Shown: positions 1 to 64,000, counted from the first letter of the stretch. The stretch is DNA of 64,000 nucleotides from Thermoproteota archaeon (GCA_030550585.1 JAUQPB010000002.1:82001-146000), one strand, 5' to 3'. The notes: generated by a model from the letters alone, not told the origin. Made by a program: numbers and translations.

Positions 1-1
1 G

Positions 2-178
2 TATGAGAATGGGGTGCTCAAACCCCTGGAGAAGCTGGATGTCTCTGAGGGTGAGGTTTTGCTTGTTAAGGTTCTTCGAACGGAGTTGGCTGAGAAGGTG
101 TTTGGCTCTGTAAATGTTGATGAGAAAACATTGGAGAGGGTTCTAAAGGAGGCTGAGGATGAGCTCGGTATTTATTGA
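2..178 (+). CDS. AF2212-like (DUF104) antitoxin, C-terminal part
   Basis: The reading frame enters from the left edge and encodes YENGVLKPLEKLDVSEGE followed by an acidic helical tail ending in DELGIY. The pattern Y-x-N-G-V-x-K-P-L-E is typical of the small AF2212/DUF104 antitoxin family, which binds and neutralises partner PIN-domain toxins. The stop codon lies 20 bases inside the following PIN-domain gene, the translationally coupled arrangement usual for VapBC-type pairs. Only the first few residues are probably missing. The family call rests on the short N-terminal motif and the neighbour. Confidence 0.7.
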   Translation, partial: YENGVLKPLEKLDVSEGEVLLVKVLRTELAEKVFGSVNVDEKTLERVLKEAEDELGIY

Positions 179-593
179 CAGTAATGTGATAATCAAGTAC
201 TTTGCAGGTGATTCATTAGCTAAGAAGCTGCTGGAACCCATTATCTACGGAGATGCTATAGGCTACGTTAATACCATTGTTATTTCCGAGGTTATATTTA
301 TCTTGATTAAGCTACTCACCGGTAAGAAGGCTTATGAGCTTAAGAGTAGCCCAGAAACCGTAAAGGATGCGCTTAAATCGTTGAATATCCAGATACAATT
401 CTTGAGAGAATACTTCTCAGAGCTTGAAATAAATGAGAGGGTGAAACAGATGGCCATAGAGGTAATGGAGGAATACGGGCTACTGCCCAACGATGCGCTA
501 ATAGCATCGACTTGTAGATACTATGGTATAGACACGATACTCACATTCGATGAAGACTTCAAAAGAGTGCCATGGCTCAAAGTTGTGTGCTAG
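159..593 (+). CDS. VapC-type PIN-domain ribonuclease toxin
   Basis: This 144-residue PIN-domain protein begins with FIDSNVIIKYF and carries the usual acidic quartet: D7 in the first strand, E44 in VISEV, D112 in PNDALIAS and D131 in TFDEDF. Length and motif order match VapC toxins, Mg-dependent RNases that cleave tRNA or rRNA. The ATG overlaps the end of the upstream AF2212-like antitoxin gene, so the two form a toxin-antitoxin operon. All four acidic residues are present, so it is likely active. The RNA target cannot be read from the sequence. Confidence 0.85.
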   Translation: MSSVFIDSNVIIKYFAGDSLAKKLLEPIIYGDAIGYVNTIVISEVIFILIKLLTGKKAYELKSSPETVKDALKSLNIQIQFLREYFSELEINERVKQMAIEVMEEYGLLPNDALIASTCRYYGIDTILTFDEDFKRVPWLKVVC

Positions 594-705
594 TATATAC
601 GTTTGATGGAGCCCTTTGATAGCTGTTGATTTCCATATACACATAACAATGAGGTTGATTGAAGAGCGTATTCATACTAGAGAAGCTAGTTTCGTTTATG
701 GATAA

Positions 706-1305
706 GCGGGTATTAAAGTAACTGTTCTACCCCCAGTAGCTCCCTGGGTTACTAACGATTATTTGTACAAAATGTTGTCTTATAACCCTAAAAGGTTGAT
801 AGGATTTACCTCGGTAGTTCCGGACCCTGCAGATATAGCAATTAAAGAACTTCGTAGAGTAGTTCAAGATCTGGGGCTTAGAGATCTGGAGCTTCATCCG
901 CCAATGCAAGGATTCCGCGTTTGATATAATCACATCAAAGGTTCTAAGGGTTGTCGAAGATCTTGTGATTCTTGTGATGATGCATGATATGTTAAGTGAC
1001 CTATTGGCACTATACTTTAAACCTCCGCTAGGAGGCATGACTTACCCTACTCTGATAGGGTAGGGAACTATGACTTCATCCCCCTTGCTGCTACTAAACA
1101 CAGTTATAGTCTACGCACATATGGGCAGTTTCTTTAGTTTTAGGATGTTTATTAGTTTCGCGACCTCACATCTAAATATCTACCTTGATACATCATATAA
1201 TATCCTAACCATAGCTTAGAGAATGGTCCTCAGACGTTAGCTAAGTAGATTAGAAGTCTAGGGGCAGACAGATTCATTTTTAGTAGAGTTGAAGTTTACC
1301 GCTAA
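706..1305 (+). pseudogene. Decayed amidohydrolase (Amidohydro_2-type TIM barrel)
   Basis: No intact gene lies here, but forward-strand fragments in successive frames read like one amidohydrolase. First comes LPPVAPWVTNDYLYKML, then RLIGFTSVVPDPADIA and DLELHPPMQGF (about 721-921), interrupted by a TGA. A second frame gives KVLRVVEDLVILVMMHD and YFKPPLGG (about 923-1070). VIVYAHMGS follows near 1103-1129, LNIYLDTSYN near 1170-1200 and IRSLGADRFIF near 1250-1290. Order and spacing match metal-dependent hydrolases of this family (LHPPxQGF, H-x-G, AHMG, YLDTS, LGADRIxFGSD). Several frameshifts and stops make it non-functional. There is no obvious cause such as an insertion sequence. Confidence 0.75.
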
Positions 1306-1339
1306 ATACGGAACTTAGCAGAACTACTTTAACTGTTCA

Positions 1340-1417
1340 TGGCGGGCCCGCGGGGATTTGAACCCCGGTTCTCCGGCTCCGCAGGCCGGCGCTTTGTCCA
1401 AGCTAAGCTACGGGCCC
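1340..1417 (-). tRNA. tRNA-Arg (anticodon GCG)
   Basis: On the minus strand the 75-nt cloverleaf has acceptor stem GGGCCCG/CGGGCCC, D stem GCTT/AAGC, anticodon stem CCGGC/GCCGG with loop CTGCGGA (anticodon GCG, reading CGC), T arm CGGGG-TTCAAAT-CCCCG and discriminator G at 1343. The 3' CCA is encoded (1340-1342). No intron is present. Confidence 0.95.
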
Positions 1418-1538
1418 CTCTATCAACTTATTTTATTGTAGTTTTTAGATCTTGTTGCTTTATATCTATCTCTATTCATTAATCGGATCCACGGCTTTTA
1501 AGCTTAGACCATCTAAAGATTTTGGTGGGTATTATGAG

Positions 1539-3122
1539 ATGCAAAGAGCTATTGTAAGTGTTGCTATGGAGATTGCATTAGATGGTTCGGCTAACTATGC
1601 TGGTGGTTTGGGTGTTTTGGAAGCCGATAAATTCTATGGGGCTGCAAGACTTGGCTTGCCATATATTTCAATTGCGCCGTTTTATCCTAGTGGCTATGTT
1701 GATTGGGATTCCGTGAATAGAACTAGATTGTTTGTCGAGGTTAGACACAGACATAGTATGTCTTTTTTGTCTAAGTTGAGGTATATCGGCTCTATAGAGG
1801 CTAGAAGAGCTAATGGAAGTATACTGGCTGAGGCAGATCTCTTCGAATATGTCTACGGCTCTGCAAAGGCTATATTGTACAGGGTTAAGAAGCCACTGTC
1901 AGTTGCTAGGCTATTCAGATATCTGTATAGACATCACAGTGATGAATGCACCTACTATATGGTTGCTGCTGCCATCTCTGCCGAGATAATAAAGAAGATG
2001 GCCAAGGGTGTTCAAATACATGTTGTAGATGTTCAGGAAGCGCATTTGGCTTTACTTCCATATCTTTTGCCAAAAGAGGTTAAAACAAGGTTTGTGACCC
2101 ACACCCCAGGTCCATGGGGCCATCCGAAGCTGTGTAAAGAGGCTGAGGAGGTTCTCGGAATATCGCTTCCAAATGTTAAGACAATGACGGAAGCAGCCAT
2201 GGAGATAGCTGAAAAGGTCTTTACAGTTTCTAGAAAGCATTTTGAAGTGACGAAAATGTTCTTTCCGAAGTACGTTAGCAAAATGAGTTATATAACCAAT
2301 GCAATAGATATTGAAAGGTGGCAGAGAGTTGAAAAGAACATAGATTCTGTGGAGAGGCTTGCAAAAACACATGAACAGTTTAAAGAGGAGTTCAAATCCA
2401 TTATAAAGGCTCTTTCAGGTAAGTCGGTTGGGGATAGAATGGTTGTATCGTGGGTTAGAAGGATAACTAAATATAAGAGGCCATATTTCATTGAATGGCT
2501 TATGGAAGAAAATGGCGATCTCAAGGACAGGATATTTGTTGTTGTGTCTGGAAAGCCGCATCCAAGCGATACGTGGGGAAGAGAGATAGCAACAACCTTT
2601 GCAAGATTCGCCAAAGTTGCTAGCAACTTCTTCTACTATCCAAGTTATGGAATAGAATTTGCATACTACGCCTTATCATCATCAGATCTTTTGCTCTTCA
2701 CACCATTTAGTTGTTGGGAAGCAAGTGGTACGAGCATGATGAAAGCAGGGGTCAACGGGGTGCCAACACTATCGTCTAGAGATGGTGCTAGCCTAGAACT
2801 TATAGAGGACAACTTCAATGGCTGGTTCTTTGGAAAGGAACTCCAGAATTTCATAGATATAGACTCTGAAGAGGCTAGAAAAATTGATGAGGATGACTAT
2901 GCAGACTTTGTGAAGAAACTGGAAAACATAGTAAGCATCTATGAAAGTGATAAGGATAGATACTATGAAATAGCTTATAATGCATACAAAACATTTATGC
3001 CAGTCGTAGACATTAAGAGACTTCTAAGACAATACTACAGCGATTTGATAGAGGGCAAAACTGAAGAGGCTGAGAGGAAGATTAGTAGTAGTCACCCGTC
3101 CCTACAACAAAGCACTAATTGA
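1539..3122 (+). CDS. GT35-type alpha-glucan phosphorylase-like glycosyltransferase
   Basis: The product resembles short archaeal glycogen/maltodextrin phosphorylases, which release glucose 1-phosphate from alpha-1,4-glucan. It opens with a SMEIALDG-like block and NYAGGLGVLEADK (phosphorylase N-terminus), has THTPGPWGHP in mid-protein and ends with the signature EASGTSMMKAGVNGVP. The lysine of that signature is the pyridoxal-phosphate lysine in the family. An upstream TTG at 1452 would add 29 residues; I chose the ATG at 1539 because GGTGGG lies 9-10 bases before it and family homology begins there (527 residues). Polymer synthesis instead of degradation cannot be excluded. A glycogen synthase gene lies at 56.6 kb. 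The 3' end overlaps the convergent neighbour by 8 bases. Confidence 0.75.
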   Translation: MQRAIVSVAMEIALDGSANYAGGLGVLEADKFYGAARLGLPYISIAPFYPSGYVDWDSVNRTRLFVEVRHRHSMSFLSKLRYIGSIEARRANGSILAEADLFEYVYGSAKAILYRVKKPLSVARLFRYLYRHHSDECTYYMVAAAISAEIIKKMAKGVQIHVVDVQEAHLALLPYLLPKEVKTRFVTHTPGPWGHPKLCKEAEEVLGISLPNVKTMTEAAMEIAEKVFTVSRKHFEVTKMFFPKYVSKMSYITNAIDIERWQRVEKNIDSVERLAKTHEQFKEEFKSIIKALSGKSVGDRMVVSWVRRITKYKRPYFIEWLMEENGDLKDRIFVVVSGKPHPSDTWGREIATTFARFAKVASNFFYYPSYGIEFAYYALSSSDLLLFTPFSCWEASGTSMMKAGVNGVPTLSSRDGASLELIEDNFNGWFFGKELQNFIDIDSEEARKIDEDDYADFVKKLENIVSIYESDKDRYYEIAYNAYKTFMPVVDIKRLLRQYYSDLIEGKTEEAERKISSSHPSLQQSTN

Positions 3123-3795
3123 TCATTTTAGTTTTAGCATCAAAATCTTTTCGAATAACGTTATTAAGATGTTCAATAACATACTTAGTTTGGCGAAACA
3201 CTCTCTTTCCATAATCAAAAAACTCTATATTTGCACAATATCCACACTTCTTTAGTGCGTCGTTAAGAATACCCTTGTGATGTTTAGGCAGAAATGCCAG
3301 TATATATTTGTGGTTCTTCAGCTTTTCTAAAACAATGGAAAGAATATTTACAAACTTGTTTCTGTGTTCATGGTCAAGCTCCTTAGGTGGATAATCGTAA
3401 TTAGCGAATGGATAATATATATCAAGCTCTCGAGGAACCAATATCATAGGCTCTGAAAGTATGTAAACTTGAACCATATCTTGAATGCCATATGCACCTA
3501 GATATTTATCTACCATGCGATGAACAGGAGACATCCTATATGGCTTTATACTACTACAAGGCAAGATCAAAGCATAGCTTTTCAATGTATATTTCGAGTT
3601 AAAAACATTGATTAGGAAATTGTGCCAATAAATAACATGTTCATGTTCAAATAAATTGCAGTGCCTATTATTCCTCAGAACTATCTCGCCGGGTTTTATG
3701 TACATCAATTCCTCTATCTCTGACCCAAGTACAGAATGTATATAATCTATAAACAGTTTTTCTATTGATGGATTCAAAAGAAGCACCAAAAACAT
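3115..3795 (-). CDS. ArcS/DUF5591-like protein (archaeosine synthase domain)
   Basis: This 226-residue protein carries ALILPCSSIKPYRMSPVHR and later YILSEPMILVPREL and YPFANYD. The PC-x3-KPY-x2-S-x2-H pattern is the core of the DUF5591 domain of archaeosine synthase ArcS, which modifies preQ0 at tRNA position 15 and works in many archaea with a radical-SAM partner. Full-length euryarchaeal ArcS has extra TGT-like and PUA domains; here the domain stands nearly alone, as in compact crenarchaeal versions. No radical-SAM partner lies nearby. Assignment rests on motif recall, so the exact function stays tentative. Confidence 0.55.
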   Translation of the reverse strand: MFLVLLLNPSIEKLFIDYIHSVLGSEIEELMYIKPGEIVLRNNRHCNLFEHEHVIYWHNFLINVFNSKYTLKSYALILPCSSIKPYRMSPVHRMVDKYLGAYGIQDMVQVYILSEPMILVPRELDIYYPFANYDYPPKELDHEHRNKFVNILSIVLEKLKNHKYILAFLPKHHKGILNDALKKCGYCANIEFFDYGKRVFRQTKYVIEHLNNVIRKDFDAKTKMIN

Positions 3796-3847
3796 GGTTA
3801 TGCATTGTTGTTACCTTATAAATTGAGGGACTCATAACTAAAACCGC

Positions 3848-3873
3848 TTTAATAAACTAATTTAATAAACTAA
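3848..3873. repeat. Tandem 13-bp duplication
   Basis: TTTAATAAACTAA occurs twice head to tail in the gap between the ArcS-like gene and the small hypothetical gene. A related TTTAATAAACTA recurs at about 4423-4434 at the 3' end of galT. It could be slippage or a regulatory operator; nothing decides. Confidence 0.6.
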
Positions 3874-4035
3874 ATCGCCATAACGATGGTAATTCATGAA
3901 CAACACCTTCAACTCATATCAACATCCTATATATTATGAACATAGTTTGCGTCATATGATAAAAGCATTGCCTCTGAATGGCTGTGGGGATCAGCGATTT
4001 TGGAATACAGTTTTCTTTGGGTAGAGGGCTCAGAA

Positions 4036-4383
4036 ATGTATTATTCCGTAAAGTTTATAACCCTCTTTAGAGGTGTAGAGACTTCGAGGTGTAGGGTTGT
4101 GGTTAGGGTTGACAAGGTAATCCATGTCAAAGATGAGACAGCATTTTTGAGCAAAGGGATAAAGGCGCTTAGATACTCAACTGTTGCAAAGCTGCTCAGA
4201 GTTTTCAAGAATCCCCAGCTCGGTGCAGAGTTGTCAGAGGTTCTGGATAAGGGGCCTGTATACATAGTCAAGTTCAAGAACTATACAGTTGTTGTCTTGC
4301 CTGATAGAACGCATGTTGTAGAAGCTAAGTCAAAAGAAGAGGCAGAAAGTGTTGTGGAGGAGCTTGCAAGGGCTGTAGCATAA
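4036..4383 (+). CDS. Hypothetical protein, 115 residues
   Basis: I do not recognise this family. The protein is soluble and alternates short beta-type segments (YYSVKFITLF, CRVVVRVDKVIHV, YIVKFKNYTVVVLPD) with two amphipathic helices, ending in EEAESVVEELARAVA. An earlier TTG at 4000 would add 12 residues; the ATG at 4036 is preferred because GAGGG lies about 8 bases upstream. It stands alone between two leftward transcription units. The real-gene call rests on archaeal-looking codon use, the plausible ribosome-binding site and coherent secondary structure. Confidence 0.6.
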   Translation: MYYSVKFITLFRGVETSRCRVVVRVDKVIHVKDETAFLSKGIKALRYSTVAKLLRVFKNPQLGAELSEVLDKGPVYIVKFKNYTVVVLPDRTHVVEAKSKEEAESVVEELARAVA

Positions 4384-4431
4384 AGGTGAAGAATTCAATT
4401 AAATATGTGAACTAATACTTTTTTTAATAAA

Positions 4432-5415
4432 CTAGGTCTTGAAGCATTCTAAGACCTTTTTCTTTAATTTTAATGCGTTTCTCTCTGGTACAGAATCGAA
4501 GGTAAAGTTTCCACCTCCGGTTTCCATTCCTGCTGCATACTTCAGCTTGTTTTCGTCGCGTAGCATCCCATATATCTCAATGTGTAAATGATAAAAGCTA
4601 TATTCTCCTTTTAGGGGGCTTTGATGAACTGTCATAATATATGGTGTTGGTTTAGAGAAGAGCTTCTTCAAGCCGCATAAGCTGTACTTTAGGATATTTG
4701 CAAGGTCTGCTATTTCATTTTGTGATAGTTGTGTTAGTAGCTGTAGATGTTTTCTTGGGTATATGTGTATTTCGAATGGCCAATGTGAGTAGAATGGCAT
4801 GAATGCAACCCAACTGGAGTTTTCCAAGATAATCCTTATATTGTCTTCCAGCTCTGTCCTTAGTATATCGCAGAACAAGCACCTTTTGTTTTCCTCCCAG
4901 TATTTCCTAGCATTTTCTATTTCTCTGAGCACTCTCATGGGTATGAATGGCGTCACATATATTTGGCTATGTGGATGTGTTAGTGATACTCCTATTTCTC
5001 TACCTTTGTTTCTGAACCATAGAAAATATTCTGCATAATCTTTTTTCATCTCCTCTTTTTGTTTCTCGATGACAAGTTTGACCACATATTCTATTTGCTC
5101 CTCAGGCAAATCACTTAAATCATCTAGGTCATGTTGCGGCGTTTCTACAACAACATAGCATTTTCCGCTTGCTTTAGCCGTTTTATAGAATCGATGTTCT
5201 GTAGGATTTGGGGGATTTTCAATCAACATAGGAAATCTATTTTCTAATATAAGAGCCTTCCAGTCATACCCTGTCTCAGAGGTTCCTGGACAAAAAGGAC
5301 AGAAAGATGTTGGTTGCCATGGTCTTGCACTTCTAATATTTGAAACCATTACCCACTCTCCTAATGTGGGATCCCATCTAAGTTCCATGACAAGCTCCTC
5401 TTCATTGCCAGGCAT
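4432..5415 (-). CDS. galT: Galactose-1-phosphate uridylyltransferase
   Basis: GalT exchanges UMP between UDP-glucose and galactose 1-phosphate in the Leloir pathway. The 327-residue protein has the N-terminal RWDPTLGEWVMVSN block, the HIT-type active site THPHSQIYV with H149 as the expected uridylylated histidine, and cysteine pairs C39/C42 and C179/C182 suited to metal binding. A second histidine block, HWPFEIHIYPRKH, matches the C-terminal half. It starts 7 bases after the galactokinase stop with GAGGT just before the ATG, so the two form a galK-galT operon read leftward. Confidence 0.9.
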   Translation of the reverse strand: MPGNEEELVMELRWDPTLGEWVMVSNIRSARPWQPTSFCPFCPGTSETGYDWKALILENRFPMLIENPPNPTEHRFYKTAKASGKCYVVVETPQHDLDDLSDLPEEQIEYVVKLVIEKQKEEMKKDYAEYFLWFRNKGREIGVSLTHPHSQIYVTPFIPMRVLREIENARKYWEENKRCLFCDILRTELEDNIRIILENSSWVAFMPFYSHWPFEIHIYPRKHLQLLTQLSQNEIADLANILKYSLCGLKKLFSKPTPYIMTVHQSPLKGEYSFYHLHIEIYGMLRDENKLKYAAGMETGGGNFTFDSVPERNALKLKKKVLECFKT

Positions 5416-5422
5416 GGAGACC

Positions 5423-6706
5423 TCACTTGTGGCGTGTGATTCCTTTATCTACCTTCACAATCCAGCCTCTAGTTCCAATGCCTTTAGAAAGCATTGTACT
5501 AAGTGCTTTATGAGCCGTTTCAACGTCTTTAAATAATGCTATTACACAACCTCCGAGGCCAGCGCCAGAGAGTTTTGCACCCAAAGCGCCATTGTCTATG
5601 AACTCTTCAACTATTTTATCAATTTCGGGTAAGCTTACATCGTATAGACTACTAAGTAAGTTATGCTGGTAGGTCATTATATTACCTATTATATCTATCT
5701 TACCTTTTCCAACAATCTCTTTAGCTCTTTCATGATCTATTTCAAGTGTTTTTGCAACTTCTGTATAGGAGGGTTTATATCCTCTAAGAACCTTTATTGC
5801 TAACATAGTTGAATTATGTGCTTTAATCGTATACAGTATTCTGTTCTTAGCCTTCTCATCTAATTCATGCAAATAAGGCTGAAGTTGTTCAATAGTTAAA
5901 GAGCTCCATTTGGGCTCCCAATACCTATACCCAAGCAATCTTCTTAAATCGGCTGGTGCTATAGACATAAGCTTTTCTAAACCTATCTCTATCTCTTTTT
6001 GTCTTTTGGGATGTATATCAGCTGTACTGTGTCTAATGCCACTATCGATTACAGCAAAGATCCCTTCATTAAATGATATCGATTCCACATTATATGGCGG
6101 TACAGTCTCAATTATTGATACATTGCCGAATGCAGCAGCATATTGATCAAGTCTTCCACATGGGATGCCTAGAACATCGTGTTCTGCAACATACGCAAGT
6201 TCAGCAACATCCTTTACAGCAAGACCTAAATTGAATAGTTCATTTAAAAATCCTATGAATGCCACAAGCAAGGTTCCACTACTTCCTAATCCAGAAGCAA
6301 TTGGCACCCAGCTTCTAATCCAAGCCTTAGCACCACCAACTTTATAGCCTTTTTGCAAAAGAGCTATAAGAGCTGCTCTCAAGTAGTTTCCAAACCATTT
6401 CTGCTTTGGCAGTATTTCAAGACTTGTAAGCTCTATTTTATCAAAGTGTTCTCCGCCCTCATCAAGCAAATTACCTGAATAAACCTCAACGGACTTCTCA
6501 TCAGTTCTTCTCCCTGCAATATATGTTCGTAGATTTATCCCTACAGAAACCACGGGCAAACCTTTATAATCTTGGTGTGTATTTAGAAAATCTAAACGAC
6601 CAGGGGCAGACACTACAACTTCGGGTTCTAAACCAAATGTCTTCTTAAACTCACTAGCAACAATATTAACATTCATATCAGCTTCATTTAAAACATGTGA
6701 ATGCAT
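5423..6706 (-). CDS. galK: Galactokinase (GHMP kinase family)
   Basis: This ATP-dependent sugar kinase feeds galT. It shows the galactokinase signature PGRLDFLNTHQDY (residues 35-47; classic form GRVNLIGEHTDY), the GHMP ATP loop PIASGLGSSGT (135-145) and the C-terminal AKLSGAGLGGCVIALF motif. At 427 residues it is longer than typical bacterial GalK, and the substrate could be another hexose. Pairing with galT favours galactose. A second in-frame ATG at 6676 would shorten it by 10 residues. The E of the usual GEHTDY is replaced by T, as in some archaeal GHMP sugar kinases. Confidence 0.8.
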   Translation of the reverse strand: MHSHVLNEADMNVNIVASEFKKTFGLEPEVVVSAPGRLDFLNTHQDYKGLPVVSVGINLRTYIAGRRTDEKSVEVYSGNLLDEGGEHFDKIELTSLEILPKQKWFGNYLRAALIALLQKGYKVGGAKAWIRSWVPIASGLGSSGTLLVAFIGFLNELFNLGLAVKDVAELAYVAEHDVLGIPCGRLDQYAAAFGNVSIIETVPPYNVESISFNEGIFAVIDSGIRHSTADIHPKRQKEIEIGLEKLMSIAPADLRRLLGYRYWEPKWSSLTIEQLQPYLHELDEKAKNRILYTIKAHNSTMLAIKVLRGYKPSYTEVAKTLEIDHERAKEIVGKGKIDIIGNIMTYQHNLLSSLYDVSLPEIDKIVEEFIDNGALGAKLSGAGLGGCVIALFKDVETAHKALSTMLSKGIGTRGWIVKVDKGITRHK

Positions 6707-6898
6707 CTCTAATCATCTGCATTTAAACTATTTTAGGGGCTTTTAATCATTAATTCAAAAACAACGTATTTAAGCATCTATAAAATAATAGTCGATGAAC
6801 ATTTGAGATGTTGGATGATGAAACTGGGCCGGCGTTAATGCAGAATGTAGAAGGATGAAGAGGATTTGTTCCTGCCCCCGCTGATAAATTTCTAGGCA

Positions 6899-7780
6899 TT
6901 ATAGAACATTCTTAGTCTTCGACTTTACAACAACATCTACGGTTACATGGTATTTCCTAGGCGCAACACCCCTGATAACATGTCCTCCAAGAGGCTCTAC
7001 AACAGCGCCAAGGGATTGTGCATAGGTGGAGACAGTTTCGTAAGCTTTATGCAAGGCCTCACGTTTATTTGGGGCCTCTACAAACAGATGTGGATGTAGG
7101 TAACCACCAATTTTTACAGCATCCAACGCAACTTTGAATGCATCTTTAAATGCGTCTGGATAGGGCAATAAGATTCTATCAAATTTCTCGTTTAACGAAG
7201 ATGTAATCGTTAGTGCATCGCCGTGAATAATATCATTATATGCTTCAACTCTGTTTATTTCAATATTTATCCTGGCATAGTGTACAGCAAATTCGTTGAG
7301 ATCTATTGAGACAACGTAAACTGGTTTAGCATATTTAGATACTATTATGCTATAGGGTCCAAATCCTGCGAACATATTCAAAATTTTCTCGCCATTTCTT
7401 GCAATTCTTGCAATTCTGATATGGTCAAAACCTAGAACTGGTGATATATACACCTTAGTGAAGTCTACTTTAAACATACATCCATGCTCCCTATATATGG
7501 TTTCGCTTTTTCTCTCTCCAGCAAGATGGATGTACTCCCTAACTCTTTCAAAGCCTTGTACAGGTGATGCGGCAAGCCAAACACTCTTCACATAGGGAAT
7601 TTCACGCAGTATTTCCTCGCCTATCGACTTGTATACCTCTGTTGGAACATCGAAAGACTTTCTGATAATTGCGACATCCCCTATTATTTCAATTCTTTTC
7701 CAAATTACCTTTGCAAAATCAGGCCCAACAACCCTTTCTGCAATTCTTTTTAAAAGAGGAGTTCTAGACGAAGCTGACAT
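6899..7780 (-). CDS. trm5: tRNA (guanine37-N1)-methyltransferase, Trm5 family
   Basis: Class I SAM methyltransferase of the Trm5/Taw family, which methylates G37 next to the anticodon and starts wyosine synthesis in archaea. The N-terminal domain is followed by FTKVYISPVLGFDHIRIA and the SAM loop NMFAGFGPYS (about 135-144; family form DMFAGVGPFS). The acidic strand VVSIDLNEFAVHYA and the catalytic-loop region DRILLPYPDAF follow. Length (293) fits the compact Trm5a/b type without the D1 domain. Taw22 (Trm5a) activity on imG-14 is an alternative. It lies downstream of tRNA-Gln and a C/D sRNA candidate on the same strand. Confidence 0.75.
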   Translation of the reverse strand: MSASSRTPLLKRIAERVVGPDFAKVIWKRIEIIGDVAIIRKSFDVPTEVYKSIGEEILREIPYVKSVWLAASPVQGFERVREYIHLAGERKSETIYREHGCMFKVDFTKVYISPVLGFDHIRIARIARNGEKILNMFAGFGPYSIIVSKYAKPVYVVSIDLNEFAVHYARINIEINRVEAYNDIIHGDALTITSSLNEKFDRILLPYPDAFKDAFKVALDAVKIGGYLHPHLFVEAPNKREALHKAYETVSTYAQSLGAVVEPLGGHVIRGVAPRKYHVTVDVVVKSKTKNVL

Positions 7781-7837
7781 CTAATGTTGCACCACGCTTT
7801 GTTTAAAACCATTATGACTAGTTAATAGAATTCGTAA

Positions 7838-7900
7838 AAGCTCAGCATTTCCGGCTTTCTTCATCGAGAACACTCAAAAGACCCTCTGATCATCATTACC
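7838..7900 (-). ncRNA. Box C/D sRNA candidate downstream of tRNA-Gln
   Basis: Read on the minus strand: box C ATGATGA (7890-7896), 12-nt guide TCAGAGGGTCTT, D' TTGA (7874-7877), 6-nt spacer, C' TCGATGA (7861-7867), 15-nt guide AGAAAGCCGGAAATG, D box CTGA (7842-7845). Layout and size match archaeal 2'-O-methylation guides; D' and C' are imperfect. Box C lies 13 nt past the tRNA-Gln CCA end on the same strand, so the two may share a transcript. Targets were not searched. Confidence 0.5.
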
Positions 7901-7909
7901 TTATTTTGT

Positions 7910-7985
7910 TGGTAGCCGGGCGGGGATTCGAACCCCGGTCACGGGGGCCAAAGCCCCGCATCCTTGGCCGCTAGACGACCCGGCT
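7910..7985 (-). tRNA. tRNA-Gln (anticodon TTG)
   Basis: The minus-strand cloverleaf has acceptor AGCCGGG/CCCGGCT, anticodon stem CGGGG/CCCCG with loop CTTTGGC (anticodon TTG), T arm CGGGG-TTCGAAT-CCCCG, discriminator A and encoded CCA (7910-7912). A TATA-like CTTTATAACC on the minus strand (8015-8024) sits about 30 bases upstream. Confidence 0.95.
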
Positions 7986-8102
7986 ACTCGACACATTTTG
8001 ATATATTGATATGGGGTTATAAAGTTTTTGTTACGTGATTCTAGTTTGATTAACTTTAGATGCAAGTTCGCTTAATTAAATTGCTTCCTTTTAGGGGTCT
8101 GT

Positions 8103-9551
8103 GTGAGTCTTTTGAGGAAGATTCATGATGTATTTGGTTGGAATAAATCGGTTAGCCCTATCAGAAAAAATCTTAGATATCTGAAAAGTGATAAGGCTGA
8201 TGAGCTTTGTTTAGAAGTTTTAAAGAAATACAATGTTGGCATGGCTGAAGTTACAATATGTATTGATAAATTTGGTGTTGCAAGATATCTTATAAACGAG
8301 CCTTTTGTTGATGAGACTCTTTTCAATGCTTACAACCAAATTATGGAGCATCTATACTCATCGTACTTCAATTTAGAATCGTTGGAGGACGTTAGAAAGG
8401 CTGTTAATAGAGTTGCTTCTCAGATCGGCCTTAACGATGTTGTTCAAAAATACTATGATGTATTGATGTATTATATAATCAGGGACAGTAGGGGATATGG
8501 CATATTAGATGTTGTGCTAAAAGATGATAATATTGAGGATGTGGAGCTATCTGATTGGAGAAAACCTATAACTGTTGTACATAGGGACTTTCTATCATAT
8601 GAAGCATTGGTGACAAACATACAGTTTCAAAGCGAGGAAGAAGCTAAAAGCTATATAGATAAGCTTGCCATGAAATGTGGTAAAGCAATATCTTATGCAA
8701 AGCCAGAGTTGCATGGAACACTTCCAGAGGGTTTTAGAATTGCTGCAACTATAGGTGATCCTGTTAGCTCCAGTCCAACGTTTAGCATTAGAAAGTTGCC
8801 TGGGGTTCCAATAGATATCGTGAAATTGGTTAAACAAAACGTTCTAAACTATAATATAGCATCATTAATATGGCTAATTAATGATGCTAAGCTTTTCTAT
8901 GTTATTGCTGGTGGAAGTGGCAGTGGAAAAACAACATTGCTGAATGCCTTTTTGCAGTTATCGAATCCAAATTGGAAAATAGTGGTGGTGCAAGATGTTC
9001 CAGAAATTAAACTTCCTCTAAGACCTAGATTTATGCAGTTCTATGGTGAGGACTCAGATGAGCTGTTACAAAGATGTTTTACAGCTCTTCGTTATAGACC
9101 TGATATTTTGGTTGTGGGAGAGGTTAGAGGTCGTGAAATAACCGCCCTTGTAAGAGCCATCGCCTCAGGATCAGGTTCTGCTACAACCTTTCACGCATCT
9201 ACTCCAGATGAATATGAATTAGCGATAAGAGGTCTTCTGCCACGAGATCTATACACCATGTTATCATTAAACACGGCCCTAATGGTCTTCATTTCAAGAG
9301 TTCGTAAAGGGTATAATGTTGAGAGAAAGGTTTGGAAAATATATGAGAGAGTTGGCGATGAATGGAGAGAAATATATGACATGGATAAAGGTGACTCTAT
9401 TTTGAAAAGCTATATTATTAAAAGACTTGCCAAACGACTTGCTAGAGATGATATAGAAGCCGAATATGATTATAGAATAAAGGTTTTAGAAAATGCGGGT
9501 GATGGTTATGAATCGATTGAGAGAATACTCAAGAGATACTATGGTCTTTAA
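8103..9551 (+). CDS. Type II/IV secretion-type ATPase (TadA/FlaI/PilB family)
   Basis: This 482-residue hexameric secretion ATPase has an N-terminal domain (about 1-230), Walker A GGSGSGKTT (270-278, K276), the Asp box before residue 310 and Walker B-type DILVVGEVRG (334-343, E340), then a His-box region ATTFHAST. Such enzymes power archaeal type IV pili, archaella or bindosome-like systems together with a FlaJ/TadC membrane partner. No partner or pilin lies next to it; the only TadC-like gene in the window is at 46.6 kb, with three pilin-like genes. The GTG start is chosen because AGGGG lies about 10 bases upstream. It converges on rpl2, one base apart. Confidence 0.85.
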   Translation: MSLLRKIHDVFGWNKSVSPIRKNLRYLKSDKADELCLEVLKKYNVGMAEVTICIDKFGVARYLINEPFVDETLFNAYNQIMEHLYSSYFNLESLEDVRKAVNRVASQIGLNDVVQKYYDVLMYYIIRDSRGYGILDVVLKDDNIEDVELSDWRKPITVVHRDFLSYEALVTNIQFQSEEEAKSYIDKLAMKCGKAISYAKPELHGTLPEGFRIAATIGDPVSSSPTFSIRKLPGVPIDIVKLVKQNVLNYNIASLIWLINDAKLFYVIAGGSGSGKTTLLNAFLQLSNPNWKIVVVQDVPEIKLPLRPRFMQFYGEDSDELLQRCFTALRYRPDILVVGEVRGREITALVRAIASGSGSATTFHASTPDEYELAIRGLLPRDLYTMLSLNTALMVFISRVRKGYNVERKVWKIYERVGDEWREIYDMDKGDSILKSYIIKRLAKRLARDDIEAEYDYRIKVLENAGDGYESIERILKRYYGL

Positions 9552-9552
9552 A

Positions 9553-10278
9553 CTAGTGGGCTCCCTTCTTCCTACCTGTTCTCCTAGCTGCGATATGTCC
9601 AACCTTTCTTCCTGGTGGAGTCCTTCTCGATACTGTAGTAGGCTTTGACTCACTCTGGTGCGAGCCACCGCCATGTGGATGGTCAACAGCATTCATGGCA
9701 ACACCTCTTACGCGAGGCCACTTTCTTGCCTTCACCTTCCACTTATAGTAAGAGTTGCCAGCTTTCAATAGAGGCTTCTCTAACCTGCCACCACCAGCCA
9801 CAACGCCTATTGTTGCTCTTGCATCAAGTAGAACCGATTTCTGCTTTCCGCTTGGCAAGGTAATTATTGCATGTGTCGATGTTTTGCCTGTCAATATTGC
9901 ATATGAGCCACCACTTCTCACAAGTTTGCCCCCATCAAATGGTCTCAACTCTATATTGCATATCCTTGCACCCTCTGGTATGTTTCTCAGTGGAAGTATA
10001 TTGCCGTTAGATGGACTTGCATTGGGCCCTATCTCAATTATTTGCCCAACTCTCAAACCTTCTACAGCAACATTATAGAACTCTTCACCGTTTTCAAGCT
10101 TTATCAATGCTATGGGAGCACTTCTACCAGGCTCATGCAAAATATCAACAACAATGCCTTTTAGTGTACTTGTTGGGGGAATATACGGATATTTAACTGG
10201 TGCTATTCTTAAGTGTTTTGGGCTTCTGAATGTCGGTGTTCCTCTACCCATTCTTTGAACTAATATTCTCTTACCCAT
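9553..10278 (-). CDS. rpl2: Large ribosomal subunit protein uL2
   Basis: Essential uL2 of the peptidyl-transferase region. It shows MGKRILVQRMGRGTPTFRSP at the N-terminus, GKTSTHAIITLPSGK in the middle, and the highly conserved GVAMNAVDHPHGGG followed by a basic tail ending RRTGRKKGAH. I start at the ATG at 10278 (241 residues) because homologues begin with MGKR and AGGTG precedes it; the 8-residue upstream extension looks spurious. It is transcribed leftward after rps19, detached from its usual place between rpl23 and rps19. Confidence 0.97.
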   Translation of the reverse strand: MGKRILVQRMGRGTPTFRSPKHLRIAPVKYPYIPPTSTLKGIVVDILHEPGRSAPIALIKLENGEEFYNVAVEGLRVGQIIEIGPNASPSNGNILPLRNIPEGARICNIELRPFDGGKLVRSGGSYAILTGKTSTHAIITLPSGKQKSVLLDARATIGVVAGGGRLEKPLLKAGNSYYKWKVKARKWPRVRGVAMNAVDHPHGGGSHQSESKPTTVSRRTPPGRKVGHIAARRTGRKKGAH

Positions 10279-10305
10279 TATCTTACACCTACAATACATC
10301 ATTAT

Positions 10306-10743
10306 TTACTTAAGTGCAACAAATAGTGTGCTTCTTGTTGCCTTTAAGCCAGGCTCACCGTGTTTTACCTGCTTTGTTGTCGGCGCAAATTCTCCTAGGT
10401 AATGCCCTATCATTTCAGGGGTTATTTTGACGGGAACAAACTCCTTGCCATTGTGAACAGCAATTGTCAGTCCAACCATGATGGGTAAAATTATCATGTC
10501 CCTCACATGAGTTTTGATAACAGTTTCCTTACATTCACTAACAAGTTTTTGTCTAGCTTCAATAATTTTTTCGAGAAGTCTTCTATGTCTAGGTGAAAAA
10601 CCTCGTGATAAACTTCTCCGAGCTCTGGCATTCAATATCTTCACAAGATCATCCATAGGCATGTCTATCAACTCCTCTAAACTTCTTCCTCTATACTTAA
10701 ATTTTTTCCATTCTACTGGTAACTCCCAGCACTGCTTACTCAT
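10306..10743 (-). CDS. rps19: Small ribosomal subunit protein uS19
   Basis: uS19 of the 30S head, 145 residues, with the archaeal N-terminal extension ([15 protein letters not shown]) and the conserved core [24 protein letters not shown] and [12 protein letters not shown]. It is first in a leftward rps19-rpl2 unit; the canonical order is rpl2 then rps19. A minus-strand TATA box CTTATAAA (10791-10798) about 50 bases upstream of the ATG provides its own promoter. Confidence 0.97.
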
Positions 10744-10790
10744 AGCATTTTAGCACCTAGCACTGCAAACTATGATTTAATAACACACAG

Positions 10791-10798
10791 TTTATAAG
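10791..10798 (-). promoter_or_regulatory. TATA box for rps19-rpl2
   Basis: Minus-strand CTTATAAA about 25 bases upstream of an inferred start near 10769, ahead of the rps19 ATG at 10743. With the rightward TATA at 10831 it makes a divergent promoter region between two ribosomal units. Confidence 0.5.
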
Positions 10799-10830
10799 TA
10801 GATATCAGGCCATTTTATGATTGCGTTTTG

Positions 10831-10842
10831 TTTTTATAAAAA
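10831..10842 (+). promoter_or_regulatory. TATA box for the rpl3 unit
   Basis: TTTTTATAAAAA is a strong TATA element that is also palindromic. It would place a transcription start near 10865, upstream of the short basic reading frame at 10923 and of rpl3. Confidence 0.5.
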
Positions 10843-10922
10843 CTTATTAACACGGATCCTAGAAAATATTTTCCTTGCAATGATTAGTTAGGTTATTAGA
10901 TCTAGCAGCGAGGTTTGTGGAA

Positions 10923-11024
10923 ATGGGCGGTAAGCAAAAGACAACGCTATTCATAGTTAAATCCAGCAGTTCGCAACAGGAGGAGAGGGGTAAAAAGCCT
11001 AAGAAGGAGAAAGAAAAGATGTAA
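10923..11024 (+). CDS. Short basic peptide, eS25-like N-terminus (33 residues)
   Basis: The frame encodes MGGKQKTTLFIVK, then a Ser/Gln/Glu stretch and a Lys/Glu-rich tail ending KEKEKM. GAGGT lies about 10 bases before the ATG. The opening MGGK-K-TL and the charged tail recall the N-terminal extension of archaeal eS25, but the winged-helix body of eS25 is absent. It may be a truncated eS25 remnant, a leader peptide of the rpl3 unit or a small basic protein. Coding status is unproven. Confidence 0.35.
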   Translation: MGGKQKTTLFIVKSSSSQQEERGKKPKKEKEKM

Positions 11025-11056
11025 GGGTAGTTATGTCTTCGCGGAGGTGAGAACGG

Positions 11057-12082
11057 ATGGCACATAGAAAAACAAGCGCTCCTAAGAGAGGCAGTCTCGG
11101 TGTAAGGCCTAGAAAAAGAGCTTCTGAGATTATTCCAAGGGTGAAAAACTGGCCAATAATACAAACAGATACACCAAAACTTCTAGGCTTCTTAGGTTAT
11201 AAAGTTGGAATGACACATGTTATATTAGTGGATGATAGACCAGGGACACCTACGCAAGGCAAAGAAATCTTTGTGCCAGTAACAATTATTGAAACACCAC
11301 AGATGGTTCCAATAGCTATGAGGGTATATGGCATTAATGAATATGGTGGTCTAGGACTTTTAAAGGATGTATGGATAGAACCTCCCAAGGAGATAGAAAT
11401 ATGGAGACGAATACCAACATATAGACCTTCAGCAAATATTAATGAAAGGATAGAGTGGATCAAGAATAACATTTCTTCAATAAAACGAGTGTCTGTCGTT
11501 CTTGCAGCAAATGTTAGATCCGTTGGAGGTTTGAGCAAGAAGGCGCCCGATCTAATAGAGGTTGCCATAGGTGGGGGAGATATAAATCAAAGAGTTTCAT
11601 ATGCAATAGACATAATGGGAAAGAACATCACTGTCGATGCCGTCTTCAGTCCTGGACAATTTATTGATATTATAGGTGTGACAAGGGGTAAGGGGTTCCA
11701 AGGGGTGATTAAGAGATTTGGTGTAAAAGAGTTGCCAAAATGGCACAAACACAGAAAAGGAAGCAGAAGAATTGGAAGTAGAAGTCCAACAATTGGTGCC
11801 ATGTCTGAGGTACCACAAGCTGGTCAAATGGGATTCCACCGTAGGACAGAGTTCAATAAGAGGATTATTGCCATGGGAGATGATGGATATGCTATAACCC
11901 CCGCAGGCGGTTTTCCGCATTATGGTATAGTCAAATCAAAGTGGATAATGATATGGGGTAGCTGTGCAGGCACCCCCAAGAGACCCCTCGTTCTTAGATG
12001 GCCTATAAGACCACCTAAATGGATCCCCTCCGCCCCACCAACAATAGTCTATGTAAGTCTAGAAAGCAAGATCAGGGGTTGA
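11057..12082 (+). CDS. rpl3: Large ribosomal subunit protein uL3
   Basis: uL3, 341 residues, with the archaeal/eukaryal N-terminus MAHRKTSAPKRGSLGVRPRKRA, GFLGYKVGMTH, and the conserved loop region VTRGKGFQGVIKRFG and KHRKGSRRIGSRSP that reaches the peptidyl-transferase centre. GAGGTGAGAACGG precedes the ATG. It opens the rpl3-rpl4-rpl23 unit; uL4 begins 5 bases after its stop. Confidence 0.97.
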   Translation: MAHRKTSAPKRGSLGVRPRKRASEIIPRVKNWPIIQTDTPKLLGFLGYKVGMTHVILVDDRPGTPTQGKEIFVPVTIIETPQMVPIAMRVYGINEYGGLGLLKDVWIEPPKEIEIWRRIPTYRPSANINERIEWIKNNISSIKRVSVVLAANVRSVGGLSKKAPDLIEVAIGGGDINQRVSYAIDIMGKNITVDAVFSPGQFIDIIGVTRGKGFQGVIKRFGVKELPKWHKHRKGSRRIGSRSPTIGAMSEVPQAGQMGFHRRTEFNKRIIAMGDDGYAITPAGGFPHYGIVKSKWIMIWGSCAGTPKRPLVLRWPIRPPKWIPSAPPTIVYVSLESKIRG

Positions 12083-12087
12083 GAGAT

Positions 12088-12906
12088 ATGGTTAACAAAT
12101 TTATAGTTGTATATCCTATTGAAAAGAGATATGGAACTCTACTAGACCTGAATGGAAATGTTGTCGATAGAGTTGAACTTCCTCTGATCTTTAGTTATCC
12201 TATTAGAATAGATCTGATTAGAAGAGCGGTTATATCATCCCTAACAGCAAGACTTCAACCAAAAGGTAGAGACCCCCTAGCTGGCAAAAGAAGAGTTGGA
12301 GAATCATGGGGTATAGGATATAGTGTGGCAAGGGTTCCTCGACTGGATAATGGTAGGGCTGTTTTTGCTCCCAATGTTGTTGGCGGAAGGAGGCAGTTCG
12401 CACCAACAACATTGAGGAGAATTCACGAAGATATAAATAAAAAAGAAATGAAAATTGCAATTATTTCGGCATTATCTGCACTAGCTGATCCTAAATACGT
12501 CTTTTCTAGAGGGTATTCAATTCCTCAACAAATACAGTCACTACCAATAATTGTGGTTAACGAATTTGAGAATATTAGCTCATCTAAAGAGGTTAGAGAG
12601 TATTTAATGAAGACTGGTCTTTGGCAGAATGTCGAAAGAGCGCAAGAAAATACAAAAATCAGAAGTGGAAAAGGAAAGATGAGGGGAAGAAGATACAAGG
12701 AGCCCAAAAGCATATTGTTCATAATTTCATCTATTCAATCTCCAATTGTTAAAGCCATTAGAAATCTGCCAGGAGTAGATTACCTCACTCCAGAAACCTT
12801 AGATATATGCAAGCTTGCACCTGGTGCAATGCCAGGCAGACTTGCTATTATAACACAAAAAGCTTTGGATGCACTTTCAAGGCGCTTTGTGGTGGAGAAG
12901 CCATGA
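12088..12906 (+). CDS. rpl4: Large ribosomal subunit protein uL4
   Basis: uL4, 272 residues from the ATG at 12088 (MVNKFIVVYPIEKRYG). The exit-tunnel loop region appears as GRDPLAGKRRVGESWGIG and GGRRQFAPTTLRRIHEDIN. A longer frame begins inside rpl3 at 12019, but family length and the close spacing after uL3 favour 12088. Its stop overlaps the uL23 start (ATGA), a sign of translational coupling. Confidence 0.96.
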   Translation: MVNKFIVVYPIEKRYGTLLDLNGNVVDRVELPLIFSYPIRIDLIRRAVISSLTARLQPKGRDPLAGKRRVGESWGIGYSVARVPRLDNGRAVFAPNVVGGRRQFAPTTLRRIHEDINKKEMKIAIISALSALADPKYVFSRGYSIPQQIQSLPIIVVNEFENISSSKEVREYLMKTGLWQNVERAQENTKIRSGKGKMRGRRYKEPKSILFIISSIQSPIVKAIRNLPGVDYLTPETLDICKLAPGAMPGRLAIITQKALDALSRRFVVEKP

Positions 12907-13175
12907 GCCAGGACGTTATAAGTAAGAAAAATGTAATTGTAAGTGTTGTTACAACAGAAAAAGCATATCTACTAGCTGAAAAATATAACTACATAACTGT
13001 AAAAGTATATAGAAATGTCAATAAAAAGGAGATAAAAGAGTACATTGAAAAGACACTTAATGTGAGGATAGTGAAGGTAAATACCTTAATTGATAGAGAT
13101 GGTTATAAAAAGGCTTATGTCAAGCTAGCACCAGAGCATAGAGCACTTGACATTATAGAAAGGCTTTCACGATAA
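12903..13175 (+). CDS. rpl23: Large ribosomal subunit protein uL23
   Basis: uL23, 90 residues beginning MSQDVISKKNVIVSVVTTEKAY, with the RNA-binding strand NKKEIKEYIEKTLNVRIVKVNT and the C-terminal KKAYVKLAPEHRALDIIERL. It sits at the tunnel exit and helps dock SRP. The ATG overlaps the uL4 stop by 4 bases. The unit ends here: uL2, which normally follows, is elsewhere, and a C/D sRNA candidate starts 13 bases after the stop. Confidence 0.96.
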   Translation: MSQDVISKKNVIVSVVTTEKAYLLAEKYNYITVKVYRNVNKKEIKEYIEKTLNVRIVKVNTLIDRDGYKKAYVKLAPEHRALDIIERLSR

Positions 13176-13183
13176 CATTTATG

Positions 13184-13243
13184 AGAAAATGATGTAACTG
13201 CCGAGTACTGAAAAATGATGATAGGATCCCCTACCTGAATCAT
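13184..13243 (+). ncRNA. Box C/D sRNA downstream of rpl23
   Basis: Box C ATGATGT (13189-13195), 12-nt guide AACTGCCGAGTA, D' CTGA (13208-13211), 3-nt spacer, C' ATGATGA (13215-13221), 13-nt guide TAGGATCCCCTAC, D CTGA (13235-13238). ATGA before box C and TCAT after box D can form a short terminal stem. All four boxes and both spacings fit archaeal methylation guides closely. It lies between rpl23 and a small hypothetical gene and may be processed from the ribosomal transcript. Targets are unknown. Confidence 0.75.
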
Positions 13244-13265
13244 GGTTTTATGAGGTTTCGGATTA

Positions 13266-13538
13266 ATGTCGTCAAAATCTGTAAAAAGAATAAACATGTT
13301 TTTGTTAATCAATGACGAAAATCAATTAGATTTTATCGTAGAAAGACTGAAAAATATTTGCAAGGAATGTACATGTAGCTTTAATGTCCGTCGTAGTAAT
13401 ATCATTGAAAGATTTTATTATATAGCTATAACAATTCATATGAATGTAGAAGAGGTTAAGAAGCATATAGAAGAATTGACAAAAGAAATAGATCCATTTA
13501 TTTCATGGCATAAAATAGAAGTCATAGAAGTTAGATAG
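13266..13538 (+). CDS. Hypothetical protein, 90 residues
   Basis: I do not recognise this protein. It reads MSSKSVKRINMFLLINDEN, then an alpha/beta pattern with CKECTCSFNVRR and a second strand YYIAITIHMNVEEVKKH. The layout resembles a small ferredoxin-like alpha-beta fold, but I see no catalytic motif. Three cysteines lie close together (about residues 35-40). It follows the C/D sRNA and ends 13 bases before a convergent membrane-protein gene. Confidence 0.55.
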   Translation: MSSKSVKRINMFLLINDENQLDFIVERLKNICKECTCSFNVRRSNIIERFYYIAITIHMNVEEVKKHIEELTKEIDPFISWHKIEVIEVR

Positions 13539-13551
13539 CAGATAGAAATTC

Positions 13552-14214
13552 TTAGACAAGAATTGCCAGTCCAAAGGGCGGTATCGATATCAATATGATT
13601 TTTAGAATGCGTGGAACAAGTATTTGACTAGGCTTTGCCAAAGATATTACGGTAAATAGAATCAGATATGCTATTGATGTAAATAGAGTTATGAATCTAA
13701 AGAACAAAACCTCTATGCCTAAGATTATCATCGTTAAACCAATAGTTATAAACAGATCCGGCAACAACTCATTGCAGGTGTTGCTATGCTCCTTCTCTGT
13801 TCTATGCATATTAAAAAATGGTCTTAAAAATTTTAATAATGAAGCAACTATGATGAATAGCATTAGTGTTGATGCGACATCGCCTGTGAAGATAAAGTAT
13901 AGAAACAGCTCTAATAGGAGCTTATGTTGGTTATTATTCTTGAGCACTATTATCACATTTACTGACATTAGTATTGTAGATACGATAAGGAATGCAAATG
14001 TTTTTTGAAGGTGATTTGCGATAATTAAATAGGAGTCTGCGAGGTAACGTTCAATGCTATCGATTTTAAAACCATAAAAGACCATGTATGCGAATATATT
14101 TGAATTTGGATAGCTCAATAACATGGAATAAAGCTGCAGGAGTATAACACCTAGGATTGCTGTATACGCATGGAAGTATATTAATCTAGAATTATTTCCT
14201 TTTCTCATGGCCAA
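13552..14214 (-). CDS. Predicted multi-spanning membrane protein
   Basis: No family is recognised. The 220-residue protein has about six hydrophobic segments (roughly 11-32, 62-86, 96-120, 152-170, 173-192 and 200-220) separated by short basic or polar loops, for example FNMHRTEKEHSNTCNELLPD. It is probably an integral membrane protein. It is transcribed alone, convergent with the upstream hypothetical gene and divergent from the Lhr-type helicase gene. Confidence 0.6.
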   Translation of the reverse strand: MAMRKGNNSRLIYFHAYTAILGVILLQLYSMLLSYPNSNIFAYMVFYGFKIDSIERYLADSYLIIANHLQKTFAFLIVSTILMSVNVIIVLKNNNQHKLLLELFLYFIFTGDVASTLMLFIIVASLLKFLRPFFNMHRTEKEHSNTCNELLPDLFITIGLTMIILGIEVLFFRFITLFTSIAYLILFTVISLAKPSQILVPRILKIILISIPPFGLAILV

Positions 14215-14306
14215 CTCTTAGTGACAGTTAAATCTTTAAACCAAGTGTACTATATATATTGTTCTGCATAACAAGATATAACATGCAATCAAGGTCTCAA
14301 TGAAAT

Positions 14307-17201
14307 ATGAGAAACGACGTAGAGGAGGCAGTTTATTGGTTCTCGCGACTGGGCTTTGCATATCCAACAGATATTCAAAGGAAAACTTTTTCCAAGATTA
14401 TGGAGCACGACAGAGATTTGATGGTAGTTGCCCCTACCGGATCAGGAAAGACAGAAGCTGTTATAGTACCTCTTCTCGTCAAACTCTCTAGAAAAGGCTT
14501 TTTGAGTGGAGGTTCATCTATAACGATTATTTATATTACGCCATTAAGAGCATTGAATAGAGATATTAAATCGAGATTAGAAAATATTTGTGCAGTATTT
14601 GGATGTAGGGTGGATGTGTGGCATGGCGATACATCATATGGGGTTAGAAAAAGAATTGTGAATAGCCCTCCAAATATTCTTCTCACAACACCAGAAAGCT
14701 TTCAAATACTGCTTATAAAAAATGAATTAAGGAAACATTTAGCAAATCTTTATGCCGTTGTCATTGATGAATTACAAGAGATAGCAAATGATGAAAGAGG
14801 TGTAGAGCTTTTCTTATCTCTTGAAAGATTGGATGAAATGTTGAATAGACATATTAGAAGAATAGCATTGTCAGCCTCAATAAACGAATTTGATATAAAT
14901 TACATTGGCAACATAATTTTTTCAAACAGGCCTTTCGATATTGCTTTATCGAAAACACAAAAGATTTATGATGTAAAGGTCGGTCTATCAGATAAGAATT
15001 ATCAAGGTGGGATATTCAGTATAGAAAAGGTGGTTGATAAAATTACTGAAATTGTCGAGTCGATGTCCTTTAGACAAATACTAATATTCACAAATACTAG
15101 GACAGCCGCAGAAGAATTGGGATTTATGCTTAGAATGAATAGGAAACTAAGTGAAAACGTTGTTGGGCTACATCATGGATCTCTATCTAGGATTGAAAGA
15201 GAGTCCATAGAGAGGAATTTTAAGGCTGGTTCCCTAAAACTTGTTGTTGCAACATCTAGTCTTGAACTGGGAATAGACATTGGATCTGTAGACTATGTTA
15301 TACAGTATCTGTCGCCTAGGCAAGTTACAAAGCTTATGCAACGTGTTGGTCGTGCAGGGCATAGAGAAGAGAGCATATCTAGGGGAATAATAGTTACCCC
15401 GCCAATAATTTCGGAAATTATAGAGTCTCTTATTATTGCAAAGAGACTCCAAAGAGGTGACTTGGAACGTATAGAAACGCATTTCAATAGCTTGGATGTT
15501 TTGGCTCACCAGTTTGTTGGTGTAGCTATAGAAAGGAGTTCCATTGATGTGAACGATTTTTTCAGACTTGTAAGAAAATCTCCATTCTTTGAGAATATAA
15601 CGCTAGATGATATAGAGAAAATAGTATCATTTATGAATGAAATAGGTCTTATAAAATGTGTTAATGATGGTTATTCAATGCGTTGCCAGAGTACGAAGAG
15701 AGGCTACATATACTATGTTACAACCAACATGATACCAGATACTACACAATATCTAGCAAAGTCTGTAGTAGACCACAAAGTTGTTGCTTCATTAGATGAA
15801 GATTTCGTAGCAACATGTAATGAGAATGACATCATAGTGCTAGCTGGTAGACCTTGGAAAATTATTAGTGTGGAATTTGATGAGAAAACCGTTTGGTTGG
15901 CTCCATATACAGAACTTTCAGAGATTGTGCTACCTAGATGGGTTGGGGAGAATATTCCAGTTGACAGAAAGGTTTCAAGAGAGGTTTGTTCTTTTCTTAG
16001 GCGTTTTTGCACTTGCAGCGAATCTAGTTGCATAGAACATCTTCTAAACTTATACAATGTAGACAAAGATCTCAAGGAATTCCTATTGGCAAATAGAGAG
16101 ACTATTTGCAGAGTTTATCCAAATGATAGGGTTCTTACAATAGAGCTGCTAAGAATACCTAATGAAAATAAATCTCTTCTAGCCATCTACACATGTTTAG
16201 GCTCGAAAGCTTCAGAAGCTTTCTCAGTACTCATATCAAAAATACTGAGAGAATATCTAAAGATGGGGAATACATATAAATCACATCAGCTCGGTACTGT
16301 AATACTTACCGACTCGCCTATTAGTGCCAATGATATTAAAAGAGTCTTGAACATACTTTTTGATATCCATGAAAAGGGGTTAACAAAGGACTTTATCGTT
16401 GAGGAATTGAAAAAGACCTCTATATTCAAAAGAAACCTTATTAATGTTGCAAGAAAAATGGGAGTAGTGTCAAAGGGTAGTGACATCAAGGAGATAAAAA
16501 GGATAGTCGATAGCTTGATGGTGACATCCATTCTCGTTGAAGAGACCATAAGAGAGTTACTTGTAGAGAAAATTGATATTAAAGAGGTTGAAAAGTTTAT
16601 AGATTCGATTAAGAGAGGCATGAAAATTAAGATAGCCATCGTCAAAAAGCCATCTCCTTTTCTACAGGAGATTACACAACTTGGTTCGTTAAGGTATATA
16701 GTTAGAAGTTCTGCAGTATCAAAAGAGTTGGTATTAGAACTTGCAAAGCGAAGACTTCTAAATAAAAGTGTTAAAGCATTTTGCATGATCTGCAATAAGC
16801 TATTTGAAGTAAATATCAATGAATATTTAAGCAGTGTATGCAAAACTGACAATCCCTTTAAATGCTCTATTTCATGTCCTCATTGCGGCTCTAAGGCCAT
16901 AACAATTGTAGAGAACGATGATGAAATAAATACGTTGAAAAAAGTAATTTCAAAAGCCAAAGGTGTTGCTGAATTGGATAAATTGGATATTGAAGAGCGA
17001 AAGATGCTTGAAAAATCTGCTGAAATGGCCAATATGTTAATGGAATATGGTTTAGCCTTCTTAATAGCGTTACAAGGTATTGGTATTGGAATTGAAAATT
17101 CGAAAAAAGTGTTGTCAAAAGCATTCGATATGAATACGCTCATACAAGGTATCTTGGAATATGAAGAAAGGTTTTTAAGAACAAGGAAATATTGGGACTA
17201 G
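14307..17201 (+). CDS. Lhr-type superfamily 2 DNA helicase
   Basis: This 964-residue SF2 helicase opens with a Q-motif-like block and Walker A APTGSGKTEA (42-51). Then follow motif Ia TPLRALNRDI, the Lhr-like WHGDTSYGVRKR and ILLTTPESFQILL, motif II VIDELQE (a DEAH variant), motif III LSAS, and motifs V/VI ATSSLELGIDIG and QRVGRAGH. These are hallmarks of Lhr (large helicase-related) proteins used in archaeal DNA repair. Beyond residue 420 the winged-helix and Lhr-specific regions are divergent. Near the C-terminus are two possible zinc clusters (CMIC and CPHC). It may be an Lhr2-type paralogue. Confidence 0.8.
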   Translation: MRNDVEEAVYWFSRLGFAYPTDIQRKTFSKIMEHDRDLMVVAPTGSGKTEAVIVPLLVKLSRKGFLSGGSSITIIYITPLRALNRDIKSRLENICAVFGCRVDVWHGDTSYGVRKRIVNSPPNILLTTPESFQILLIKNELRKHLANLYAVVIDELQEIANDERGVELFLSLERLDEMLNRHIRRIALSASINEFDINYIGNIIFSNRPFDIALSKTQKIYDVKVGLSDKNYQGGIFSIEKVVDKITEIVESMSFRQILIFTNTRTAAEELGFMLRMNRKLSENVVGLHHGSLSRIERESIERNFKAGSLKLVVATSSLELGIDIGSVDYVIQYLSPRQVTKLMQRVGRAGHREESISRGIIVTPPIISEIIESLIIAKRLQRGDLERIETHFNSLDVLAHQFVGVAIERSSIDVNDFFRLVRKSPFFENITLDDIEKIVSFMNEIGLIKCVNDGYSMRCQSTKRGYIYYVTTNMIPDTTQYLAKSVVDHKVVASLDEDFVATCNENDIIVLAGRPWKIISVEFDEKTVWLAPYTELSEIVLPRWVGENIPVDRKVSREVCSFLRRFCTCSESSCIEHLLNLYNVDKDLKEFLLANRETICRVYPNDRVLTIELLRIPNENKSLLAIYTCLGSKASEAFSVLISKILREYLKMGNTYKSHQLGTVILTDSPISANDIKRVLNILFDIHEKGLTKDFIVEELKKTSIFKRNLINVARKMGVVSKGSDIKEIKRIVDSLMVTSILVEETIRELLVEKIDIKEVEKFIDSIKRGMKIKIAIVKKPSPFLQEITQLGSLRYIVRSSAVSKELVLELAKRRLLNKSVKAFCMICNKLFEVNINEYLSSVCKTDNPFKCSISCPHCGSKAITIVENDDEINTLKKVISKAKGVAELDKLDIEERKMLEKSAEMANMLMEYGLAFLIALQGIGIGIENSKKVLSKAFDMNTLIQGILEYEERFLRTRKYWD

Positions 17202-17225
17202 CCATACTATTTCTCTCGAGAAACA

Positions 17226-17235
17226 CTTTATAAAG
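17226..17235 (+). promoter_or_regulatory. TATA box for the Ced-like operon
   Basis: CTTTATAAAG is centred about 29 bases before the ATG at 17260. That is the TATA-to-start distance expected for transcription, so the first gene is probably translated from a leaderless mRNA. Confidence 0.6.
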
Positions 17236-17259
17236 TCCCTGAATATAACGGGATAAAAA

Positions 17260-17532
17260 ATGGATATTATAGCATTAATAAAGGATTTAATTAGCAAAAC
17301 CGTTATTGTAGCCTGGCTTTTATTTTTCCTTACATGGTTGATAGGCTGGGCTATAAAAGGAGCTCCAATACCAATGGGAAGGGTTAGAAAAGTTGGACAG
17401 GGACTTATTGAGGATGCTGTATGGGGCGCATTTTGGGTGGCTGTGGGGACAACAATATTCTGGCTTATAACGTATATAGCATCTTATATAGGTAATGCTC
17501 TTCCTCCTCCACCATCACCCCAGCTTCCATGA
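17260..17532 (+). CDS. CedA1-like two-helix membrane protein (DNA-import pilin candidate)
   Basis: A 90-residue protein with two hydrophobic helices (about 12-34 and 53-78) joined by the polar loop GAPIPMGRVRKVGQGLIED and ending in a Pro-rich tail. Size and topology match CedA1, the small subunit of the crenarchaeal Ced DNA-import system, related by structure to the two-helix conjugative pilins VirB2/TraA. The next gene is a polytopic protein sharing the PIP-x-x-LIxDA loop motif, and a third small two-helix gene follows, like the cedA1-cedA-cedA2 set. The CedB ATPase is not in this window. Assignment rests on architecture and context. Confidence 0.55.
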   Translation: MDIIALIKDLISKTVIVAWLLFFLTWLIGWAIKGAPIPMGRVRKVGQGLIEDAVWGAFWVAVGTTIFWLITYIASYIGNALPPPPSPQLP

Positions 17533-17582
17533 ATATTTTGGAGTTGTTTTAATGTATTCAGCTAAGAGCTTGGGGATGTACA

Positions 17583-18962
17583 TTGTATCTGCTAATAGTA
17601 GCATACTATCTATCAATTCTAACATTTTATATTGGTACGCTTATTTATGCTCTTCCCATACCTTTAACAGGTTTGAAGCGATGGGCTCCAAGGCTGATTA
17701 CAGACGCCTTCTATGTAATGGCGCTATTGTTTAGTTTGTCTTCGATAACTGCGTTGACCAACATTATACAAGGTGTATTAGGTGGAGATTGGAATTTCTT
17801 TTTATCTTACATAAAGGCGGCCATCGCTGGTAGGGCATACATTCTGGTTTCACTAGGTCTTCTCAGAGATTTGCTGGCTAAAACAGTATTCTTGTCGGGT
17901 ATAGCTAGACTCATATCAATGGTTATCAATAGCATTGCGGCTTCGCTCTATATGCTACTAATTATGTATAGCCTATCGGTTTTTGTCAAATACTCTTTTT
18001 GGACTCTATTGTCATTGGGTCTAGCTTTAATGGCAATACCGTTTAGAATATCTCGAGGAGCGGGAGCCTTTCTTATAGCATTTGCATTGGTATTCAACTC
18101 AGCCTTACCATTATACCTACAGTTTGTTAAAACATTGATATTTCCTGCATCTCCTAATATAGGCGAGTTTATTGTATATGGCTCTATAGTTAACATGAAT
18201 GATCAAGTTATTTCACAAGGTTTCATAGGCTTAGAATACAATGGCGAGTACATAGCACCACTACCAGTATATTCCGGGGTTTATGCAATACCAATTGATT
18301 ATAAAGGAAACGTGACTGTATATTTCGATGTGTGTGGTCACATGTTCTATACAAATATAACCAATGTTTCAATATTTAATTTATGCAGAAGCTTAGGCCA
18401 AGGCGCTACACCATTTTTATGCAACTTGAATTTAAAGGTTCTAGGATTGATAGATTATAGAAGGGGTGTTGCTTTACATGCAGCGCCATTTCCGGACCAT
18501 GTAAACGTAACAATCTTCACCGAAAACTATATAGAGGTTTACTTCGTATCCAATCAAAAATTTGATTTATATATTTCTATTGTTGATGCCTACAATGTAA
18601 AATCTTTGAGCCTAGATTCACAAACTATTGAAGATGTTGATAGGTATATAAAGTATAGGTGGCGTTGGTTTGATTTATTTGGAAAGACATATGTAATAAG
18701 TATTCCTGAGGGATTACACAAGGTAGTAATAAACTTAGAACAGAGTGGATATGAGAAGTTCGAGCCAAGCGAAGGACAGATATACATTGCTCAATCTATG
18801 ATAATGAATTATGGCAATCTTCCAGGAATTTTTGATGAGCTTATCCGTATTATATACGCGGATATCATTGGTGCAGCTCTCTACATATCATTGCTTACAT
18901 CGATTTCAATAGGATTGGCTAGGGTAATAGGTGGGGCAGCTAAGCTAAGGATGATAATATGA
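17583..18962 (+). CDS. CedA-like polytopic membrane protein
   Basis: A 459-residue protein with about six hydrophobic segments in the first 185 residues, a beta-rich non-membrane region (about 195-425) with many aromatic residues, and a final transmembrane helix (about 430-455). Near the N-terminus ALPIPLTGLKRWAPRLITDA parallels the CedA1-like loop. CedA is the presumed membrane channel of the crenarchaeal DNA importer. This protein appears longer because of its beta-rich insert. The TTG at 17583 is chosen because GGGGAT precedes it closely and the first helix begins at once. Its stop overlaps the next gene's ATG. Confidence 0.5.
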   Translation: MYLLIVAYYLSILTFYIGTLIYALPIPLTGLKRWAPRLITDAFYVMALLFSLSSITALTNIIQGVLGGDWNFFLSYIKAAIAGRAYILVSLGLLRDLLAKTVFLSGIARLISMVINSIAASLYMLLIMYSLSVFVKYSFWTLLSLGLALMAIPFRISRGAGAFLIAFALVFNSALPLYLQFVKTLIFPASPNIGEFIVYGSIVNMNDQVISQGFIGLEYNGEYIAPLPVYSGVYAIPIDYKGNVTVYFDVCGHMFYTNITNVSIFNLCRSLGQGATPFLCNLNLKVLGLIDYRRGVALHAAPFPDHVNVTIFTENYIEVYFVSNQKFDLYISIVDAYNVKSLSLDSQTIEDVDRYIKYRWRWFDLFGKTYVISIPEGLHKVVINLEQSGYEKFEPSEGQIYIAQSMIMNYGNLPGIFDELIRIIYADIIGAALYISLLTSISIGLARVIGGAAKLRMII

Positions 18963-19153
18963 GGATGTGTATTGAAAGTAGTTTGTCAAGAAAAATACTA
19001 ATATTTAACATCTTAGCCATATTTACACTATTTATATTAATGCTCGAATCTGATTTACTGTTATCAGATATTTTGGGCGTTTTCATGGTTATAACCATTC
19101 TCATTTCGGTTACATTATTATCTGTAGTATTGAAGCGTTGCGATATTGCCTAG
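18959..19153 (+). CDS. Small two-helix membrane protein (possible CedA2)
   Basis: This 64-residue protein has two hydrophobic helices (about 11-28 and 34-56) and a basic C-terminal KRCDIA. It starts on an ATGA overlap with the CedA-like gene, so it belongs to that operon. Position and topology fit CedA2, the second small membrane subunit of the Ced system, but a short hydrophobic protein cannot be assigned by sequence alone. Confidence 0.45.
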   Translation: MRMCIESSLSRKILIFNILAIFTLFILMLESDLLLSDILGVFMVITILISVTLLSVVLKRCDIA

Positions 19154-19278
19154 GATAAATCAATGCTTAAGATATGTAGTGTTAAATTGATAAGCTTTAC
19201 ACACTCTATTATAATTTATCATCATATGCTGTTTCATTATGAAAGCTTTTAATATGTCAAGCATCTGAATAAATTTGT

Positions 19279-19298
19279 TGCACCTTAATGAGGGTGCA
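19279..19298 (+). promoter_or_regulatory. Hairpin masking the rpo13 ribosome-binding site
   Basis: TGCACC and GGTGCA are perfect complementary arms around the loop TTAATGAG, ending 3 bases before the ATG at 19302. The best Shine-Dalgarno match (GAGGGTG) lies within the loop and 3' arm, so folding would hide it. Translational control is inferred. Confidence 0.4.
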
Positions 19299-19301
19299 TA
19301 A

Positions 19302-19577
19302 ATGGAGGAGGAAATAGTCTCGTCAGAAACTCAAGAAGAAAGAGAATCAGTCGAAGAAGAGTCTAGCGAAATATATTCTGAAGGTGAAGAGGTGGAATAT
19401 GTAGCGTTCTCACCTCAAGAACTAGAGATTTTTATTCTTCGCTCAGAAACATGGGATAAGCTAGCTAGGGGAGAGATTGCATTAGAAGATGCAAAAAAGA
19501 TTATAGATGAGATTATGCAACAATCTCAAACGCAAGTTGAAGCGACTAAGAGGCGGGGTAGAAGAAAAAGAAAATGA
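19302..19577 (+). CDS. rpo13: RNA polymerase subunit Rpo13-like
   Basis: A 91-residue protein with a very acidic N-terminus (Glu/Ser rich to about residue 35), a central helix-turn-helix EIFILRSETWDKLARGEI followed by LEDAKKIIDEI, and a basic tail KRRGRRKRK. Sulfolobus Rpo13 has the same layout: acidic tail, a core with ExWDxLxxGxIxxxxAK, and a basic DNA-contacting tail. Rpo13 is found in crenarchaeal RNA polymerases, where it sits near downstream DNA. The match comes from memory of the family. A hairpin overlaps its ribosome-binding site. Confidence 0.7.
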   Translation: MEEEIVSSETQEERESVEEESSEIYSEGEEVEYVAFSPQELEIFILRSETWDKLARGEIALEDAKKIIDEIMQQSQTQVEATKRRGRRKRK

Positions 19578-19719
19578 TGGAATCAATTACTTAATTATTT
19601 AAGCATTATAATACAATAACGTGTGGCATACAAAGTTACATCAGATTTTTAATTGACATTGCAAGTGGTATAGCAACTTGTTGCATAACTTCATGTTTAC
19701 AGAATTAAGAATAATAGAG

Positions 19720-20088
19720 TCAGCATTCGTCATATTCATAGCCAAGGTTATTCAAAGCATCTTTAATGGTTTCTCTGCTTACAGATCTGTCAAAAACTAT
19801 TACAACCAGTTTGTTGTTGTCTTTTTTAATAAGCTTTACTTTGTCTACTAGTACATTTCCTTTTAATAGTTCGCTAACATTCTTTCTAGGTGTTAGAAAG
19901 TCCTTAAACTTTTTCTGCATAACATTGTAGAAGGTGTCAAAGTGCTGTATCATCCTTATAGCATCTTCCACATCTTCTCCTCCTTTACCAAGCACATCTC
20001 TAAGTTTATTGAGCAGTTCTGGTGCTTTGTTTGCATCAACTTCTAATGCTGTGTATCCGCCAAGTATTGTAAAGACTCTGGGTTTCAT
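19720..20088 (-). CDS. Conserved hypothetical protein, 122 residues
   Basis: I do not recognise this family. The protein starts MKPRVFTILGGYTALEVDANK, continues with a helical region (LLNKLRDVLGKGGEDVEDAIRM in two parts) and ends with an alpha-beta unit KLVVIVFDRSVSRETIKDALNNLGYEYDEC. It is soluble and lacks an obvious catalytic motif. It stands divergent from pcna, sharing a short intergenic region of about 75 bases, so joint regulation with replication genes is possible but unproven. Confidence 0.6.
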   Translation of the reverse strand: MKPRVFTILGGYTALEVDANKAPELLNKLRDVLGKGGEDVEDAIRMIQHFDTFYNVMQKKFKDFLTPRKNVSELLKGNVLVDKVKLIKKDNNKLVVIVFDRSVSRETIKDALNNLGYEYDEC

Positions 20089-20163
20089 ATGTAATCGCCT
20101 TGGACTCTTAGACCGATAATTTTATAGATTTGAAAAGATAAAATTTTTGTTTGAGGTAGCACC

Positions 20164-20925
20164 ATGAGTGCAAGAATTACATATCCTGTGGGAGCAGTAA
20201 TAAAGAATGTGGCACAGGCTTTGAAGGGTGTTGTTGATCAAATACCTATTGTGATGTCCTTGGATCAGTTCTCTATTGAGGCGCTTTCCCCTGATAAGGT
20301 GTCTATGATCATATTTTCAATTCCGTCATCGGCATTTGAAGAGTATAGCGTTAGCGAGGAGATAAAAATTGTTGCTGATAGAGATGAGTTTGTCAAATCA
20401 CTAAGAAGAGCTACAAAAAGAGATAAGGTATCATTTGAGTATGTAGCTGGTAGCAGAGAACTAAAGGTTAAGGTTTTTAATGTTAGAAGTAACTTGGAAA
20501 GAGAGTACGTAGTTCCTCTGTCTGAGATCAATTTTGAGAGGATAGGATCGCTAAATGTTGAACTTGAGGTGTCAGCAAATCTTCCAGCCGATGAGCTGGT
20601 ATCCGTTATAAAGGATGTTAGTATTTTGGGTGAGGAAGTATCGTTTATATACTCTTCAGAACTAAATGGGATAAAGGTTGCAGCCCACGGTGATCTAGGG
20701 TCGTATGAAACTATATTGAAGCAGTTTCAACCATTAACATACCTAGAATCTTCTGTGGGTAGTAGCATTGCGAGGTATAGTGTTGAGCATCTAAAGGCTG
20801 TTGCAAAGCTTCTTAATCTTGCAGAGGAATGCAGTATTGCATTTGGAGCAGACAAACCCTTGAAGATCGCTTTTGAAATAACTGGTGGAGGTAGGGTAGA
20901 GGTCTGGATAGCACCTAGAGCATGA
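20164..20925 (+). CDS. pcn: DNA polymerase sliding clamp (PCNA), first paralogue
   Basis: This 253-residue protein has the PCNA fold pattern: an N-terminal ITYPVGAVIKNVAQALKG, the SIEALSPDKVSMIIFSIP strand, an interdomain segment near EIKIVADRDEF, and the C-terminal YSVEHLKAVAKLLNLAEE and GGGRVEVWIAPRA. PCNA encircles DNA and tethers polymerases, FEN1 and ligase. A second distinct PCNA follows at 21342, which fits a crenarchaeal heterotrimeric clamp. The third subunit is not in the window. Its stop overlaps the next ATG. Confidence 0.93.
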   Translation: MSARITYPVGAVIKNVAQALKGVVDQIPIVMSLDQFSIEALSPDKVSMIIFSIPSSAFEEYSVSEEIKIVADRDEFVKSLRRATKRDKVSFEYVAGSRELKVKVFNVRSNLEREYVVPLSEINFERIGSLNVELEVSANLPADELVSVIKDVSILGEEVSFIYSSELNGIKVAAHGDLGSYETILKQFQPLTYLESSVGSSIARYSVEHLKAVAKLLNLAEECSIAFGADKPLKIAFEITGGGRVEVWIAPRA

Positions 20926-21281
20926 TTAATGGTGACTCGATGTACGCTGATGTTGTAAGGGTCGATTCAAAGGGTAGGATAACAATACCATCTACTTTAA
21001 GGTTGTTGCTAAATATTGAAGAAGGGGATCAGCTAGTTCTATTATTTGATGAAAGTACCCAAAAAATTGAAATACTAGGCCCCGGAACCGACAACCCAGT
21101 TGTATGCATAACCGCAAATCCCTTAGAGAATGTACTAGATATTATATCAAATATAGGAAATGATTTGATAGCGGTTACATGCAGACGTATAGACGAAGAA
21201 CGCGGAGAGTATAAATGTAAGATTGTACTCAATAAAAAAGCTCTCGAATTAGGAAAGGCAAAGGGTTTAAAATGTCTATAA
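20922..21281 (+). CDS. AbrB/SpoVT-like DNA-binding domain protein
   Basis: Near the N-terminus is MYADVVRVDSKGRITIPSTL, the swapped-hairpin AbrB/SpoVT motif (V-D-x-K-G-R-I-x-I-P), followed by GDQLVLLFDE. The C-terminal half (residues 50-119) contains several cysteines and no recognised domain. The ATG at 20922 overlaps the pcna stop; an internal ATG at 20940 starts closer to the motif. The protein may be a transcription regulator or an antitoxin-like factor, but no toxin lies nearby. Its place between two clamp genes suggests co-expression with replication genes. Confidence 0.7.
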   Translation: MINGDSMYADVVRVDSKGRITIPSTLRLLLNIEEGDQLVLLFDESTQKIEILGPGTDNPVVCITANPLENVLDIISNIGNDLIAVTCRRIDEERGEYKCKIVLNKKALELGKAKGLKCL

Positions 21282-21307
21282 ACCAAGGCACTCATTTAAG
21301 CGCATTA

Positions 21308-21317
21308 TTTATATTTT
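21308..21317 (+). promoter_or_regulatory. TATA box for the second pcna
   Basis: TTTATATTTT is centred about 30 bases before the TTG/GTG start at 21342-21347, the spacing for a leaderless transcript. The second clamp gene therefore probably has its own promoter. Confidence 0.5.
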
Positions 21318-21341
21318 GTGTAAAAGCACCTAATCATATTA

Positions 21342-22127
21342 TTGGTGAAAAAATTGAGTAGCACTACAACCATTAGATTTGTATTTGGAGATGCTAGAAT
21401 CTGGAGATATGTTTTAAGAACACTTGCAGATTATTTAGAGGTTGTAGGTATGAAGGTCAGCCCCAATGAAGGTGTTAGGATAAGGGCTATGGATCCAAGC
21501 CGTGTGATGCTTGTCGATTTTAGTATTCCTCCCAATGCCTTTGAGGAGTATGTTGTTGAAAAAGATGAGATACTATTTCTAAATCTAGAGGGTGTTTCGA
21601 AGATACTTAGGAGAGCATCCAAATCAGATAAACTTGCACTATATAGTGACGGCAGTAGACTAAGCCTTTCTCTTATTTCTAAAGGCGGTACGCAGAGAAC
21701 CTTTATATTACCACTTATATCATCTTCATATGAGGAAATACCCGAACTATCTTTAGAATTCAAAGTTGTTGCTAAAATACTTGGCCCGGCACTCTCAGCA
21801 GCTCTATCGATACTAGAGGATGTAGGTGAGGTAGCGAAATTCAAGGCGCTAAAAGATGGTTTAACATTGATGGCATCGACAGAGCTTGGCGAGGTAGAAT
21901 TCATGTTTAATACTTCCACTGGCACTTTAATAGATTATCAGATAGCTGAAGGCGTCGAAGAGTTTGCTAATTCATACTCTATGGAATATATCTCAACATT
22001 GACGCAATTGTCAAAATTTGCGGAAAGTGCTACAATTAAATTAGCACCTGAAATACCTTGTGAAATAGACTTAGATATGATTGGAGGGGCGATATTGAAG
22101 GTTTTCATTGCTCCAAGAATGGAGTAG
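21342..22127 (+). CDS. pcn: DNA polymerase sliding clamp (PCNA), second paralogue
   Basis: This 261-residue protein shares the clamp pattern with the upstream gene but is clearly divergent: IRFVFGDARIWRYVLRTLADYLEV, IRAMDPSRVMLVDFSIPPNAFEEY, KILRRASKSDKL and the C-terminal LKVFIAPRME. Crenarchaea build PCNA as a ring of three different subunits, each recruiting different partners, so this is probably another subunit and not a redundant copy. Start codons TTG (21342) and GTG (21345) are both possible. priS follows 21 bases later. Confidence 0.92.
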   Translation: MVKKLSSTTTIRFVFGDARIWRYVLRTLADYLEVVGMKVSPNEGVRIRAMDPSRVMLVDFSIPPNAFEEYVVEKDEILFLNLEGVSKILRRASKSDKLALYSDGSRLSLSLISKGGTQRTFILPLISSSYEEIPELSLEFKVVAKILGPALSAALSILEDVGEVAKFKALKDGLTLMASTELGEVEFMFNTSTGTLIDYQIAEGVEEFANSYSMEYISTLTQLSKFAESATIKLAPEIPCEIDLDMIGGAILKVFIAPRME

Positions 22128-22148
22128 TGTTATCGTAATAGGATAAGG

Positions 22149-23351
22149 ATGTGGTGTTGTTTGAGCCAAAAAAGAGGTGTACCAGATTTTTTTAAGGAGA
22201 AATTTAGAGAATATTATAGGGGGGCCTCCTTAGAGCTTCCACAAGATCTTCCCTTCAGGGAGGTTGCTTTACAACCTTTTGATGCCGATTATTATGTTCG
22301 TCACTTGTCATTTGATTCTCTGGCACAGCTTAGAGATTATATATCAGCAAATGTCCCCCGACACCTATACTATTCTTCGGCAAAATATCTCTATCCAGGC
22401 AACAATGAAATGTCTGAAAAGGGATGGATTGGTAGCGACTTGGTGTTCGATATAGATTCAAATGATATTCCAGATTGTGGCAAATACGTTATAGACTTTA
22501 GATTTTGTCCTAGATGTGGATATATAGCAAAAAATGATGAGAAAGAATGCCCATATTGTGGCTTAGAACTCAAAAAATTTGAGCACGTAGATAAAGCTTG
22601 CATTGAAAGAGCCTATGATTATCTGCTTAAGCTTATAGACATTATCGAAAATGATTTCGGATTTTTAACCTATAAAGCAAGTTTTTCTGGGAATAGAGGG
22701 TTTCACCTAATTGTTGAGCTACCTCAGCCATTCGACAGAATGGATTCAGAAGCGAGAAGAGAGATAGTTTCATACATAATGCTAAATGATTTTGATAAAA
22801 AACACATCATAAATATGTACATGGACGATGCTAGAAGGCAAAAAGGACTCGGATATATATTGCCAAGAGTTATTGATGGTGGTTTAAGAAGAAGAATAGC
22901 ATTATCACTATCGAAAAGGGTTTCTGACCAAGACATAAAAAGTTTCTTGATGGGCTATAGCGAAAAAATTGATTACCATAAACTAGCACAGTTATCAGAA
23001 CTTATATCAAAGCATATTGAGGAAATACTTAATGAATTATCTATTCCAATAGACTCTAAGGTAACCATAGATATCTCACACCTTGTTAGAATCCCAAATA
23101 GCATAAATGGAAAAACAGGTTGGAAAGCCTTTTTGATTAAAAATATATCAGAATTTGAACTAGACCCATACAACGTCTCAATTAGTGGCAATGAGATGCT
23201 TCAGTTGCGTATCTTAGTAGATCTGCCTCAAATAAGAATAATAGATAGGGAATTTAAAGCAAAAAAGGGAGATGTTATAGTTACAGAATATCCGTACGCC
23301 TCATATCTAGTATTCAAAAACGTGGCAGAACTTATGTCTATAAGGCGATAG
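22149..23351 (+). CDS. priS: DNA primase small (catalytic) subunit PriS
   Basis: PriS makes primers with the PriL subunit. The catalytic pair appears as LVFDIDSND (D101 and D103). A zinc site is formed by CPRC (C120, C123) and CPYC (C134, C137), as in archaeal PriS. Other blocks are SGNRGFHLIVE and the late LVRIPNSINGKTGWK. Length (400) is normal to slightly long. The start could be the ATG at 22149 or a TTG at 22161. A GINS-like gene follows 7 bases downstream, a pairing reported in crenarchaea. Confidence 0.9.
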   Translation: MWCCLSQKRGVPDFFKEKFREYYRGASLELPQDLPFREVALQPFDADYYVRHLSFDSLAQLRDYISANVPRHLYYSSAKYLYPGNNEMSEKGWIGSDLVFDIDSNDIPDCGKYVIDFRFCPRCGYIAKNDEKECPYCGLELKKFEHVDKACIERAYDYLLKLIDIIENDFGFLTYKASFSGNRGFHLIVELPQPFDRMDSEARREIVSYIMLNDFDKKHIINMYMDDARRQKGLGYILPRVIDGGLRRRIALSLSKRVSDQDIKSFLMGYSEKIDYHKLAQLSELISKHIEEILNELSIPIDSKVTIDISHLVRIPNSINGKTGWKAFLIKNISEFELDPYNVSISGNEMLQLRILVDLPQIRIIDREFKAKKGDVIVTEYPYASYLVFKNVAELMSIRR

Positions 23352-23358
23352 CTAAGCT

Positions 23359-23850
23359 ATGTACCTAGAACTATATGAGAAAATCAAAAAGATTTTCGAT
23401 GCTATATTAAATAATGAGAAGATGAGCTCCAAGGATGTTTACACCATTTTTGAAGTTGCAAACAAGCTGATTTTAGATATGAAGATATGGTGTAATGAGA
23501 ACCAATATACAGAATTAAAAGACCTGTGTACAGACTTCGACAAAAACATTTCGATGATATTGGCCACAATATCTTTATTGATTGCGACAAATGCTATGAG
23601 GGGGGATTTGCAGGTGGATACAGATATTTTTGGCTCTTTTTTGAAAAAACTGAAGGAATCTTTAGATAGCTTTAACAGCATCTTGCGAAACACAATATTG
23701 TTATCAGATGGGTCTGTGTTATGTAAAATATTAAAACCATTTCAAACCAGATTTTCGCTAGCATTGCCTGGTTATGTAGTACCTTTGCCCATAGGCGAGG
23801 CCGCACTTCTTTCAATACTTGGTTTTGTTAAAGTAATTGACTCTTTCTAA
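23359..23850 (+). CDS. GINS complex subunit, Gins51/Gins15-like
   Basis: A 163-residue, mainly helical protein ending in a short beta domain [26 protein letters not shown] Gins51-type subunits have a helical A domain followed by a small C-terminal B domain with this LPxxEAxxLxxxGxxxxV look. GINS joins MCM and Cdc45/RecJ in the replicative helicase. The location directly after priS supports the call, since a GINS gene is linked to primase in other crenarchaea. Overall similarity in the helical part is too weak to judge by eye. Confidence 0.6.
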
Positions 23851-23917
23851 CAATATTGCTTATAAATCCTGCAAAAAGATTGATAATAGAAGAAATAGCT
23901 GGGATGATGTGATTACA

Positions 23918-24205
23918 GTGAAAATACCAAAAGTCATAACAACATATTGTCCAAGATGTAAAACACATACAGAACATAGTGTTACCATATACAAGCATGG
24001 TAAGAGAAGAACGTTGGCTCAAGGACAAAGAAGGTATCTTAGGAAGCAAGAGGGGTATGGATCAAAGAGAAAGCCAGAGCAAAAGCGGTTTGCCAAGGTC
24101 ACAAAAAAAGTTGTTTTAAAGCTTAAGTGCTCTAAATGTGGATATATAGTACATAGAGAAGGTGTAAGGTTGAAGAAAGCGGAACTAGCTGAAAAGCATG
24201 GGTGA
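23918..24205 (+). CDS. rpl44e: Large ribosomal subunit protein eL42
   Basis: eL42 (L44e), 95 residues, beginning [20 protein letters not shown] from a GTG at 23918, with a second cysteine pair in [11 protein letters not shown] forming a zinc ribbon. The central [17 protein letters not shown] is typical. A longer frame starting at 23837 is rejected because homologues begin with MKIPK and GGGATGATG precedes the GTG. eS27 follows after 9 bases. Confidence 0.95.
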
Positions 24206-24214
24206 ATATACCGT

Positions 24215-24418
24215 ATGGCTAAGAAAAGGAGGATTTTGATTCCAGAACCACGAAGCAAATTCATTAGAGTAAAGTGCAACGTCTGTGGAAACGAACAACC
24301 AGTCTTTGATCATGCAACTTTTCCTGTAAGATGCCTAGTATGTGGCACAGTAATAGTTCAGCCTACTGGAGGAAAAGCTAAATTAGTTAATGCTGAGATA
24401 GTTAGAATTTTAGGATAG
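24215..24418 (+). CDS. rps27e: Small ribosomal subunit protein eS27
   Basis: eS27, 67 residues, with a C4 zinc finger: [16 protein letters not shown] and RCLVCGTVI, then [19 protein letters not shown]. It is co-transcribed with eL42 and probably aIF2-alpha, the common eL42-eS27-aIF2a-Nop10 archaeal cluster. Confidence 0.96.
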
Positions 24419-24486
24419 TCCAGACGCAAAATGTTTTTGTATAGCCACATACAATATATTTTCATTATAAAGAGGGCGGAACCTTT

Positions 24487-25305
24487 ATGAGTTTGCCTTT
24501 TAGAAAAAAAGGTGTGCCAGAGGTAGGAGAGCTTGTTGTTGCTCAAGTAAAGAAAGTATTTGATTATGGTGCTTATGCTGATCTGTTAGAATATGAAAAT
24601 CTTGAAGCATTTATTCCATGGAGTGAGATAAGCACAAAGTATGTTAAAGATATCAGAGAGATTTTGAAAGAAAAACAAGTTGTTGTAGGTAAGGTAATTA
24701 GAGTAGAAAAGAAGCCTACAAAGATAGAAGTAGACATCTCATTGAAGAGGGTGATGGAAGGAGAGAAAAAGATTAAAATGCTAAGATGGAAAAGATTACA
24801 GAAAGCTCAAAAAATAATAGAATTAGTTTCCAAAAACATGTCAAAAACACTTGATGAAGCATATTCAAAAGTTTGGTCGAAATTTGAAAAAAGTATAGAT
24901 CCGTTGTCTATATTAGAAGAGGTTGTAATGAGGGGGCCTGAAAAGCTGAGGGAGATGGGAATTGAAGAACCTTGGGCTAAGGCAGTTTATGAGGAGGCTA
25001 AAAAGCATATTGCAATAAAAACTGTGAAGATTAGGGGCATCGCAAAAATAGTTTCTTATAAACCAGATGGCATTGATAGAATAAAAAAGATATTAACAGA
25101 GGTAAAAAATGCCTTTGCAAGCTCCAGCATTAAAATAGATATATACACTATAGGAGCTCCAAAATACAGAATCGAAATTGAGTCGCACGAATATAGATCA
25201 GCTGAAGACGCCTTTACTAAGATATCAGAACTCATTGAAAAGCTTTCAAAGGATCTGGAAATAGATTTATATAGTTTTGAAAGAGAAGAATTGCAAAAAG
25301 GATAA
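24487..25305 (+). CDS. eif2a: Translation initiation factor aIF2 subunit alpha
   Basis: The alpha subunit of aIF2, which delivers initiator tRNA. The N-terminal S1 (OB) domain runs over about residues 10-85 with [20 protein letters not shown] and [10 protein letters not shown] helical middle domain follows, then the C-terminal alpha-beta domain (about 175-265) with [21 protein letters not shown]. Length (272) is standard. GGGCGG lies just before the ATG. nop10 starts 5 bases after the stop. Confidence 0.95.
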
Positions 25306-25310
25306 GGTTA

Positions 25311-25526
25311 ATGAGATGGAGAATAAGGAAATGTCCAAATTGTAAAACATACACTTTAAAGGAGATATGTCCAAAATGTGGTAATAAAACTATTGTACCT
25401 CACCCTCCAAGGTTCTCACCAGAAGATAAATATGTTGAATACAGGTTATTGAGTAAATATCCAGATCTGTTAAGTAAGGGTGTGAAAATCTCGAAGGAAG
25501 GGCTTTCGAATTCTAGCAATAAATAG
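25311..25526 (+). CDS. nop10: H/ACA RNP protein Nop10
   Basis: A 71-residue protein starting [16 protein letters not shown] with a second cysteine pair CPKCGNKT, the small zinc ribbon of archaeal Nop10, followed by the conserved [16 protein letters not shown] helix that binds Cbf5. Together with Cbf5 (40.8 kb), Gar1, L7Ae and a guide RNA it forms the pseudouridylation RNP. The C-terminal Ser/Asn tail is slightly longer than usual. Confidence 0.95.
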
Positions 25527-25554
25527 AAGAATAACTTTAGAGTTTGTCTAAGAA

Positions 25555-26175
25555 CTAAGTTTTATAGAGCCATTCTATTCCTTTGCTTGTTATAACAAAT
25601 GGTATTTCATGAGAAATGGCTGGTTTTATAATTCTTATGGTTCTTGTCTTATTTGGAAGCACTTTTATTTCAATTATCTTATCAGCCCAGATATTGAGAT
25701 ACTCATAACCTGCAATTATGTTTTCTTCAAGTTTAACCTGCGCACTTGTAATAATCGCAATCCCTTTTTTATTCAAGGAATCCAGTAGTACAAGGATATC
25801 GACAAAGAGTTTGGATGCATAATCCTTTTCAGATTCAACTCTGTATAAATGGTTAATGCTATCCACAATTATCGTAATTACATTGAATTGCATGCTATCA
25901 AGAATTAAAGAGATTAGATGTTCTTGACTTAAAGCAGATGCAAAGTAAAAATTACTTGATTCAAGGCCTAGCTCAATAGCTCTATTTATAAATACCGGGT
26001 CTTCAGTTGATATATAGACAATATTTTCATTACTTATTTTCGAACATTTAAGGATGTTTAATAAGAAATTTGTTTTTCCGCTACCTGCAATGCCATATAC
26101 AACAATTTTAGATGGTTTAGAGAATAAAATACCATCTAATTGGCTATTGCATGTTGAAAGCATTAAAATACTCAT
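25555..26175 (-). CDS. RadA paralogue (RadC/RadB-like RecA-fold ATPase)
   Basis: A single RecA-core protein of 206 residues with Walker A GIAGSGKTNFL (K34) and a Walker B-like ITIIVDSINHLYRVE, followed by IAIITSAQVK. There is no N-terminal DNA-binding domain, and the protein is shorter than RadA, so it matches the archaeal RadA-paralogue (RadB/aRadC) group that assists recombination and repair. A general KaiC-like ATPase is an alternative. It lies 18 bases after the phosphoribosyltransferase stop and may share its transcript. Confidence 0.65.
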   Translation of the reverse strand: MSILMLSTCNSQLDGILFSKPSKIVVYGIAGSGKTNFLLNILKCSKISNENIVYISTEDPVFINRAIELGLESSNFYFASALSQEHLISLILDSMQFNVITIIVDSINHLYRVESEKDYASKLFVDILVLLDSLNKKGIAIITSAQVKLEENIIAGYEYLNIWADKIIEIKVLPNKTRTIRIIKPAISHEIPFVITSKGIEWLYKT

Positions 26176-26193
26176 TCCTCGTTATAAAAATTG

Positions 26194-26871
26194 TTAAGGC
26201 GAGAATATAAGCTCGTTGTTCACTTTCTTTACAATGCCCTTCTTCACAAGCATGTGTATTGCATCATCAATATACCTTCTGTCCACCTCTATTCCATACC
26301 ATTCCCTAAACGCCTCAATAATCTCGTCTATACCCCACGAACTTTTCTTCTTCTCGTTGTACGTTGACTCTAAGATTCTCTTAATGAATTGTGTAACATC
26401 CTCTAGTCTTGTCCATGGATACTGGAACCAATACCACTCTTTTACTTCCATATAATAGTAATCTGGCTTTATTTTAGCTACGGATGATATCCACTGCAAT
26501 GCAGCAGTTCGCAATTCCTTGGGCTTCCATTTTTTTAGGATATATTCCTTGGCTAATATGACAGATTCTCCCGTATCAATAATATCGTCGACAAGCAATG
26601 CCTTCATATTAGAAAGGTCTATTACATATTCAAATTTTATAATGGCTTTTTCACCCTTCTTTGCAGCCTCGGTCCAGTGCTGGGATTGAATTGATACAAG
26701 ATTTTCAACACCTAGAAAATCGCATAAAAGCCTTGCCGGCACATAACCGCCGCGCGAGATCGCAATTACTACATCAGGAATATAGCCATCATTTTCAATC
26801 TTTTTTGCTAACCCCCAGCTCCATTCCACAATATCGTTCCACTCTACCAGCTTTACAGGTATTTTAGGCAT
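26194..26871 (-). CDS. Purine-type phosphoribosyltransferase with C-terminal winged helix
   Basis: A type I phosphoribosyltransferase with the PRPP loop ALLVDDIIDTGES (91-103) and the N-terminal VVIAISRGGYVPARLL (pyrophosphate loop). The WYWFQYPWTR block resembles the base-binding hood of archaeal hypoxanthine/xanthine-guanine PRTs (Gpt-like). Residues about 155-225 form a helix-turn-helix region (IDEIIEAFREWYGIEVDRR and VKKGIVKKV), suggesting a fused regulatory or dimerisation part. Substrate specificity cannot be read from the sequence. Confidence 0.75.
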   Translation of the reverse strand: MPKIPVKLVEWNDIVEWSWGLAKKIENDGYIPDVVIAISRGGYVPARLLCDFLGVENLVSIQSQHWTEAAKKGEKAIIKFEYVIDLSNMKALLVDDIIDTGESVILAKEYILKKWKPKELRTAALQWISSVAKIKPDYYYMEVKEWYWFQYPWTRLEDVTQFIKRILESTYNEKKKSSWGIDEIIEAFREWYGIEVDRRYIDDAIHMLVKKGIVKKVNNELIFSP

Positions 26872-26947
26872 TGTGAATTACCGTAAAAATAGGATTTGCA
26901 GAGGTATATAAACTTAGCTTGAAATAACCATAAACTAATCTTCAAGG

Positions 26948-26956
26948 TTTATAAAA
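26948..26956 (+). promoter_or_regulatory. TATA box for the H/ACA-like RNA
   Basis: TTTATAAAA is centred about 26 bases before the 5' arm of the structured RNA at 26979. No protein gene starts rightward here, so this box supports a separate RNA gene. Confidence 0.55.
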
Positions 26957-26976
26957 CGTGTTTTCGATATAGTTAT

Positions 26977-27055
26977 TGGCCCCCGAGACGGCCGACCCGT
27001 ATAATTGATGAACCGTTGGCGAGCATGGGTACGGGGTCTCTGCGGGGGCTACAAT
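26977..27055 (+). ncRNA. H/ACA-like guide RNA candidate
   Basis: Seven base pairs, GCCCCCG (26979-26985) with CGGGGGC (27043-27049), enclose an internal loop and an upper stem CCCGTA (26996-27001) with TACGGG (27030-27035). An ACA box (27051-27053) follows one base after the lower stem. The top of the internal loop to ACA is 15 nt, within the 14-16 nt rule for H/ACA guides. GATGA and GCGAG in the upper part could form the GA pairs of a kink-turn for L7Ae. A TATA box lies at the right distance. Alternative pairing of GAGAC with GTCTC would shrink the pocket. Targets were not searched. Confidence 0.55.
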
Positions 27056-27069
27056 AAAGAGCTTGTTGG

Positions 27070-28518
27070 TTAGCCTTTTACAACAGCTATTGGAACCAGC
27101 CTTACAACAGGCTTTACCAAATTAGCTCTTGTTGCAACGTCCACAACTCTGTCAACATCTTTGTAGGCCTCTGGAGTCTCCTCAGATAGCTCTCTCATGG
27201 TGGCAGCTCTTACAAGGATTCCCTTTCTTTCTAACATTTCAACAACTTCTCTTGGGGACTTGGCTCTTATTGCAGCAGCTCTACTCATCCATCTTCCAGC
27301 TCCGTGAGGTGCTGACCACCAAGCGTCTTTCGCTCCAGTGTTTGGTATTGTGATATAGCTTGCAGTTCCCATGCTACCAGGAATCAACACTATTTGTCCA
27401 AATTCTCTATGATCTGCTGGTATTTCAGGATGCTGCGGTGGAAATGCCCTTGTAGCACCTTTTCTATGCACTACCAACTTAATTTTTCTTCCTTCAAATT
27501 CGTGCTCCTCTATCTTGGCAATATTATGGGCAACATCATAAATAATCTTTATACCGAGCTTTTCATAGTCTGCAAAGCCAAAGGCCTTTGCAAAGGACTC
27601 TCTAGCCCAGTGTGTTATCAGCTGTCTGTTGGCCCATGCATAGTTCGCAGCCGCTGCCATAGCGGCGAAGTAGTCCTGCCCTTCAGGGCTGTTGAATGGA
27701 ACTGCCGCAAGCTCTCGGTCAGGCACTTCTATTCCATATCTCTTCATAGCTCTCTCCATAATCATTAGATAATCACTTGCAACCTGGTGTCCAAGACCCC
27801 TTGAACCTGTGTGCACCATTATTGTTATCTGCCCCTCTTCAAATATTCCTATCCTTTTTGCTATATCTGGAAGATATATTCTGTCAACAACTTGGATTTC
27901 TAGAAAATGATTCCCACTACCAAGGGTGCCTAACTGTGGTGCCCCTCTTTCCTTGGCTCTCTTGCTCACCTTTGATGCATCAGCAGCCTCTATTCTTCCT
28001 CTAGATTCCGTATGCTCTATATCATATTCTGTTGCATATCCTTGTCTAAGTGCCCATTGCGCCCCTTCTTCGAGTACATTATTAAGCTCGGCTTCTGTCA
28101 ATCTGATTTTACCTGTTGCACCAACGCCGCTTGGGATGTTTCTGAATACTAAATCAACCAATTCGCGAAGCCTTGGTTTCACATCCTTGACTGTGAGATC
28201 TGTTCTTAAGACTCTCACACCACAGTTGATATCGTAGCCCACGCCACCTGGGCTTACAACCCCATTCTCTAGATCAAAACCTGCTACACCCCCTATTGGG
28301 AACCCATAACCTTGATGACCATCAGGAAGAGTGTAACTGGCTCCTACAATACCCGGTAGACAAGACACATTTGCTGCCTGTTCTAGTGTTGCATCCTCTT
28401 TCATCTTATTTAATAAAAAATCATCAGCATATATAATTGCAGGAACCTTCATACATTTCTTATACTCTTTTGGGATAATCCAAATTACATCACTAATACG
28501 TTTTAAGTTTGTAACCAT
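27070..28518 (-). CDS. rtcB: tRNA-splicing RNA ligase RtcB
   Basis: RtcB joins 2',3'-cyclic phosphate and 5'-OH RNA ends using Mn and GTP, completing tRNA and intron splicing. Key blocks are PDGHQGYGFPIGGVAGFD, GGVGYDINCGVR (metal ligands D96 and C99), LGTLGSGNHFLEIQ, HTGSRGLGHQ and the late APHGAGRWMSR containing the guanylylated histidine. Length (482) is typical and no intein is present, unlike some archaeal homologues. It would process the cbf5 and tRNA-Tyr introns seen in this window. Confidence 0.96.
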   Translation of the reverse strand: MVTNLKRISDVIWIIPKEYKKCMKVPAIIYADDFLLNKMKEDATLEQAANVSCLPGIVGASYTLPDGHQGYGFPIGGVAGFDLENGVVSPGGVGYDINCGVRVLRTDLTVKDVKPRLRELVDLVFRNIPSGVGATGKIRLTEAELNNVLEEGAQWALRQGYATEYDIEHTESRGRIEAADASKVSKRAKERGAPQLGTLGSGNHFLEIQVVDRIYLPDIAKRIGIFEEGQITIMVHTGSRGLGHQVASDYLMIMERAMKRYGIEVPDRELAAVPFNSPEGQDYFAAMAAAANYAWANRQLITHWARESFAKAFGFADYEKLGIKIIYDVAHNIAKIEEHEFEGRKIKLVVHRKGATRAFPPQHPEIPADHREFGQIVLIPGSMGTASYITIPNTGAKDAWWSAPHGAGRWMSRAAAIRAKSPREVVEMLERKGILVRAATMRELSEETPEAYKDVDRVVDVATRANLVKPVVRLVPIAVVKG

Positions 28519-28831
28519 GGTCTTTATTCACCAGCTCTATCTAATACTATGTAAATAACTCTTGACTAATAAGCTTAAGATATGAGCTATATTTCAAGTT
28601 TCACATAATTGTATTTATATACCTAGCTATAAAGACAGCCAATCAAAAACTGAGCTTAATATTCATTTGTATTCATTTGGTGGCAACCGTGTTTACTAGG
28701 TTTAGACGCTCAATAAAGCTTTTATTTCTACTTAATCAAACCACTATATGCTCGATACATGCTTATAAACCATGTTTAGTCTTGAAGTGTGAAATCAAAT
28801 ATAATGTAGGTTGAAAGTGGTGCATAGATAA
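28519..28831. other. Intergenic promoter region between rtcB and rpl22
   Basis: No gene is seen. The gap is AT-rich and contains candidate TATA elements (TTTATATA near 28614, CTTATAAA near 28762) for the divergent rtcB and the long rpl22 transcription unit, and a short direct repeat TATTCATTTG near 28661-28680. I found no guide-RNA box pairs in it. Confidence 0.5.
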
Positions 28832-29314
28832 ATGGGGCATTGGCGCTATCCCAAACCCGAAGGTGTGGATGAGACAAAGACAGCTAGAGCTGTTATAAGA
28901 GATGTGCCAATGTCATTTAAAGAGGCTTATGAAGTTTGTAAGGTTATTAGAGGTATGATGTTGTCGGAGGCAAAGGATCTACTTAAAAAAGTTGTAGAGT
29001 TGAAAGAGCCAATACCATACACTAGATACAAGCTTAGTATAGCTCATAAGCGTGGCTTGGCAAGAAGGTGGGATAGGTTCAAAAGTCCTATAGGCAGATA
29101 TCCTGTAAAAGTTGCTAAAAACATTTTAAAGTTATTGGAAAACGTAGAGAATAATGCTGCTAATAAGGGTCTCAATCCCGACAAGCTAAAGATAATTCAT
29201 ATCGCTGCCCATAAAAGCTATTACCTTAAGAAATGGATGCCACGAGCCTTTGGAAGAGCCACTCCATGGTTCAGAACTCACACAAGCGTTGAGGTGATAG
29301 TGGCAGAGGTGTGA
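28832..29314 (+). CDS. rpl22: Large ribosomal subunit protein uL22
   Basis: uL22, 160 residues, starting MGHWRYPKPEGVDETKTARA with the archaeal core DVPMSFKEAYEVCKVIRGM and the C-terminal tunnel hairpin region RAFGRATPWFRTHTSVEVIV. It opens a co-directional block of more than twenty genes. uL2 and uS19, which normally precede it, are located at 9.5-10.7 kb on the other strand. Confidence 0.96.
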   Translation: MGHWRYPKPEGVDETKTARAVIRDVPMSFKEAYEVCKVIRGMMLSEAKDLLKKVVELKEPIPYTRYKLSIAHKRGLARRWDRFKSPIGRYPVKVAKNILKLLENVENNAANKGLNPDKLKIIHIAAHKSYYLKKWMPRAFGRATPWFRTHTSVEVIVAEV

Positions 29315-29320
29315 ATTAGT

Positions 29321-29947
29321 ATGGTAAACATAAAGAGATATTTTATTGAACAAGGCATAAAGAAGGTTGCTGTAGACGAGTATCTAGCAAGCAAGTTCTG
29401 GAGAGCTGGATATGCAGGTGTTGATATTATTAGAACCCCACTTGGTACAAGAGTCATAATATATGCTCTGAGACCAGGTCTTATAATTGGGCGTAAGGGT
29501 CAAACCCTAAAAACAATTCAAACTGTATTGGAGAAACTTTTCGGAATTGAGAATCCACAGATAACCGTAGTTGAGGTTGAGAACCCAGATCTTAATGCAA
29601 GGGTTGTGGCTTTCAATATCGCGCTTGCACTAGAAAGAGGTGTTCACTTTAGGAGAGCAGGTTTCATAGCGTTGCGAAGGGTTATGGCAGCTGGAGCATT
29701 AGGCTGCGAAATAGTTATTAGCGGTAAGCTTGTTGCTGAGAGGGCACGTTATGAGAAGCTAAAAGCGGGAAAGGTTTACAAATCGGGAGAACAGAGTCTT
29801 AAACTTGTTGATAGGGCTGTTGCCCACGTTTTGCTAAAGCCTGGTATGTATGGTGTTGAGGTTATAATATCAAAGCCTGGCATCACCTCTGACCACGTTG
29901 AAATCGTTAGCATGTCTCAGACAGGAGGAGAGCAGGTAAGGAGCTAG
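29321..29947 (+). CDS. rps3: Small ribosomal subunit protein uS3
   Basis: uS3, 208 residues, with the N-terminal KH domain including LRPGLIIGRKGQTLKTIQ and the C-terminal domain GALGCEIVISGKLVAERA and KPGMYGVEVIISKPG. It lines the mRNA entry channel. The start lies 6 bases after the uL22 stop. Confidence 0.96.
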   Translation: MVNIKRYFIEQGIKKVAVDEYLASKFWRAGYAGVDIIRTPLGTRVIIYALRPGLIIGRKGQTLKTIQTVLEKLFGIENPQITVVEVENPDLNARVVAFNIALALERGVHFRRAGFIALRRVMAAGALGCEIVISGKLVAERARYEKLKAGKVYKSGEQSLKLVDRAVAHVLLKPGMYGVEVIISKPGITSDHVEIVSMSQTGGEQVRS

Positions 29948-29958
29948 GTGAATAAACA

Positions 29959-30189
29959 ATGAGTGACAGACCACTCAAAGCTGAGGAGATAAGATCTATG
30001 AGTATGGAAGAGAGGCTAAGGTTGTTGAATGAGTTGAAATTGGAACTCACAAGGCTCTTGACACAGGCTAGAACAGGAACATTAACCAATGTAGCAAGAA
30101 TAAGGATAGTTAGAAAGAATATTGCTAGAATACTAACTGTAATTAATGAGGAACGCAAAGGTAAGAAGACCCATGATCAGAACAGATAA
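29959..30189 (+). CDS. rpl29: Large ribosomal subunit protein uL29
   Basis: uL29, 76 residues and all helical, with LKAEEIRSMSMEERLRLL and ELTRLLTQARTGTLTNVARI followed by VRKNIARILTVINEE. Its 3' end overlaps the RNase P subunit gene by 17 bases if the downstream start at 30173 is used. Confidence 0.95.
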   Translation: MSDRPLKAEEIRSMSMEERLRLLNELKLELTRLLTQARTGTLTNVARIRIVRKNIARILTVINEERKGKKTHDQNR

Positions 30190-30460
30190 GAACATAGTAT
30201 ATCATGAATTAATAGGTTTGCAAGTCGAGGTCGTATCTCACCTCAATCCGTCATTAATTGGCGTAAAAGGCGCTGTTGTAGATGAGACTATGAATACACT
30301 TCGAATAGCTGATGTCAACCGCAGAAAAATTGTAACAGTAATGAAGAGTGGAGGAATATTTGCATTCACTATACCAGAGAGTGGTACAAAGGTTTATATT
30401 GATGGTAGCCAGATAGTTGGAAGGCCTGAGGATAGACTTAAAAAGTTGGCTAGACGATAA
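30173..30460 (+). CDS. rnp1: Ribonuclease P protein component 1 (Rpp29/Pop4)
   Basis: Archaeal Rpp29, a protein subunit of RNase P that matures tRNA 5' ends. The Sm-like beta barrel appears as YHELIGLQVEVVSHLNPSLI, GVKGAVVDETMNTLRI and FTIPESGTKVYIDGSQIVG. I use the ATG at 30173 (95 residues) because GGTAAG precedes it; an ATG at 30146 lacks a ribosome-binding site. Its place between uL29 and uS17 is the conserved archaeal order. Confidence 0.93.
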   Translation: MIRTDKNIVYHELIGLQVEVVSHLNPSLIGVKGAVVDETMNTLRIADVNRRKIVTVMKSGGIFAFTIPESGTKVYIDGSQIVGRPEDRLKKLARR

Positions 30461-30490
30461 GGTAATGTCTAAGAAGAGTAGTGAGATGTG

Positions 30491-30862
30491 ATGTCTGCAC
30501 AGCAAAATGTTCAAGCTAGGAACATAGGCATTGTATATCCTGGGCTAAAACCACCCGAGAAGGTTTGTAACGATAAGAAATGTCCCTGGCATGGCAATGT
30601 CAGGGTCAGAGGCTTGCTGCTTGTTGGAAAAGTGATAAAGTCGAGAATGCAGAACACAGTTGTTGTTGAGAGAGAGTATGTGGTTTGGGTAAGGAAGTTT
30701 AAGAGATATGAAAGAAGGAGAAGTAGAATACATGCTCACAACCCTCCATGCATCTCAGCTAAAGAAGGTGATATTGTGCTTATAGGCGAGACTAGACCTT
30801 TGGCAAAAAGTGTGTCTTTTGTTGTGTTAGGTGTGATTGGCAAAGCAAAGGTGGGTGAATAG
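30491..30862 (+). CDS. rps17: Small ribosomal subunit protein uS17
   Basis: uS17, 123 residues, with an archaeal N-terminal extension containing CNDKKCPWHGNVRVRG (possible metal-binding Cys pair) and the OB-fold core GLLLVGKVIKSRMQNTVVVE and EGDIVLIGETRPLAKSVSFV. GTG at 30488 and ATG at 30491 are adjacent start options. Confidence 0.95.
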   Translation: MSAQQNVQARNIGIVYPGLKPPEKVCNDKKCPWHGNVRVRGLLLVGKVIKSRMQNTVVVEREYVVWVRKFKRYERRRSRIHAHNPPCISAKEGDIVLIGETRPLAKSVSFVVLGVIGKAKVGE

Positions 30863-30865
30863 CTC

Positions 30866-31291
30866 ATGGCTGCTAAGAGGGCGAAGACAGGTGCGGCTTT
30901 TCCAAGAAGAAGAAGAGTTGCTGGTATAATTAATGGGACAAGATTGGTTGTCGCAGACAATAGTGGAGCTAAAGAGGTTATGGTTATAGGTGTTGTAGGG
31001 CTAAAGACTAGGTTAAGGAGGATACCATTTGCAACTGTCGGTGACATGGTTATAGCAACTGTTAAGAAAGGAAATCCTGAGCTGATAGGGCAGATCACAC
31101 GGGCTATAGTTATAAGGCAGAAGAAGCCCTATAGAAGACCTGATGGCACGTGGATAGCGTTTGAAGACAATGCATGTGTGTTAGTCAACCCCGATGGAAC
31201 GCCAAAAGGAAAAGAAATAAGAGGTCCCGTTGCTAGGGAAGCTGTTGAGAGATGGCCCCAAATTGCAAACATGGCAACAATAGTTGTGTGA
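30866..31291 (+). CDS. rpl14: Large ribosomal subunit protein uL14
   Basis: uL14, 141 residues, with the conserved [35 protein letters not shown] and the C-terminal [20 protein letters not shown]. It sits at the subunit interface and takes part in aIF6 and GTPase-factor docking. The start is 3 bases after the uS17 stop. Confidence 0.96.
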
Positions 31292-31307
31292 GAGAGGTGT
31301 GAGAGAC

Positions 31308-31751
31308 ATGGAGCTCAAAACTGTGCAGCCAAGGAAGCAAAGAAAAAGATTGTTTAACCTACCTCTTCACTTAAGATGGAGATTGCTCACCGCACCTCTA
31401 TCCGAGGACTTGAGAAAAGAGCTAGGAATCAAAAGGCTGTACATAAGGAGTGGCGATGTTGTTAGAATAGTTAGAGGTGATTGGAAGGGCCACGAAGGCA
31501 AGGTCGTTAATGTCGACTTAAAAAGGGGTAGGATATATATAGAAGGTGTAACTATTAAAAAGGCAGATGGAACTGACGTATACTATCCCATACACCCATC
31601 AAAAGTGATTATTGTAAAGCTTGGAGAGGTTGATGAGGTAAGGAGGAAAATAATTGAGAGAAGACAGAAGAGCAGAGAGGAGCTGGTTAAGATCGGAAAA
31701 GCAAAACCTCTTAATGAAGATCAGAAAAAGCTTGTTGAAAAAACCGGATAG
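31308..31751 (+). CDS. rpl24: Large ribosomal subunit protein uL24
   Basis: uL24, 147 residues from the ATG at 31308, preceded by GAGGTGTGAG. The KOW motif is [19 protein letters not shown], and archaeal features are [17 protein letters not shown] and a helical C-terminal tail. An in-frame codon at 31284 would overlap uL14 and add residues absent from homologues. Confidence 0.95.
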
Positions 31752-31760
31752 GTGTAGTCT

Positions 31761-32522
31761 ATGGCTCGAATGGGGGGATCAAAACATCTAAAAAGATTGG
31801 CTGCTCCTTGGTTCTGGCCTATTCTTAGAAAGGAGTATAAATGGGTTGTAAAGCCTTCGCCCGGACCTCATCCAATCGACAGAAGTCTGCCTTTACTTGT
31901 TGTCATAAGAGATGTTCTTGGTTTGGCTGAGACTGCAAGGGAGGCTAAGAGAATAATATTTGATGGAAAGGTTTATATAGATGGGGTAGTTCGAAAAGAC
32001 TATAAATTTCCAGTTGGCGTTATGGACACTATTTCAATACCTGATATAGACTTTTATGCACGGTTTGTTCCATACCCAGTAAAGTGCCTCTGGTATGTTA
32101 ATATACCTAAGGAAGAAAAGTCTTTGAAAATAGTCAGAGTAGAAAATAAGACCACTGTAAATGGAGGAGACATACAATTGAATTTAATGGATGGGAGGAA
32201 TATACAAATCAAGGTTAAAGATCCTACAAAACCTGTTGAAGCATCTAATATATCGACTCTCGACTCTTTATTGATAGAAGTTCCATCGCAGAATATATTG
32301 CAGCACATAAAATTAGATGTCGGCAAGCTTGCTGTGGTAATACATGGTAGAAATGTTGGAAGAATTGGAAGAATAGTAAGTATAGACATCAAGCCAGGTC
32401 TCAAAAAAAGAAGATCTATCGTGATGTTAGAAGATTTACAAGGCCATAGGTTTCAAACAATTTTAGATTACATAGTAGTCATAGGTGAGGATAAGCCCTT
32501 GATAACTGTGGCAGGGATATAG
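31761..32522 (+). CDS. rps4e: Small ribosomal subunit protein eS4
   Basis: eS4, 253 residues: MARMGGSKHLKRLAAPWFWP, an S4-like RNA-binding region AKRIIFDGKVYIDGVVRKDY, a central barrel and a C-terminal KOW-type segment LAVVIHGRNVGRIGRIVSI. eS4 is archaeal/eukaryal specific. The start follows uL24 by 9 bases. Confidence 0.96.
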   Translation: MARMGGSKHLKRLAAPWFWPILRKEYKWVVKPSPGPHPIDRSLPLLVVIRDVLGLAETAREAKRIIFDGKVYIDGVVRKDYKFPVGVMDTISIPDIDFYARFVPYPVKCLWYVNIPKEEKSLKIVRVENKTTVNGGDIQLNLMDGRNIQIKVKDPTKPVEASNISTLDSLLIEVPSQNILQHIKLDVGKLAVVIHGRNVGRIGRIVSIDIKPGLKKRRSIVMLEDLQGHRFQTILDYIVVIGEDKPLITVAGI

Positions 32523-32534
32523 GGTGGTAGCTCA

Positions 32535-33164
32535 ATGTCGTCAATGGCAATAATAAAGAACGGATGTATAACACTGTCTTCGGTGCCAGAGACATATTCA
32601 AGCTCTATTTTAAACCAAGAAACTGTCAACTCTATAATTAAGATGTGGAGAGAAAAGCCTATGACAATACCAAGAATAGCTAAGGTAACAGTAAATATTA
32701 GTGTTGGGGGAGCTTCGGAAAGACTTGAAAAGGCTGTGAAATTGCTTGAGCAGCTAACAGGTCAAGAACCATCTATACGCAAAGCTAAGAAGACTATTAG
32801 AGAATTTGGCATTAGTAGGAGGCAACCTATAGCTGCTGTAGTCACTCTTCGTGGACAAAAGGCACTAGAATTCCTTAGGAAGGCCCTTTATGCCGTTAAT
32901 AACACGCTTAAGTTAACCTCTTTTGATGATTATGGCAATGTCTCTTTTGGAATTAAAGAGCATTTGCTATTGCCTGGTGTAAGATACGATCCAGAGATAG
33001 GCATATTTGGAATGGATGTTGCTCTAACCTTTGAAAGGGCTGGTTTCAGGGTTATGAGAAGACGTAGGAAAAAGGTATCATCAATACCGCGAAGACATAG
33101 GGTAAGGAAGGAGGAGAGCATACTCTTGCTAGAGATTTTATTTAGGGTTCGTGTTACGAGCTGA
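32535..33164 (+). CDS. rpl5: Large ribosomal subunit protein uL5
   Basis: uL5, 209 residues, with KPMTIPRIAKVTVNISVGG, LLEQLTGQEPSIRKAKKTIR and the P-site-facing loop FGIKEHLLLPGVRYDPEIGI followed by GMDVALTFERAGFRV. It binds 5S rRNA. The first 35 residues (Ser/Thr rich) form an unusual extension; an internal start is possible, but GGTGG precedes the ATG at 32535. Confidence 0.95.
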   Translation: MSSMAIIKNGCITLSSVPETYSSSILNQETVNSIIKMWREKPMTIPRIAKVTVNISVGGASERLEKAVKLLEQLTGQEPSIRKAKKTIREFGISRRQPIAAVVTLRGQKALEFLRKALYAVNNTLKLTSFDDYGNVSFGIKEHLLLPGVRYDPEIGIFGMDVALTFERAGFRVMRRRRKKVSSIPRRHRVRKEESILLLEILFRVRVTS

Positions 33165-33178
33165 GGGAGGTGAGTTAA

Positions 33179-33343
33179 ATGGGTAAGTATAGACCTCCTG
33201 CAGAAAGAAAATATGGACGCGGTGCACAAGTATGTAGAAGATGTGGTAACAGGGATGCGGTAATACAGAAATATGGTATATACCTCTGTAGGCAATGTTT
33301 TAGAGAGGTAGCTATGGTAATGGGGTTTAGAAAGTATAACTAA
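33179..33343 (+). CDS. rps14: Small ribosomal subunit protein uS14 (zinc-binding)
   Basis: A short 54-residue gene between uL5 and uS8: MGKYRPPAERKYGRG, then C19-x2-C22 in VCRRCGNRD and C37-x2-C40 in YLCRQCFREVA, ending MGFRKYN. This is the zinc-ribbon form of uS14. GGAGGTGAG lies 5-13 bases before the ATG. Confidence 0.96.
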   Translation: MGKYRPPAERKYGRGAQVCRRCGNRDAVIQKYGIYLCRQCFREVAMVMGFRKYN

Positions 33344-33348
33344 GGTGA

Positions 33349-33756
33349 ATGTCTATGACAATGTTAGATACACTTGCAAATGCACTTGCAACAATCACAA
33401 ATGCTGAGGCTAGGAGGAAATCAGAGGCGCTGATATGGCCAGCTTCAAAACTCATAATAAGGGTTCTAAGAGTTATGCAAAAATATGGTTATGTTGGAGA
33501 ATTTGAGTATATAGATGATGGTAGATGGGGAAAGATACTAGTTCAGTTAATGGGCAGGATAAACAAGGCAGGTGCTATAAAGCCTAGGATTGCTGTTTCA
33601 TATAGAGATTTGTTGCAGATGCCTCACTATATAAGAAGGTACTTGCCCTCGAAAGACATTGGAATACTAATCCTATCGACAAACCAGGGCGTTCTCTCCC
33701 ATAAAGAGGCTATAGAAAAGAAAATAGGCGGCATTCTAATAGCCTATGTCTACTAG
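33349..33756 (+). CDS. rps8: Small ribosomal subunit protein uS8
   Basis: uS8, 135 residues, with [38 protein letters not shown] and the C-terminal [21 protein letters not shown]. The start lies 5 bases after the uS14 stop. Three ATG codons within five codons leave the exact start open by a few residues. Confidence 0.95.
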
Positions 33757-33767
33757 CAGTGGTGAAA

Positions 33768-34316
33768 ATGGCTAAGGCAGTGCATTTAGTTGATCAAATA
33801 GAGATTCCAAACGGTGTTGAGGTAGAGGTAAACAATAAAATAGTTAGGGTTAAGGGACCTAAGGGAGAGCTCGTAAGAGATTTTAGCTATGCGAAAAACA
33901 TAGATATCAGAGTGGAAAATGGTAAAGTAGTTCTAGAGACCTTCTTTGCTAACAGCAAGACAAAAGCATTGTTATACACAATTTCTTCTCATATAAACAA
34001 TATGATAATCGGTGTAACGAAAGGTTGGAGATACAAGCTCAAGGTTGTTTCTTCGCACTTTCCTGTTACTGTTAAGGTTTCTGGAGATAATGTGATTATC
34101 GAGAACTTTCTTGGTGAAAGAGCTCCTAGAAAGGCAAAGATATTAGAAGGTGTTAAGGTTAAGGTTGAGGGCAAGGACATAATTGTTGAGGGAGTGGATT
34201 TGGAGAAGGTTTCGCAAACAGCTGCAAACATAGAAATTGCTACTAAAGTTAAAGACAAAGATAGGAGGATATTTGTTGATGGTATATACATCTATGAGAG
34301 GGGTGTAGCAGAATGA
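33768..34316 (+). CDS. rpl6: Large ribosomal subunit protein uL6
   Basis: uL6, 182 residues beginning [20 protein letters not shown], with the two repeated alpha-beta domains, for example [18 protein letters not shown] and [22 protein letters not shown] codons at 33759 and 33762 are alternative starts. The stop overlaps the eL32 start by 4 bases. Confidence 0.95.
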
Positions 34317-34744
34317 GTGCTGATTATAAAGAGATGTTAGCAAAAAGAATAGAAATATTAAGAAGTTTGAGAAAGAAAAGAAGGGTATTGCTATTGAAAA
34401 TGCGTATGAGAAAACCAGAGTTTCTTAGATGGCTGTGGTGGAAGTTTGCAAAGTTTGAAAATAACCTGAAGTGGAAAAGGCCTAGGGGAAAAGATAATCC
34501 AGTTAGGTTAGCGCTGAAGGGTTATCCACCCAAAGCGTCTATAGGTTATGGCACACCAAATGAAATTAAGGATCTTCATCCCAGTGGGTTAAAGCCGGTA
34601 GTGGTTGCAAACGTGGCAGATCTGAATAAGCTTGATCCATCAAAGCATATAGTTTATATAGCCTCAAGCGTAGGCCTTAAAAAGAGACTAGAGTTAGTTA
34701 AGCTAGCTAAGTCAAAGGGTTTAAAGGTAGCTAATGAGAGGTGA
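34313..34744 (+). CDS. rpl32e: Large ribosomal subunit protein eL32
   Basis: eL32, 143 residues, with the family core [20 protein letters not shown] and [22 protein letters not shown], then [20 protein letters not shown]. Archaeal/eukaryal specific. It overlaps both neighbours slightly, as usual in this compact operon. Confidence 0.95.
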
Positions 34745-34752
34745 GGTTATTA

Positions 34753-35211
34753 ATGGATCTCAGTTATCAAAAAAGGTTGGCGGCTGAGATACTGGGTGTA
34801 GGAGAATCTAGGATAAGGTTCGATATCTCAGCTATTGATAGAATAGAGGGTGCTGTAACAAAGGAGGAAATAAGGAGACTGATAAAAGATGGTGTCATAT
34901 ATGCTGAATATGCGAAGAGCAATTCGAGAGGGAGATGGCGAGAGTTTCACGAGGAAAGAAAGGAGGGACGGCATAGAGGACAAGGGAAGAGGAAGGGTGC
35001 TAAAGGAGCAAGAACAGATCCTAAAAGACTATGGATAAATAGGATCAGAAAGATTAGGAGGTATCTCAAATGGCTCAGAGATAATGGAGTCATAGACAAG
35101 AAGACATATAGATTGTTGTATAGGAAAGCAAAAGGAGGAGCGTTTGACAGTCTAGCCTCTTTAAAAAGGTATATGAAGGAACAAAATATTCTACCTCAAA
35201 ACGCTAGGTGA
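34753..35211 (+). CDS. rpl19e: Large ribosomal subunit protein eL19
   Basis: eL19, 152 residues from the ATG at 34753: MDLSYQKRLAAEILGVGESRI, then ISAIDRIEGAVTKEEIRRLI and a strongly basic helical tail with GQGKRKGAKGARTDPKRLW. GTGAGG lies 6 bases before this ATG, so the GTG at 34741 overlapping eL32 is probably not used. Confidence 0.95.
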   Translation: MDLSYQKRLAAEILGVGESRIRFDISAIDRIEGAVTKEEIRRLIKDGVIYAEYAKSNSRGRWREFHEERKEGRHRGQGKRKGAKGARTDPKRLWINRIRKIRRYLKWLRDNGVIDKKTYRLLYRKAKGGAFDSLASLKRYMKEQNILPQNAR

Positions 35212-35215
35212 TTAG

Positions 35216-35878
35216 GTGAGTAAATTGGCTCATGGGCCAAATTATAAAGTAGCTAGAAGGAGAAGAAGGGAAGGGAAGACAAACTACCATAAAAGATATA
35301 AACTTGTGAGAAACAAACACATAATTCTAGTAATCAGGAAGACCAACAAGTACATAAATGTTCAATTCGTTTATCCAACACCTATAGGAGATTACACAAT
35401 AGCATCTGCTCACAGCAGAGAGCTCATAAAACTATTTGGATGGAGAGGTGGAACAAAGAATACGCCAGCAGCATATCTTGTAGGGCTTTTGGCTGGCTTA
35501 AGAGCGAGTAAACTGGGAATTAAAGAAGCTATAGCTGATATAGGTCTTCATAGACCTGTCAAAGGGTCGAAAGTATTTGCAGTAATAAAAGGTGTTATCG
35601 ATGGTGGTGTAAAGGTTCCTGTGGATCAAGAGATGCTACCGAGCGACGATAGAGTGAAAGGTGTTACGATAGCCGAATATGCTAAGATGCTAAGTGAAAA
35701 AGATCCAGAGAAGTTTAATAGGCAATTCTCTATGTTGCTTAGATCAGGTTTTGATCCAAGGAACATAGTTGAACACTTTGAACATGTAAAGAATGCAATA
35801 ATAAACGTTTATTCCTCTATACCGGAGAATAAAAATGTTGCAAACATCATTGAGAGTTTATTGAAGAAAGGCGTGTGA
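35216..35878 (+). CDS. rpl18: Large ribosomal subunit protein uL18
   Basis: uL18, 220 residues, binding 5S rRNA. Blocks include [20 protein letters not shown] with [47 protein letters not shown] and [19 protein letters not shown]. The GTG start overlaps no neighbour and follows AGGTGAG closely. Confidence 0.95.
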
Positions 35879-35889
35879 AAGGTGATGAA

Positions 35890-36531
35890 ATGGCTATGAG
35901 TATAAATGTTGAGGAGTGGACTCCTAGGACAAGACTTGGCTGGATGGTTAAAGAAGGCAAGATAACATCAATAGACCAAGTATTCGCTATGAATGCAGTA
36001 ATAATGGAGCCTGAAATTGTTGATATTCTCCTTCCCAATTTAAAACAAGAGATTTTAGATGTTGTGCTAGTGCAGAAAATGACTGATGCCGGCAGGATTT
36101 CAAGATTTAGAGCTGTTGTTGCTGTTGGTAATGAAAATGGATATATCGGTCTAGGCATAGGAAAGGCAAAGCAGCTGAGGACAGCCATAGAAAAGGCTGT
36201 TATAGATGCTAAGCTGAATATAGTTCCTGTTAGAAGAGGTTGTGGAAGCTGGGAATGTAGCTGTAATGAACCTCATTCAGTTCCATTTAGAGTTCGCGGT
36301 AAATCTGGCAGTGTGGAAATAACATTAATTCCTGCGCCGCTTGGCGTAGGGATAGTCGCAGGAGAAGTTGCTAAAACAATTTTGCGTTTAGCTGGATTAA
36401 GAGATGTATGGACTTTCACAAAAGGCGAGACAAGAACAACAATAAATTTTGCTAAGGCTGTATACAACGCTCTTAAAAACACAAACAAATTTGTGACACC
36501 AGTTGACTGGGGTAAGAAAGCATGGGAGTGA
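35890..36531 (+). CDS. rps5: Small ribosomal subunit protein uS5
   Basis: uS5, 213 residues from the ATG at 35890, preceded by AGGTGATG. The double-stranded-RNA-binding-like domain is [20 protein letters not shown] with [15 protein letters not shown], and the C-terminal part is [21 protein letters not shown] Cys-rich insert [19 protein letters not shown] is typical of archaeal uS5. A GTG at 35875 would add five residues. Confidence 0.95.
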
Positions 36532-37013
36532 GCATAACAAAGTTGTATGCAATTATAAGGCTAAGAGGCGTTGTGGGAACTCCAAAAGATGTAGAGTATA
36601 CTCTACGTCTTTTGAGACTTACAAGAAAGTTTCACTGTGTTATATACCCAGCCACACCAGCGATAGAGGGAATGTTGGAAAAGGCTAAGGATTGGATTAC
36701 GTGGGGGGAGATAGATCTTCCTGTTTTAACTCAGTTACTTAAAACTAGGGGTAGAATAGTTGGAGGCAAACCGCTAACCGATGAATATGTTAAGAGGGTT
36801 TTAGGATTTGAAAATATAGATGCGTTAGCAAAGGCTATATTTGAGAATAAAGTGTTTTACCATAAATTAGAAGATTATGGAATAAAACCTGTGTTTAGGT
36901 TACATCCACCATCAAAAGGCTTCAAAGGAAGTATCAAAAAACCTTATAAAGATGGTGGAGAATTGGGATATAGAGGTAGGGATATAAACGATTTGTTGTT
37001 AAGGATGATGTAA
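36522..37013 (+). CDS. rpl30: Large ribosomal subunit protein uL30
   Basis: uL30, 163 residues in the long archaeal form: [40 protein letters not shown] and the C-terminal [19 protein letters not shown]. The ATG overlaps the uS5 stop by 10 bases; a GTG at 36528 is an alternative. Confidence 0.95.
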
Positions 37014-37014
37014 A

Positions 37015-37458
37015 ATGGTTGTTAGAAGAGAGAAGAAGAGTAGAAAAATGCATGGGTATAGAAATCGAGGCTGGGGTAGCATAGGACAACACAGGAAGTC
37101 TGGGTCAAGAGGAGGTAGAGGGGCAAGCGGTATGCATAAACACAAATGGTCTTGGGTATTAAAATATTTCAGGGATTGGTTTGGAGACAAAGGTTTCATA
37201 TCAAGGAGTAGGAATACAATGGTGAAAGCTATAAATGTTGGTGAATTGAATGATATTGTTGCAAAATTGATGCAAAGTCAAAAGGCTGTTATAGAAGACG
37301 GTAAGGTGGTTATAAACCTATCCGAACTAGGTATAAACAAGCTTCTTGGGGGAGGAACAATTGGGTATCCAGTCAAGGTTTTTGTTGCATCATTTTCTAA
37401 AAAAGCTAAAGAGAAAATAGAAAAAGCAGGAGGTGTAGTACAAAAAATACTCCAATAG
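37015..37458 (+). CDS. rpl15: Large ribosomal subunit protein uL15
   Basis: uL15, 147 residues, with the Gly/Arg-rich start MVVRREKKSRKMHGYRNRGW and GSIGQHRKSGSRGGRGASGM, and the C-terminal GTIGYPVKVFVASFSKKAKE. It is the last ribosomal gene before secY; one base separates it from uL30. Confidence 0.95.
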   Translation: MVVRREKKSRKMHGYRNRGWGSIGQHRKSGSRGGRGASGMHKHKWSWVLKYFRDWFGDKGFISRSRNTMVKAINVGELNDIVAKLMQSQKAVIEDGKVVINLSELGINKLLGGGTIGYPVKVFVASFSKKAKEKIEKAGGVVQKILQ

Positions 37459-37460
37459 AG

Positions 37461-37472
37461 TATTTATATTTT
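37461..37472 (+). promoter_or_regulatory. TATA box upstream of secY
   Basis: TATTTATATTTT begins just after the uL15 stop, suggesting that secY can be transcribed apart from the ribosomal unit. The leader of about 40-50 bases contains a small hairpin, AACTGA with TCAGTT (37502-37519). Confidence 0.4.
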
Positions 37473-37534
37473 CCAGTCTTATACCAAACCTTCAAGATTT
37501 AAACTGACTGACTTCAGTTAATCATAATAGGTGT

Positions 37535-38914
37535 ATGAAGTTGGGGATAATCGAGGCTTTGGCAAAAATAGGGCTTGTGATACCATCTGCTCCAAGACCT
37601 GCTAGAAAAGTCTCTTTAGGAAAAAGGCTCTTGTTTACAGCACTAGTGGCAATAGCGTACGTTATGTTGGCTTCAACAAAGCTTTACGGCATTCAAATGG
37701 CTGGCAGGGGAACAATATCTCCGATTATAAGCATTATTTTGGCTATGCAGTCTGGAACTTTTGCACAGCTTGGTATCGGCCCTATAGTTACAGCTGGTCT
37801 GATTCTGCAGATACTTGTTGGTGCAAAGATATTAAACCTAGATTTAAACGATCCTGAAGCCAGAAAGAACTTTACATTGGCTTCCAAAGGTCTTGGAATA
37901 ATATTAGCTGTTGTAGAGGCAACGGGTTTTGTGGTGAGTGGGGTTTACTGGTACGTTCCCCAAGCTGTCCCCATATGGATTAAGATCGCTGTCGTCCTTC
38001 AGCTTCTGTGGGGTGGAATAGTGATTATAATGCTTGATGAGGCTGTACAAAAAGGTTGGGGGCTTGGCAGTGGTGTAAGTCTCTTTATTTTAATAGGTGT
38101 TGCATGGAGGTTTTTCAGCGATCTTTTCACGCCTTATCCTCTTCAGACTGGAGGGGAAATATATGGGCTGGTACCATTTGTTATAACCAGTATTAGAAAT
38201 GGTGCATTAAACTTTTGGTACATTTTCATAGAGAGGCTTGCAATGGGCTATCCAACAATCGTTGGTTTTGTGACATCTATAGCTTTGATAGCAGCATTAT
38301 CTTATCTTAATGCTGCAAGAATAAATATACCAATAGTTGTGAGTAGATATGGAGGTATAAAAACTAAGGTTCCTCTACAACTTCTCTATGTAACTAACAT
38401 CCCTGTTCTGCTTACAGGTATACTGATATCAGATATATTACTCTTCTTGAATTTGTTTCAAAACTATATTGGAGCCAATACCGTTAACACTATTCGAGCC
38501 TATCTCTCCCCACCCACGCTATACGCGTTCATAATAAGGCCGTGGGAGTCTATAGCATATACGGTACTGTTTATGGCTCTGTGCATTCTGTTTGGCTTGT
38601 TATGGGTTGAGATAGCTGGTCTAAATCCGGAGGCTCAGGCAGAGAATCTAATAAAATCTGGGCTGGATATACCAGGTATGAGGAGAAACCCAAGAGTGTT
38701 AGCATCATATTTAGCAAGATACATATATCCACTTACAGTGTTTAGCTCAATAGTTGTAGCCTTGATATCGCTCATCGGCGATATATTCGGTAGTTATGGC
38801 ACTGGAACAGGATTATTGCTTGCAGTAGGGATAGTCTATAACTACTATCAGATACTACTGTATGAGAGAACACTTGAGATGTATCCAATGCTCCGAAGGT
38901 TAGTAGGTGAATAG
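37535..38914 (+). CDS. secY: Protein translocase subunit SecY
   Basis: SecY, 459 residues and about ten membrane helices, forms the protein-conducting channel with SecE and Sec-beta. Conserved parts are LYGIQMAGRGTISPIISI, the GPIVTAGLILQILVGAKIL segment, GWGLGSGVSLFI, the cytoplasmic loop ARINIPIVVSRYGGIKTKVP and NPEAQAENLIKSGLDIPGMR. It exports, among others, the secreted cellulase and pilin-like proteins found here. Confidence 0.97.
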   Translation: MKLGIIEALAKIGLVIPSAPRPARKVSLGKRLLFTALVAIAYVMLASTKLYGIQMAGRGTISPIISIILAMQSGTFAQLGIGPIVTAGLILQILVGAKILNLDLNDPEARKNFTLASKGLGIILAVVEATGFVVSGVYWYVPQAVPIWIKIAVVLQLLWGGIVIIMLDEAVQKGWGLGSGVSLFILIGVAWRFFSDLFTPYPLQTGGEIYGLVPFVITSIRNGALNFWYIFIERLAMGYPTIVGFVTSIALIAALSYLNAARINIPIVVSRYGGIKTKVPLQLLYVTNIPVLLTGILISDILLFLNLFQNYIGANTVNTIRAYLSPPTLYAFIIRPWESIAYTVLFMALCILFGLLWVEIAGLNPEAQAENLIKSGLDIPGMRRNPRVLASYLARYIYPLTVFSSIVVALISLIGDIFGSYGTGTGLLLAVGIVYNYYQILLYERTLEMYPMLRRLVGE

Positions 38915-38932
38915 AATCTGAATGCTGTAGTC

Positions 38933-39382
38933 ATGCTAGCACTTACAATAAGTCTTACAGTAAATACCCTAGCTCTCTATGGTACAATAAATGTTGTTAA
39001 ACGATATAATATTTCAAAGCAGAGTGCTATGATTGAGCGAACAGTTAGAAAGGCTTATATAAGCAGAAAGAAATATATTGTTGCCTCGTCACAAGTGCGG
39101 AAGATTAGGGGAAGCATTTTTAAGTTATCAATGTTTCAATTTATAATACCATTCACCTTCTACATCATAGCACTTGTCCTATATGCATTAATAACTGCAA
39201 TTCTTTTTGGAAACTACGTTGATGTGATAAAAATCAACAGTGTTTGTATAGCTCCCATTCCAATAGCGTTTCCAGCGGGGGGTGCATGTAGCCTATCAGT
39301 TGTATGGATACACTTCCTAGTATTCCTATTATATCTGCCCCTATATGACTACTATGCTAAGAGGTATCTTGGTCAATATTAA
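38933..39382 (+). CDS. EMC3/DUF106 family YidC-like membrane protein
   Basis: A 149-residue protein with an N-terminal transmembrane helix, a cytoplasmic basic coiled segment (SAMIERTVRKAYISRKKYI), and two or three C-terminal helices (about 66-92 and 120-140). This matches the archaeal DUF106 group, relatives of YidC/Oxa1 and eukaryal EMC3/TMCO1 that insert membrane proteins. It follows secY by 18 bases. The adenylate kinase gene often found between secY and this gene in archaea is absent. Confidence 0.7.
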   Translation: MLALTISLTVNTLALYGTINVVKRYNISKQSAMIERTVRKAYISRKKYIVASSQVRKIRGSIFKLSMFQFIIPFTFYIIALVLYALITAILFGNYVDVIKINSVCIAPIPIAFPAGGACSLSVVWIHFLVFLLYLPLYDYYAKRYLGQY

Positions 39383-39495
39383 GTTGTGTATTCTATAAAC
39401 AACAAATAGTAAATAGGTTCATCATTTAAAGCTTATAAGCGTGGGCATAGCAACATTTTGTATATAGTAATGGCTAAAGCTGGTGTTTTTAATAT

Positions 39496-39771
39496 ATGAC
39501 GAGACCTGCTCTCAGGTCAAGATCCTATAAGAGGGTGTATAGAAGGACACCAGGCGGGAAAACTGTTGTGCACTATGAGAGAAGAAAGAACACCCCAATG
39601 AGATGTGCCAGATGTGGTACAATATTAAATGGAGTCCCGATAAAAGATTATCTGAGAAGGAAATTGCCTAAGACATTAAAAAGACCTCAGAGAATGTTTG
39701 GAGGCGTTCTCTGTGCTAATTGTTTGAGAGAGGTTCTAAAGATTGTGGTGAAAGAATCTGTCGCAAAATAA
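39496..39771 (+). CDS. rpl34e: Large ribosomal subunit protein eL34
   Basis: eL34, 91 residues: MTRPALRSRSYKRVYRRTPG with GKTVVHYERRKN, zinc-type CARC and CANC pairs, and RRKLPKTLKRPQRMFGGVLC. It starts a conserved crenarchaeal cluster eL34-cmk-eL14-cbf5. A TATA-like CTTATAAG (about 39432) lies some 60 bases upstream. Confidence 0.95.
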   Translation: MTRPALRSRSYKRVYRRTPGGKTVVHYERRKNTPMRCARCGTILNGVPIKDYLRRKLPKTLKRPQRMFGGVLCANCLREVLKIVVKESVAK

Positions 39772-40315
39772 GAAAATTGTTATAGCAATAGGTGGTCCAC
39801 CAGGTAGTGGAAAAACAACGGTTGCAAAGCTTGTTGCTCAAAAATATGGTTTAAGACATGTTTCAATAGGGCAGATTTTTAGACGCATAGCTAGTGAACG
39901 AGGTCTTTCTCTTGCTCAGCTAACTGAGATTGCAGCTAGGGATCCGTCCATAGACTTAATGCTAGACTCTATTGCAAAGGAAGAGGCAAGAAAAGGCAAT
40001 GTGGTTATAGATGGCCATGCAGCTCCTTGGCTACTGAAAGGGCTTGCAGATCTAAGAATAGCTATAGTTGCGAGTTTTGATGTTAGGATCCAAAGGCTTG
40101 CCGAAAGAGATAAAAGACAGCTTGAGGAGGTTCTAAAAGAGACTAGGCTAAGAGAAGAGATAGAGAGGCACAGGTTTCTAAAACTTTACAACATCGACAT
40201 TAGTGATTATACGGACTTCGACCTAGTGATTAATAGTGAAAGATTTACCCCCGAAGAAATTGTTGAGATTATAGACAAAGCACTTGAAATTATATCTAGA
40301 AATACTAGAAAATAG
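39758..40315 (+). CDS. cmk: Cytidylate kinase with a non-canonical start
   Basis: Archaeal Cmk phosphorylates CMP and dCMP. The frame encodes KKIVIAIGGPPGSGKTTVAK (P-loop), HVSIGQIFRRIASERGLSL, VVIDGHAAPWLL and a lid region VRIQRLAERDKR. The first in-frame ATG (39959) lies well after the P-loop, so it cannot be the start. Between the upstream stop at 39749 and the P-loop there is no ATG, GTG or TTG. CTG at 39758 has GTGGTG about 8 bases upstream and gives 185 residues, the family's size. ATT at 39776 is the other option. The N-terminus overlaps eL34 by 14 bases. Confidence 0.85.
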   Translation: MSQNKKIVIAIGGPPGSGKTTVAKLVAQKYGLRHVSIGQIFRRIASERGLSLAQLTEIAARDPSIDLMLDSIAKEEARKGNVVIDGHAAPWLLKGLADLRIAIVASFDVRIQRLAERDKRQLEEVLKETRLREEIERHRFLKLYNIDISDYTDFDLVINSERFTPEEIVEIIDKALEIISRNTRK

Positions 40316-40371
40316 CTTAAAAACCTTTCCAATTATTAAAGATATACCACAGCAAAAATGAGGTGGCAGAT

Positions 40372-40674
40372 GTGCCAGCAATAGAAATTGGAAGAATATG
40401 TGTAAAGATTGCTGGTAGAGAAGCTGGTAGAAAATGTGTGATAGTAGATATAATAGACGATAACTATGTACTTATAACAGGGCCAAAACAAGTTTCTGGA
40501 GTGAAAAGAAGGAGATGTAATATAAATCATATAGAGGTGCTCGACAAAAAAATTGAGATACAAAAAGGAGCATCAGATGAAGAAGTTGCCAAGGCTCTAG
40601 AACAAGCAGGACTTATAGAGTTTATGAAGGAGAGGATAAAGGTTAGGCTAACACCAGCGCTGCTCAAGAAATAA
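40372..40674 (+). CDS. rpl14e: Large ribosomal subunit protein eL14
   Basis: eL14, 100 residues from the GTG at 40372 with GAGGTGG just upstream: [60 protein letters not shown] at 40363 would add three residues not seen in homologues. It lies between cmk and cbf5 as in other crenarchaea. Confidence 0.95.
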
Positions 40675-40750
40675 TCATTCTGTTGCATGGGAATATTTTA
40701 CATTTCTAACAAAAATATTTCTAGTAAATATGAAAATTTGTGGGAGGGTT

Positions 40751-41835
40751 ATGAATATAGAAAGTGAAAAAGGTTTCAATTTTTTAAAGAAGCTAGATGA
40801 AATAGCGGGTAAGACACGTAATTATATAGTCAAGTCAGAAGCTGAAACAGACCCTAGATATGGGTTCTACCCACCTGAAAGACCTATCGACATTTATATA
40901 AGTTACGGGTTTATTCCACTAGACAAGCCCCCTGGTCCAACAAGTCATGAAGTTGTGGCATGGATTAAGAAAATGTTTGGAGTCTCTAAGGCTGGGCATG
41001 GAGGTACCCTAGAGCCCAAACCCTAGATGGGTTTGGGCGGGGAGACCCAAAGGTTACAGGAGTACTTCCAGTAGCTCTAGAAAATGCTACTAGAGTAATA
41101 GGATTGCTTATGCATTCCTACAAAGAGTATGTGGCTTTAATGGAGCTTCACGATAAGGTTGAAGTGGATAGGCTTATAGAGGTCATGAACATGTTTGTTG
41201 GCAAGATATATCAAAGACCACCCCTAAGATCATCTGTTAAAAGATCTTTGAGAGTCAAGGAGGTATATTCAATAGAGGTTCTAGAGATTGAGGATGGAAA
41301 ACATGTTCTGTTTAAAGTTAGATGTGAGTCTGGAACTTATATAAGGAAGCTTTGTCATGATATAGGTCTTCTGCTTGGTGTTGAAGCACATATGAGGGAG
41401 TTGAGAAGGACTGCAGTTGCTCATATAAGGGAGGATCTACCTGTTGTAACTATGCATGAGGTTAGCGAAGCTCTTTATCTTCATCGTAAATATGGGGATG
41501 AGACCCTCATTCGAAAGGTTGTTCTACCAGGAGAATTTATAGTTGCTCACTTACCAAGGATTATAGTAAAAGATTCTGCTGTTGGCGCTATAACACATGG
41601 TGCTCAACTTGCGGCACCTGGTGTAGTTGCCTTATCGAATGACGTTAAAAAAGGTGATAGGGTAGCTATATTCACATTGAAGGGAGAGCTTATAGCTGTT
41701 GGCAAAAGTGTTATGGATGTGGATGAAATTATGAAAAGTGAGAAGGGTATTGTGGCAAATATCGAGCGTGTTGTTATGCAACCAAATATATATCCACCTA
41801 TGTGGAGGAAAGCCAAGAAAGCAGAGGGATCATGA
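40751..41835 (+). CDS. cbf5: Cbf5/dyskerin pseudouridine synthase, interrupted by an intron
   Basis: The catalytic subunit of the H/ACA RNP. Exon 1 (40751-41012) runs to GHGGTL; exon 2 (41045-41835) continues [17 protein letters not shown] and carries [15 protein letters not shown] and a C-terminal PUA domain (from about [17 protein letters not shown]). Removing 32 bases (41013-41044) restores GTLDPKVTG, in which D is the catalytic residue of TruB/Cbf5 enzymes. Without splicing, translation gives EPKP and a TAG. I chose the ATG at 40751 because GGGAGG precedes it; an ATG at 40730 would add seven residues. Spliced length is 350 residues. Introns at this gene are known in crenarchaea. Confidence 0.95.
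41013..41044 (+). other. Archaeal bulge-helix-bulge intron in cbf5
   Basis: Helix GCCCAAACCC/GGGTTTGGGC (intron), then two 3-nt AGA bulges (41011-41013 and 41043-41045) separated by a 4-bp helix CCCT/GGGG, form a bulge-helix-bulge motif for the tRNA splicing endonuclease. Cutting between bulge bases 2 and 3 removes 32 nt. The junction can slide by one base either way without changing the product. Confidence 0.9.
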
Positions 41836-42440
41836 CAGATTCGCACTATTATTCGAGAAAGGTAAAGAGAAGAGGTAACTATGCATTAATATCAGATGTT
41901 ATTAGAGGGATTACAGTAGAGTTTGAAGTTGTGCCAGGCCTATTCTCATATAAGAGAATTGATGAAGGCACAAAACTTCTTCTAGAACATGCTGAAGTAC
42001 CTGAAGAAGGTGTGGTACTCGATATGGGGTGTGGCTATGGTGTAATAGGGATTACCATAGCTAAGCTAAATCCAAAGCTAAGGGTTTATATGATAGATAT
42101 AAATGAAGAAGCTGTGAGACTGGCAAGAAGAAATGTTATCAGAAACAAACTAGATATAAACTCTATTATAGTTCTACATGGTAATTTATATGAACCAGTA
42201 GCGAACATGGCTTTTGACGCAATATACAGCAACCCACCCTTTGCAGCAGGTTCAGATGTTGTAGAAAGGATAATAGTAGAAGCACCAAAACATCTAAATA
42301 TAGGAGGAACGCTACAAATAGTTGCAAGAAAGGGCGCTGAAAAAATTGAGAAATTAATGAAACAGACCTTTGGCGAAGTAGAGATAAAAGCCTCTAAAAA
42401 AGGCTACAAAGTGCTTCTCGCACGAAAATTAAAATTATAA
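41832..42440 (+). CDS. RsmC-like class I SAM methyltransferase
   Basis: A 202-residue methyltransferase with SAM loop VVLDMGCGYGVIGI, VYMIDINEEAVRLARRN and catalytic SNPPF, as in RsmC/RlmG-type m2G RNA methyltransferases (NPPF motif for exocyclic amine methylation). It is the compact archaeal form with one domain. The ATG overlaps the cbf5 stop (ATGA), and co-translation with an RNA-modifying enzyme supports an RNA target. The exact substrate is unknown. Confidence 0.75.
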   Translation: MTDSHYYSRKVKRRGNYALISDVIRGITVEFEVVPGLFSYKRIDEGTKLLLEHAEVPEEGVVLDMGCGYGVIGITIAKLNPKLRVYMIDINEEAVRLARRNVIRNKLDINSIIVLHGNLYEPVANMAFDAIYSNPPFAAGSDVVERIIVEAPKHLNIGGTLQIVARKGAEKIEKLMKQTFGEVEIKASKKGYKVLLARKLKL

Positions 42441-42508
42441 GCCATTTTCATAAACAATTAAAAACAAAACAACTAGAAAAACAAAGTGAGTGTAACAAAC
42501 ATCAATGC

Positions 42509-42596
42509 GCCGGGGTGCCCGAGCGGTCTAAGGGGCTGGCCTTGAGAGCCAGTGGGGTATATCCCCGCGCGGGTTCAAATCCCGCCCCCGGCGCCA
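42509..42596 (+). tRNA. tRNA-Ser (anticodon TGA)
   Basis: Acceptor GCCGGGG/CCCCGGC, anticodon stem CTGGC/GCCAG with loop CTTGAGA (anticodon TGA), a long variable arm (GGGG-TATAT-CCCC) typical of tRNA-Ser, T arm GCGGG-TTCAAAT-CCCGC, discriminator G (42593) and encoded CCA (42594-42596). No intron. Confidence 0.95.
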
Positions 42597-42981
42597 AACA
42601 ATCGTTCCAAATATTATCTCAAGTAATATTCATCCGGGTGAATGATATTAACGTTGTGAATTTTGAATAATGTGAATAATTATGTTAGTAGAGCTTTAGA
42701 GAATATTATGTGCAGACATGCCAAGAACAATATTTCAAAAGCAAAAATGAAGGTCTGTCATGTATTATGAAGAGGTTGAAGCGGTTATATATTCAAAAAA
42801 CTGTTGTCATGGTGATTTCAACAGTTTTTTATAGAGTATGAATAGGTAATGCTAGGAATACCTTAGTATACTCTACATTGATAATTTACAGCTATAAAGA
42901 TCAGTTTTTGTTGCATATAAAATAAGATTTATTTTTTTAAATAAAGCATAGAGTAGCACACTGAGTGTTGGGTGGGTTCAT
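42597..42981. other. Intergenic region upstream of the cellulase gene
   Basis: No convincing gene is seen. Features are a short inverted repeat (ATTCA/TGAAT near 42630), a strong 12-bp stem-loop at 42795-42830, an AT-rich TATA candidate (TTTTTTTAAATAAAG near 42932-42946) and GGTGG about 7 bases before the cellulase ATG. Confidence 0.5.
42795..42830. promoter_or_regulatory. Perfect 12-bp stem-loop upstream of the cellulase gene
   Basis: AAAAAACTGTTG and CAACAGTTTTTT are exact reverse complements around a 12-nt loop. It could be a terminator (T-run after the stem) for tRNA-Ser read-through, or an operator for the cellulase, whose ATG is about 150 bases downstream. Confidence 0.5.
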
Positions 42982-45900
42982 ATGGGACTTTCAAGCAAAA
43001 GAATAGCATCGGTGATTATGTCAATATTAATGCTCTTAATAGCAATGTTATCGATGACCATGTTAATTATCGAACAGAGATCTAATGTTTTAGCGCAATC
43101 ATCTGTTGAGTACTTTGTTGAAAATGGGGAGGTGTATATGAAGCTGCCAGACGGTACCACCAAAGCAATATATTTAACAGGTGTTAACTGGTTTGGCTTT
43201 GAGACAACAAATTATGTTGTTCACGGTCTTTGGGCTAGGAATTGGGTGGATATGCTAAATCAGATGAAGAGCCTAGGCTTCAACGCTATAAGATTACCCT
43301 TCTGCCCGCCCTCTGTAACACCAGGTACAACACCTTCATCCATAGACTATAACAAGAACCCAGATCTGCAGGGGCTCGACTCAGTGTCTATTATGGAGAA
43401 AATCATACAAAAAGCTGGTGAATTAGGGATCTTCATAATTCTTGACTTCCACAGGATTGGCTGTAACGATATAGAGCCACTATGGTATACAAGCTCGTTT
43501 ACAGAGCAAGACTATATAAATGTCTGGAAATCAGTGGCTCAAAGATTTGGTAAATACCCAAATGTGGTGGGGGCTGACCTCAAAAACGAGCCTCATTGCC
43601 CTATTGGAATGTCTAGACAAGACTGCTATACAAGTGGCCAGGGAGCAACATGGGGTGTAGGTAACCAGAAAACTGACTGGAATCTAGCCGCAGAGAGAAT
43701 AGGTAATGCTGTCCTTAGCGTTGCTCCTCACTGGCTAATAATCGTTGAAGGTACTCAATACACAAATCCCAAGTCTGACAACGTATCCTTGTATCCAGAT
43801 GCTGTTTACTGGGGCGAAAACCTAAGGGCAGTAAAAGACTACCCTGTAAACTTGCCTAGCAACAAACTACTCTACTCGGCACATGAATACGGACCTGACG
43901 TATATGTACAGCCATATTACAACGACCCGAATATATATCCAAATAATTTAAATCTAATATGGGAGCAAAATTGGGGTTATGTTAGAACAAAGCTGGGACT
44001 ACCAGTATTCTTAGGCGAGTTTGGAGGAAAATATGGACATGGGGGAGATTCACGAGATGTTACATTCCAGCAGAAACTCGTAGATTACCTCATAAACACA
44101 GGAATATGCTGGTGGACATACTGGAGCTGGAACCCCAACAGCGGAGACACAGGCGGAATACTGCAAGATGACTGGATCACAATATGGCAAGACAAATACA
44201 ATAACCTCAAGAGGTCGATTGATTACTGCAAATCCAAATACGGGGAAGTGTGGGCGCCAAGTGCAACTACATCTCCAACTACAGTTACAGCAACTATAAT
44301 CACCACTACGACTGCTACGACGACCACATCTCCAAGAACAACCACTACAACTTCTCCGACAACCACTACACAGGTGACAACAACTGCTACTACGCTTAGG
44401 ACAACTACTACTACTGTAGTTACAACTACGGCTTATACGAGTTATGTTACTGTGTTGTCTGGTGTTGTTAGTGTTCCTGTTACTGCTTCTGCTGTTTTCA
44501 CTATTACCTCTCCTGTTACCACTACTGTAACTGCTGTTACAACGACTACTGTTCCTGTGACGATTGTTGCTACAGTTACATTAACAGTTCCGGTAACAAC
44601 AACTGTTACACCAACAACTACAACTACTACCACTACCACTAGTACAACAACCACAACTACACAAGTAACAACAACTACTACAACTACTTCGGCTGCTGGT
44701 CTTGTTTCTGCTCCTTCGACGAAGGTTGTTGTTGTTGCTTCTAGGCCTGGTGGTTTGTCTGGTGTTTTGCAGTTCAAGGTTTTGAGTGGTGGTACTATAT
44801 CTACCTCCTCTGGGAGTATATCAATTCCGAGTGGTGCTACTGTTTCAATTGATTTTGCTAGTAGTAGTGGTTCTCTTTGGATTGGTGCAGATGGTTGGAT
44901 GTCTGCATCTGGTATAAGCGTTAAAGCCATATATGTTAATGGTAATCAGGTTGCTGGCTCAACAACTATAACGGGTGTTACAAATGTTAGAGTAGATCTA
45001 TCGTCTATAATGACGTCTCTGACGCTAACAATATCTGGTAGTGGTTGGACACAGATAACATATGGTGGACAAACACTTGTTTCTGGCTCGAACAGCCAGA
45101 CAATTGTCATTCCAAACATTGGTGCAACATCTAGCCAACCACTAAACCTGAACATGGGAAGCAACAGCATATACCTAGAAGCAACATCTAGCCAACCACA
45201 AATAGGAGCTACAACAACCACAACAACTACCACTACTATGACCACTCCAACGACTACTCCTACAACTATAATCACTACTACATCTCCGACAACCACTACT
45301 ACGACTACTACTACGCCTAGAACGACGACTACTACAACCACATCTCCAACAACTACAACTACTCCTACAACTGTATCTCCAACGACAACAACCACAACTA
45401 CACAAGTAACAACAACTGTAGCATCAGCAACCATCATTACTGCTATTCCTGGTGTTAACGATGTTACTGTTGTTGGAGATGCGAATAATATATGGCCTTG
45501 TGGTTTGATAGGTAATGAATTCTATGCTTGTGTTAATTTATGGGGTCTTAGTAATTATCAGGGTCGGTTTAGTGGTCAAGTGGTTATGGTTCACAGGGCT
45601 GGAGGTCCGCTGATAGTTAATAACAGCCTTGTGTTAACAAACATAAATCTAAATCCATGGGATGTGATAGCGTATCACGAGGTTGTATATGGGGCATCTC
45701 CATGGGAGTCTCAGACACCTTATAGTAAGGGTGTTAGCGCGCTACTTATGCCTAGAAAGGTGAGCGAGTTTCCGAGAGTTATAGCATATTTAGACTACTC
45801 ATTCGACAAGTTTAACACAGCTGTGAACTTCGCGTTTGATTTGTGGCTCAAGAGAAATCCATCTACAGCTGGTGTTCAGCAAGGAGATATAGAGCTTATG

Positions 45901-46323
45901 ATATGGACTTTCAGCGGCAACGGTGCTGCACCAGGAGGATACCAGGTAGGGTCAGTAACAATACCGGTTCTTATCAATGGCCAGCTAGTCAATATGCGGT
46001 GGAATGTGTACTTCGGCTATCCATGGGGCAGTGGCTGGGTGTACATAGCCTTCTTCCCATCACAGCCTCTACAGAGGGGATCGATAGCTCTAGACATAAG
46101 AGCGTTTATAGAGAAGGCTGCAGAGATAATAAACCAGCAAAGAGCTGATCTAGGAATCAACCCATCGACAATAGGAAACTTCTACGTGATGACAATAGAG
46201 TTCGGCTCTGAAGTCTTCTACACACAGAATGTTGATGTTGATTGGGCTATCTTCAGATACTATCTAGCATTATATCCAATATCAGTGGACACAGTATCAG
46301 CATTAACATCGCTTCCAAAATAA
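42982..46323 (+). CDS. Secreted multidomain cellulase: GH5 + central beta domain + GH12
   Basis: A 1113-residue exported enzyme. Signal peptide about 1-38 (ends NVLA). GH5 domain about 42-425: VNWFGFETTN, acid/base E203 in LKNEPH, nucleophile E346 in FLGEFGGK, then GICWWTYWSWNP. A Thr-rich linker (about 429-570) follows, then a beta-rich Ser/Gly domain without a recognised family (about 575-742), a second Thr linker (744-813) and a C-terminal domain (about 825-1113). The last has GDIELMIWTF (E971, GH12 nucleophile position) and TIEFGSEVFYT (E1077, GH12 acid/base position). Two cellulase folds on one chain suggest degradation of beta-1,4-glucan outside the cell. The central domain may bind polysaccharide. 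The GH5 call is firm; GH12 rests on motif pattern. Confidence 0.85.
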   Translation: MGLSSKRIASVIMSILMLLIAMLSMTMLIIEQRSNVLAQSSVEYFVENGEVYMKLPDGTTKAIYLTGVNWFGFETTNYVVHGLWARNWVDMLNQMKSLGFNAIRLPFCPPSVTPGTTPSSIDYNKNPDLQGLDSVSIMEKIIQKAGELGIFIILDFHRIGCNDIEPLWYTSSFTEQDYINVWKSVAQRFGKYPNVVGADLKNEPHCPIGMSRQDCYTSGQGATWGVGNQKTDWNLAAERIGNAVLSVAPHWLIIVEGTQYTNPKSDNVSLYPDAVYWGENLRAVKDYPVNLPSNKLLYSAHEYGPDVYVQPYYNDPNIYPNNLNLIWEQNWGYVRTKLGLPVFLGEFGGKYGHGGDSRDVTFQQKLVDYLINTGICWWTYWSWNPNSGDTGGILQDDWITIWQDKYNNLKRSIDYCKSKYGEVWAPSATTSPTTVTATIITTTTATTTTSPRTTTTTSPTTTTQVTTTATTLRTTTTTVVTTTAYTSYVTVLSGVVSVPVTASAVFTITSPVTTTVTAVTTTTVPVTIVATVTLTVPVTTTVTPTTTTTTTTTSTTTTTTQVTTTTTTTSAAGLVSAPSTKVVVVASRPGGLSGVLQFKVLSGGTISTSSGSISIPSGATVSIDFASSSGSLWIGADGWMSASGISVKAIYVNGNQVAGSTTITGVTNVRVDLSSIMTSLTLTISGSGWTQITYGGQTLVSGSNSQTIVIPNIGATSSQPLNLNMGSNSIYLEATSSQPQIGATTTTTTTTTMTTPTTTPTTIITTTSPTTTTTTTTTPRTTTTTTTSPTTTTTPTTVSPTTTTTTTQVTTTVASATIITAIPGVNDVTVVGDANNIWPCGLIGNEFYACVNLWGLSNYQGRFSGQVVMVHRAGGPLIVNNSLVLTNINLNPWDVIAYHEVVYGASPWESQTPYSKGVSALLMPRKVSEFPRVIAYLDYSFDKFNTAVNFAFDLWLKRNPSTAGVQQGDIELMIWTFSGNGAAPGGYQVGSVTIPVLINGQLVNMRWNVYFGYPWGSGWVYIAFFPSQPLQRGSIALDIRAFIEKAAEIINQQRADLGINPSTIGNFYVMTIEFGSEVFYTQNVDVDWAIFRYYLALYPISVDTVSALTSLPK
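44266..44434 (+). repeat. ACN-rich low-complexity linker DNA, first block
   Basis: Repeated Thr codons (mostly ACA/ACT/ACC) with interspersed CCA/TCT encode the first Pro/Thr linker of the cellulase. On the opposite strand it yields meaningless Val-rich frames. Such stretches are prone to slippage and length variation. Confidence 0.8.
44605..44688 (+). repeat. ACN-rich low-complexity linker DNA, second block
   Basis: A second Thr-codon run closing the first linker, just before the central beta-rich domain (SAAGLVSAPS). The stretch between it and the first block has Val/Thr alternation (VTVPVT-like) instead of pure Thr. Confidence 0.8.
45211..45420 (+). repeat. ACN-rich low-complexity linker DNA, third block
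   Basis: Thr/Pro-codon repeat between the central domain and the GH12-type domain. Just upstream an 18-bp direct repeat, GCAACATCTAGCCAACCA (near 45123 and 45180), indicates local duplication. Confidence 0.8.
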
Positions 46324-46587
46324 TTTAAAAAATAATTTAATTTTTAATAAAACTTTTCTATCCTATTGATTAGCTCCGATATTCTGGAAACCCACTAGAT
46401 TGTATGTTTCGCCAACTAAAGCTTATACATATTGTGGCATATCATTTCTTGAGTTGTGGAATTTATTTACTGTTCTATTCATTTACATGTTCCATGAAGC
46501 TAAAAAGATAAAAAGATTTATGAGGGCAGGTCTTAAGTCTATTTTCAAGTACTTTTTAAATATGTTTTCAATGATTGGGGAATTACC

Positions 46588-48324
46588 TTGCGTTCGTTTA
46601 GGGGTGGCAAACTTGATGTAGGATATTTTATTGGTCTTGCAGTATCATTATTTGTTCTGGTTTCCGAAACTGTATTGTTGGTTCTTAACATAGATTTGGT
46701 CAAGGTTAATTCAATTAGTGAGTTTATAAGCAATGCATTGAAATTTTCGCTTCTTTGTTCATATATAATGACGCTCTTTGGTATACCAGCGTTAATTTCT
46801 TGGTCTAGCGATGCGGCGAGAAATATTGTTAATTTATATAGAAGGTATTCTATTATGAGTCTCACCTCATTGGATGAGAGTAAAATAAGAGTGGGAATAA
46901 ACGTTCTCTTTGTAGTGATATCAATATCTCTTTTCATGGTGATACTATCAATAATTTATAGGACTCCCATATTGTCTATAGCATCTTTTGTACCGCTATT
47001 TGTATTTATATTCATTCTGATGAAACCGGTTATTGATGTTAAGCATCATAGTAGTTCTGTTGATGCAGAATTGAAGTGGTTTATGATTTTGCTTCTTGTT
47101 GTAGAGTATGTTGGAAGTGGAATAGATTTTCTTGTGAAAAAGATCTCCAGATCTAACCTTCTACGACATATTTCAAGAGAGTTGAGTGTTATTAAAAGAG
47201 ATGCTCTGCTATATTTCCAATCTTATGTCGAAGCAATTATTCAAAGAGCCAAGACAACGCCTAGTGAGAAGCTTAAGAGAATATTATTAGGGTATGCTAT
47301 GAGACTTAGAGAGGGTGGGGATGTTGTAGCATGGTTAAAAACAGTATTAGGAGAAGAGTTGATCAAATGGGAGTGGGAGACAAAGATATATTCTGAAAGA
47401 GTGGCACTCATAGTTCTTCAAATAGCTATTGCAGTATTTGTCTTGCTGCCAACATTAGTAGTTGCAATACCTATCATAAGTTGGAGAATAGCTATAATGG
47501 CGGTGATTTTGGCAACACCGCTGTTATGTATAATAGCTTATGCCACTAGGCCAAAATCGTTAAATAGAATTAGCAGTAGTATGTTGCTAACCCCGCTAAT
47601 TGTATTAGGTGTCACATCATCACTGTTGTTTATATATATTGGTAGCCAGGGCATAGTTTTGGGATGGATCATAGCATCTATAGCAAGTATAAACGTGAAT
47701 AAGCAGTTAAAGGAGATAGAAACTCTTGATAGAGAGTCTCTAGAGATTCTAAAAATGGCTGCTGAGCTTAAGAAACATGGTTATGAAATTCCTAGGGCAT
47801 TGAGCATCATAGCAAACAGCACATCAATTAGCGCAAAAACGTCTAGGCTTTTAAAGCATATAAATTCAATAGTTGAATCCGGACACGGTTTTGATGAAGC
47901 AATAGCTGTTGTCTCCTCACCTTCGTTTCAATTCAATTTTGTGTTGCTACTTCTAGGGTTAATGTATGAGAGTGGCGGAGGCGATGAAGAGGCGATACAA
48001 ACAGTGTATGAGTACTTGTATAGATACAAAGCATATGAAAGCAATATCAAGAAAGCCTCATATATATTTGAATTCTTTGCTGTAGCCAACCTAGCTATAA
48101 TCTTGTGGGTATGGAGGACACTACATCCAATGTTTGCTTCAAATATTCTTCAGTTTGTAGCTATAACATTATTGCCAAATAGTGCTATAGCACTTATAAT
48201 TGTGGTATCTTTAATCGGATACTCGTTAGTATCTTCAATTATTAGAAGTGGATTCCCAGTAATAGATGCTGTGAGAAGCATACCACTAGCATTACTCGCC
48301 TCGCTCGTAATTTCATTCCTATAA
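46588..48324 (+). CDS. TadC/FlaJ-type pilus assembly platform protein
   Basis: A 578-residue polytopic membrane protein with two cytoplasmic helical blocks: about 180-250 (LSVIKRDALLYFQSYVEAII, EGGDVVAWLKTVLGEEL) and about 370-470 (LEILKMAAELKKHGYEIPRA, VESGHGFDEAIAVVSSP). Each is followed by transmembrane helices. This duplicated T2SSF-like layout is typical of archaeal FlaJ/TadC homologues that partner a secretion ATPase to build type IV pilus-like fibres. TTG at 46588 is the likely start, with TTGGGGA just upstream. Three pilin-like genes follow, but no ATPase; an orphan ATPase lies at 8.1 kb. Confidence 0.75.
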   Translation: MRSFRGGKLDVGYFIGLAVSLFVLVSETVLLVLNIDLVKVNSISEFISNALKFSLLCSYIMTLFGIPALISWSSDAARNIVNLYRRYSIMSLTSLDESKIRVGINVLFVVISISLFMVILSIIYRTPILSIASFVPLFVFIFILMKPVIDVKHHSSSVDAELKWFMILLLVVEYVGSGIDFLVKKISRSNLLRHISRELSVIKRDALLYFQSYVEAIIQRAKTTPSEKLKRILLGYAMRLREGGDVVAWLKTVLGEELIKWEWETKIYSERVALIVLQIAIAVFVLLPTLVVAIPIISWRIAIMAVILATPLLCIIAYATRPKSLNRISSSMLLTPLIVLGVTSSLLFIYIGSQGIVLGWIIASIASINVNKQLKEIETLDRESLEILKMAAELKKHGYEIPRALSIIANSTSISAKTSRLLKHINSIVESGHGFDEAIAVVSSPSFQFNFVLLLLGLMYESGGGDEEAIQTVYEYLYRYKAYESNIKKASYIFEFFAVANLAIILWVWRTLHPMFASNILQFVAITLLPNSAIALIIVVSLIGYSLVSSIIRSGFPVIDAVRSIPLALLASLVISFL

Positions 48325-48361
48325 CATTTTATAAATCTTGCATCTAAACCCGGGGGAGCAG

Positions 48362-48853
48362 ATGAACAGTCAGATAAATAAAGGTATTAGTGAACTACTA
48401 GCAATAGTACTTGGCATTGTAATAACTATAGCAATCGGTATGGCACTGTTCACATTGATTCCTGGATACTTCAACTCATTGCAACAACAGCAAAGGATTG
48501 CAATAACTGGTTTCAATATAAATGCAGTAGATAATAAGGTAGCTATTGCAACAGTCAATATAAAGAACTTGGGCACAAAGGACATCAGCAACATAACTAT
48601 TTATATCAGTTCTTCGAGAAACGTAAGTTATATTCTATTACCTATAAACAAGATTGAGGGAGTATGCTATAATAATAGTGCTGCGGTGGTATGTTCTGTC
48701 TCCATAGCTCCAGGACAAGAAACGTCTATAGCTCTCCAGCTAAAATCCGCAGGCCCCTCTATTGTTATAGGCGATAAAGTTGTTGTAACGGTTGTTGCGA
48801 CATTTGTTGACAAAAGCATCTCAACAGGCTCTGCCACAGGATACATATACTAG
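48362..48853 (+). CDS. Pilin-like protein with class III signal peptide
   Basis: The 163-residue product begins MNSQINKGISELLAIVLGIV: a short charged leader, a K-G-I-S-E site fitting the archaeal prepilin peptidase (cut after Gly), then one hydrophobic helix (about 11-32) and a Thr/Asn/Val-rich beta domain (NVSYILLP, VCSVSIAPGQETSI). This is the plan of archaeal type IV pilins. I chose the ATG at 48362 (GGGGGAG precedes it); an upstream ATG at 48338 would hide the leader. It follows the TadC-like gene by 37 bases. Confidence 0.75.
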   Translation: MNSQINKGISELLAIVLGIVITIAIGMALFTLIPGYFNSLQQQQRIAITGFNINAVDNKVAIATVNIKNLGTKDISNITIYISSSRNVSYILLPINKIEGVCYNNSAAVVCSVSIAPGQETSIALQLKSAGPSIVIGDKVVVTVVATFVDKSISTGSATGYIY

Positions 48854-48881
48854 CTCTAAAATGAGATAGGTGTTTGAAGCA

Positions 48882-49325
48882 ATGTACAAAACATCATCTT
48901 TTTACATACACATACATTTATACAAGGCTATAACAGGATTTGTCGCACTATTAATTCTTCTTTCAATAAGTGTGGTAATAGGTGTTGCCGTCTTCCTAAA
49001 TCTTAATAAAATGTATAACATATCTAACCCATTTATCAATGAGAGAGTAGAATTAAAGATTAGGTGTTTTCTGGTTACAGCCGACGGATATTTATGCATA
49101 GCTTCAAATCCGTTGGGCAGTCCAATCAACATTAGCCTGCATTTAGTCAATGGAAGCATCTATGAATTTGTTGTACAACCAAACACTGTTACTCCAGTAC
49201 CATGTACACCCTCTGGACTCTGTGGATATTTTCGAGATAAGATTATTTATGGAGAGGCTGCAGCTGTAGAAGGTATAGCCAACTCATTTAATGGAAAAAT
49301 TTATGTAGTTATCGACTATGGGTGA
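48882..49325 (+). CDS. Small secreted pilin-like protein
   Basis: A 147-residue protein with one N-terminal hydrophobic helix (about 16-38: GFVALLILLSISVVIGVAVF) and a beta-rich exterior containing four cysteines (IRCFLVTADGYLCIASNP and VPCTPSGLCGYF), which may form disulfides. The leader before the helix is longer than usual and the peptidase site is less clear (KAITG). Start at 48882, with GATAGGTG upstream; a GTG at 48870 is possible. It lies between two other pilin-like genes. Confidence 0.6.
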   Translation: MYKTSSFYIHIHLYKAITGFVALLILLSISVVIGVAVFLNLNKMYNISNPFINERVELKIRCFLVTADGYLCIASNPLGSPINISLHLVNGSIYEFVVQPNTVTPVPCTPSGLCGYFRDKIIYGEAAAVEGIANSFNGKIYVVIDYG

Positions 49326-49331
49326 GAAAAC

Positions 49332-50636
49332 ATGCTTGTAAGGGCACAAGGGGAGTATGTTTCAGCAATTATAATGATCATTATAATGGTTCTTTTCACG
49401 ATCTTAGCATCTGAGTGGGGTACATACATTACGCAACTAGGTTATAAAATGATTAATGATATGAAATCATCTAAAGAGAATTTGGATTTAGACCTTCAAT
49501 ATGAAGATAATGGATATAAACTATTTGTGGTGAACAAATGGAGTGGAACATCAATAATAAAGGGTCTTATCATTCTATACAACGACTCTATGGCGCAATA
49601 TATAAACATGTCTAGTATAATAGTGCCTGTAGGTAGTGCTACAACACTAAGCATTAATTTGTCTAATTATCCAAATGTAGATAGGGTTTGCATATACACA
49701 AGCAACTTAAACCTCTTCTGCCGCCCCCTTTCAAAATCTCATCAATTAACACTAAATGTAGAAGAAGGCTATTGGTATGCCATACCAAAAAGTATTCTTG
49801 GAAACTCGAGTGGCTATAAAATTATAGAATCTAGAACAGGAAAAGAAATACAAGCATATACATGGGATGCCAATAGAAGTTACATAATCTTCTATGCAGA
49901 CACCTCAACTACTTTTACTATTCAAAAAAGCGACGAGCAATTGCCAATATTAGATACAAAGTCGTGGTTTAAGCCAAATATTGTCGCACCTCTATTAGAA
50001 CTGGATGTGGTACACTCGTTTGATTGGACGATTAATAGCGTCTGTGGTGTAGGGCCTGTCTATGGCTGTGGATATGCATATCAATATGCATATACAGATA
50101 TCAAAGAAGAGTCTTTTTGGTTTGATGGCAAAGCTGTACACTATGTAGCAACAATAGAATACTCTTTCCCCAACCAAATTGAATTCTATTATTATGCAGG
50201 AGGAGAAATAACTAAGATTTCGCTTAAGCTATTCGGTACTGACAATATACCAGAATGGAGTGATTGGTCTTCAAAGATAAAAATAATTAACATCGAAATA
50301 GCAGCCAATTTAGGTGCCTATATAAATGGGGATGCCCGGATCATGAACAAGCAATTCACATCCCTCGGCAATCGATGTGTCCTCAGAAGCGATGTGGAAG
50401 GCGCATATTTTAGTTATGCGCCATCACAAGTAGAAATAACATCAAATACCACTGCAATTATAACCACGAGTAATAGTGAAGGAGCTATATGCGCATTCGA
50501 GCCATATAATATAGTAAAAGTTAAAGTCGAAAGCAACTTACCACTTGTATCTATACACATCAATAAGATTTATCAGAGCAGTCAACAAGGAATTATATTT
50601 GCTCCTAATGGAAATAAAATTAGAATAATTGGCTGA
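49332..50636 (+). CDS. Large secreted pilin-like or pilus-tip protein
   Basis: A 434-residue protein whose N-terminus, MLVRAQGEYVSAIIMIIIMV, has a short leader, a G-E-Y site and a single helix (about 10-30), as in archaeal class III signal peptides. The exterior is large and beta-rich with many aromatic residues and Cys pairs (VDRVCIYTSNLNLFC, VCGVGPVYGCGYAYQYAY). Size and position (last of the cluster) suggest a minor pilin or adhesive tip subunit, perhaps contacting polysaccharide. No carbohydrate-binding family is recognised. It starts 6 bases after the previous stop. Confidence 0.6.
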   Translation: MLVRAQGEYVSAIIMIIIMVLFTILASEWGTYITQLGYKMINDMKSSKENLDLDLQYEDNGYKLFVVNKWSGTSIIKGLIILYNDSMAQYINMSSIIVPVGSATTLSINLSNYPNVDRVCIYTSNLNLFCRPLSKSHQLTLNVEEGYWYAIPKSILGNSSGYKIIESRTGKEIQAYTWDANRSYIIFYADTSTTFTIQKSDEQLPILDTKSWFKPNIVAPLLELDVVHSFDWTINSVCGVGPVYGCGYAYQYAYTDIKEESFWFDGKAVHYVATIEYSFPNQIEFYYYAGGEITKISLKLFGTDNIPEWSDWSSKIKIINIEIAANLGAYINGDARIMNKQFTSLGNRCVLRSDVEGAYFSYAPSQVEITSNTTAIITTSNSEGAICAFEPYNIVKVKVESNLPLVSIHINKIYQSSQQGIIFAPNGNKIRIIG

Positions 50637-50727
50637 TCTATTAACAAACTAAACTTTTTATCTTAATTATATATCTTCAGCATTGTATTTGTTTACCTAT
50701 CGATGCTTACATAAAGTAAAGCTTTAG

Positions 50728-50813
50728 TCCCGCCGGGGGGACTTGAACCCCCGACCACCCGGTATCCGCCCGCCTCACTACAGCCGGGCGCTCTGCCGCT
50801 GAGCTACGGCGGG
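50728..50813 (-). tRNA. tRNA-Tyr (anticodon GTA) with a 14-nt intron
   Basis: Minus-strand cloverleaf: acceptor CCCGCCG/CGGCGGG, D stem GCTC/GAGC, anticodon stem CCCGG/CCGGG, anticodon GTA, T arm GGGGG-TTCAAGT-CCCCC, discriminator A (50728). No CCA is encoded. The anticodon loop holds 14 extra bases (50764-50777) after position 37, the common archaeal intron site. A minus-strand TATA CTTATAAAG lies near 50843-50851. Confidence 0.93.
50764..50777 (-). other. tRNA-Tyr intron
   Basis: Minus-strand TGAGGCGGGCGGAT between positions 37 and 38 of tRNA-Tyr. Removing it leaves a regular 7-base loop CTGTAGA. It would be excised by the splicing endonuclease and ligated by RtcB. Confidence 0.85.
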
Positions 50814-50915
50814 TTTTGCCAATCAAGTTCTATATATTTTTAGCTTTATAAGGTTTTATTCTCATTATTCAGTATACTAAAATATAATAAAATAGTCAGC
50901 AAGTTTTTGGTGTTG

Positions 50916-50976
50916 ATAAGATGATGAGGGAGGTGATCTTATTTGATTGATGATAGAAGATCAACCGACTGAATAG
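50916..50976 (+). ncRNA. Box C/D sRNA candidate (plus strand)
   Basis: Box C ATGATGA (50921-50927), 15-nt guide GGGAGGTGATCTTAT, D' TTGA (50943-50946), C' TTGATGA (50947-50953), 15-nt guide TAGAAGATCAACCGA, D CTGA (50969-50972). D' is non-consensus and directly abuts C', so this is weaker than its neighbours. An AT-rich TATA-like stretch lies about 30 bases upstream. It is convergent with the next candidate. Confidence 0.45.
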
Positions 50977-51034
50977 GTTTTCAGCCCATGAAAGTTGCAT
51001 CATCTTTCAGAATCTGCCGGAATCATCATGGCAA
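50977..51034 (-). ncRNA. Box C/D sRNA (minus strand) downstream of the SPOUT gene
   Basis: On the minus strand: C ATGATGA (51023-51029), 12-nt guide TTCCGGCAGATT, D' CTGA (51007-51010), 3-nt spacer, C' ATGATGC (50997-51003), 12-nt guide AACTTTCATGGG, D CTGA (50981-50984). GTTTT before box C and AAAAC overlapping the last base of box D can pair as a terminal stem. TTAATAAAT (minus, near 51057-51065) is a TATA candidate at the right distance. Near-consensus boxes and equal guides make this a strong candidate. Targets unknown. Confidence 0.75.
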
Positions 51035-51077
51035 AACGAGTTCTTCTAAGCATTGTACTATTTATTAACTCGGTATT

Positions 51078-51950
51078 TTATGCTTTAGGTCTTTCTTTCA
51101 AGTAGTTGAGAATGGCAAGCACTATTAGTACAGCCTCCTCTGTTCTAATACTTTCAACACCTTGGCGTGGAACAAAATTGACTATATGGTTACAATAATC
51201 ATTTATGTTTATACCACTTTTTTGCGCTATTTCATCTACATCTAGTTTTGGCCCTCCGAATACCACATTGAGTTTGTTGTACATCTTCAGTTCTTTGCTA
51301 AGGATGTTTTCAACTTCATATATCATCTCACCCTTTTTTGATGCACATATCACTAGATATCCACAGCTTTTGAGAAACTGTAGAAGCTCTTTCATATCTT
51401 TGAAAATTTTTGTTGTGAACCCCCAATAAATATCAATGCTATTTCTATCTATAGGAATACCAATATAGCTATTGTCAAGCTCTTTCTTCAATACCACAGT
51501 TATCCGTTTTCCTATTGGCAAATGTTTATATACTATAACATGTTTTTTCATCCCAACATCAACAACGCTTTTTATATCATTAGATGATATGACAACGCCT
51601 TCTCTAATATTTGCTCCAAATGATTCTGGTACGTGATGAACACTTTTGAGTGGCTGTAGAAGGCCTGCAAGCCTCAACTTAGGATCTATTTTAATTATCT
51701 TTTTTCTCAAATAAGGTGGTGTTTCTTGATATTGCAACAAAGAGTTTATGTACTCGGCATTATCTTTAGAATCGTCTGCATATATCATAATCTCTTCAAC
51801 TCTAAATATTGCAGCGGCTCTTCCAACATAACCTATCTTTCTAACCTTCTCTCTATCGTCAAATACATCACTTATTAATGATGATGGGATTGAAAATGTA
51901 GTCAAAGGAAAGGTTCTCCAGGGCTTTGTCAGATCATCCATAGCGATCAT
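51078..51950 (-). CDS. SPOUT-class RNA methyltransferase (DUF171/SPOUT1-like)
   Basis: A 290-residue protein resembling the archaeal/eukaryal C9orf114 (SPOUT1) family of putative RNA methyltransferases. Blocks include SIPSSLISDVFDDREKVRKI with GYVGRAAAIFRV, EIMIYADD, QYQETPPYLRKKI, the OB-like insert with REGVVISSN, and the C-terminal knot region NVVFGGPKLDVDEIAQKSGI and NFVPRQGVESIRTEEAV. These enzymes use a trefoil knot to bind SAM. The substrate is probably rRNA. It is followed on the same strand by a C/D sRNA. Confidence 0.75.
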   Translation of the reverse strand: MIAMDDLTKPWRTFPLTTFSIPSSLISDVFDDREKVRKIGYVGRAAAIFRVEEIMIYADDSKDNAEYINSLLQYQETPPYLRKKIIKIDPKLRLAGLLQPLKSVHHVPESFGANIREGVVISSNDIKSVVDVGMKKHVIVYKHLPIGKRITVVLKKELDNSYIGIPIDRNSIDIYWGFTTKIFKDMKELLQFLKSCGYLVICASKKGEMIYEVENILSKELKMYNKLNVVFGGPKLDVDEIAQKSGININDYCNHIVNFVPRQGVESIRTEEAVLIVLAILNYLKERPKA

Positions 51951-52070
51951 CTGCTTTGGTTGCTAAAAACAGATTTTAGGCTATCTACATCATCTCTCTG
52001 TAGCAACTTATTAAACGTAATATTGTGTAGCAACAGGATATGCCCTACATAGGGATTAGAGGTTGATTGA

Positions 52071-52127
52071 TTTTTCAGTCCAGAAACCGTTCATCACAAA
52101 TCAGGTTATCTAGCCATCATCACAGAT
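52071..52127 (-). ncRNA. Box C/D sRNA immediately downstream of translin
   Basis: On the minus strand: C GTGATGA (52117-52123), 12-nt guide TGGCTAGATAAC, D' CTGA (52101-52104), 3-nt spacer TTT, C' GTGATGA (52091-52097), 12-nt guide ACGGTTTCTGGA, D CTGA (52075-52078). All four boxes match consensus exactly, and both guides are 12 nt. It begins a few bases after the translin stop on the same strand, so it is likely processed from the translin mRNA. Confidence 0.82.
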
Positions 52128-52130
52128 GCA

Positions 52131-52769
52131 TTACAATTTTACTTGGCCTGTCCTTGCGGATTCTATAGTTCTAACTAGTCTAATCCTAGATAAAAGGTCT
52201 ATCAGCAACTCTCTCCAGTCATCTAAGACTTTTCTATATACATCAATTTTCCTTTTTAAGCCTGGAACAACATTTTCTAAATGGCCCAATTCAGAGACTT
52301 CATTGAATATCTTCTCAGCAAGTTTAAAGATCTTCAAACTTTCATCATATTTATCTTTCTCGATAAGTTCAAGAGAATATCTCTTTAACTCGCCAATAAC
52401 ATCAAGAAGCCCTAAGATGTAAGATGCTGGGCGCACAATGTTTAACTCGTTAAATGTTTTGAATTTATTCTCGGCAACAATATGATAAAATGTTATAGCC
52501 TCAACATATTCTGCCTCTACCGAAGTATAGAAATTAGAGTAAAGCAATTCAGGATGCTGCATTACCTGCTTTCTGAATACTGAAAAAGCTTCTTCGAGCT
52601 TCTTAGCATATTCAGTATTGCAATCATTATATAAGCAACTTATTATTAAACGTCTACAATAAACTAAAATGTCTCTACTAAGCTTTATCGCATTTTCTTT
52701 GGCATTACTAAGGATCTCTAAATAGGTTTTCACATCATTTATTACGTGAACCTCATTTTCATTACTCAT
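52131..52769 (-). CDS. Translin family RNA-binding protein
   Basis: An all-helical 212-residue protein with VKTYLEILSNAKENAIKLSR, DILVYCRRLIISCLYNDCN and AEYVEAITFYHIVAENKF, matching archaeal translin, which forms octameric barrels binding RNA or single-stranded DNA. I chose the ATG at 52769 (MSNENEVHVINDVK). An upstream in-frame ATG at 52862 would add a Cys/Pro/Gly-rich stretch unlike any translin, but it lies at the TATA-to-start distance for a leaderless message, so it cannot be dismissed. Confidence 0.75.
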   Translation of the reverse strand: MSNENEVHVINDVKTYLEILSNAKENAIKLSRDILVYCRRLIISCLYNDCNTEYAKKLEEAFSVFRKQVMQHPELLYSNFYTSVEAEYVEAITFYHIVAENKFKTFNELNIVRPASYILGLLDVIGELKRYSLELIEKDKYDESLKIFKLAEKIFNEVSELGHLENVVPGLKRKIDVYRKVLDDWRELLIDLLSRIRLVRTIESARTGQVKL

Positions 52770-52800
52770 CCAAACCCATCTCAAAATATTGTATACTAGG

Positions 52801-52856
52801 GGGCTCCCCCCACCACATACAACCCCATTATGCGGGGCGCAATTTGGTGGGGTACA
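52801..52856. other. GC-rich structured element upstream of translin
   Basis: CCCCACCA (52808-52815) pairs with TGGTGGGG (52845-52852), enclosing a symmetric 7/7 internal loop and an inner stem CCCC/GGGG (52823-52826 and 52834-52837). On the plus strand an ACA (52854-52856) follows one base after the outer stem, 16 nt from the top of the loop, as in H/ACA guides. On the minus strand it would form the 5' leader of translin, with a TATA near 52888-52895. Strand and role are undecided. Confidence 0.4.
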
Positions 52857-52998
52857 ACACATATGATATACTATAGAGGTTATAAGACTTTATAATCAAC
52901 ACATCAAAAATTTGTAATGCTCGATTACCCATGAAGTAGATAAAGTTGCTTTGTTAGGTGCTATCATGATTTCTGTAGTATGAGTGATAAATTGAATG

Positions 52999-53058
52999 AA
53001 TATTCAGTTTAGGACCACTACATCATGTGGTCAGGCGCTCGACGGATCATCATATAGC
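52999..53058 (-). ncRNA. Box C/D sRNA in the translin-MFS intergenic region
   Basis: On the minus strand: C ATGATGA (53047-53053), 12-nt guide TCCGTCGAGCGC, D' CTGA (53031-53034), 4-nt spacer, C' ATGATGT (53020-53026), 12-nt guide AGTGGTCCTAAA, D CTGA (53004-53007). ATAT flanks on both sides allow a short terminal stem. TATAATTTAAAAAG (minus, near 53085-53098) is a TATA candidate about 30 bases upstream. The rest of the 52863-53430 gap is AT-rich promoter-like DNA without other genes seen. Confidence 0.82.
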
Positions 53059-53430
53059 TGCTTAGCCCGTCACATTCTTTTTAAATTATAGTGTAAACAT
53101 TACAGCTAGGACTAAGCTATTATATAACTACATTACTATAATCAAATTTATAAAGTTTTAATTATAGTATACAGTTCAGCTAAGATTAGTTAGAGAGTAG
53201 CTTGCATTTTCATATATGTGAAGGGATTCAATTGTAAGACCATCACTTATAATATTTAATCATTTCAGAGTTGGTAAATGAATGGTGTTGTATTGGTCTC
53301 CATTTAAATTTAATTCTGTAATGTTGGCTTGACATTTTTAAACATTTTAGGGATTCATTAAGACTTATTAATAAAGGTACATAAACAGCGTAGATCTTAA
53401 GCTAATGTCAATATGTGTCTGGTGGGCGAT

Positions 53431-54594
53431 ATGAGTGGAGATAGGAACAAGAAATGGCTTTATGTTTTTATTTTGCTGGGACTCGTTTCATTAACAGCAG
53501 ATATGGTATATGAAGGTGGTAGATCTGTTGGCGGCTCTTATATAGAATCTCTTGGCGGCTCTGCAATAGCTTCTGCCATTGCTGGCTCAGGCGATTTAAT
53601 TGGATATGGACTTCGATTTGTAAGTGGTTTTCTAGCTTCTCTCTTTGCTTCTTCAGCTATTTTCTGGGGCTTCACCATATTGGGATATGCGATAACTGTT
53701 TCAGCTATTCCTCTTCTATCTTATGCAAATTCGTGGGAATTGGCAACACTGTTGTATCTTCTAGAGAGAGTGGGGAAGGGGCTTAGAACTCCTACAAGAG
53801 ATGTTATATTGGCTGAGGTCACAGAAAATATTGGTAAGGGCAAGGGATTTGGCATACATGAGCTAATGGATCAAATAGGAGCTGTTGCAGGGCCGGTCTT
53901 AGTATCAATTGCGCTGGCTGTTTATGGATATAAAATAGCTTTTATGTTGCTTTTAGTACCTGGAGTAGCATCAATGCTATTTCTATTGGTTGCATATCTT
54001 CTTTACCCATCGGTAAAATCGGTGGAGGTTTCTGTACCTAAGATAAGCTTTAGTGGCATGGGAAAGAAGTTTTGGTTATACATAGCCTCCATGATAATGT
54101 TTTCATTAGGCTACATACATTGGATGGTTGTATCATATTATTTGAAATACTGGGGCGTACTTACAGATCCTGAAGTAGCTCTAGCATATACACTAGCAAT
54201 GTTAACTGATGCTGTTGTTGCTGTACCCATAGGCATTATTTATGACAAACTAAAGTTTAAGAGTCTCTATATAGCTCCTCTAGCAGCATTAGGAGCAACA
54301 CTAACCCTATTAGCAAACTTGCACAATCCCGTAAAAACCATGGCACACGCTTCATCAGCTTTCTGGGGTATTACAATGGGATGCTTTGAAACAATTATGA
54401 GAGCCTCCATAGCAGATATCTTACCTCCAGACAAAAGAGCTATGGGCTATGGCATCTTTGGCCTCATATATGGCATTTCATGGACACTTGGAGCATTTGT
54501 TTTCTCATATCTCTTACAGTTATCAGTTGTGGCCACAGCAGTTTACGCAATAGTGACGCAAATTACTTCAATAGCGTTAATAACGCTTATATGA
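53431..54594 (+). CDS. Major facilitator superfamily transporter
   Basis: A 387-residue, roughly twelve-helix membrane protein with an MFS-like N-terminal half (LVSLTADMVYEGGRSVGGSY), the loop region ERVGKGLRTPTRDVILAEV resembling the conserved G-x-x-x-D/R-x-G-R loop, and a second half with DAVVAVPIGIIYDKLKFKSL. The closest pattern is multidrug or fosmidomycin-resistance-type MFS proteins that carry ERVGKGLRTPxRD. Substrate unknown. The ATG at 53431 has GGTGGGCGAT just upstream and is preferred over 53413. Confidence 0.75.
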   Translation: MSGDRNKKWLYVFILLGLVSLTADMVYEGGRSVGGSYIESLGGSAIASAIAGSGDLIGYGLRFVSGFLASLFASSAIFWGFTILGYAITVSAIPLLSYANSWELATLLYLLERVGKGLRTPTRDVILAEVTENIGKGKGFGIHELMDQIGAVAGPVLVSIALAVYGYKIAFMLLLVPGVASMLFLLVAYLLYPSVKSVEVSVPKISFSGMGKKFWLYIASMIMFSLGYIHWMVVSYYLKYWGVLTDPEVALAYTLAMLTDAVVAVPIGIIYDKLKFKSLYIAPLAALGATLTLLANLHNPVKTMAHASSAFWGITMGCFETIMRASIADILPPDKRAMGYGIFGLIYGISWTLGAFVFSYLLQLSVVATAVYAIVTQITSIALITLI

Positions 54595-54738
54595 GAGAGA
54601 TATGGTGGCCAACTATCTGCGACTTAGAACCACATGTTTATTTAAACATATTAAAACTACTAATAATGGTTTATACATTATAAAAACTTTTATTCAGAGG
54701 CATGAGAATGTTTAACAAATCTTGTTGTGGTTGATAGT

Positions 54739-55665
54739 ATGAGTGTTGAGGTAAAATGGCCCAAATACGCGTGGATTAATGGAAAAATAGTTGAGTGGGA
54801 CAATGCAAAAATCCATGTATTTTCCCACGGACTTCACTATGGTACCGGAGTATTCGAAGGTATAAGAGGATATTATGACAATGGCTACATAAAGATCTTT
54901 AGACTAGAAGACCATATGAAAAGGCTATTCAAATCCGCTAAAATTATTCATATGCAGATACCATACAAACTAGATGATTTGATTAAGGCTGTAATAGATG
55001 TTGTAAAGGCAAATGGATTTACTAATGACATATACATAAGGCCAATAGCTTTTAGAGGTCTTGGAAGCTTTGGCTTAAGAGCTCAAAACCCTGTTGATGT
55101 TGCTATAATAGCCGTTGAATTTGGTAAATACTTGAAGAAGACAGGGGTTAGATGTACTATATCTAGCTGGAGAAAACCCGCGGCCGATTCATTCCCAATA
55201 TATGCGAAGGTAACTGGAATGTATCTACTTTATCATTTGGCATCCCTCGAAGCCTCTATGAATGGATATGACGAGGCAATCTTGCTGGATTCAGATGGTT
55301 TCGTTGCAGAAGGATCTGGAGAGAATATATTCATAGTTAAGGACAATACGTTGATAACACCGCCAACATATGATGCAATCCTAGAGGGAATAACGAGAGA
55401 CACGGTAATCAAACTAGCTAGAGAAGAGCTTGGCCTGGTAGTCATCGAAAGAAGAATTAGAAGAGAAGAACTCTATACAGCTGATGAAGCTTTCTTTACC
55501 GGTACAGCCGCAGAGATAACACCCATAATTGAAGTTGATGGCAGACCTATTGGAAATGGGCAGGTGGGCACCATAACTGAAAAGATTGTTAAACTCTATA
55601 ATGATGTTGTACTTGGAAAAATAGAGAAGTATAGAAAGTGGATTACAGAAGTGAAAATAATATAA
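54739..55665 (+). CDS. ilvE: Branched-chain amino acid aminotransferase (class IV)
   Basis: IlvE performs the last step of Val, Leu and Ile synthesis using pyridoxal phosphate. The 308-residue protein has SHGLHYGTGVFEGIRGYY, RLEDHMKRLFKSAKI, the Schiff-base region AKVTGMYLLYHLASLEA, DEAILLDSDGFVAEGSGENI and the C-terminal EAFFTGTAAEITPI. Length and motifs are standard for fold-type IV BCATs. The ATG at 54739 is favoured; a GTG at 54727 would add four residues. Confidence 0.92.
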   Translation: MSVEVKWPKYAWINGKIVEWDNAKIHVFSHGLHYGTGVFEGIRGYYDNGYIKIFRLEDHMKRLFKSAKIIHMQIPYKLDDLIKAVIDVVKANGFTNDIYIRPIAFRGLGSFGLRAQNPVDVAIIAVEFGKYLKKTGVRCTISSWRKPAADSFPIYAKVTGMYLLYHLASLEASMNGYDEAILLDSDGFVAEGSGENIFIVKDNTLITPPTYDAILEGITRDTVIKLAREELGLVVIERRIRREELYTADEAFFTGTAAEITPIIEVDGRPIGNGQVGTITEKIVKLYNDVVLGKIEKYRKWITEVKII

Positions 55666-55721
55666 AATCAGAATTCCGCCGTCTAATCATCGCCTCATCC
55701 CCAATAGGCATCATCACTTTT
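55664..55721 (-). ncRNA. Weak box C/D sRNA candidate downstream of ilvE
   Basis: On the minus strand: C GTGATGA (55711-55717), 12-nt guide TGCCTATTGGGG, D' ATGA (55695-55698), C' GCGATGA (55687-55693), guide ending GACGGCGGAATT, D CTGA (55668-55671). C and D are good, but D' and C' deviate. It lies antisense to the very end of ilvE and upstream of the methyltransferase. Confidence 0.4.
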
Positions 55722-55762
55722 TATCTGCTTTAAAAAATACAGCTACACAGGTTTCTATTTTT

Positions 55763-56632
55763 ATGCTATTCTACGCCTATAAATATATTGATGGCGTAGT
55801 TTTAACGAAGTGGGATTTAGACGACATACTTAAAAACATTAAAAATGGTATTAAAGAATTTGAAATTGTGACAGATCTCGGCACAAAAACGCGGGTCGTG
55901 AGGACAACAAATAGTTCTGTTATAATAGATGAAGCAGAAATTTCGTTTGATGAGCTAACATCTCTAGAATATGGATTTGTATACAAGTATTTGAACGGAA
56001 AGCTTTATAGAATTGATCTATATGATAGTGGAAACTACTATAAACTTAAACCATTATCAAATAAAGATCCTCCGACGCTAGAGATAAACGGTATTCAAAT
56101 GCATAGAACTGTAGATGTTAATCCATGGAAAGACACTATTTTGAAAGTGTCTTCGCTCGGCTCTTTAAGAGGTAAAAGAGTTCTAGATATATGTACTGGC
56201 CTTGGATACTCTAGTATTGTTGAGGTTTTGAGAGGAGCTAAAGAGGTTATAAGTATAGAGAAGGATCCAAATGTTCTATATATAGCATCATTGAATCCCT
56301 GGTCTAAAGGACTTGAAAACAATAGAATTAAGATAATATTGGAAGATGCTACTATAGCTATAAAGAATTTTTTAGATGAAGAATTTGATGCAATATTTCA
56401 TGATCCTCCAAGATATAGCATTTCTGGAGACCTATATAGTCTAGAATTTTACAAGGAACTGTATAGAGTTTTGAAGAGAGGGGGTATGCTATTTCACTAT
56501 ACCGGTGAGCCAGGAAAACATTCAAATATGGGTATTGTTAGAGGTATTAAGAGGAGGTTAGAGCAAGCTGGATTTGAATATGTTATTTGGGTAGATAAGG
56601 CAAAGGGCTTCAAAGCAATAAAACTACATTAG
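55763..56632 (+). CDS. Archaeal class I SAM methyltransferase (COG2521-like)
   Basis: A 289-residue protein whose C-terminal half is a Rossmann methyltransferase: RVLDICTGLGYSSIVEVLRG, VISIEKDPNVLYIASLNPW, DAIFHDPPRYS (a DPPR active-site-like motif) and RVLKRGGMLFHYTGEPGK. The N-terminal 100 residues (YKYIDGVVLTKWDLDDILKN) form a separate domain. The pattern matches the archaeal COG2521 group of predicted methyltransferases. Substrate unknown. Confidence 0.65.
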   Translation: MLFYAYKYIDGVVLTKWDLDDILKNIKNGIKEFEIVTDLGTKTRVVRTTNSSVIIDEAEISFDELTSLEYGFVYKYLNGKLYRIDLYDSGNYYKLKPLSNKDPPTLEINGIQMHRTVDVNPWKDTILKVSSLGSLRGKRVLDICTGLGYSSIVEVLRGAKEVISIEKDPNVLYIASLNPWSKGLENNRIKIILEDATIAIKNFLDEEFDAIFHDPPRYSISGDLYSLEFYKELYRVLKRGGMLFHYTGEPGKHSNMGIVRGIKRRLEQAGFEYVIWVDKAKGFKAIKLH

Positions 56633-56639
56633 GATTTAT

Positions 56640-58256
56640 CTATACAGTTACAGCTCTGAAATATGCATATTGTCTTGCTTTCTCATAGCACGACTGCAGG
56701 AGTTTGGCTAGGTTATCTTCTCTAAAACTTCTGTTGATCCAGTTGACACAGTTCAATCTAATATTAATATTAGCATTTCTTTTAACTACCTCACGAGCCC
56801 AGCCACTCCTCAATCTATCAAATTCGCCTCTGTTACCAGAGTCTATTGCTTCAGTAAATTTTGTTATATCATCTATAGCCTCTCCAAATGCATAAACATC
56901 ATCTGGTGCAATAACAGTACCTGTGCCATTGGTGTAATCCCACTTCAAATCTATGACCGTTTCAGGAAGACCCCCAATTCCTGAGACAACCACTGGTGTG
57001 CCAATGGCCTGGGCCTCTATAGAAACCATGCCAAAGGGCTCATATCTAGATGGAACGACAAATGCATTTGAGGCGAATATAACAGCCTTCAATATTTTAT
57101 GATCAACAGCCTGTGTAAAGAGTAAGACTCTTCCCCAACGTTCGCTAATGAGCGTGGATAGGTAGTGTTCATAGCCAGAATCTCCAATGGGTAGCCCAAA
57201 TATGATTGAGCACACATCTTTTGATGTATAGTCCAATGACTTTATAAGGGTGTCAAAGCCCTTTGCAGATGTCAGCCTACCTGCAGCGGTAATTATATAT
57301 TTGCATTTATCATTCAGATACCCTATTTTTGACACATTTAGATTGTTTATCCACCCCCTAATAATGACCTCTCTAGCACTTTTTCTATTACTTGTTCCAA
57401 AGAGGGCTAGACTATAATTAGCCGCTTCATCTTCTTTCCAATCGGTAACGTTGTGAATTACAAAAGATTTTTCCTCTAGCCAATTTCCAAATCTTGATAA
57501 TAGCTCTCTTAAATAACCCCAGCTGTTAGTAGCCATAACATCTGCTTCAATAGAGGTAAAAGCGTCGACATCGCCTCTTACACCATCCCATAGCATTCTT
57601 GTGCAGGTGAAGATATGTTTGTTTGGAATCCAAATTCTGTGGCATGCGTCTGGGATGCCACACCACTCACAAGATGCATAGTGCCATGGAAATGATTTTC
57701 CGGATAGCAAGTGAATTGAATATACAAAAGGAATTGCATATCCCCTCAACTCATACAATATTTTAGCCATCGCTCCTGCCAAGGCAGAGGCCCAGTCATT
57801 AGCATGTATGAGGTCGGGTACGTCATTTGTAATCTCTATCCAATGTTGCAACCCTCTTGCAAATAAACACGCTTTTTCCTCAGCATAAGCATATATATAC
57901 CAATTATCAAGGAATTTGCCAGTTGCTATATCAAGGCCTTTAAACATAACAACTTTAATGCCATTCACGTTAGCCTCCTCAGCACCAATACAATAGTTAT
58001 ATGTGTTTCCGTCAAGCCCTTTTCTAGATCTGCATACCTTAAACCATTCAATTGGTTTGATATTAAAAATTTGTCTGTGCATAGGCGAGAGATGTCTGCC
58101 GTGGGATGGCATGAAAACTGTTACATTGTAGCCAAGTCTTTTCAGAGTTTTTGCATATAGCGTTACAGCTCTTCCTAGACCTCCCAATGATGCCAGTTCG
58201 TCAAATTCGAATGTTAATAGCCATACATTATTAACTTTTGTAGGTGCAACAATCAC
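56640..58256 (-). CDS. glgA: Glycogen synthase (GT5 glycosyltransferase)
   Basis: A 538-residue retaining glucosyltransferase that extends alpha-1,4-glucan from ADP- or UDP-glucose. The N-terminal domain has FEFDELASLGGLGRAVTLYA (donor loop; family form K-x-G-G-L-G with K replaced by S) and LIHANDWASALAGAMAK. The C-terminal domain has AAGRLTSAKGFDTLIKSL and RYEPFGMVSIEAQAIGTPVV (E-x7-E motif) with SGIGGLPETV. With the GT35-like enzyme at 1.5 kb it suggests a glycogen cycle. The MFS-to-glgA stretch holds no other glg genes. Confidence 0.82.
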   Translation of the reverse strand: MIVAPTKVNNVWLLTFEFDELASLGGLGRAVTLYAKTLKRLGYNVTVFMPSHGRHLSPMHRQIFNIKPIEWFKVCRSRKGLDGNTYNYCIGAEEANVNGIKVVMFKGLDIATGKFLDNWYIYAYAEEKACLFARGLQHWIEITNDVPDLIHANDWASALAGAMAKILYELRGYAIPFVYSIHLLSGKSFPWHYASCEWCGIPDACHRIWIPNKHIFTCTRMLWDGVRGDVDAFTSIEADVMATNSWGYLRELLSRFGNWLEEKSFVIHNVTDWKEDEAANYSLALFGTSNRKSAREVIIRGWINNLNVSKIGYLNDKCKYIITAAGRLTSAKGFDTLIKSLDYTSKDVCSIIFGLPIGDSGYEHYLSTLISERWGRVLLFTQAVDHKILKAVIFASNAFVVPSRYEPFGMVSIEAQAIGTPVVVSGIGGLPETVIDLKWDYTNGTGTVIAPDDVYAFGEAIDDITKFTEAIDSGNRGEFDRLRSGWAREVVKRNANINIRLNCVNWINRSFREDNLAKLLQSCYEKARQYAYFRAVTV

Positions 58257-58332
58257 GGAGGTTTCCTAGTAGTTTTAGTGTACTCTAAGATTATAAGTCT
58301 AGCTAAGTAAAACATTTATTTGAGGAGCATTT

Positions 58333-59520
58333 ATGGAATCGGGTTTCGCAGAACTCATTTTACATGATGGCAAGGTTCCTCCACATCTTCTATACTATAT
58401 GAAGAGATTATCTCATGCAATACTTAGCTACATATACGAGGTTTTTGGACCCGATGAAATTGTGAAGAGGGTATCAGATCCTTACTGGTTTCAAGCATTT
58501 AATAATGTAATTGGGATGGACTGGGATAGTAGCGGGTCTACGACAGTTGTTATCTATATGCTAAAGAATTTTGCAGATGCAAGTTCTTTTAAAGATATTG
58601 GAATAGCTGTGCTAGGGGGTAAAGGCATTGATGCTAGAAATAGTGTTAATGAAGTAAAGAAACTTGGTGATAGCATCGATCCTAGTTATATTGAAACCAT
58701 TAGTAGGCTGGGCGCTAAAATAGATGGTGTTGCACTACAAGATGGCTACGCACTCTACATACACAGCATTGTAGTGAGTGAAAATGGCCTTTGGACAATA
58801 ATTCAGCAAGGGATGAACACAAATGCAAAACTTGCCAGAAGATATCATATTCATGGAAATTCGATGATAAGAATTGATGGGGATCCGCATAGCGGCATAG
58901 CATGTGACAATATCGGTTTAGCGTTAAATCTAATTGATCGCGAAGCGGAGCAAAGCAGGAAAACAATACTAGAAATAATATCATCAACTCCATATAATAG
59001 TTTGTTAAAGGATATAGCATATGCAAATAGGGTAATCAGAGGCGATAAAGGTCTTGAGCAATGGCTTTCAGATAAAGTCCAACCCAACTGGAAAAGCACA
59101 CAAGGTGTAGAAATAAAGGAAATTAGGCATAGAATCTATAGGCCAGTATTAAACATGGCAAGAATAGAACATATATTAAAAAAACTATATGAGTTAAAGC
59201 CTCATACATTTGAGGAACTTCTTCTACTAAAAGGCGTAGGGCCGGAGACTATTAGAGCGCTGGCCCTAGTAGCTGATGTAATATATCATTCGAGGCCTTC
59301 ATTTAAAGATCCTGTAACACACCCTCTCAACCCATTCATATATTCGTATGCCCATGGAGGAAAAGATGGAGTTCCATACCCAGTTAGAATAGATTTAATG
59401 AAGCAAACCATAAACTTTCTTGAAGAAGCCATTCAAGAGTCGAAGCTAGACATTAATACAAAGAGAAGAGCATTAGAAAAATTGCATAAAATGTTTAGAG
59501 AAATAGCAAATAGTGAGTAA
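58333..59520 (+). CDS. DUF763 family protein
   Basis: A 395-residue protein of the DUF763 family found in archaea and thermophilic bacteria, with unknown function. Characteristic blocks are GFAELILHDGKVPPHLLYYM, GSGLxxx-type GMDWDSSGSTTVVI, IAVLGGKGIDARN and the C-terminal SYAHGGKDGVPYPV. Residues about 297-325 (FEELLLLKGVGPETIRALAL) form a helix-hairpin-helix that may bind DNA. A nuclease or repair role is speculative. Confidence 0.8.
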   Translation: MESGFAELILHDGKVPPHLLYYMKRLSHAILSYIYEVFGPDEIVKRVSDPYWFQAFNNVIGMDWDSSGSTTVVIYMLKNFADASSFKDIGIAVLGGKGIDARNSVNEVKKLGDSIDPSYIETISRLGAKIDGVALQDGYALYIHSIVVSENGLWTIIQQGMNTNAKLARRYHIHGNSMIRIDGDPHSGIACDNIGLALNLIDREAEQSRKTILEIISSTPYNSLLKDIAYANRVIRGDKGLEQWLSDKVQPNWKSTQGVEIKEIRHRIYRPVLNMARIEHILKKLYELKPHTFEELLLLKGVGPETIRALALVADVIYHSRPSFKDPVTHPLNPFIYSYAHGGKDGVPYPVRIDLMKQTINFLEEAIQESKLDINTKRRALEKLHKMFREIANSE

Positions 59521-59649
59521 ATAGAATTCAGCAAACGCAAGGCAAATCATATTGCAATACTATATTATAGCATGCAAAGAGCTCTATGATACATTTGTTT
59601 TCATGTTTTTAAGCTTGTTTTCTTCTTATTTCTTTTTTCGGTGGTTTGA

Positions 59650-59835
59650 ATGGCCTGTACAAAGCCTGTTAAGGTTAAGCTGCCTGATGGTGGGGAGAAG
59701 GAGCTGGTTCCAAAGAAGGTTTGGAGCCTATCTCCAAAGGGTAGGAAAGGAGTTAAGATAGGGCTGTTCCAAGACCCGGCATCAGGAAAGTACTTCAGAG
59801 CTAAGGTACCAGACGACTACCCAGAATGCAGCTAA
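59650..59835 (+). CDS. cren7: Chromatin protein Cren7
   Basis: A 61-residue SH3-like DNA-binding protein: [20 protein letters not shown] then [19 protein letters not shown] and a C-terminal [16 protein letters not shown]. It matches Cren7, the small chromatin protein widespread in Crenarchaeota, which binds and bends duplex DNA. GGTGGTTTG lies directly before the ATG. It is a strong lineage marker. Confidence 0.95.
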
Positions 59836-59863
59836 AAATATCTTCTTACTCTAACATATAAAA

Positions 59864-60559
59864 ATGGGTTTATCAGCTGTGGAGTTACTTAATCTACATG
59901 ATATTTTGTATGATATTCAAAAGAATAAGAAATTAGTGATATATTCACCTTATAGCAATTTTAATGCAGTCTTATCATTATGGTTCTTTAAATTGCTTGT
60001 TGAGGAAGGTAGAAAGCCTTGTATTCATACTGATGATGTGCATATTGAGTATGTAGTGAATGATCTATGTAGAGAAAAATACCCTGAAATCCATATTTGT
60101 GTGAATGCATTGAAATCTCATGATTGTGTAATCAACATAACTAACAGTTTTTCGAAGTGTGCTGGAGACATTGATGTTAATAACTGTTGTGTAATATGTA
60201 TAGCTAATGATTGGAGACCTGTTTATAATCGTATGCATGGAACTATTTACCAAATTAAAAGAGTTGGTTCAAATCTGTACAGGGTACTGAGGGTGGAGAA
60301 TGGCAAGGCAAAAGGCTATGCGCTACTAAAAATGCAGGTGTGTGAGGTTTTTCAATACGAAATGCCTTCGGATCTTAGAATCATTTACGAGGAGCTGAGT
60401 GAGATTGTTAATGAATTTGGATCTATAAAGGCAACAGATTTTCTCAAGTATATAACTAGGAAAAGGAATATGGATAGAGAACATGCTTTAAATATGATAA
60501 GGCTGGCTATATCTATGGGCATTATAAAGTATTCCAATGGTCATCTAACGATTTATTGA
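59864..60559 (+). CDS. Hypothetical protein with C-terminal helical domain, 231 residues
   Basis: No family is recognised. The N-terminal 150 residues look like an alpha/beta domain (LVIYSPYSNFNAVLSLWFFK, CVINITNSFSKCAGDIDVNN, CCVICIANDWRPVYN) with eight or more cysteines. The C-terminal 70 residues (LSEIVNEFGSIKATDFLKYI, MIRLAISMGIIKYSNGHLTI) resemble a winged helix-turn-helix. The first part recalls DHH-like phosphoesterases (NFNAVLSLWF), but the DHH motif is missing. It lies 29 bases after cren7. Confidence 0.5.
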   Translation: MGLSAVELLNLHDILYDIQKNKKLVIYSPYSNFNAVLSLWFFKLLVEEGRKPCIHTDDVHIEYVVNDLCREKYPEIHICVNALKSHDCVINITNSFSKCAGDIDVNNCCVICIANDWRPVYNRMHGTIYQIKRVGSNLYRVLRVENGKAKGYALLKMQVCEVFQYEMPSDLRIIYEELSEIVNEFGSIKATDFLKYITRKRNMDREHALNMIRLAISMGIIKYSNGHLTIY

Positions 60560-60609
60560 AAATTTAAATACTGATTGTGTTACTCGAAAATATAATGAGG
60601 GTTAATCCA

Positions 60610-62430
60610 ATGGGTGGGGTATTTGCTGTTTTATCCTTGAAAAAACTTAATGTTGTAGATATTGTTGTTAAAGGTCTTAAGCTCCTCGAGTTCAGAGGCT
60701 TTAATGGAAGTGGTGTAGCAGTTCTAAATAATGATAATGTTGCTGTGTACAAAGATGCTCAAAAAATAGATAATGTTTATGAAAAATACAAGCTAGACAA
60801 GGTTTCTTCATGGATCGCATTGGGGCATACAAGGTATGCAACTCATGGTAAGCCACATATAGATAATACCCATCCCCATGTTGATTGTAGTAATAGAATA
60901 GCAGTCGCTGGGGATGGAGCTATAGCTAATTATGAATCCTTGAAAGATGAAACTATTATGAGAGGGCATAGAGTTGTTTCTAGATCTGACTTTGAGGTTA
61001 TAGCTCATATTATTGAGGATCAAGTAGGCAAAGGTCTTGATCTTTTGTCCTCATTTAGAGAGGTTTTAAAAGATTTGGATGGATTTTACAATATAGTTGC
61101 CTTGGATTCTAAATGCAAATGTTTAGCGGCTTATGTACATGGCCCCCCTCTTTATGTAGGTGTATCCAGCGAATATATAGCAATTTCGTCAGGTAAGGGA
61201 GCATTATATGGTGTTTCAGATAGGTATTTCAGACTTGAAGATGGCGAAATCTTAGCGGTCAGCGAGAATGGGCTTGTTGTTGAGAATTTGAAAGGAGATA
61301 GAGTTGCTAAGGAGCTTAAGCCTATAGATATAGATCCTAGGTACATCGATAAAGATGGATATCAGCACAACATGCTAAGAGAAATTTACGAGATACCAGA
61401 AGCTCTTTTACGAACACTGTACTCTGTACAGGAAAAGTACTTGTCCTTTGCAGCTAAACTCGTTAATGACGCAGAAAAAATTTTTATAATAGGCAATGGA
61501 ACAAGCCTCCACGCAGCTTATATAGGCTCCTACTACCTCTCAGAACTAGCTGGCATAACATCTATTGTTGTAAGTGCTGCTGAATTTCCTCTATATCATG
61601 TAGATAATGTCGGCCCTGGAACAGTAGTTATAGCAATTTCCCAATCTGGTGAAACAGGGGATGTGCTCTCATCTGTGTTTGAGGCCAAGCTAAGGGGGGC
61701 AACAATTCTTGGGCTCACAAACTATATTGGCTCTAGACTAGCTAACCTCTCAAACCTCTATCTTCCAATTGGCGCAGGCCCAGAAGTGGCTATACCAGCC
61801 ACAAAAACATTTACATCTACATTGCTGCTCCTCTATTTAATTGCTTTAAGAGCTGGAAGAAATAATGGTAAGATCAGTAGCGATGAATATAAGGCTAGAA
61901 TAGAAGAGATTAAGAGATTAAGCAAAGATCTCAAAAATAATATTCCACTAATTGAAGGTGTTGCTGAAGTCGCGGCTAAGAAAATAGCTGAGTGTAGAAG
62001 TGGATACATAATATCAAGAGGAATCACATATCCACTAGCTTTAGAGGCAGCGCTAAAAATAAAGGAAGTAGCATACATGCATGCTGAAGGTGTTGAAGCA
62101 GGCGAATTTAAACATGGTCCACAGACAATAATTGAGAAAGGAATTTTCACAACGTTTATAATGCCTGTCGAAAAACAGGCTTTGCAGGCAACATATGAAC
62201 TTATAGCAATGGCCCAAGAAAAAGGTTCTTCAACAATCATTGTAGGATTTGAGTCAGACATTAAAATTAATGAGGTATCTAATGCTATAAGAATATTGAT
62301 TCCATATACATCAAGGTATTTAGCGCCAATAGCATTGATTATCCCACTGCAGTTGACAGCCTATAAACTGGGGCTAATCTTAAACAGACCTATAGACAAT
62401 CCGAGATATTTAACAAAAACAGTACACTAA
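60610..62430 (+). CDS. glmS: GlmS-type glucosamine-6-phosphate synthase with a degenerate glutaminase domain
   Basis: 606 residues. The C-terminal isomerase half is intact: ISQSGETGDVL, YPLALEAALKIKEVAYMHAE, AGEFKHGP and the end NPRYLTKTVH. The N-terminal half aligns with the class II glutamine amidotransferase domain, EFRGFNGSGVA and GHTRYATHG, but starts MGGVFAV where active enzymes start MCGI. Gly replaces the N-terminal nucleophile Cys, and the oxyanion region HNG-IENY reads GDGAIANY. It may use free ammonia or act only as an isomerase. I chose the ATG at 60610 because the alignment to MCGI begins there; AGGGTT lies about 8 bases before. Confidence 0.85.
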   Translation: MGGVFAVLSLKKLNVVDIVVKGLKLLEFRGFNGSGVAVLNNDNVAVYKDAQKIDNVYEKYKLDKVSSWIALGHTRYATHGKPHIDNTHPHVDCSNRIAVAGDGAIANYESLKDETIMRGHRVVSRSDFEVIAHIIEDQVGKGLDLLSSFREVLKDLDGFYNIVALDSKCKCLAAYVHGPPLYVGVSSEYIAISSGKGALYGVSDRYFRLEDGEILAVSENGLVVENLKGDRVAKELKPIDIDPRYIDKDGYQHNMLREIYEIPEALLRTLYSVQEKYLSFAAKLVNDAEKIFIIGNGTSLHAAYIGSYYLSELAGITSIVVSAAEFPLYHVDNVGPGTVVIAISQSGETGDVLSSVFEAKLRGATILGLTNYIGSRLANLSNLYLPIGAGPEVAIPATKTFTSTLLLLYLIALRAGRNNGKISSDEYKARIEEIKRLSKDLKNNIPLIEGVAEVAAKKIAECRSGYIISRGITYPLALEAALKIKEVAYMHAEGVEAGEFKHGPQTIIEKGIFTTFIMPVEKQALQATYELIAMAQEKGSSTIIVGFESDIKINEVSNAIRILIPYTSRYLAPIALIIPLQLTAYKLGLILNRPIDNPRYLTKTVH

Positions 62431-62533
62431 CACCAGCATCCCTACAAACAAAGCTATGAAGCCGCAACTTTAAATGAATTTCTATTACAACTACACTATT
62501 TGGATTATCTGATATAGGCAATGGTGGCAAACA

Positions 62534-63007
62534 GTGGTTGTCCTATCACCAGAAACTATAATGATGCTATTTGGTCTTAAAGAAGAAGATGTAGATTGTA
62601 GTGGAATTAAACTACATCTAGATAAGGTTTTTGTCTTCAAAGGAAAGGCGTTGATAGCTAAAAATTCTAGAAAGCTTGCAGAAGTCGAAGAAGTTGAAGC
62701 AGATAACGACGTATATCATCTGATGCCTGGGGCATACAAAATCAGATATAGGGAAATTGTGAAAGTGCCAAATAATGCAATAGCTCTTGCAATACCAAGG
62801 TCTACCCTACTAAGAAATGGCGCAACAATATACACGGCTGTGTGGGATCCAGGATATGAAGGGAGAGGAGAAGGGCTTCTAACAGTATTCAACTTGAATG
62901 GGATAGACATAGAAAAAGGAGCTCAAATAGCTCAACTTGTTTTCATAAGACTTGATAGGGAAACGAAATTTGTCTATAGAGGAATCTATCAAAGAGAAAA
63001 CATATAG
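62534..63007 (+). CDS. dUTPase/dCTP deaminase family protein
   Basis: A 157-residue protein with the trimeric dUTPase fold pattern: MPGAYKIRYREIVKVPNNA, AIPRSTLLRNGATIYTAVWD, PGYEGRGEGLLTVFN and KGAQIAQLVFIRLD. These are the dUTPase motifs R-S-S/T-L-L and DPGYxGR shared with dCTP deaminase. Archaeal versions remove dUTP to protect DNA. I favour dUTPase because the deaminase-specific C-terminal tail is not obvious. The GTG start has GGTGG about 8 bases upstream. Confidence 0.75.
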   Translation: MVVLSPETIMMLFGLKEEDVDCSGIKLHLDKVFVFKGKALIAKNSRKLAEVEEVEADNDVYHLMPGAYKIRYREIVKVPNNAIALAIPRSTLLRNGATIYTAVWDPGYEGRGEGLLTVFNLNGIDIEKGAQIAQLVFIRLDRETKFVYRGIYQRENI

Positions 63008-63036
63008 TTTTGTATCGCCATATCAATGTATTAAAA

Positions 63037-63396
63037 TCACTTCTTTGATTCTATGCCAAGCTCTTTTAGCACTTGCTCTAGTATCCTTGATCGCAACTCC
63101 TGATCATTAACATTATTCATTAGTTGAACGAGGCTCAAAGTCTTCAAGCTTCTTCTGGTAACAGAAGCTAGCCCATCTACAGAGTCTCTGAGCTCTCTTA
63201 TACTCTGAATCACATGAATAAGAAGCTCTTGTATATGAGCTAACTGATGTGAGATCATGCCAAGATCTGCTGCAGGAGTAGCTTCATGCTCATGTTCATG
63301 CTCTTCTTCAGCACCTTCGCTTTTCATTATCTCCTCACTAATTTTCTGAATGTCCTCCTCACTTTTTGGAATATTCATTCTGCTAAATTTAGACAT
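63037..63396 (-). CDS. Hypothetical coiled-coil protein with HEHEHE cluster
   Basis: I do not recognise this 119-residue protein. It is acidic at the N-terminus with EEEHEHEHEATPAADLG (a possible metal-binding His/Glu patch). A long heptad-like helix follows (HQLAHIQELLIHVIQSIREL, SVDGLASVTRRSLKTLSLVQ), then the C-terminal ILEQVLKELGIESKK. It is probably an oligomeric coiled coil. Confidence 0.5.
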   Translation of the reverse strand: MSKFSRMNIPKSEEDIQKISEEIMKSEGAEEEHEHEHEATPAADLGMISHQLAHIQELLIHVIQSIRELRDSVDGLASVTRRSLKTLSLVQLMNNVNDQELRSRILEQVLKELGIESKK

Positions 63397-63543
63397 TTCA
63401 ATAACCTCACATAAGCCTACAAGTGCTATAACTAGAAGGTTTTGGCTAAAGACACTTATAAATTTAATTAGACATTATGATATGCTAACTCACGTTCATG
63501 GCTTCAGAAGTTGATTTAAAGAGGAGATAGTATGTGAATTATT

Positions 63544-64000
63544 CTATAGCACCTCTAAAAGCGCGTAGAAAAATCCGTAGGTTCCATGTCTATGAGGCCA
63601 TGCTCTCATGGTTCCTGGAATGAATCCTTGGTCGAATGGGCCATTGAGAGAAACCAATCTTAGTCTACCGCGATATTTTGTAAGGATTTTTTGGATGACA
63701 TCTTCATTTTCTTCTCTAAAGAGCGAGCATGTTGTATAAAGTATTCGACCACCTTTCTTGGCAAGTTTTATAGCGGTCTCTAGTAGCTCAAATTGAAGCT
63801 GTGTTAACTCATCTATTTTCTCTTGCGTAATTCTCCACCTTAGTTCCTGATTCTTCATTATAGTTCCACTAGATGAACAAGGAGCATCAAGCAGCACCTT
63901 ATCTGCTATTTCCTCGCCTAGGATATCCGGCGCTTTCCTAGCATCTTCCTTAAATATCTTCACGATTTTAATCCCTGTTCTACTTAAGAGTTCTTTCATT
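63544..64000 (-). CDS. NSUN/RsmB-type RNA m5C methyltransferase, C-terminal part
   Basis: The fragment runs off the right edge and is the C-terminal portion of a SAM-dependent RNA cytosine-5 methyltransferase. It has the catalytic motifs LLDAPCSSSGTIMKNQELRW (PC loop) and GGRILYTTCSLFREENEDVI (TC loop with the nucleophilic Cys), ending PHRHGTYGFFYALLE. Two conserved cysteines, one in each loop, are present. The substrate is tRNA or rRNA. The missing N-terminal part lies outside the window. Confidence 0.9.
   Translation of the reverse strand, partial: MKELLSRTGIKIVKIFKEDARKAPDILGEEIADKVLLDAPCSSSGTIMKNQELRWRITQEKIDELTQLQFELLETAIKLAKKGGRILYTTCSLFREENEDVIQKILTKYRGRLRLVSLNGPFDQGFIPGTMRAWPHRHGTYGFFYALLEVL

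Follow-up and report, generated by a model that had tools for sequence, protein, structure and literature searches.

The window, a stretch of 64,000 nucleotides (G000:C7:82001-146000), carries a gene whose product is probably a secreted bifunctional endoglucanase of a hyperthermophilic Ignisphaera, equipped with an attachment module from the archaeal cell surface. We infer the genus of the host, whose genome (G000) comprises 1.76 Mb in seven contigs. The gene is a single unbroken ORF of 1113 aa (42982-46323, + strand), with exactly the coordinates first noted, and the ORF, the PF00150 match and the PF01670 match all agree with the claim of an earlier note that one protein unites a GH5 and a GH12 domain. 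From the N-terminus, the order is export signal, GH5, Thr-rich linker 1, a central domain hereafter called MID, Thr-rich linker 2 and GH12:

42982..43098, +, N-terminal basic and hydrophobic export signal, aa 1-39 (mean hydropathy 2.4 over aa 10-28)
43099..44247, +, predicted GH5 endoglucanase domain, aa 40-422 (PF00150 1.9e-48; EGPh 2zum 2.3e-172)
43588-43590, +, GH5 acid/base E203
44017-44019, +, GH5 nucleophile E346
44248..44688, +, Thr-rich linker 1, aa 423-569 (52% Thr over aa 424-575)
44431..44631, +, conserved V/T-rich segment within linker 1, aa 484-550 (identity to G132 linkers)
44689..45210, +, MID, central all-beta domain, aa 570-743 (AlphaFold2 model; homologs in 17/229 genomes)
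45211..45417, +, Thr-rich linker 2, aa 744-812 (63% Thr over aa 745-830)
45418..46320, +, predicted GH12 endoglucanase domain, aa 813-1113 (PF01670 1e-19; PDB Cel12A/EglA 3e-22 to 2e-19)
45892-45894, +, GH12 nucleophile E971
46210-46212, +, GH12 acid/base E1077

A frameshift or an assembly join behind the fusion was rejected in view of the single ORF and of orthologous pieces in a sister species (G132), whose GH5 and GH12 counterparts are 81% and 71% identical, respectively. The complete GH5-MID-GH12 order is known from one genome only, because the G132 contig breaks inside a Thr/Pro linker. From gene context and repeats, recent insertion by a mobile element was also judged improbable: the cellulase gene is a lone one, flanked by a tRNA-Ser and a pilus operon, and the only repeats found around it are Thr-codon repeats and one short pair within MID.

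Two predicted catalytic domains at opposite ends of Thr-rich linkers

In a Pfam scan of the whole protein, aa 67-387 matched PF00150 with 165.8 bits against a gathering score of 23.5 (1.9e-48). The closest solved relative of aa 14-434 is EGPh (PH1171) of P. horikoshii (PDB 2zum, E 2.3e-172), a single-domain enzyme of 458 aa, and by alignment E203 and E346 correspond to EGPh E201 and E342. When compared with the catalytic-cleft residues and disulfide cysteines listed for EGPh (PMC4853606), the GH5 active-site set is complete (8/8: R104, H157, N202, E203, H301, Y303, E346 and W381) and both disulfide pairs (4 Cys) are kept. From its sequence, the domain would be a retaining endo-beta-1,4-glucanase.

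The same Pfam scan of all 1113 aa did not detect the GH12 domain; the Thr linkers had probably set off composition correction. When isolated, the segment matched PF01670 (1e-19, 72 bits, cut-off 27); the earlier note had staked its reading beforehand on a GH12 match in the C-terminal segment, and one was found. The closest solved relatives are Thermotoga Cel12A and P. furiosus EglA (PF0854; PDB, 3e-22 to 2e-19), which are only distantly similar but have the same two catalytic Glu. E971 falls in the Thermotoga nucleophile column, the very position that is changed in the E-to-C entry 3amn. E1077 lies in the acid/base column, within a G-[T/S]-E motif whose Glu is invariant; both columns are invariant among eleven homologs. 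For EglA, a calcium motif DxDxDG has been described (PMC4853606); none was seen here in the sequence preceding the GH12 domain. In the GH12 tree, this domain and its G132 counterpart form their own branch. The GH12 domain is likewise predicted to be an active endoglucanase, and alignment to known enzymes confirms all four catalytic Glu named in the earlier note.

The Thr contents listed above bear out the long Thr linkers that had been claimed. The segment of linker 1 at aa 484-550 is 56-62% identical to linker segments in two other G132 cellulases. Both linkers are probably extended and perhaps O-glycosylated. Matches of the Thr linkers to pore-forming-toxin structures (E about 0.004) were dismissed as composition artefacts. 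At the N-terminus, hydropathy supports the predicted export signal, and hence the claim of a secreted protein, with a possible cleavage after LA-Q/S. The C-terminus (...VSALTSLPK) shows neither a hydrophobic helix or anchor nor an archaeosortase-type sorting tail. The enzyme would be exported from the cell, its GH5 barrel of EGPh type and its jelly roll of family GH12 held at opposite ends of the linkers, and both domains would cut beta-1,4 or mixed-linkage glucan outside the cell by a retaining mechanism.

The central domain and its relatives

The unassigned central domain suspected at aa 575-742 is real, since a profile of 17 members spans about aa 580-744. MID has no Pfam family above cut-off and no NCBIfam or PDB relative. 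With the 17-sequence alignment, AlphaFold2 modelled it as an all-beta domain of 16 strands (pLDDT 97.1, pTM 0.91); folded from the single sequence, it reached a pLDDT of only 47. In Foldseek searches with the model, neither a PDB entry nor a viral model matched at E<=0.001; the best PDB match had an E of 0.085, and TM-scores were about 0.2 or less. This suggests that the predicted fold is absent from the PDB. Matches of the MID profile to the designed WD40-like protein 'Tako8' (PDB) covered ~39 residues without any passing stretch and were set aside as a composition artefact. The conserved aromatics of the domain are W639, Y651, W689 and Y694. Of 229 genomes of the class, 17 contained MID homologs in a profile search, as did a few genomes elsewhere in the phylum; these counts are small. 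Their tree has long branches and, beyond the splits between the named groups, only 2 of its 15 inner forks are starred. As judged from these sequences, MID is a new part of the cellulase and a member of an undescribed family of archaeal cell-surface domains.

First, MID occurs in other cellulases. In G132, we found a MID-linker-GH12 protein (661 aa), a protein made of a GH42/GH5-like barrel, GH12 and MID (1370 aa), and a GH12-GH12-MID protein apparently split across two contig ends. The GH12 partners of MID fall into different clades of the GH12 tree, two further ones being represented in G132, whereas a single clade (96/92) unites the MIDs of all three complete cellulases. This pattern points to one recruitment followed by shuffling, as for carbohydrate-binding modules (CBMs). 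MID would then have been taken once from an archaeal cell-surface protein family and moved among several cellulase genes of the genus. The contigs of the G132 cellulase cluster (L055:1-4956, L056 and L057; C1/C9/C3 ends) are broken inside near-identical Thr/Pro linkers and MID copies, so that its true gene order is hidden.

Second, MID occurs in free-standing proteins of an exported type, with a C-terminal VPE[FIV]-TM-basic tail recognized by eye in G000, G054, G071 and G114. Their genes belong to a cassette whose order is identical in G000, G071 and G054, which represent three families: MID, a membrane-bound HTH regulator, a GT2 glycosyltransferase, an exosortase-family protein and a membrane protein of about 570 aa. 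The cassette genes are rearranged in G039 and G173, MID lies near GT2 in G114 and G187, and the G071 cassette includes a PTPS_related membrane protein. In G000, G071 and G054, the sortase-like proteins scored 41-46 bits against 23 for TIGR04178 and all three keep the Cys, Arg and His, while no named archaeosortase family was matched at its cut-off; the GT2 resembles PgaC/IcaA and CelA. XrtG-type exosortase/archaeosortase cassettes include a GT2 and a membrane protein, and the free-standing MID proteins have the look of substrates of dedicated systems of this kind (TIGR04178; XrtG-type). The five-gene cassette of Thermoproteia (L063:82-5408, L070:876-6273 and L071:45-5585; also L180 and L182) looks like a dedicated archaeosortase system with the MID protein as its one substrate, a reading drawn from sequence similarity, the three conserved residues and tails judged by eye. 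The likeness concerns the relatives of MID, whereas the cellulase itself is tailless. Because free-standing MIDs adjoin both an exosortase-family protein and a PgaC/cellulose-synthase-like GT2, the family appears tied to surface glycans.

Third, MID is found in pilin-like proteins of about 400 aa with class III signals of the RG[LV]S type, which form one clade (100/100) and occur in five Ignisphaera genomes and in G102. At about 370-377 kb of G000:C7 (L064:6223-13023), several large proteins whose N-termini are of class III (prepilin-type) are encoded in a cluster, the first of them ending in MID; the cluster possibly specifies an adhesive pilus. In G173, a protein of 396 aa (L087 / L182:6412-7599) has MID after a region resembling, by eye, a secreted thermonuclease-type nuclease.

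Possible ligands of the central domain

We propose that MID would most likely hold the enzyme on a glycan surface, which may be either an insoluble substrate, in the manner of a CBM, or the glycan or surface layer of the cell itself. The suggestion in the earlier note that the central domain is a carbohydrate-binding fold stands in part. MID is a modular and confidently modelled beta domain that fills the accessory slot in several cellulase architectures and is joined to three GH12 clades, and this modularity argues for a CBM-like role. It is also all-beta with conserved aromatics, and the Pfam scan found no CBM, CBM2 included, elsewhere in the cellulase. As a true CBM, MID would bind cellulose or beta-glucan, bring both catalytic domains to insoluble substrate and replace the CBM2 pair of the Thermococcus multidomain enzyme described below. 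However, MID resembles no described CBM in sequence (Pfam) or in fold (Foldseek, PDB), and its family is most often found in archaeosortase-cassette and pilin-like proteins. Moreover, genomes with a free-standing MID mostly have no GH12 match, only G000 and G173 being in the GH12 list, so that cellulose binding is not the general role of the family. We regard a true CBM as a serious possibility, short of a probable one.

The family goes together with surface-glycan machinery and not with GH12, which argues that a glycan of the cell's own surface, instead of cellulose, may be the ligand. MID may be a tether to this self glycan or to the free-standing, putatively archaeosortase-anchored MID protein (G000:C6, about 139.8 kb), so that the cellulase would stay on the cell, by analogy a one-module counterpart of surface-anchored cellulase systems. 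G000 encodes the cellulase as well as a cassette with free-standing MID, a pilin-like protein of G000 also ends in MID, and the genome is without dockerin. Against this, G132 has cellulase MIDs, yet no free-standing cassette MID was found there. We regard a tether as just as serious a possibility as a true CBM, and likewise short of a probable one. A dockerin/cellulosome arrangement was rejected, as no dockerin was found in G000.

That MID is an inert, stable spacer separating the two catalytic domains would fit the long linkers on either side and the absence of functional annotation, but relatives carry the domain in N-terminal, C-terminal or central position and it is the only folded domain of the free-standing surface proteins, which makes a spacer unlikely. 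Finally, it is very improbable that either the GH5 or the GH12 domain is a relic without catalysis: the genus does retain a GH5 paralog without the acid/base Glu, but in the cellulase the GH5 active-site set (8/8) is complete and neither GH12 Glu has been lost, and the ortholog conserves these residues.

Returning to attachment on a glycan surface, a broader proposal, speculative and in our view not the likelier outcome, is that MID founds a new family of archaeal glycan-binding or attachment domains with a fold not in the PDB, a passenger of a dedicated crenarchaeal archaeosortase and glycosyltransferase cassette that was recruited into pilin-like proteins and, once, into cellulases that it would hold on cellulose or on the cell surface. 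If true, archaea would have in MID their own counterpart of CBMs and of cellulosome anchoring.

Known archaeal cellulases and genomic surroundings

To our knowledge, hyperthermophilic archaea have yielded few cellulases so far, and even fewer carbohydrate-binding modules are known from archaea. The earlier note did not know this architecture as a standard one; that impression does not hold for its main frame, since the combination of GH5 and GH12 in one archaeal polypeptide is already known. The MDG of Thermococcus sp. 2319x1, published in 2016, is GH5-GH12-GH12-CBM2-CBM2 (PMC4853606, PMC12265866), and a fosmid from an oil reservoir (F1) encodes GH5-GH12-GH12-CBM2 (PMC5622026). We also found the GH5-GH12-GH12 order in at least three further genomes, two MAGs of Desulfurococcales and one of Acidilobaceae, where the frames have 1529-1715 aa, and MDG-like frames of 1310-1360 aa in two Thermococcus-type MAGs; MID was absent from the two Thermococcus-type MDG-like loci examined. 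The GH5 domains of these MDG-like frames are 65-68% identical to that of the cellulase or to the family alignment.

Like MDG, the cellulase is a secreted archaeal polypeptide that begins with an EGPh-type GH5 and has GH12 behind it. Unlike MDG, it has one GH12 instead of two, which lies in neither MDG-type clade (GH12-1, GH12-2); it ends in this GH12 without the C-terminal CBM2 pair, and it has the central MID and Thr-rich linkers. The GH5-MID-GH12 fusion was probably built separately from MDG, out of a shared GH5 stock, and the cellulase would then represent a second GH5+GH12 type. Another multidomain archaeal cellulase with unassigned domains, EBI-244 (JF509452), came from an enrichment containing Ignisphaera, the same kind of organism, as far as the account of Graham 2011 given in PMC7469102 goes; according to that account, its GH5-like domain is distant (23% to MDG). 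G000 has three GH-A-like proteins of 840-851 aa whose relation to EBI-244 is uncertain.

MID is small (174 aa), confidently modelled and without known relative, and its ligand is directly testable. Its link to the archaeosortase/GT2 cassette and to pilin-like proteins offers a handle on how crenarchaea may attach enzymes or appendages to glycans.

In the window, the upstream neighbour of the cellulase gene is the tRNA-Ser, at 42509-42596. Directly downstream (46588-50636) lie a gene for a UpsF/BasF-like pilus assembly membrane protein and pilin-like genes, by sequence a pilus locus of the Ups/bindosome type. Further downstream (50727-50813, - strand), ARAGORN called a tRNA Thr(AGT); an intron in the anticodon loop is the probable source of its odd A34 anticodon, which would then be an artefact. 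The gene cbf5 at 40730-41835, for an RNA pseudouridine synthase, is interrupted by a short insert that forms a hairpin (GCCCAAACCC-TAGAT-GGGTTTGGGC). The sequence of the insert is consistent with a pre-mRNA intron like that known in cbf5 of I. aggregans (PMC2738675).

Elsewhere in the genus, a second GH5 paralog without obvious signal peptide is present in five copies across four Ignisphaera genomes (L069:6718-7914, that is G000:C3 at 270.7-271.9 kb, L050, L051, L047 and L053). In every copy, the acid/base Glu is replaced by Asn, His301 by Asn or Asp and Trp381 by Leu or Asn, while the nucleophile Glu is retained. These substitutions may be read as marking either a conserved pseudo-glycosidase or an enzyme of altered chemistry.
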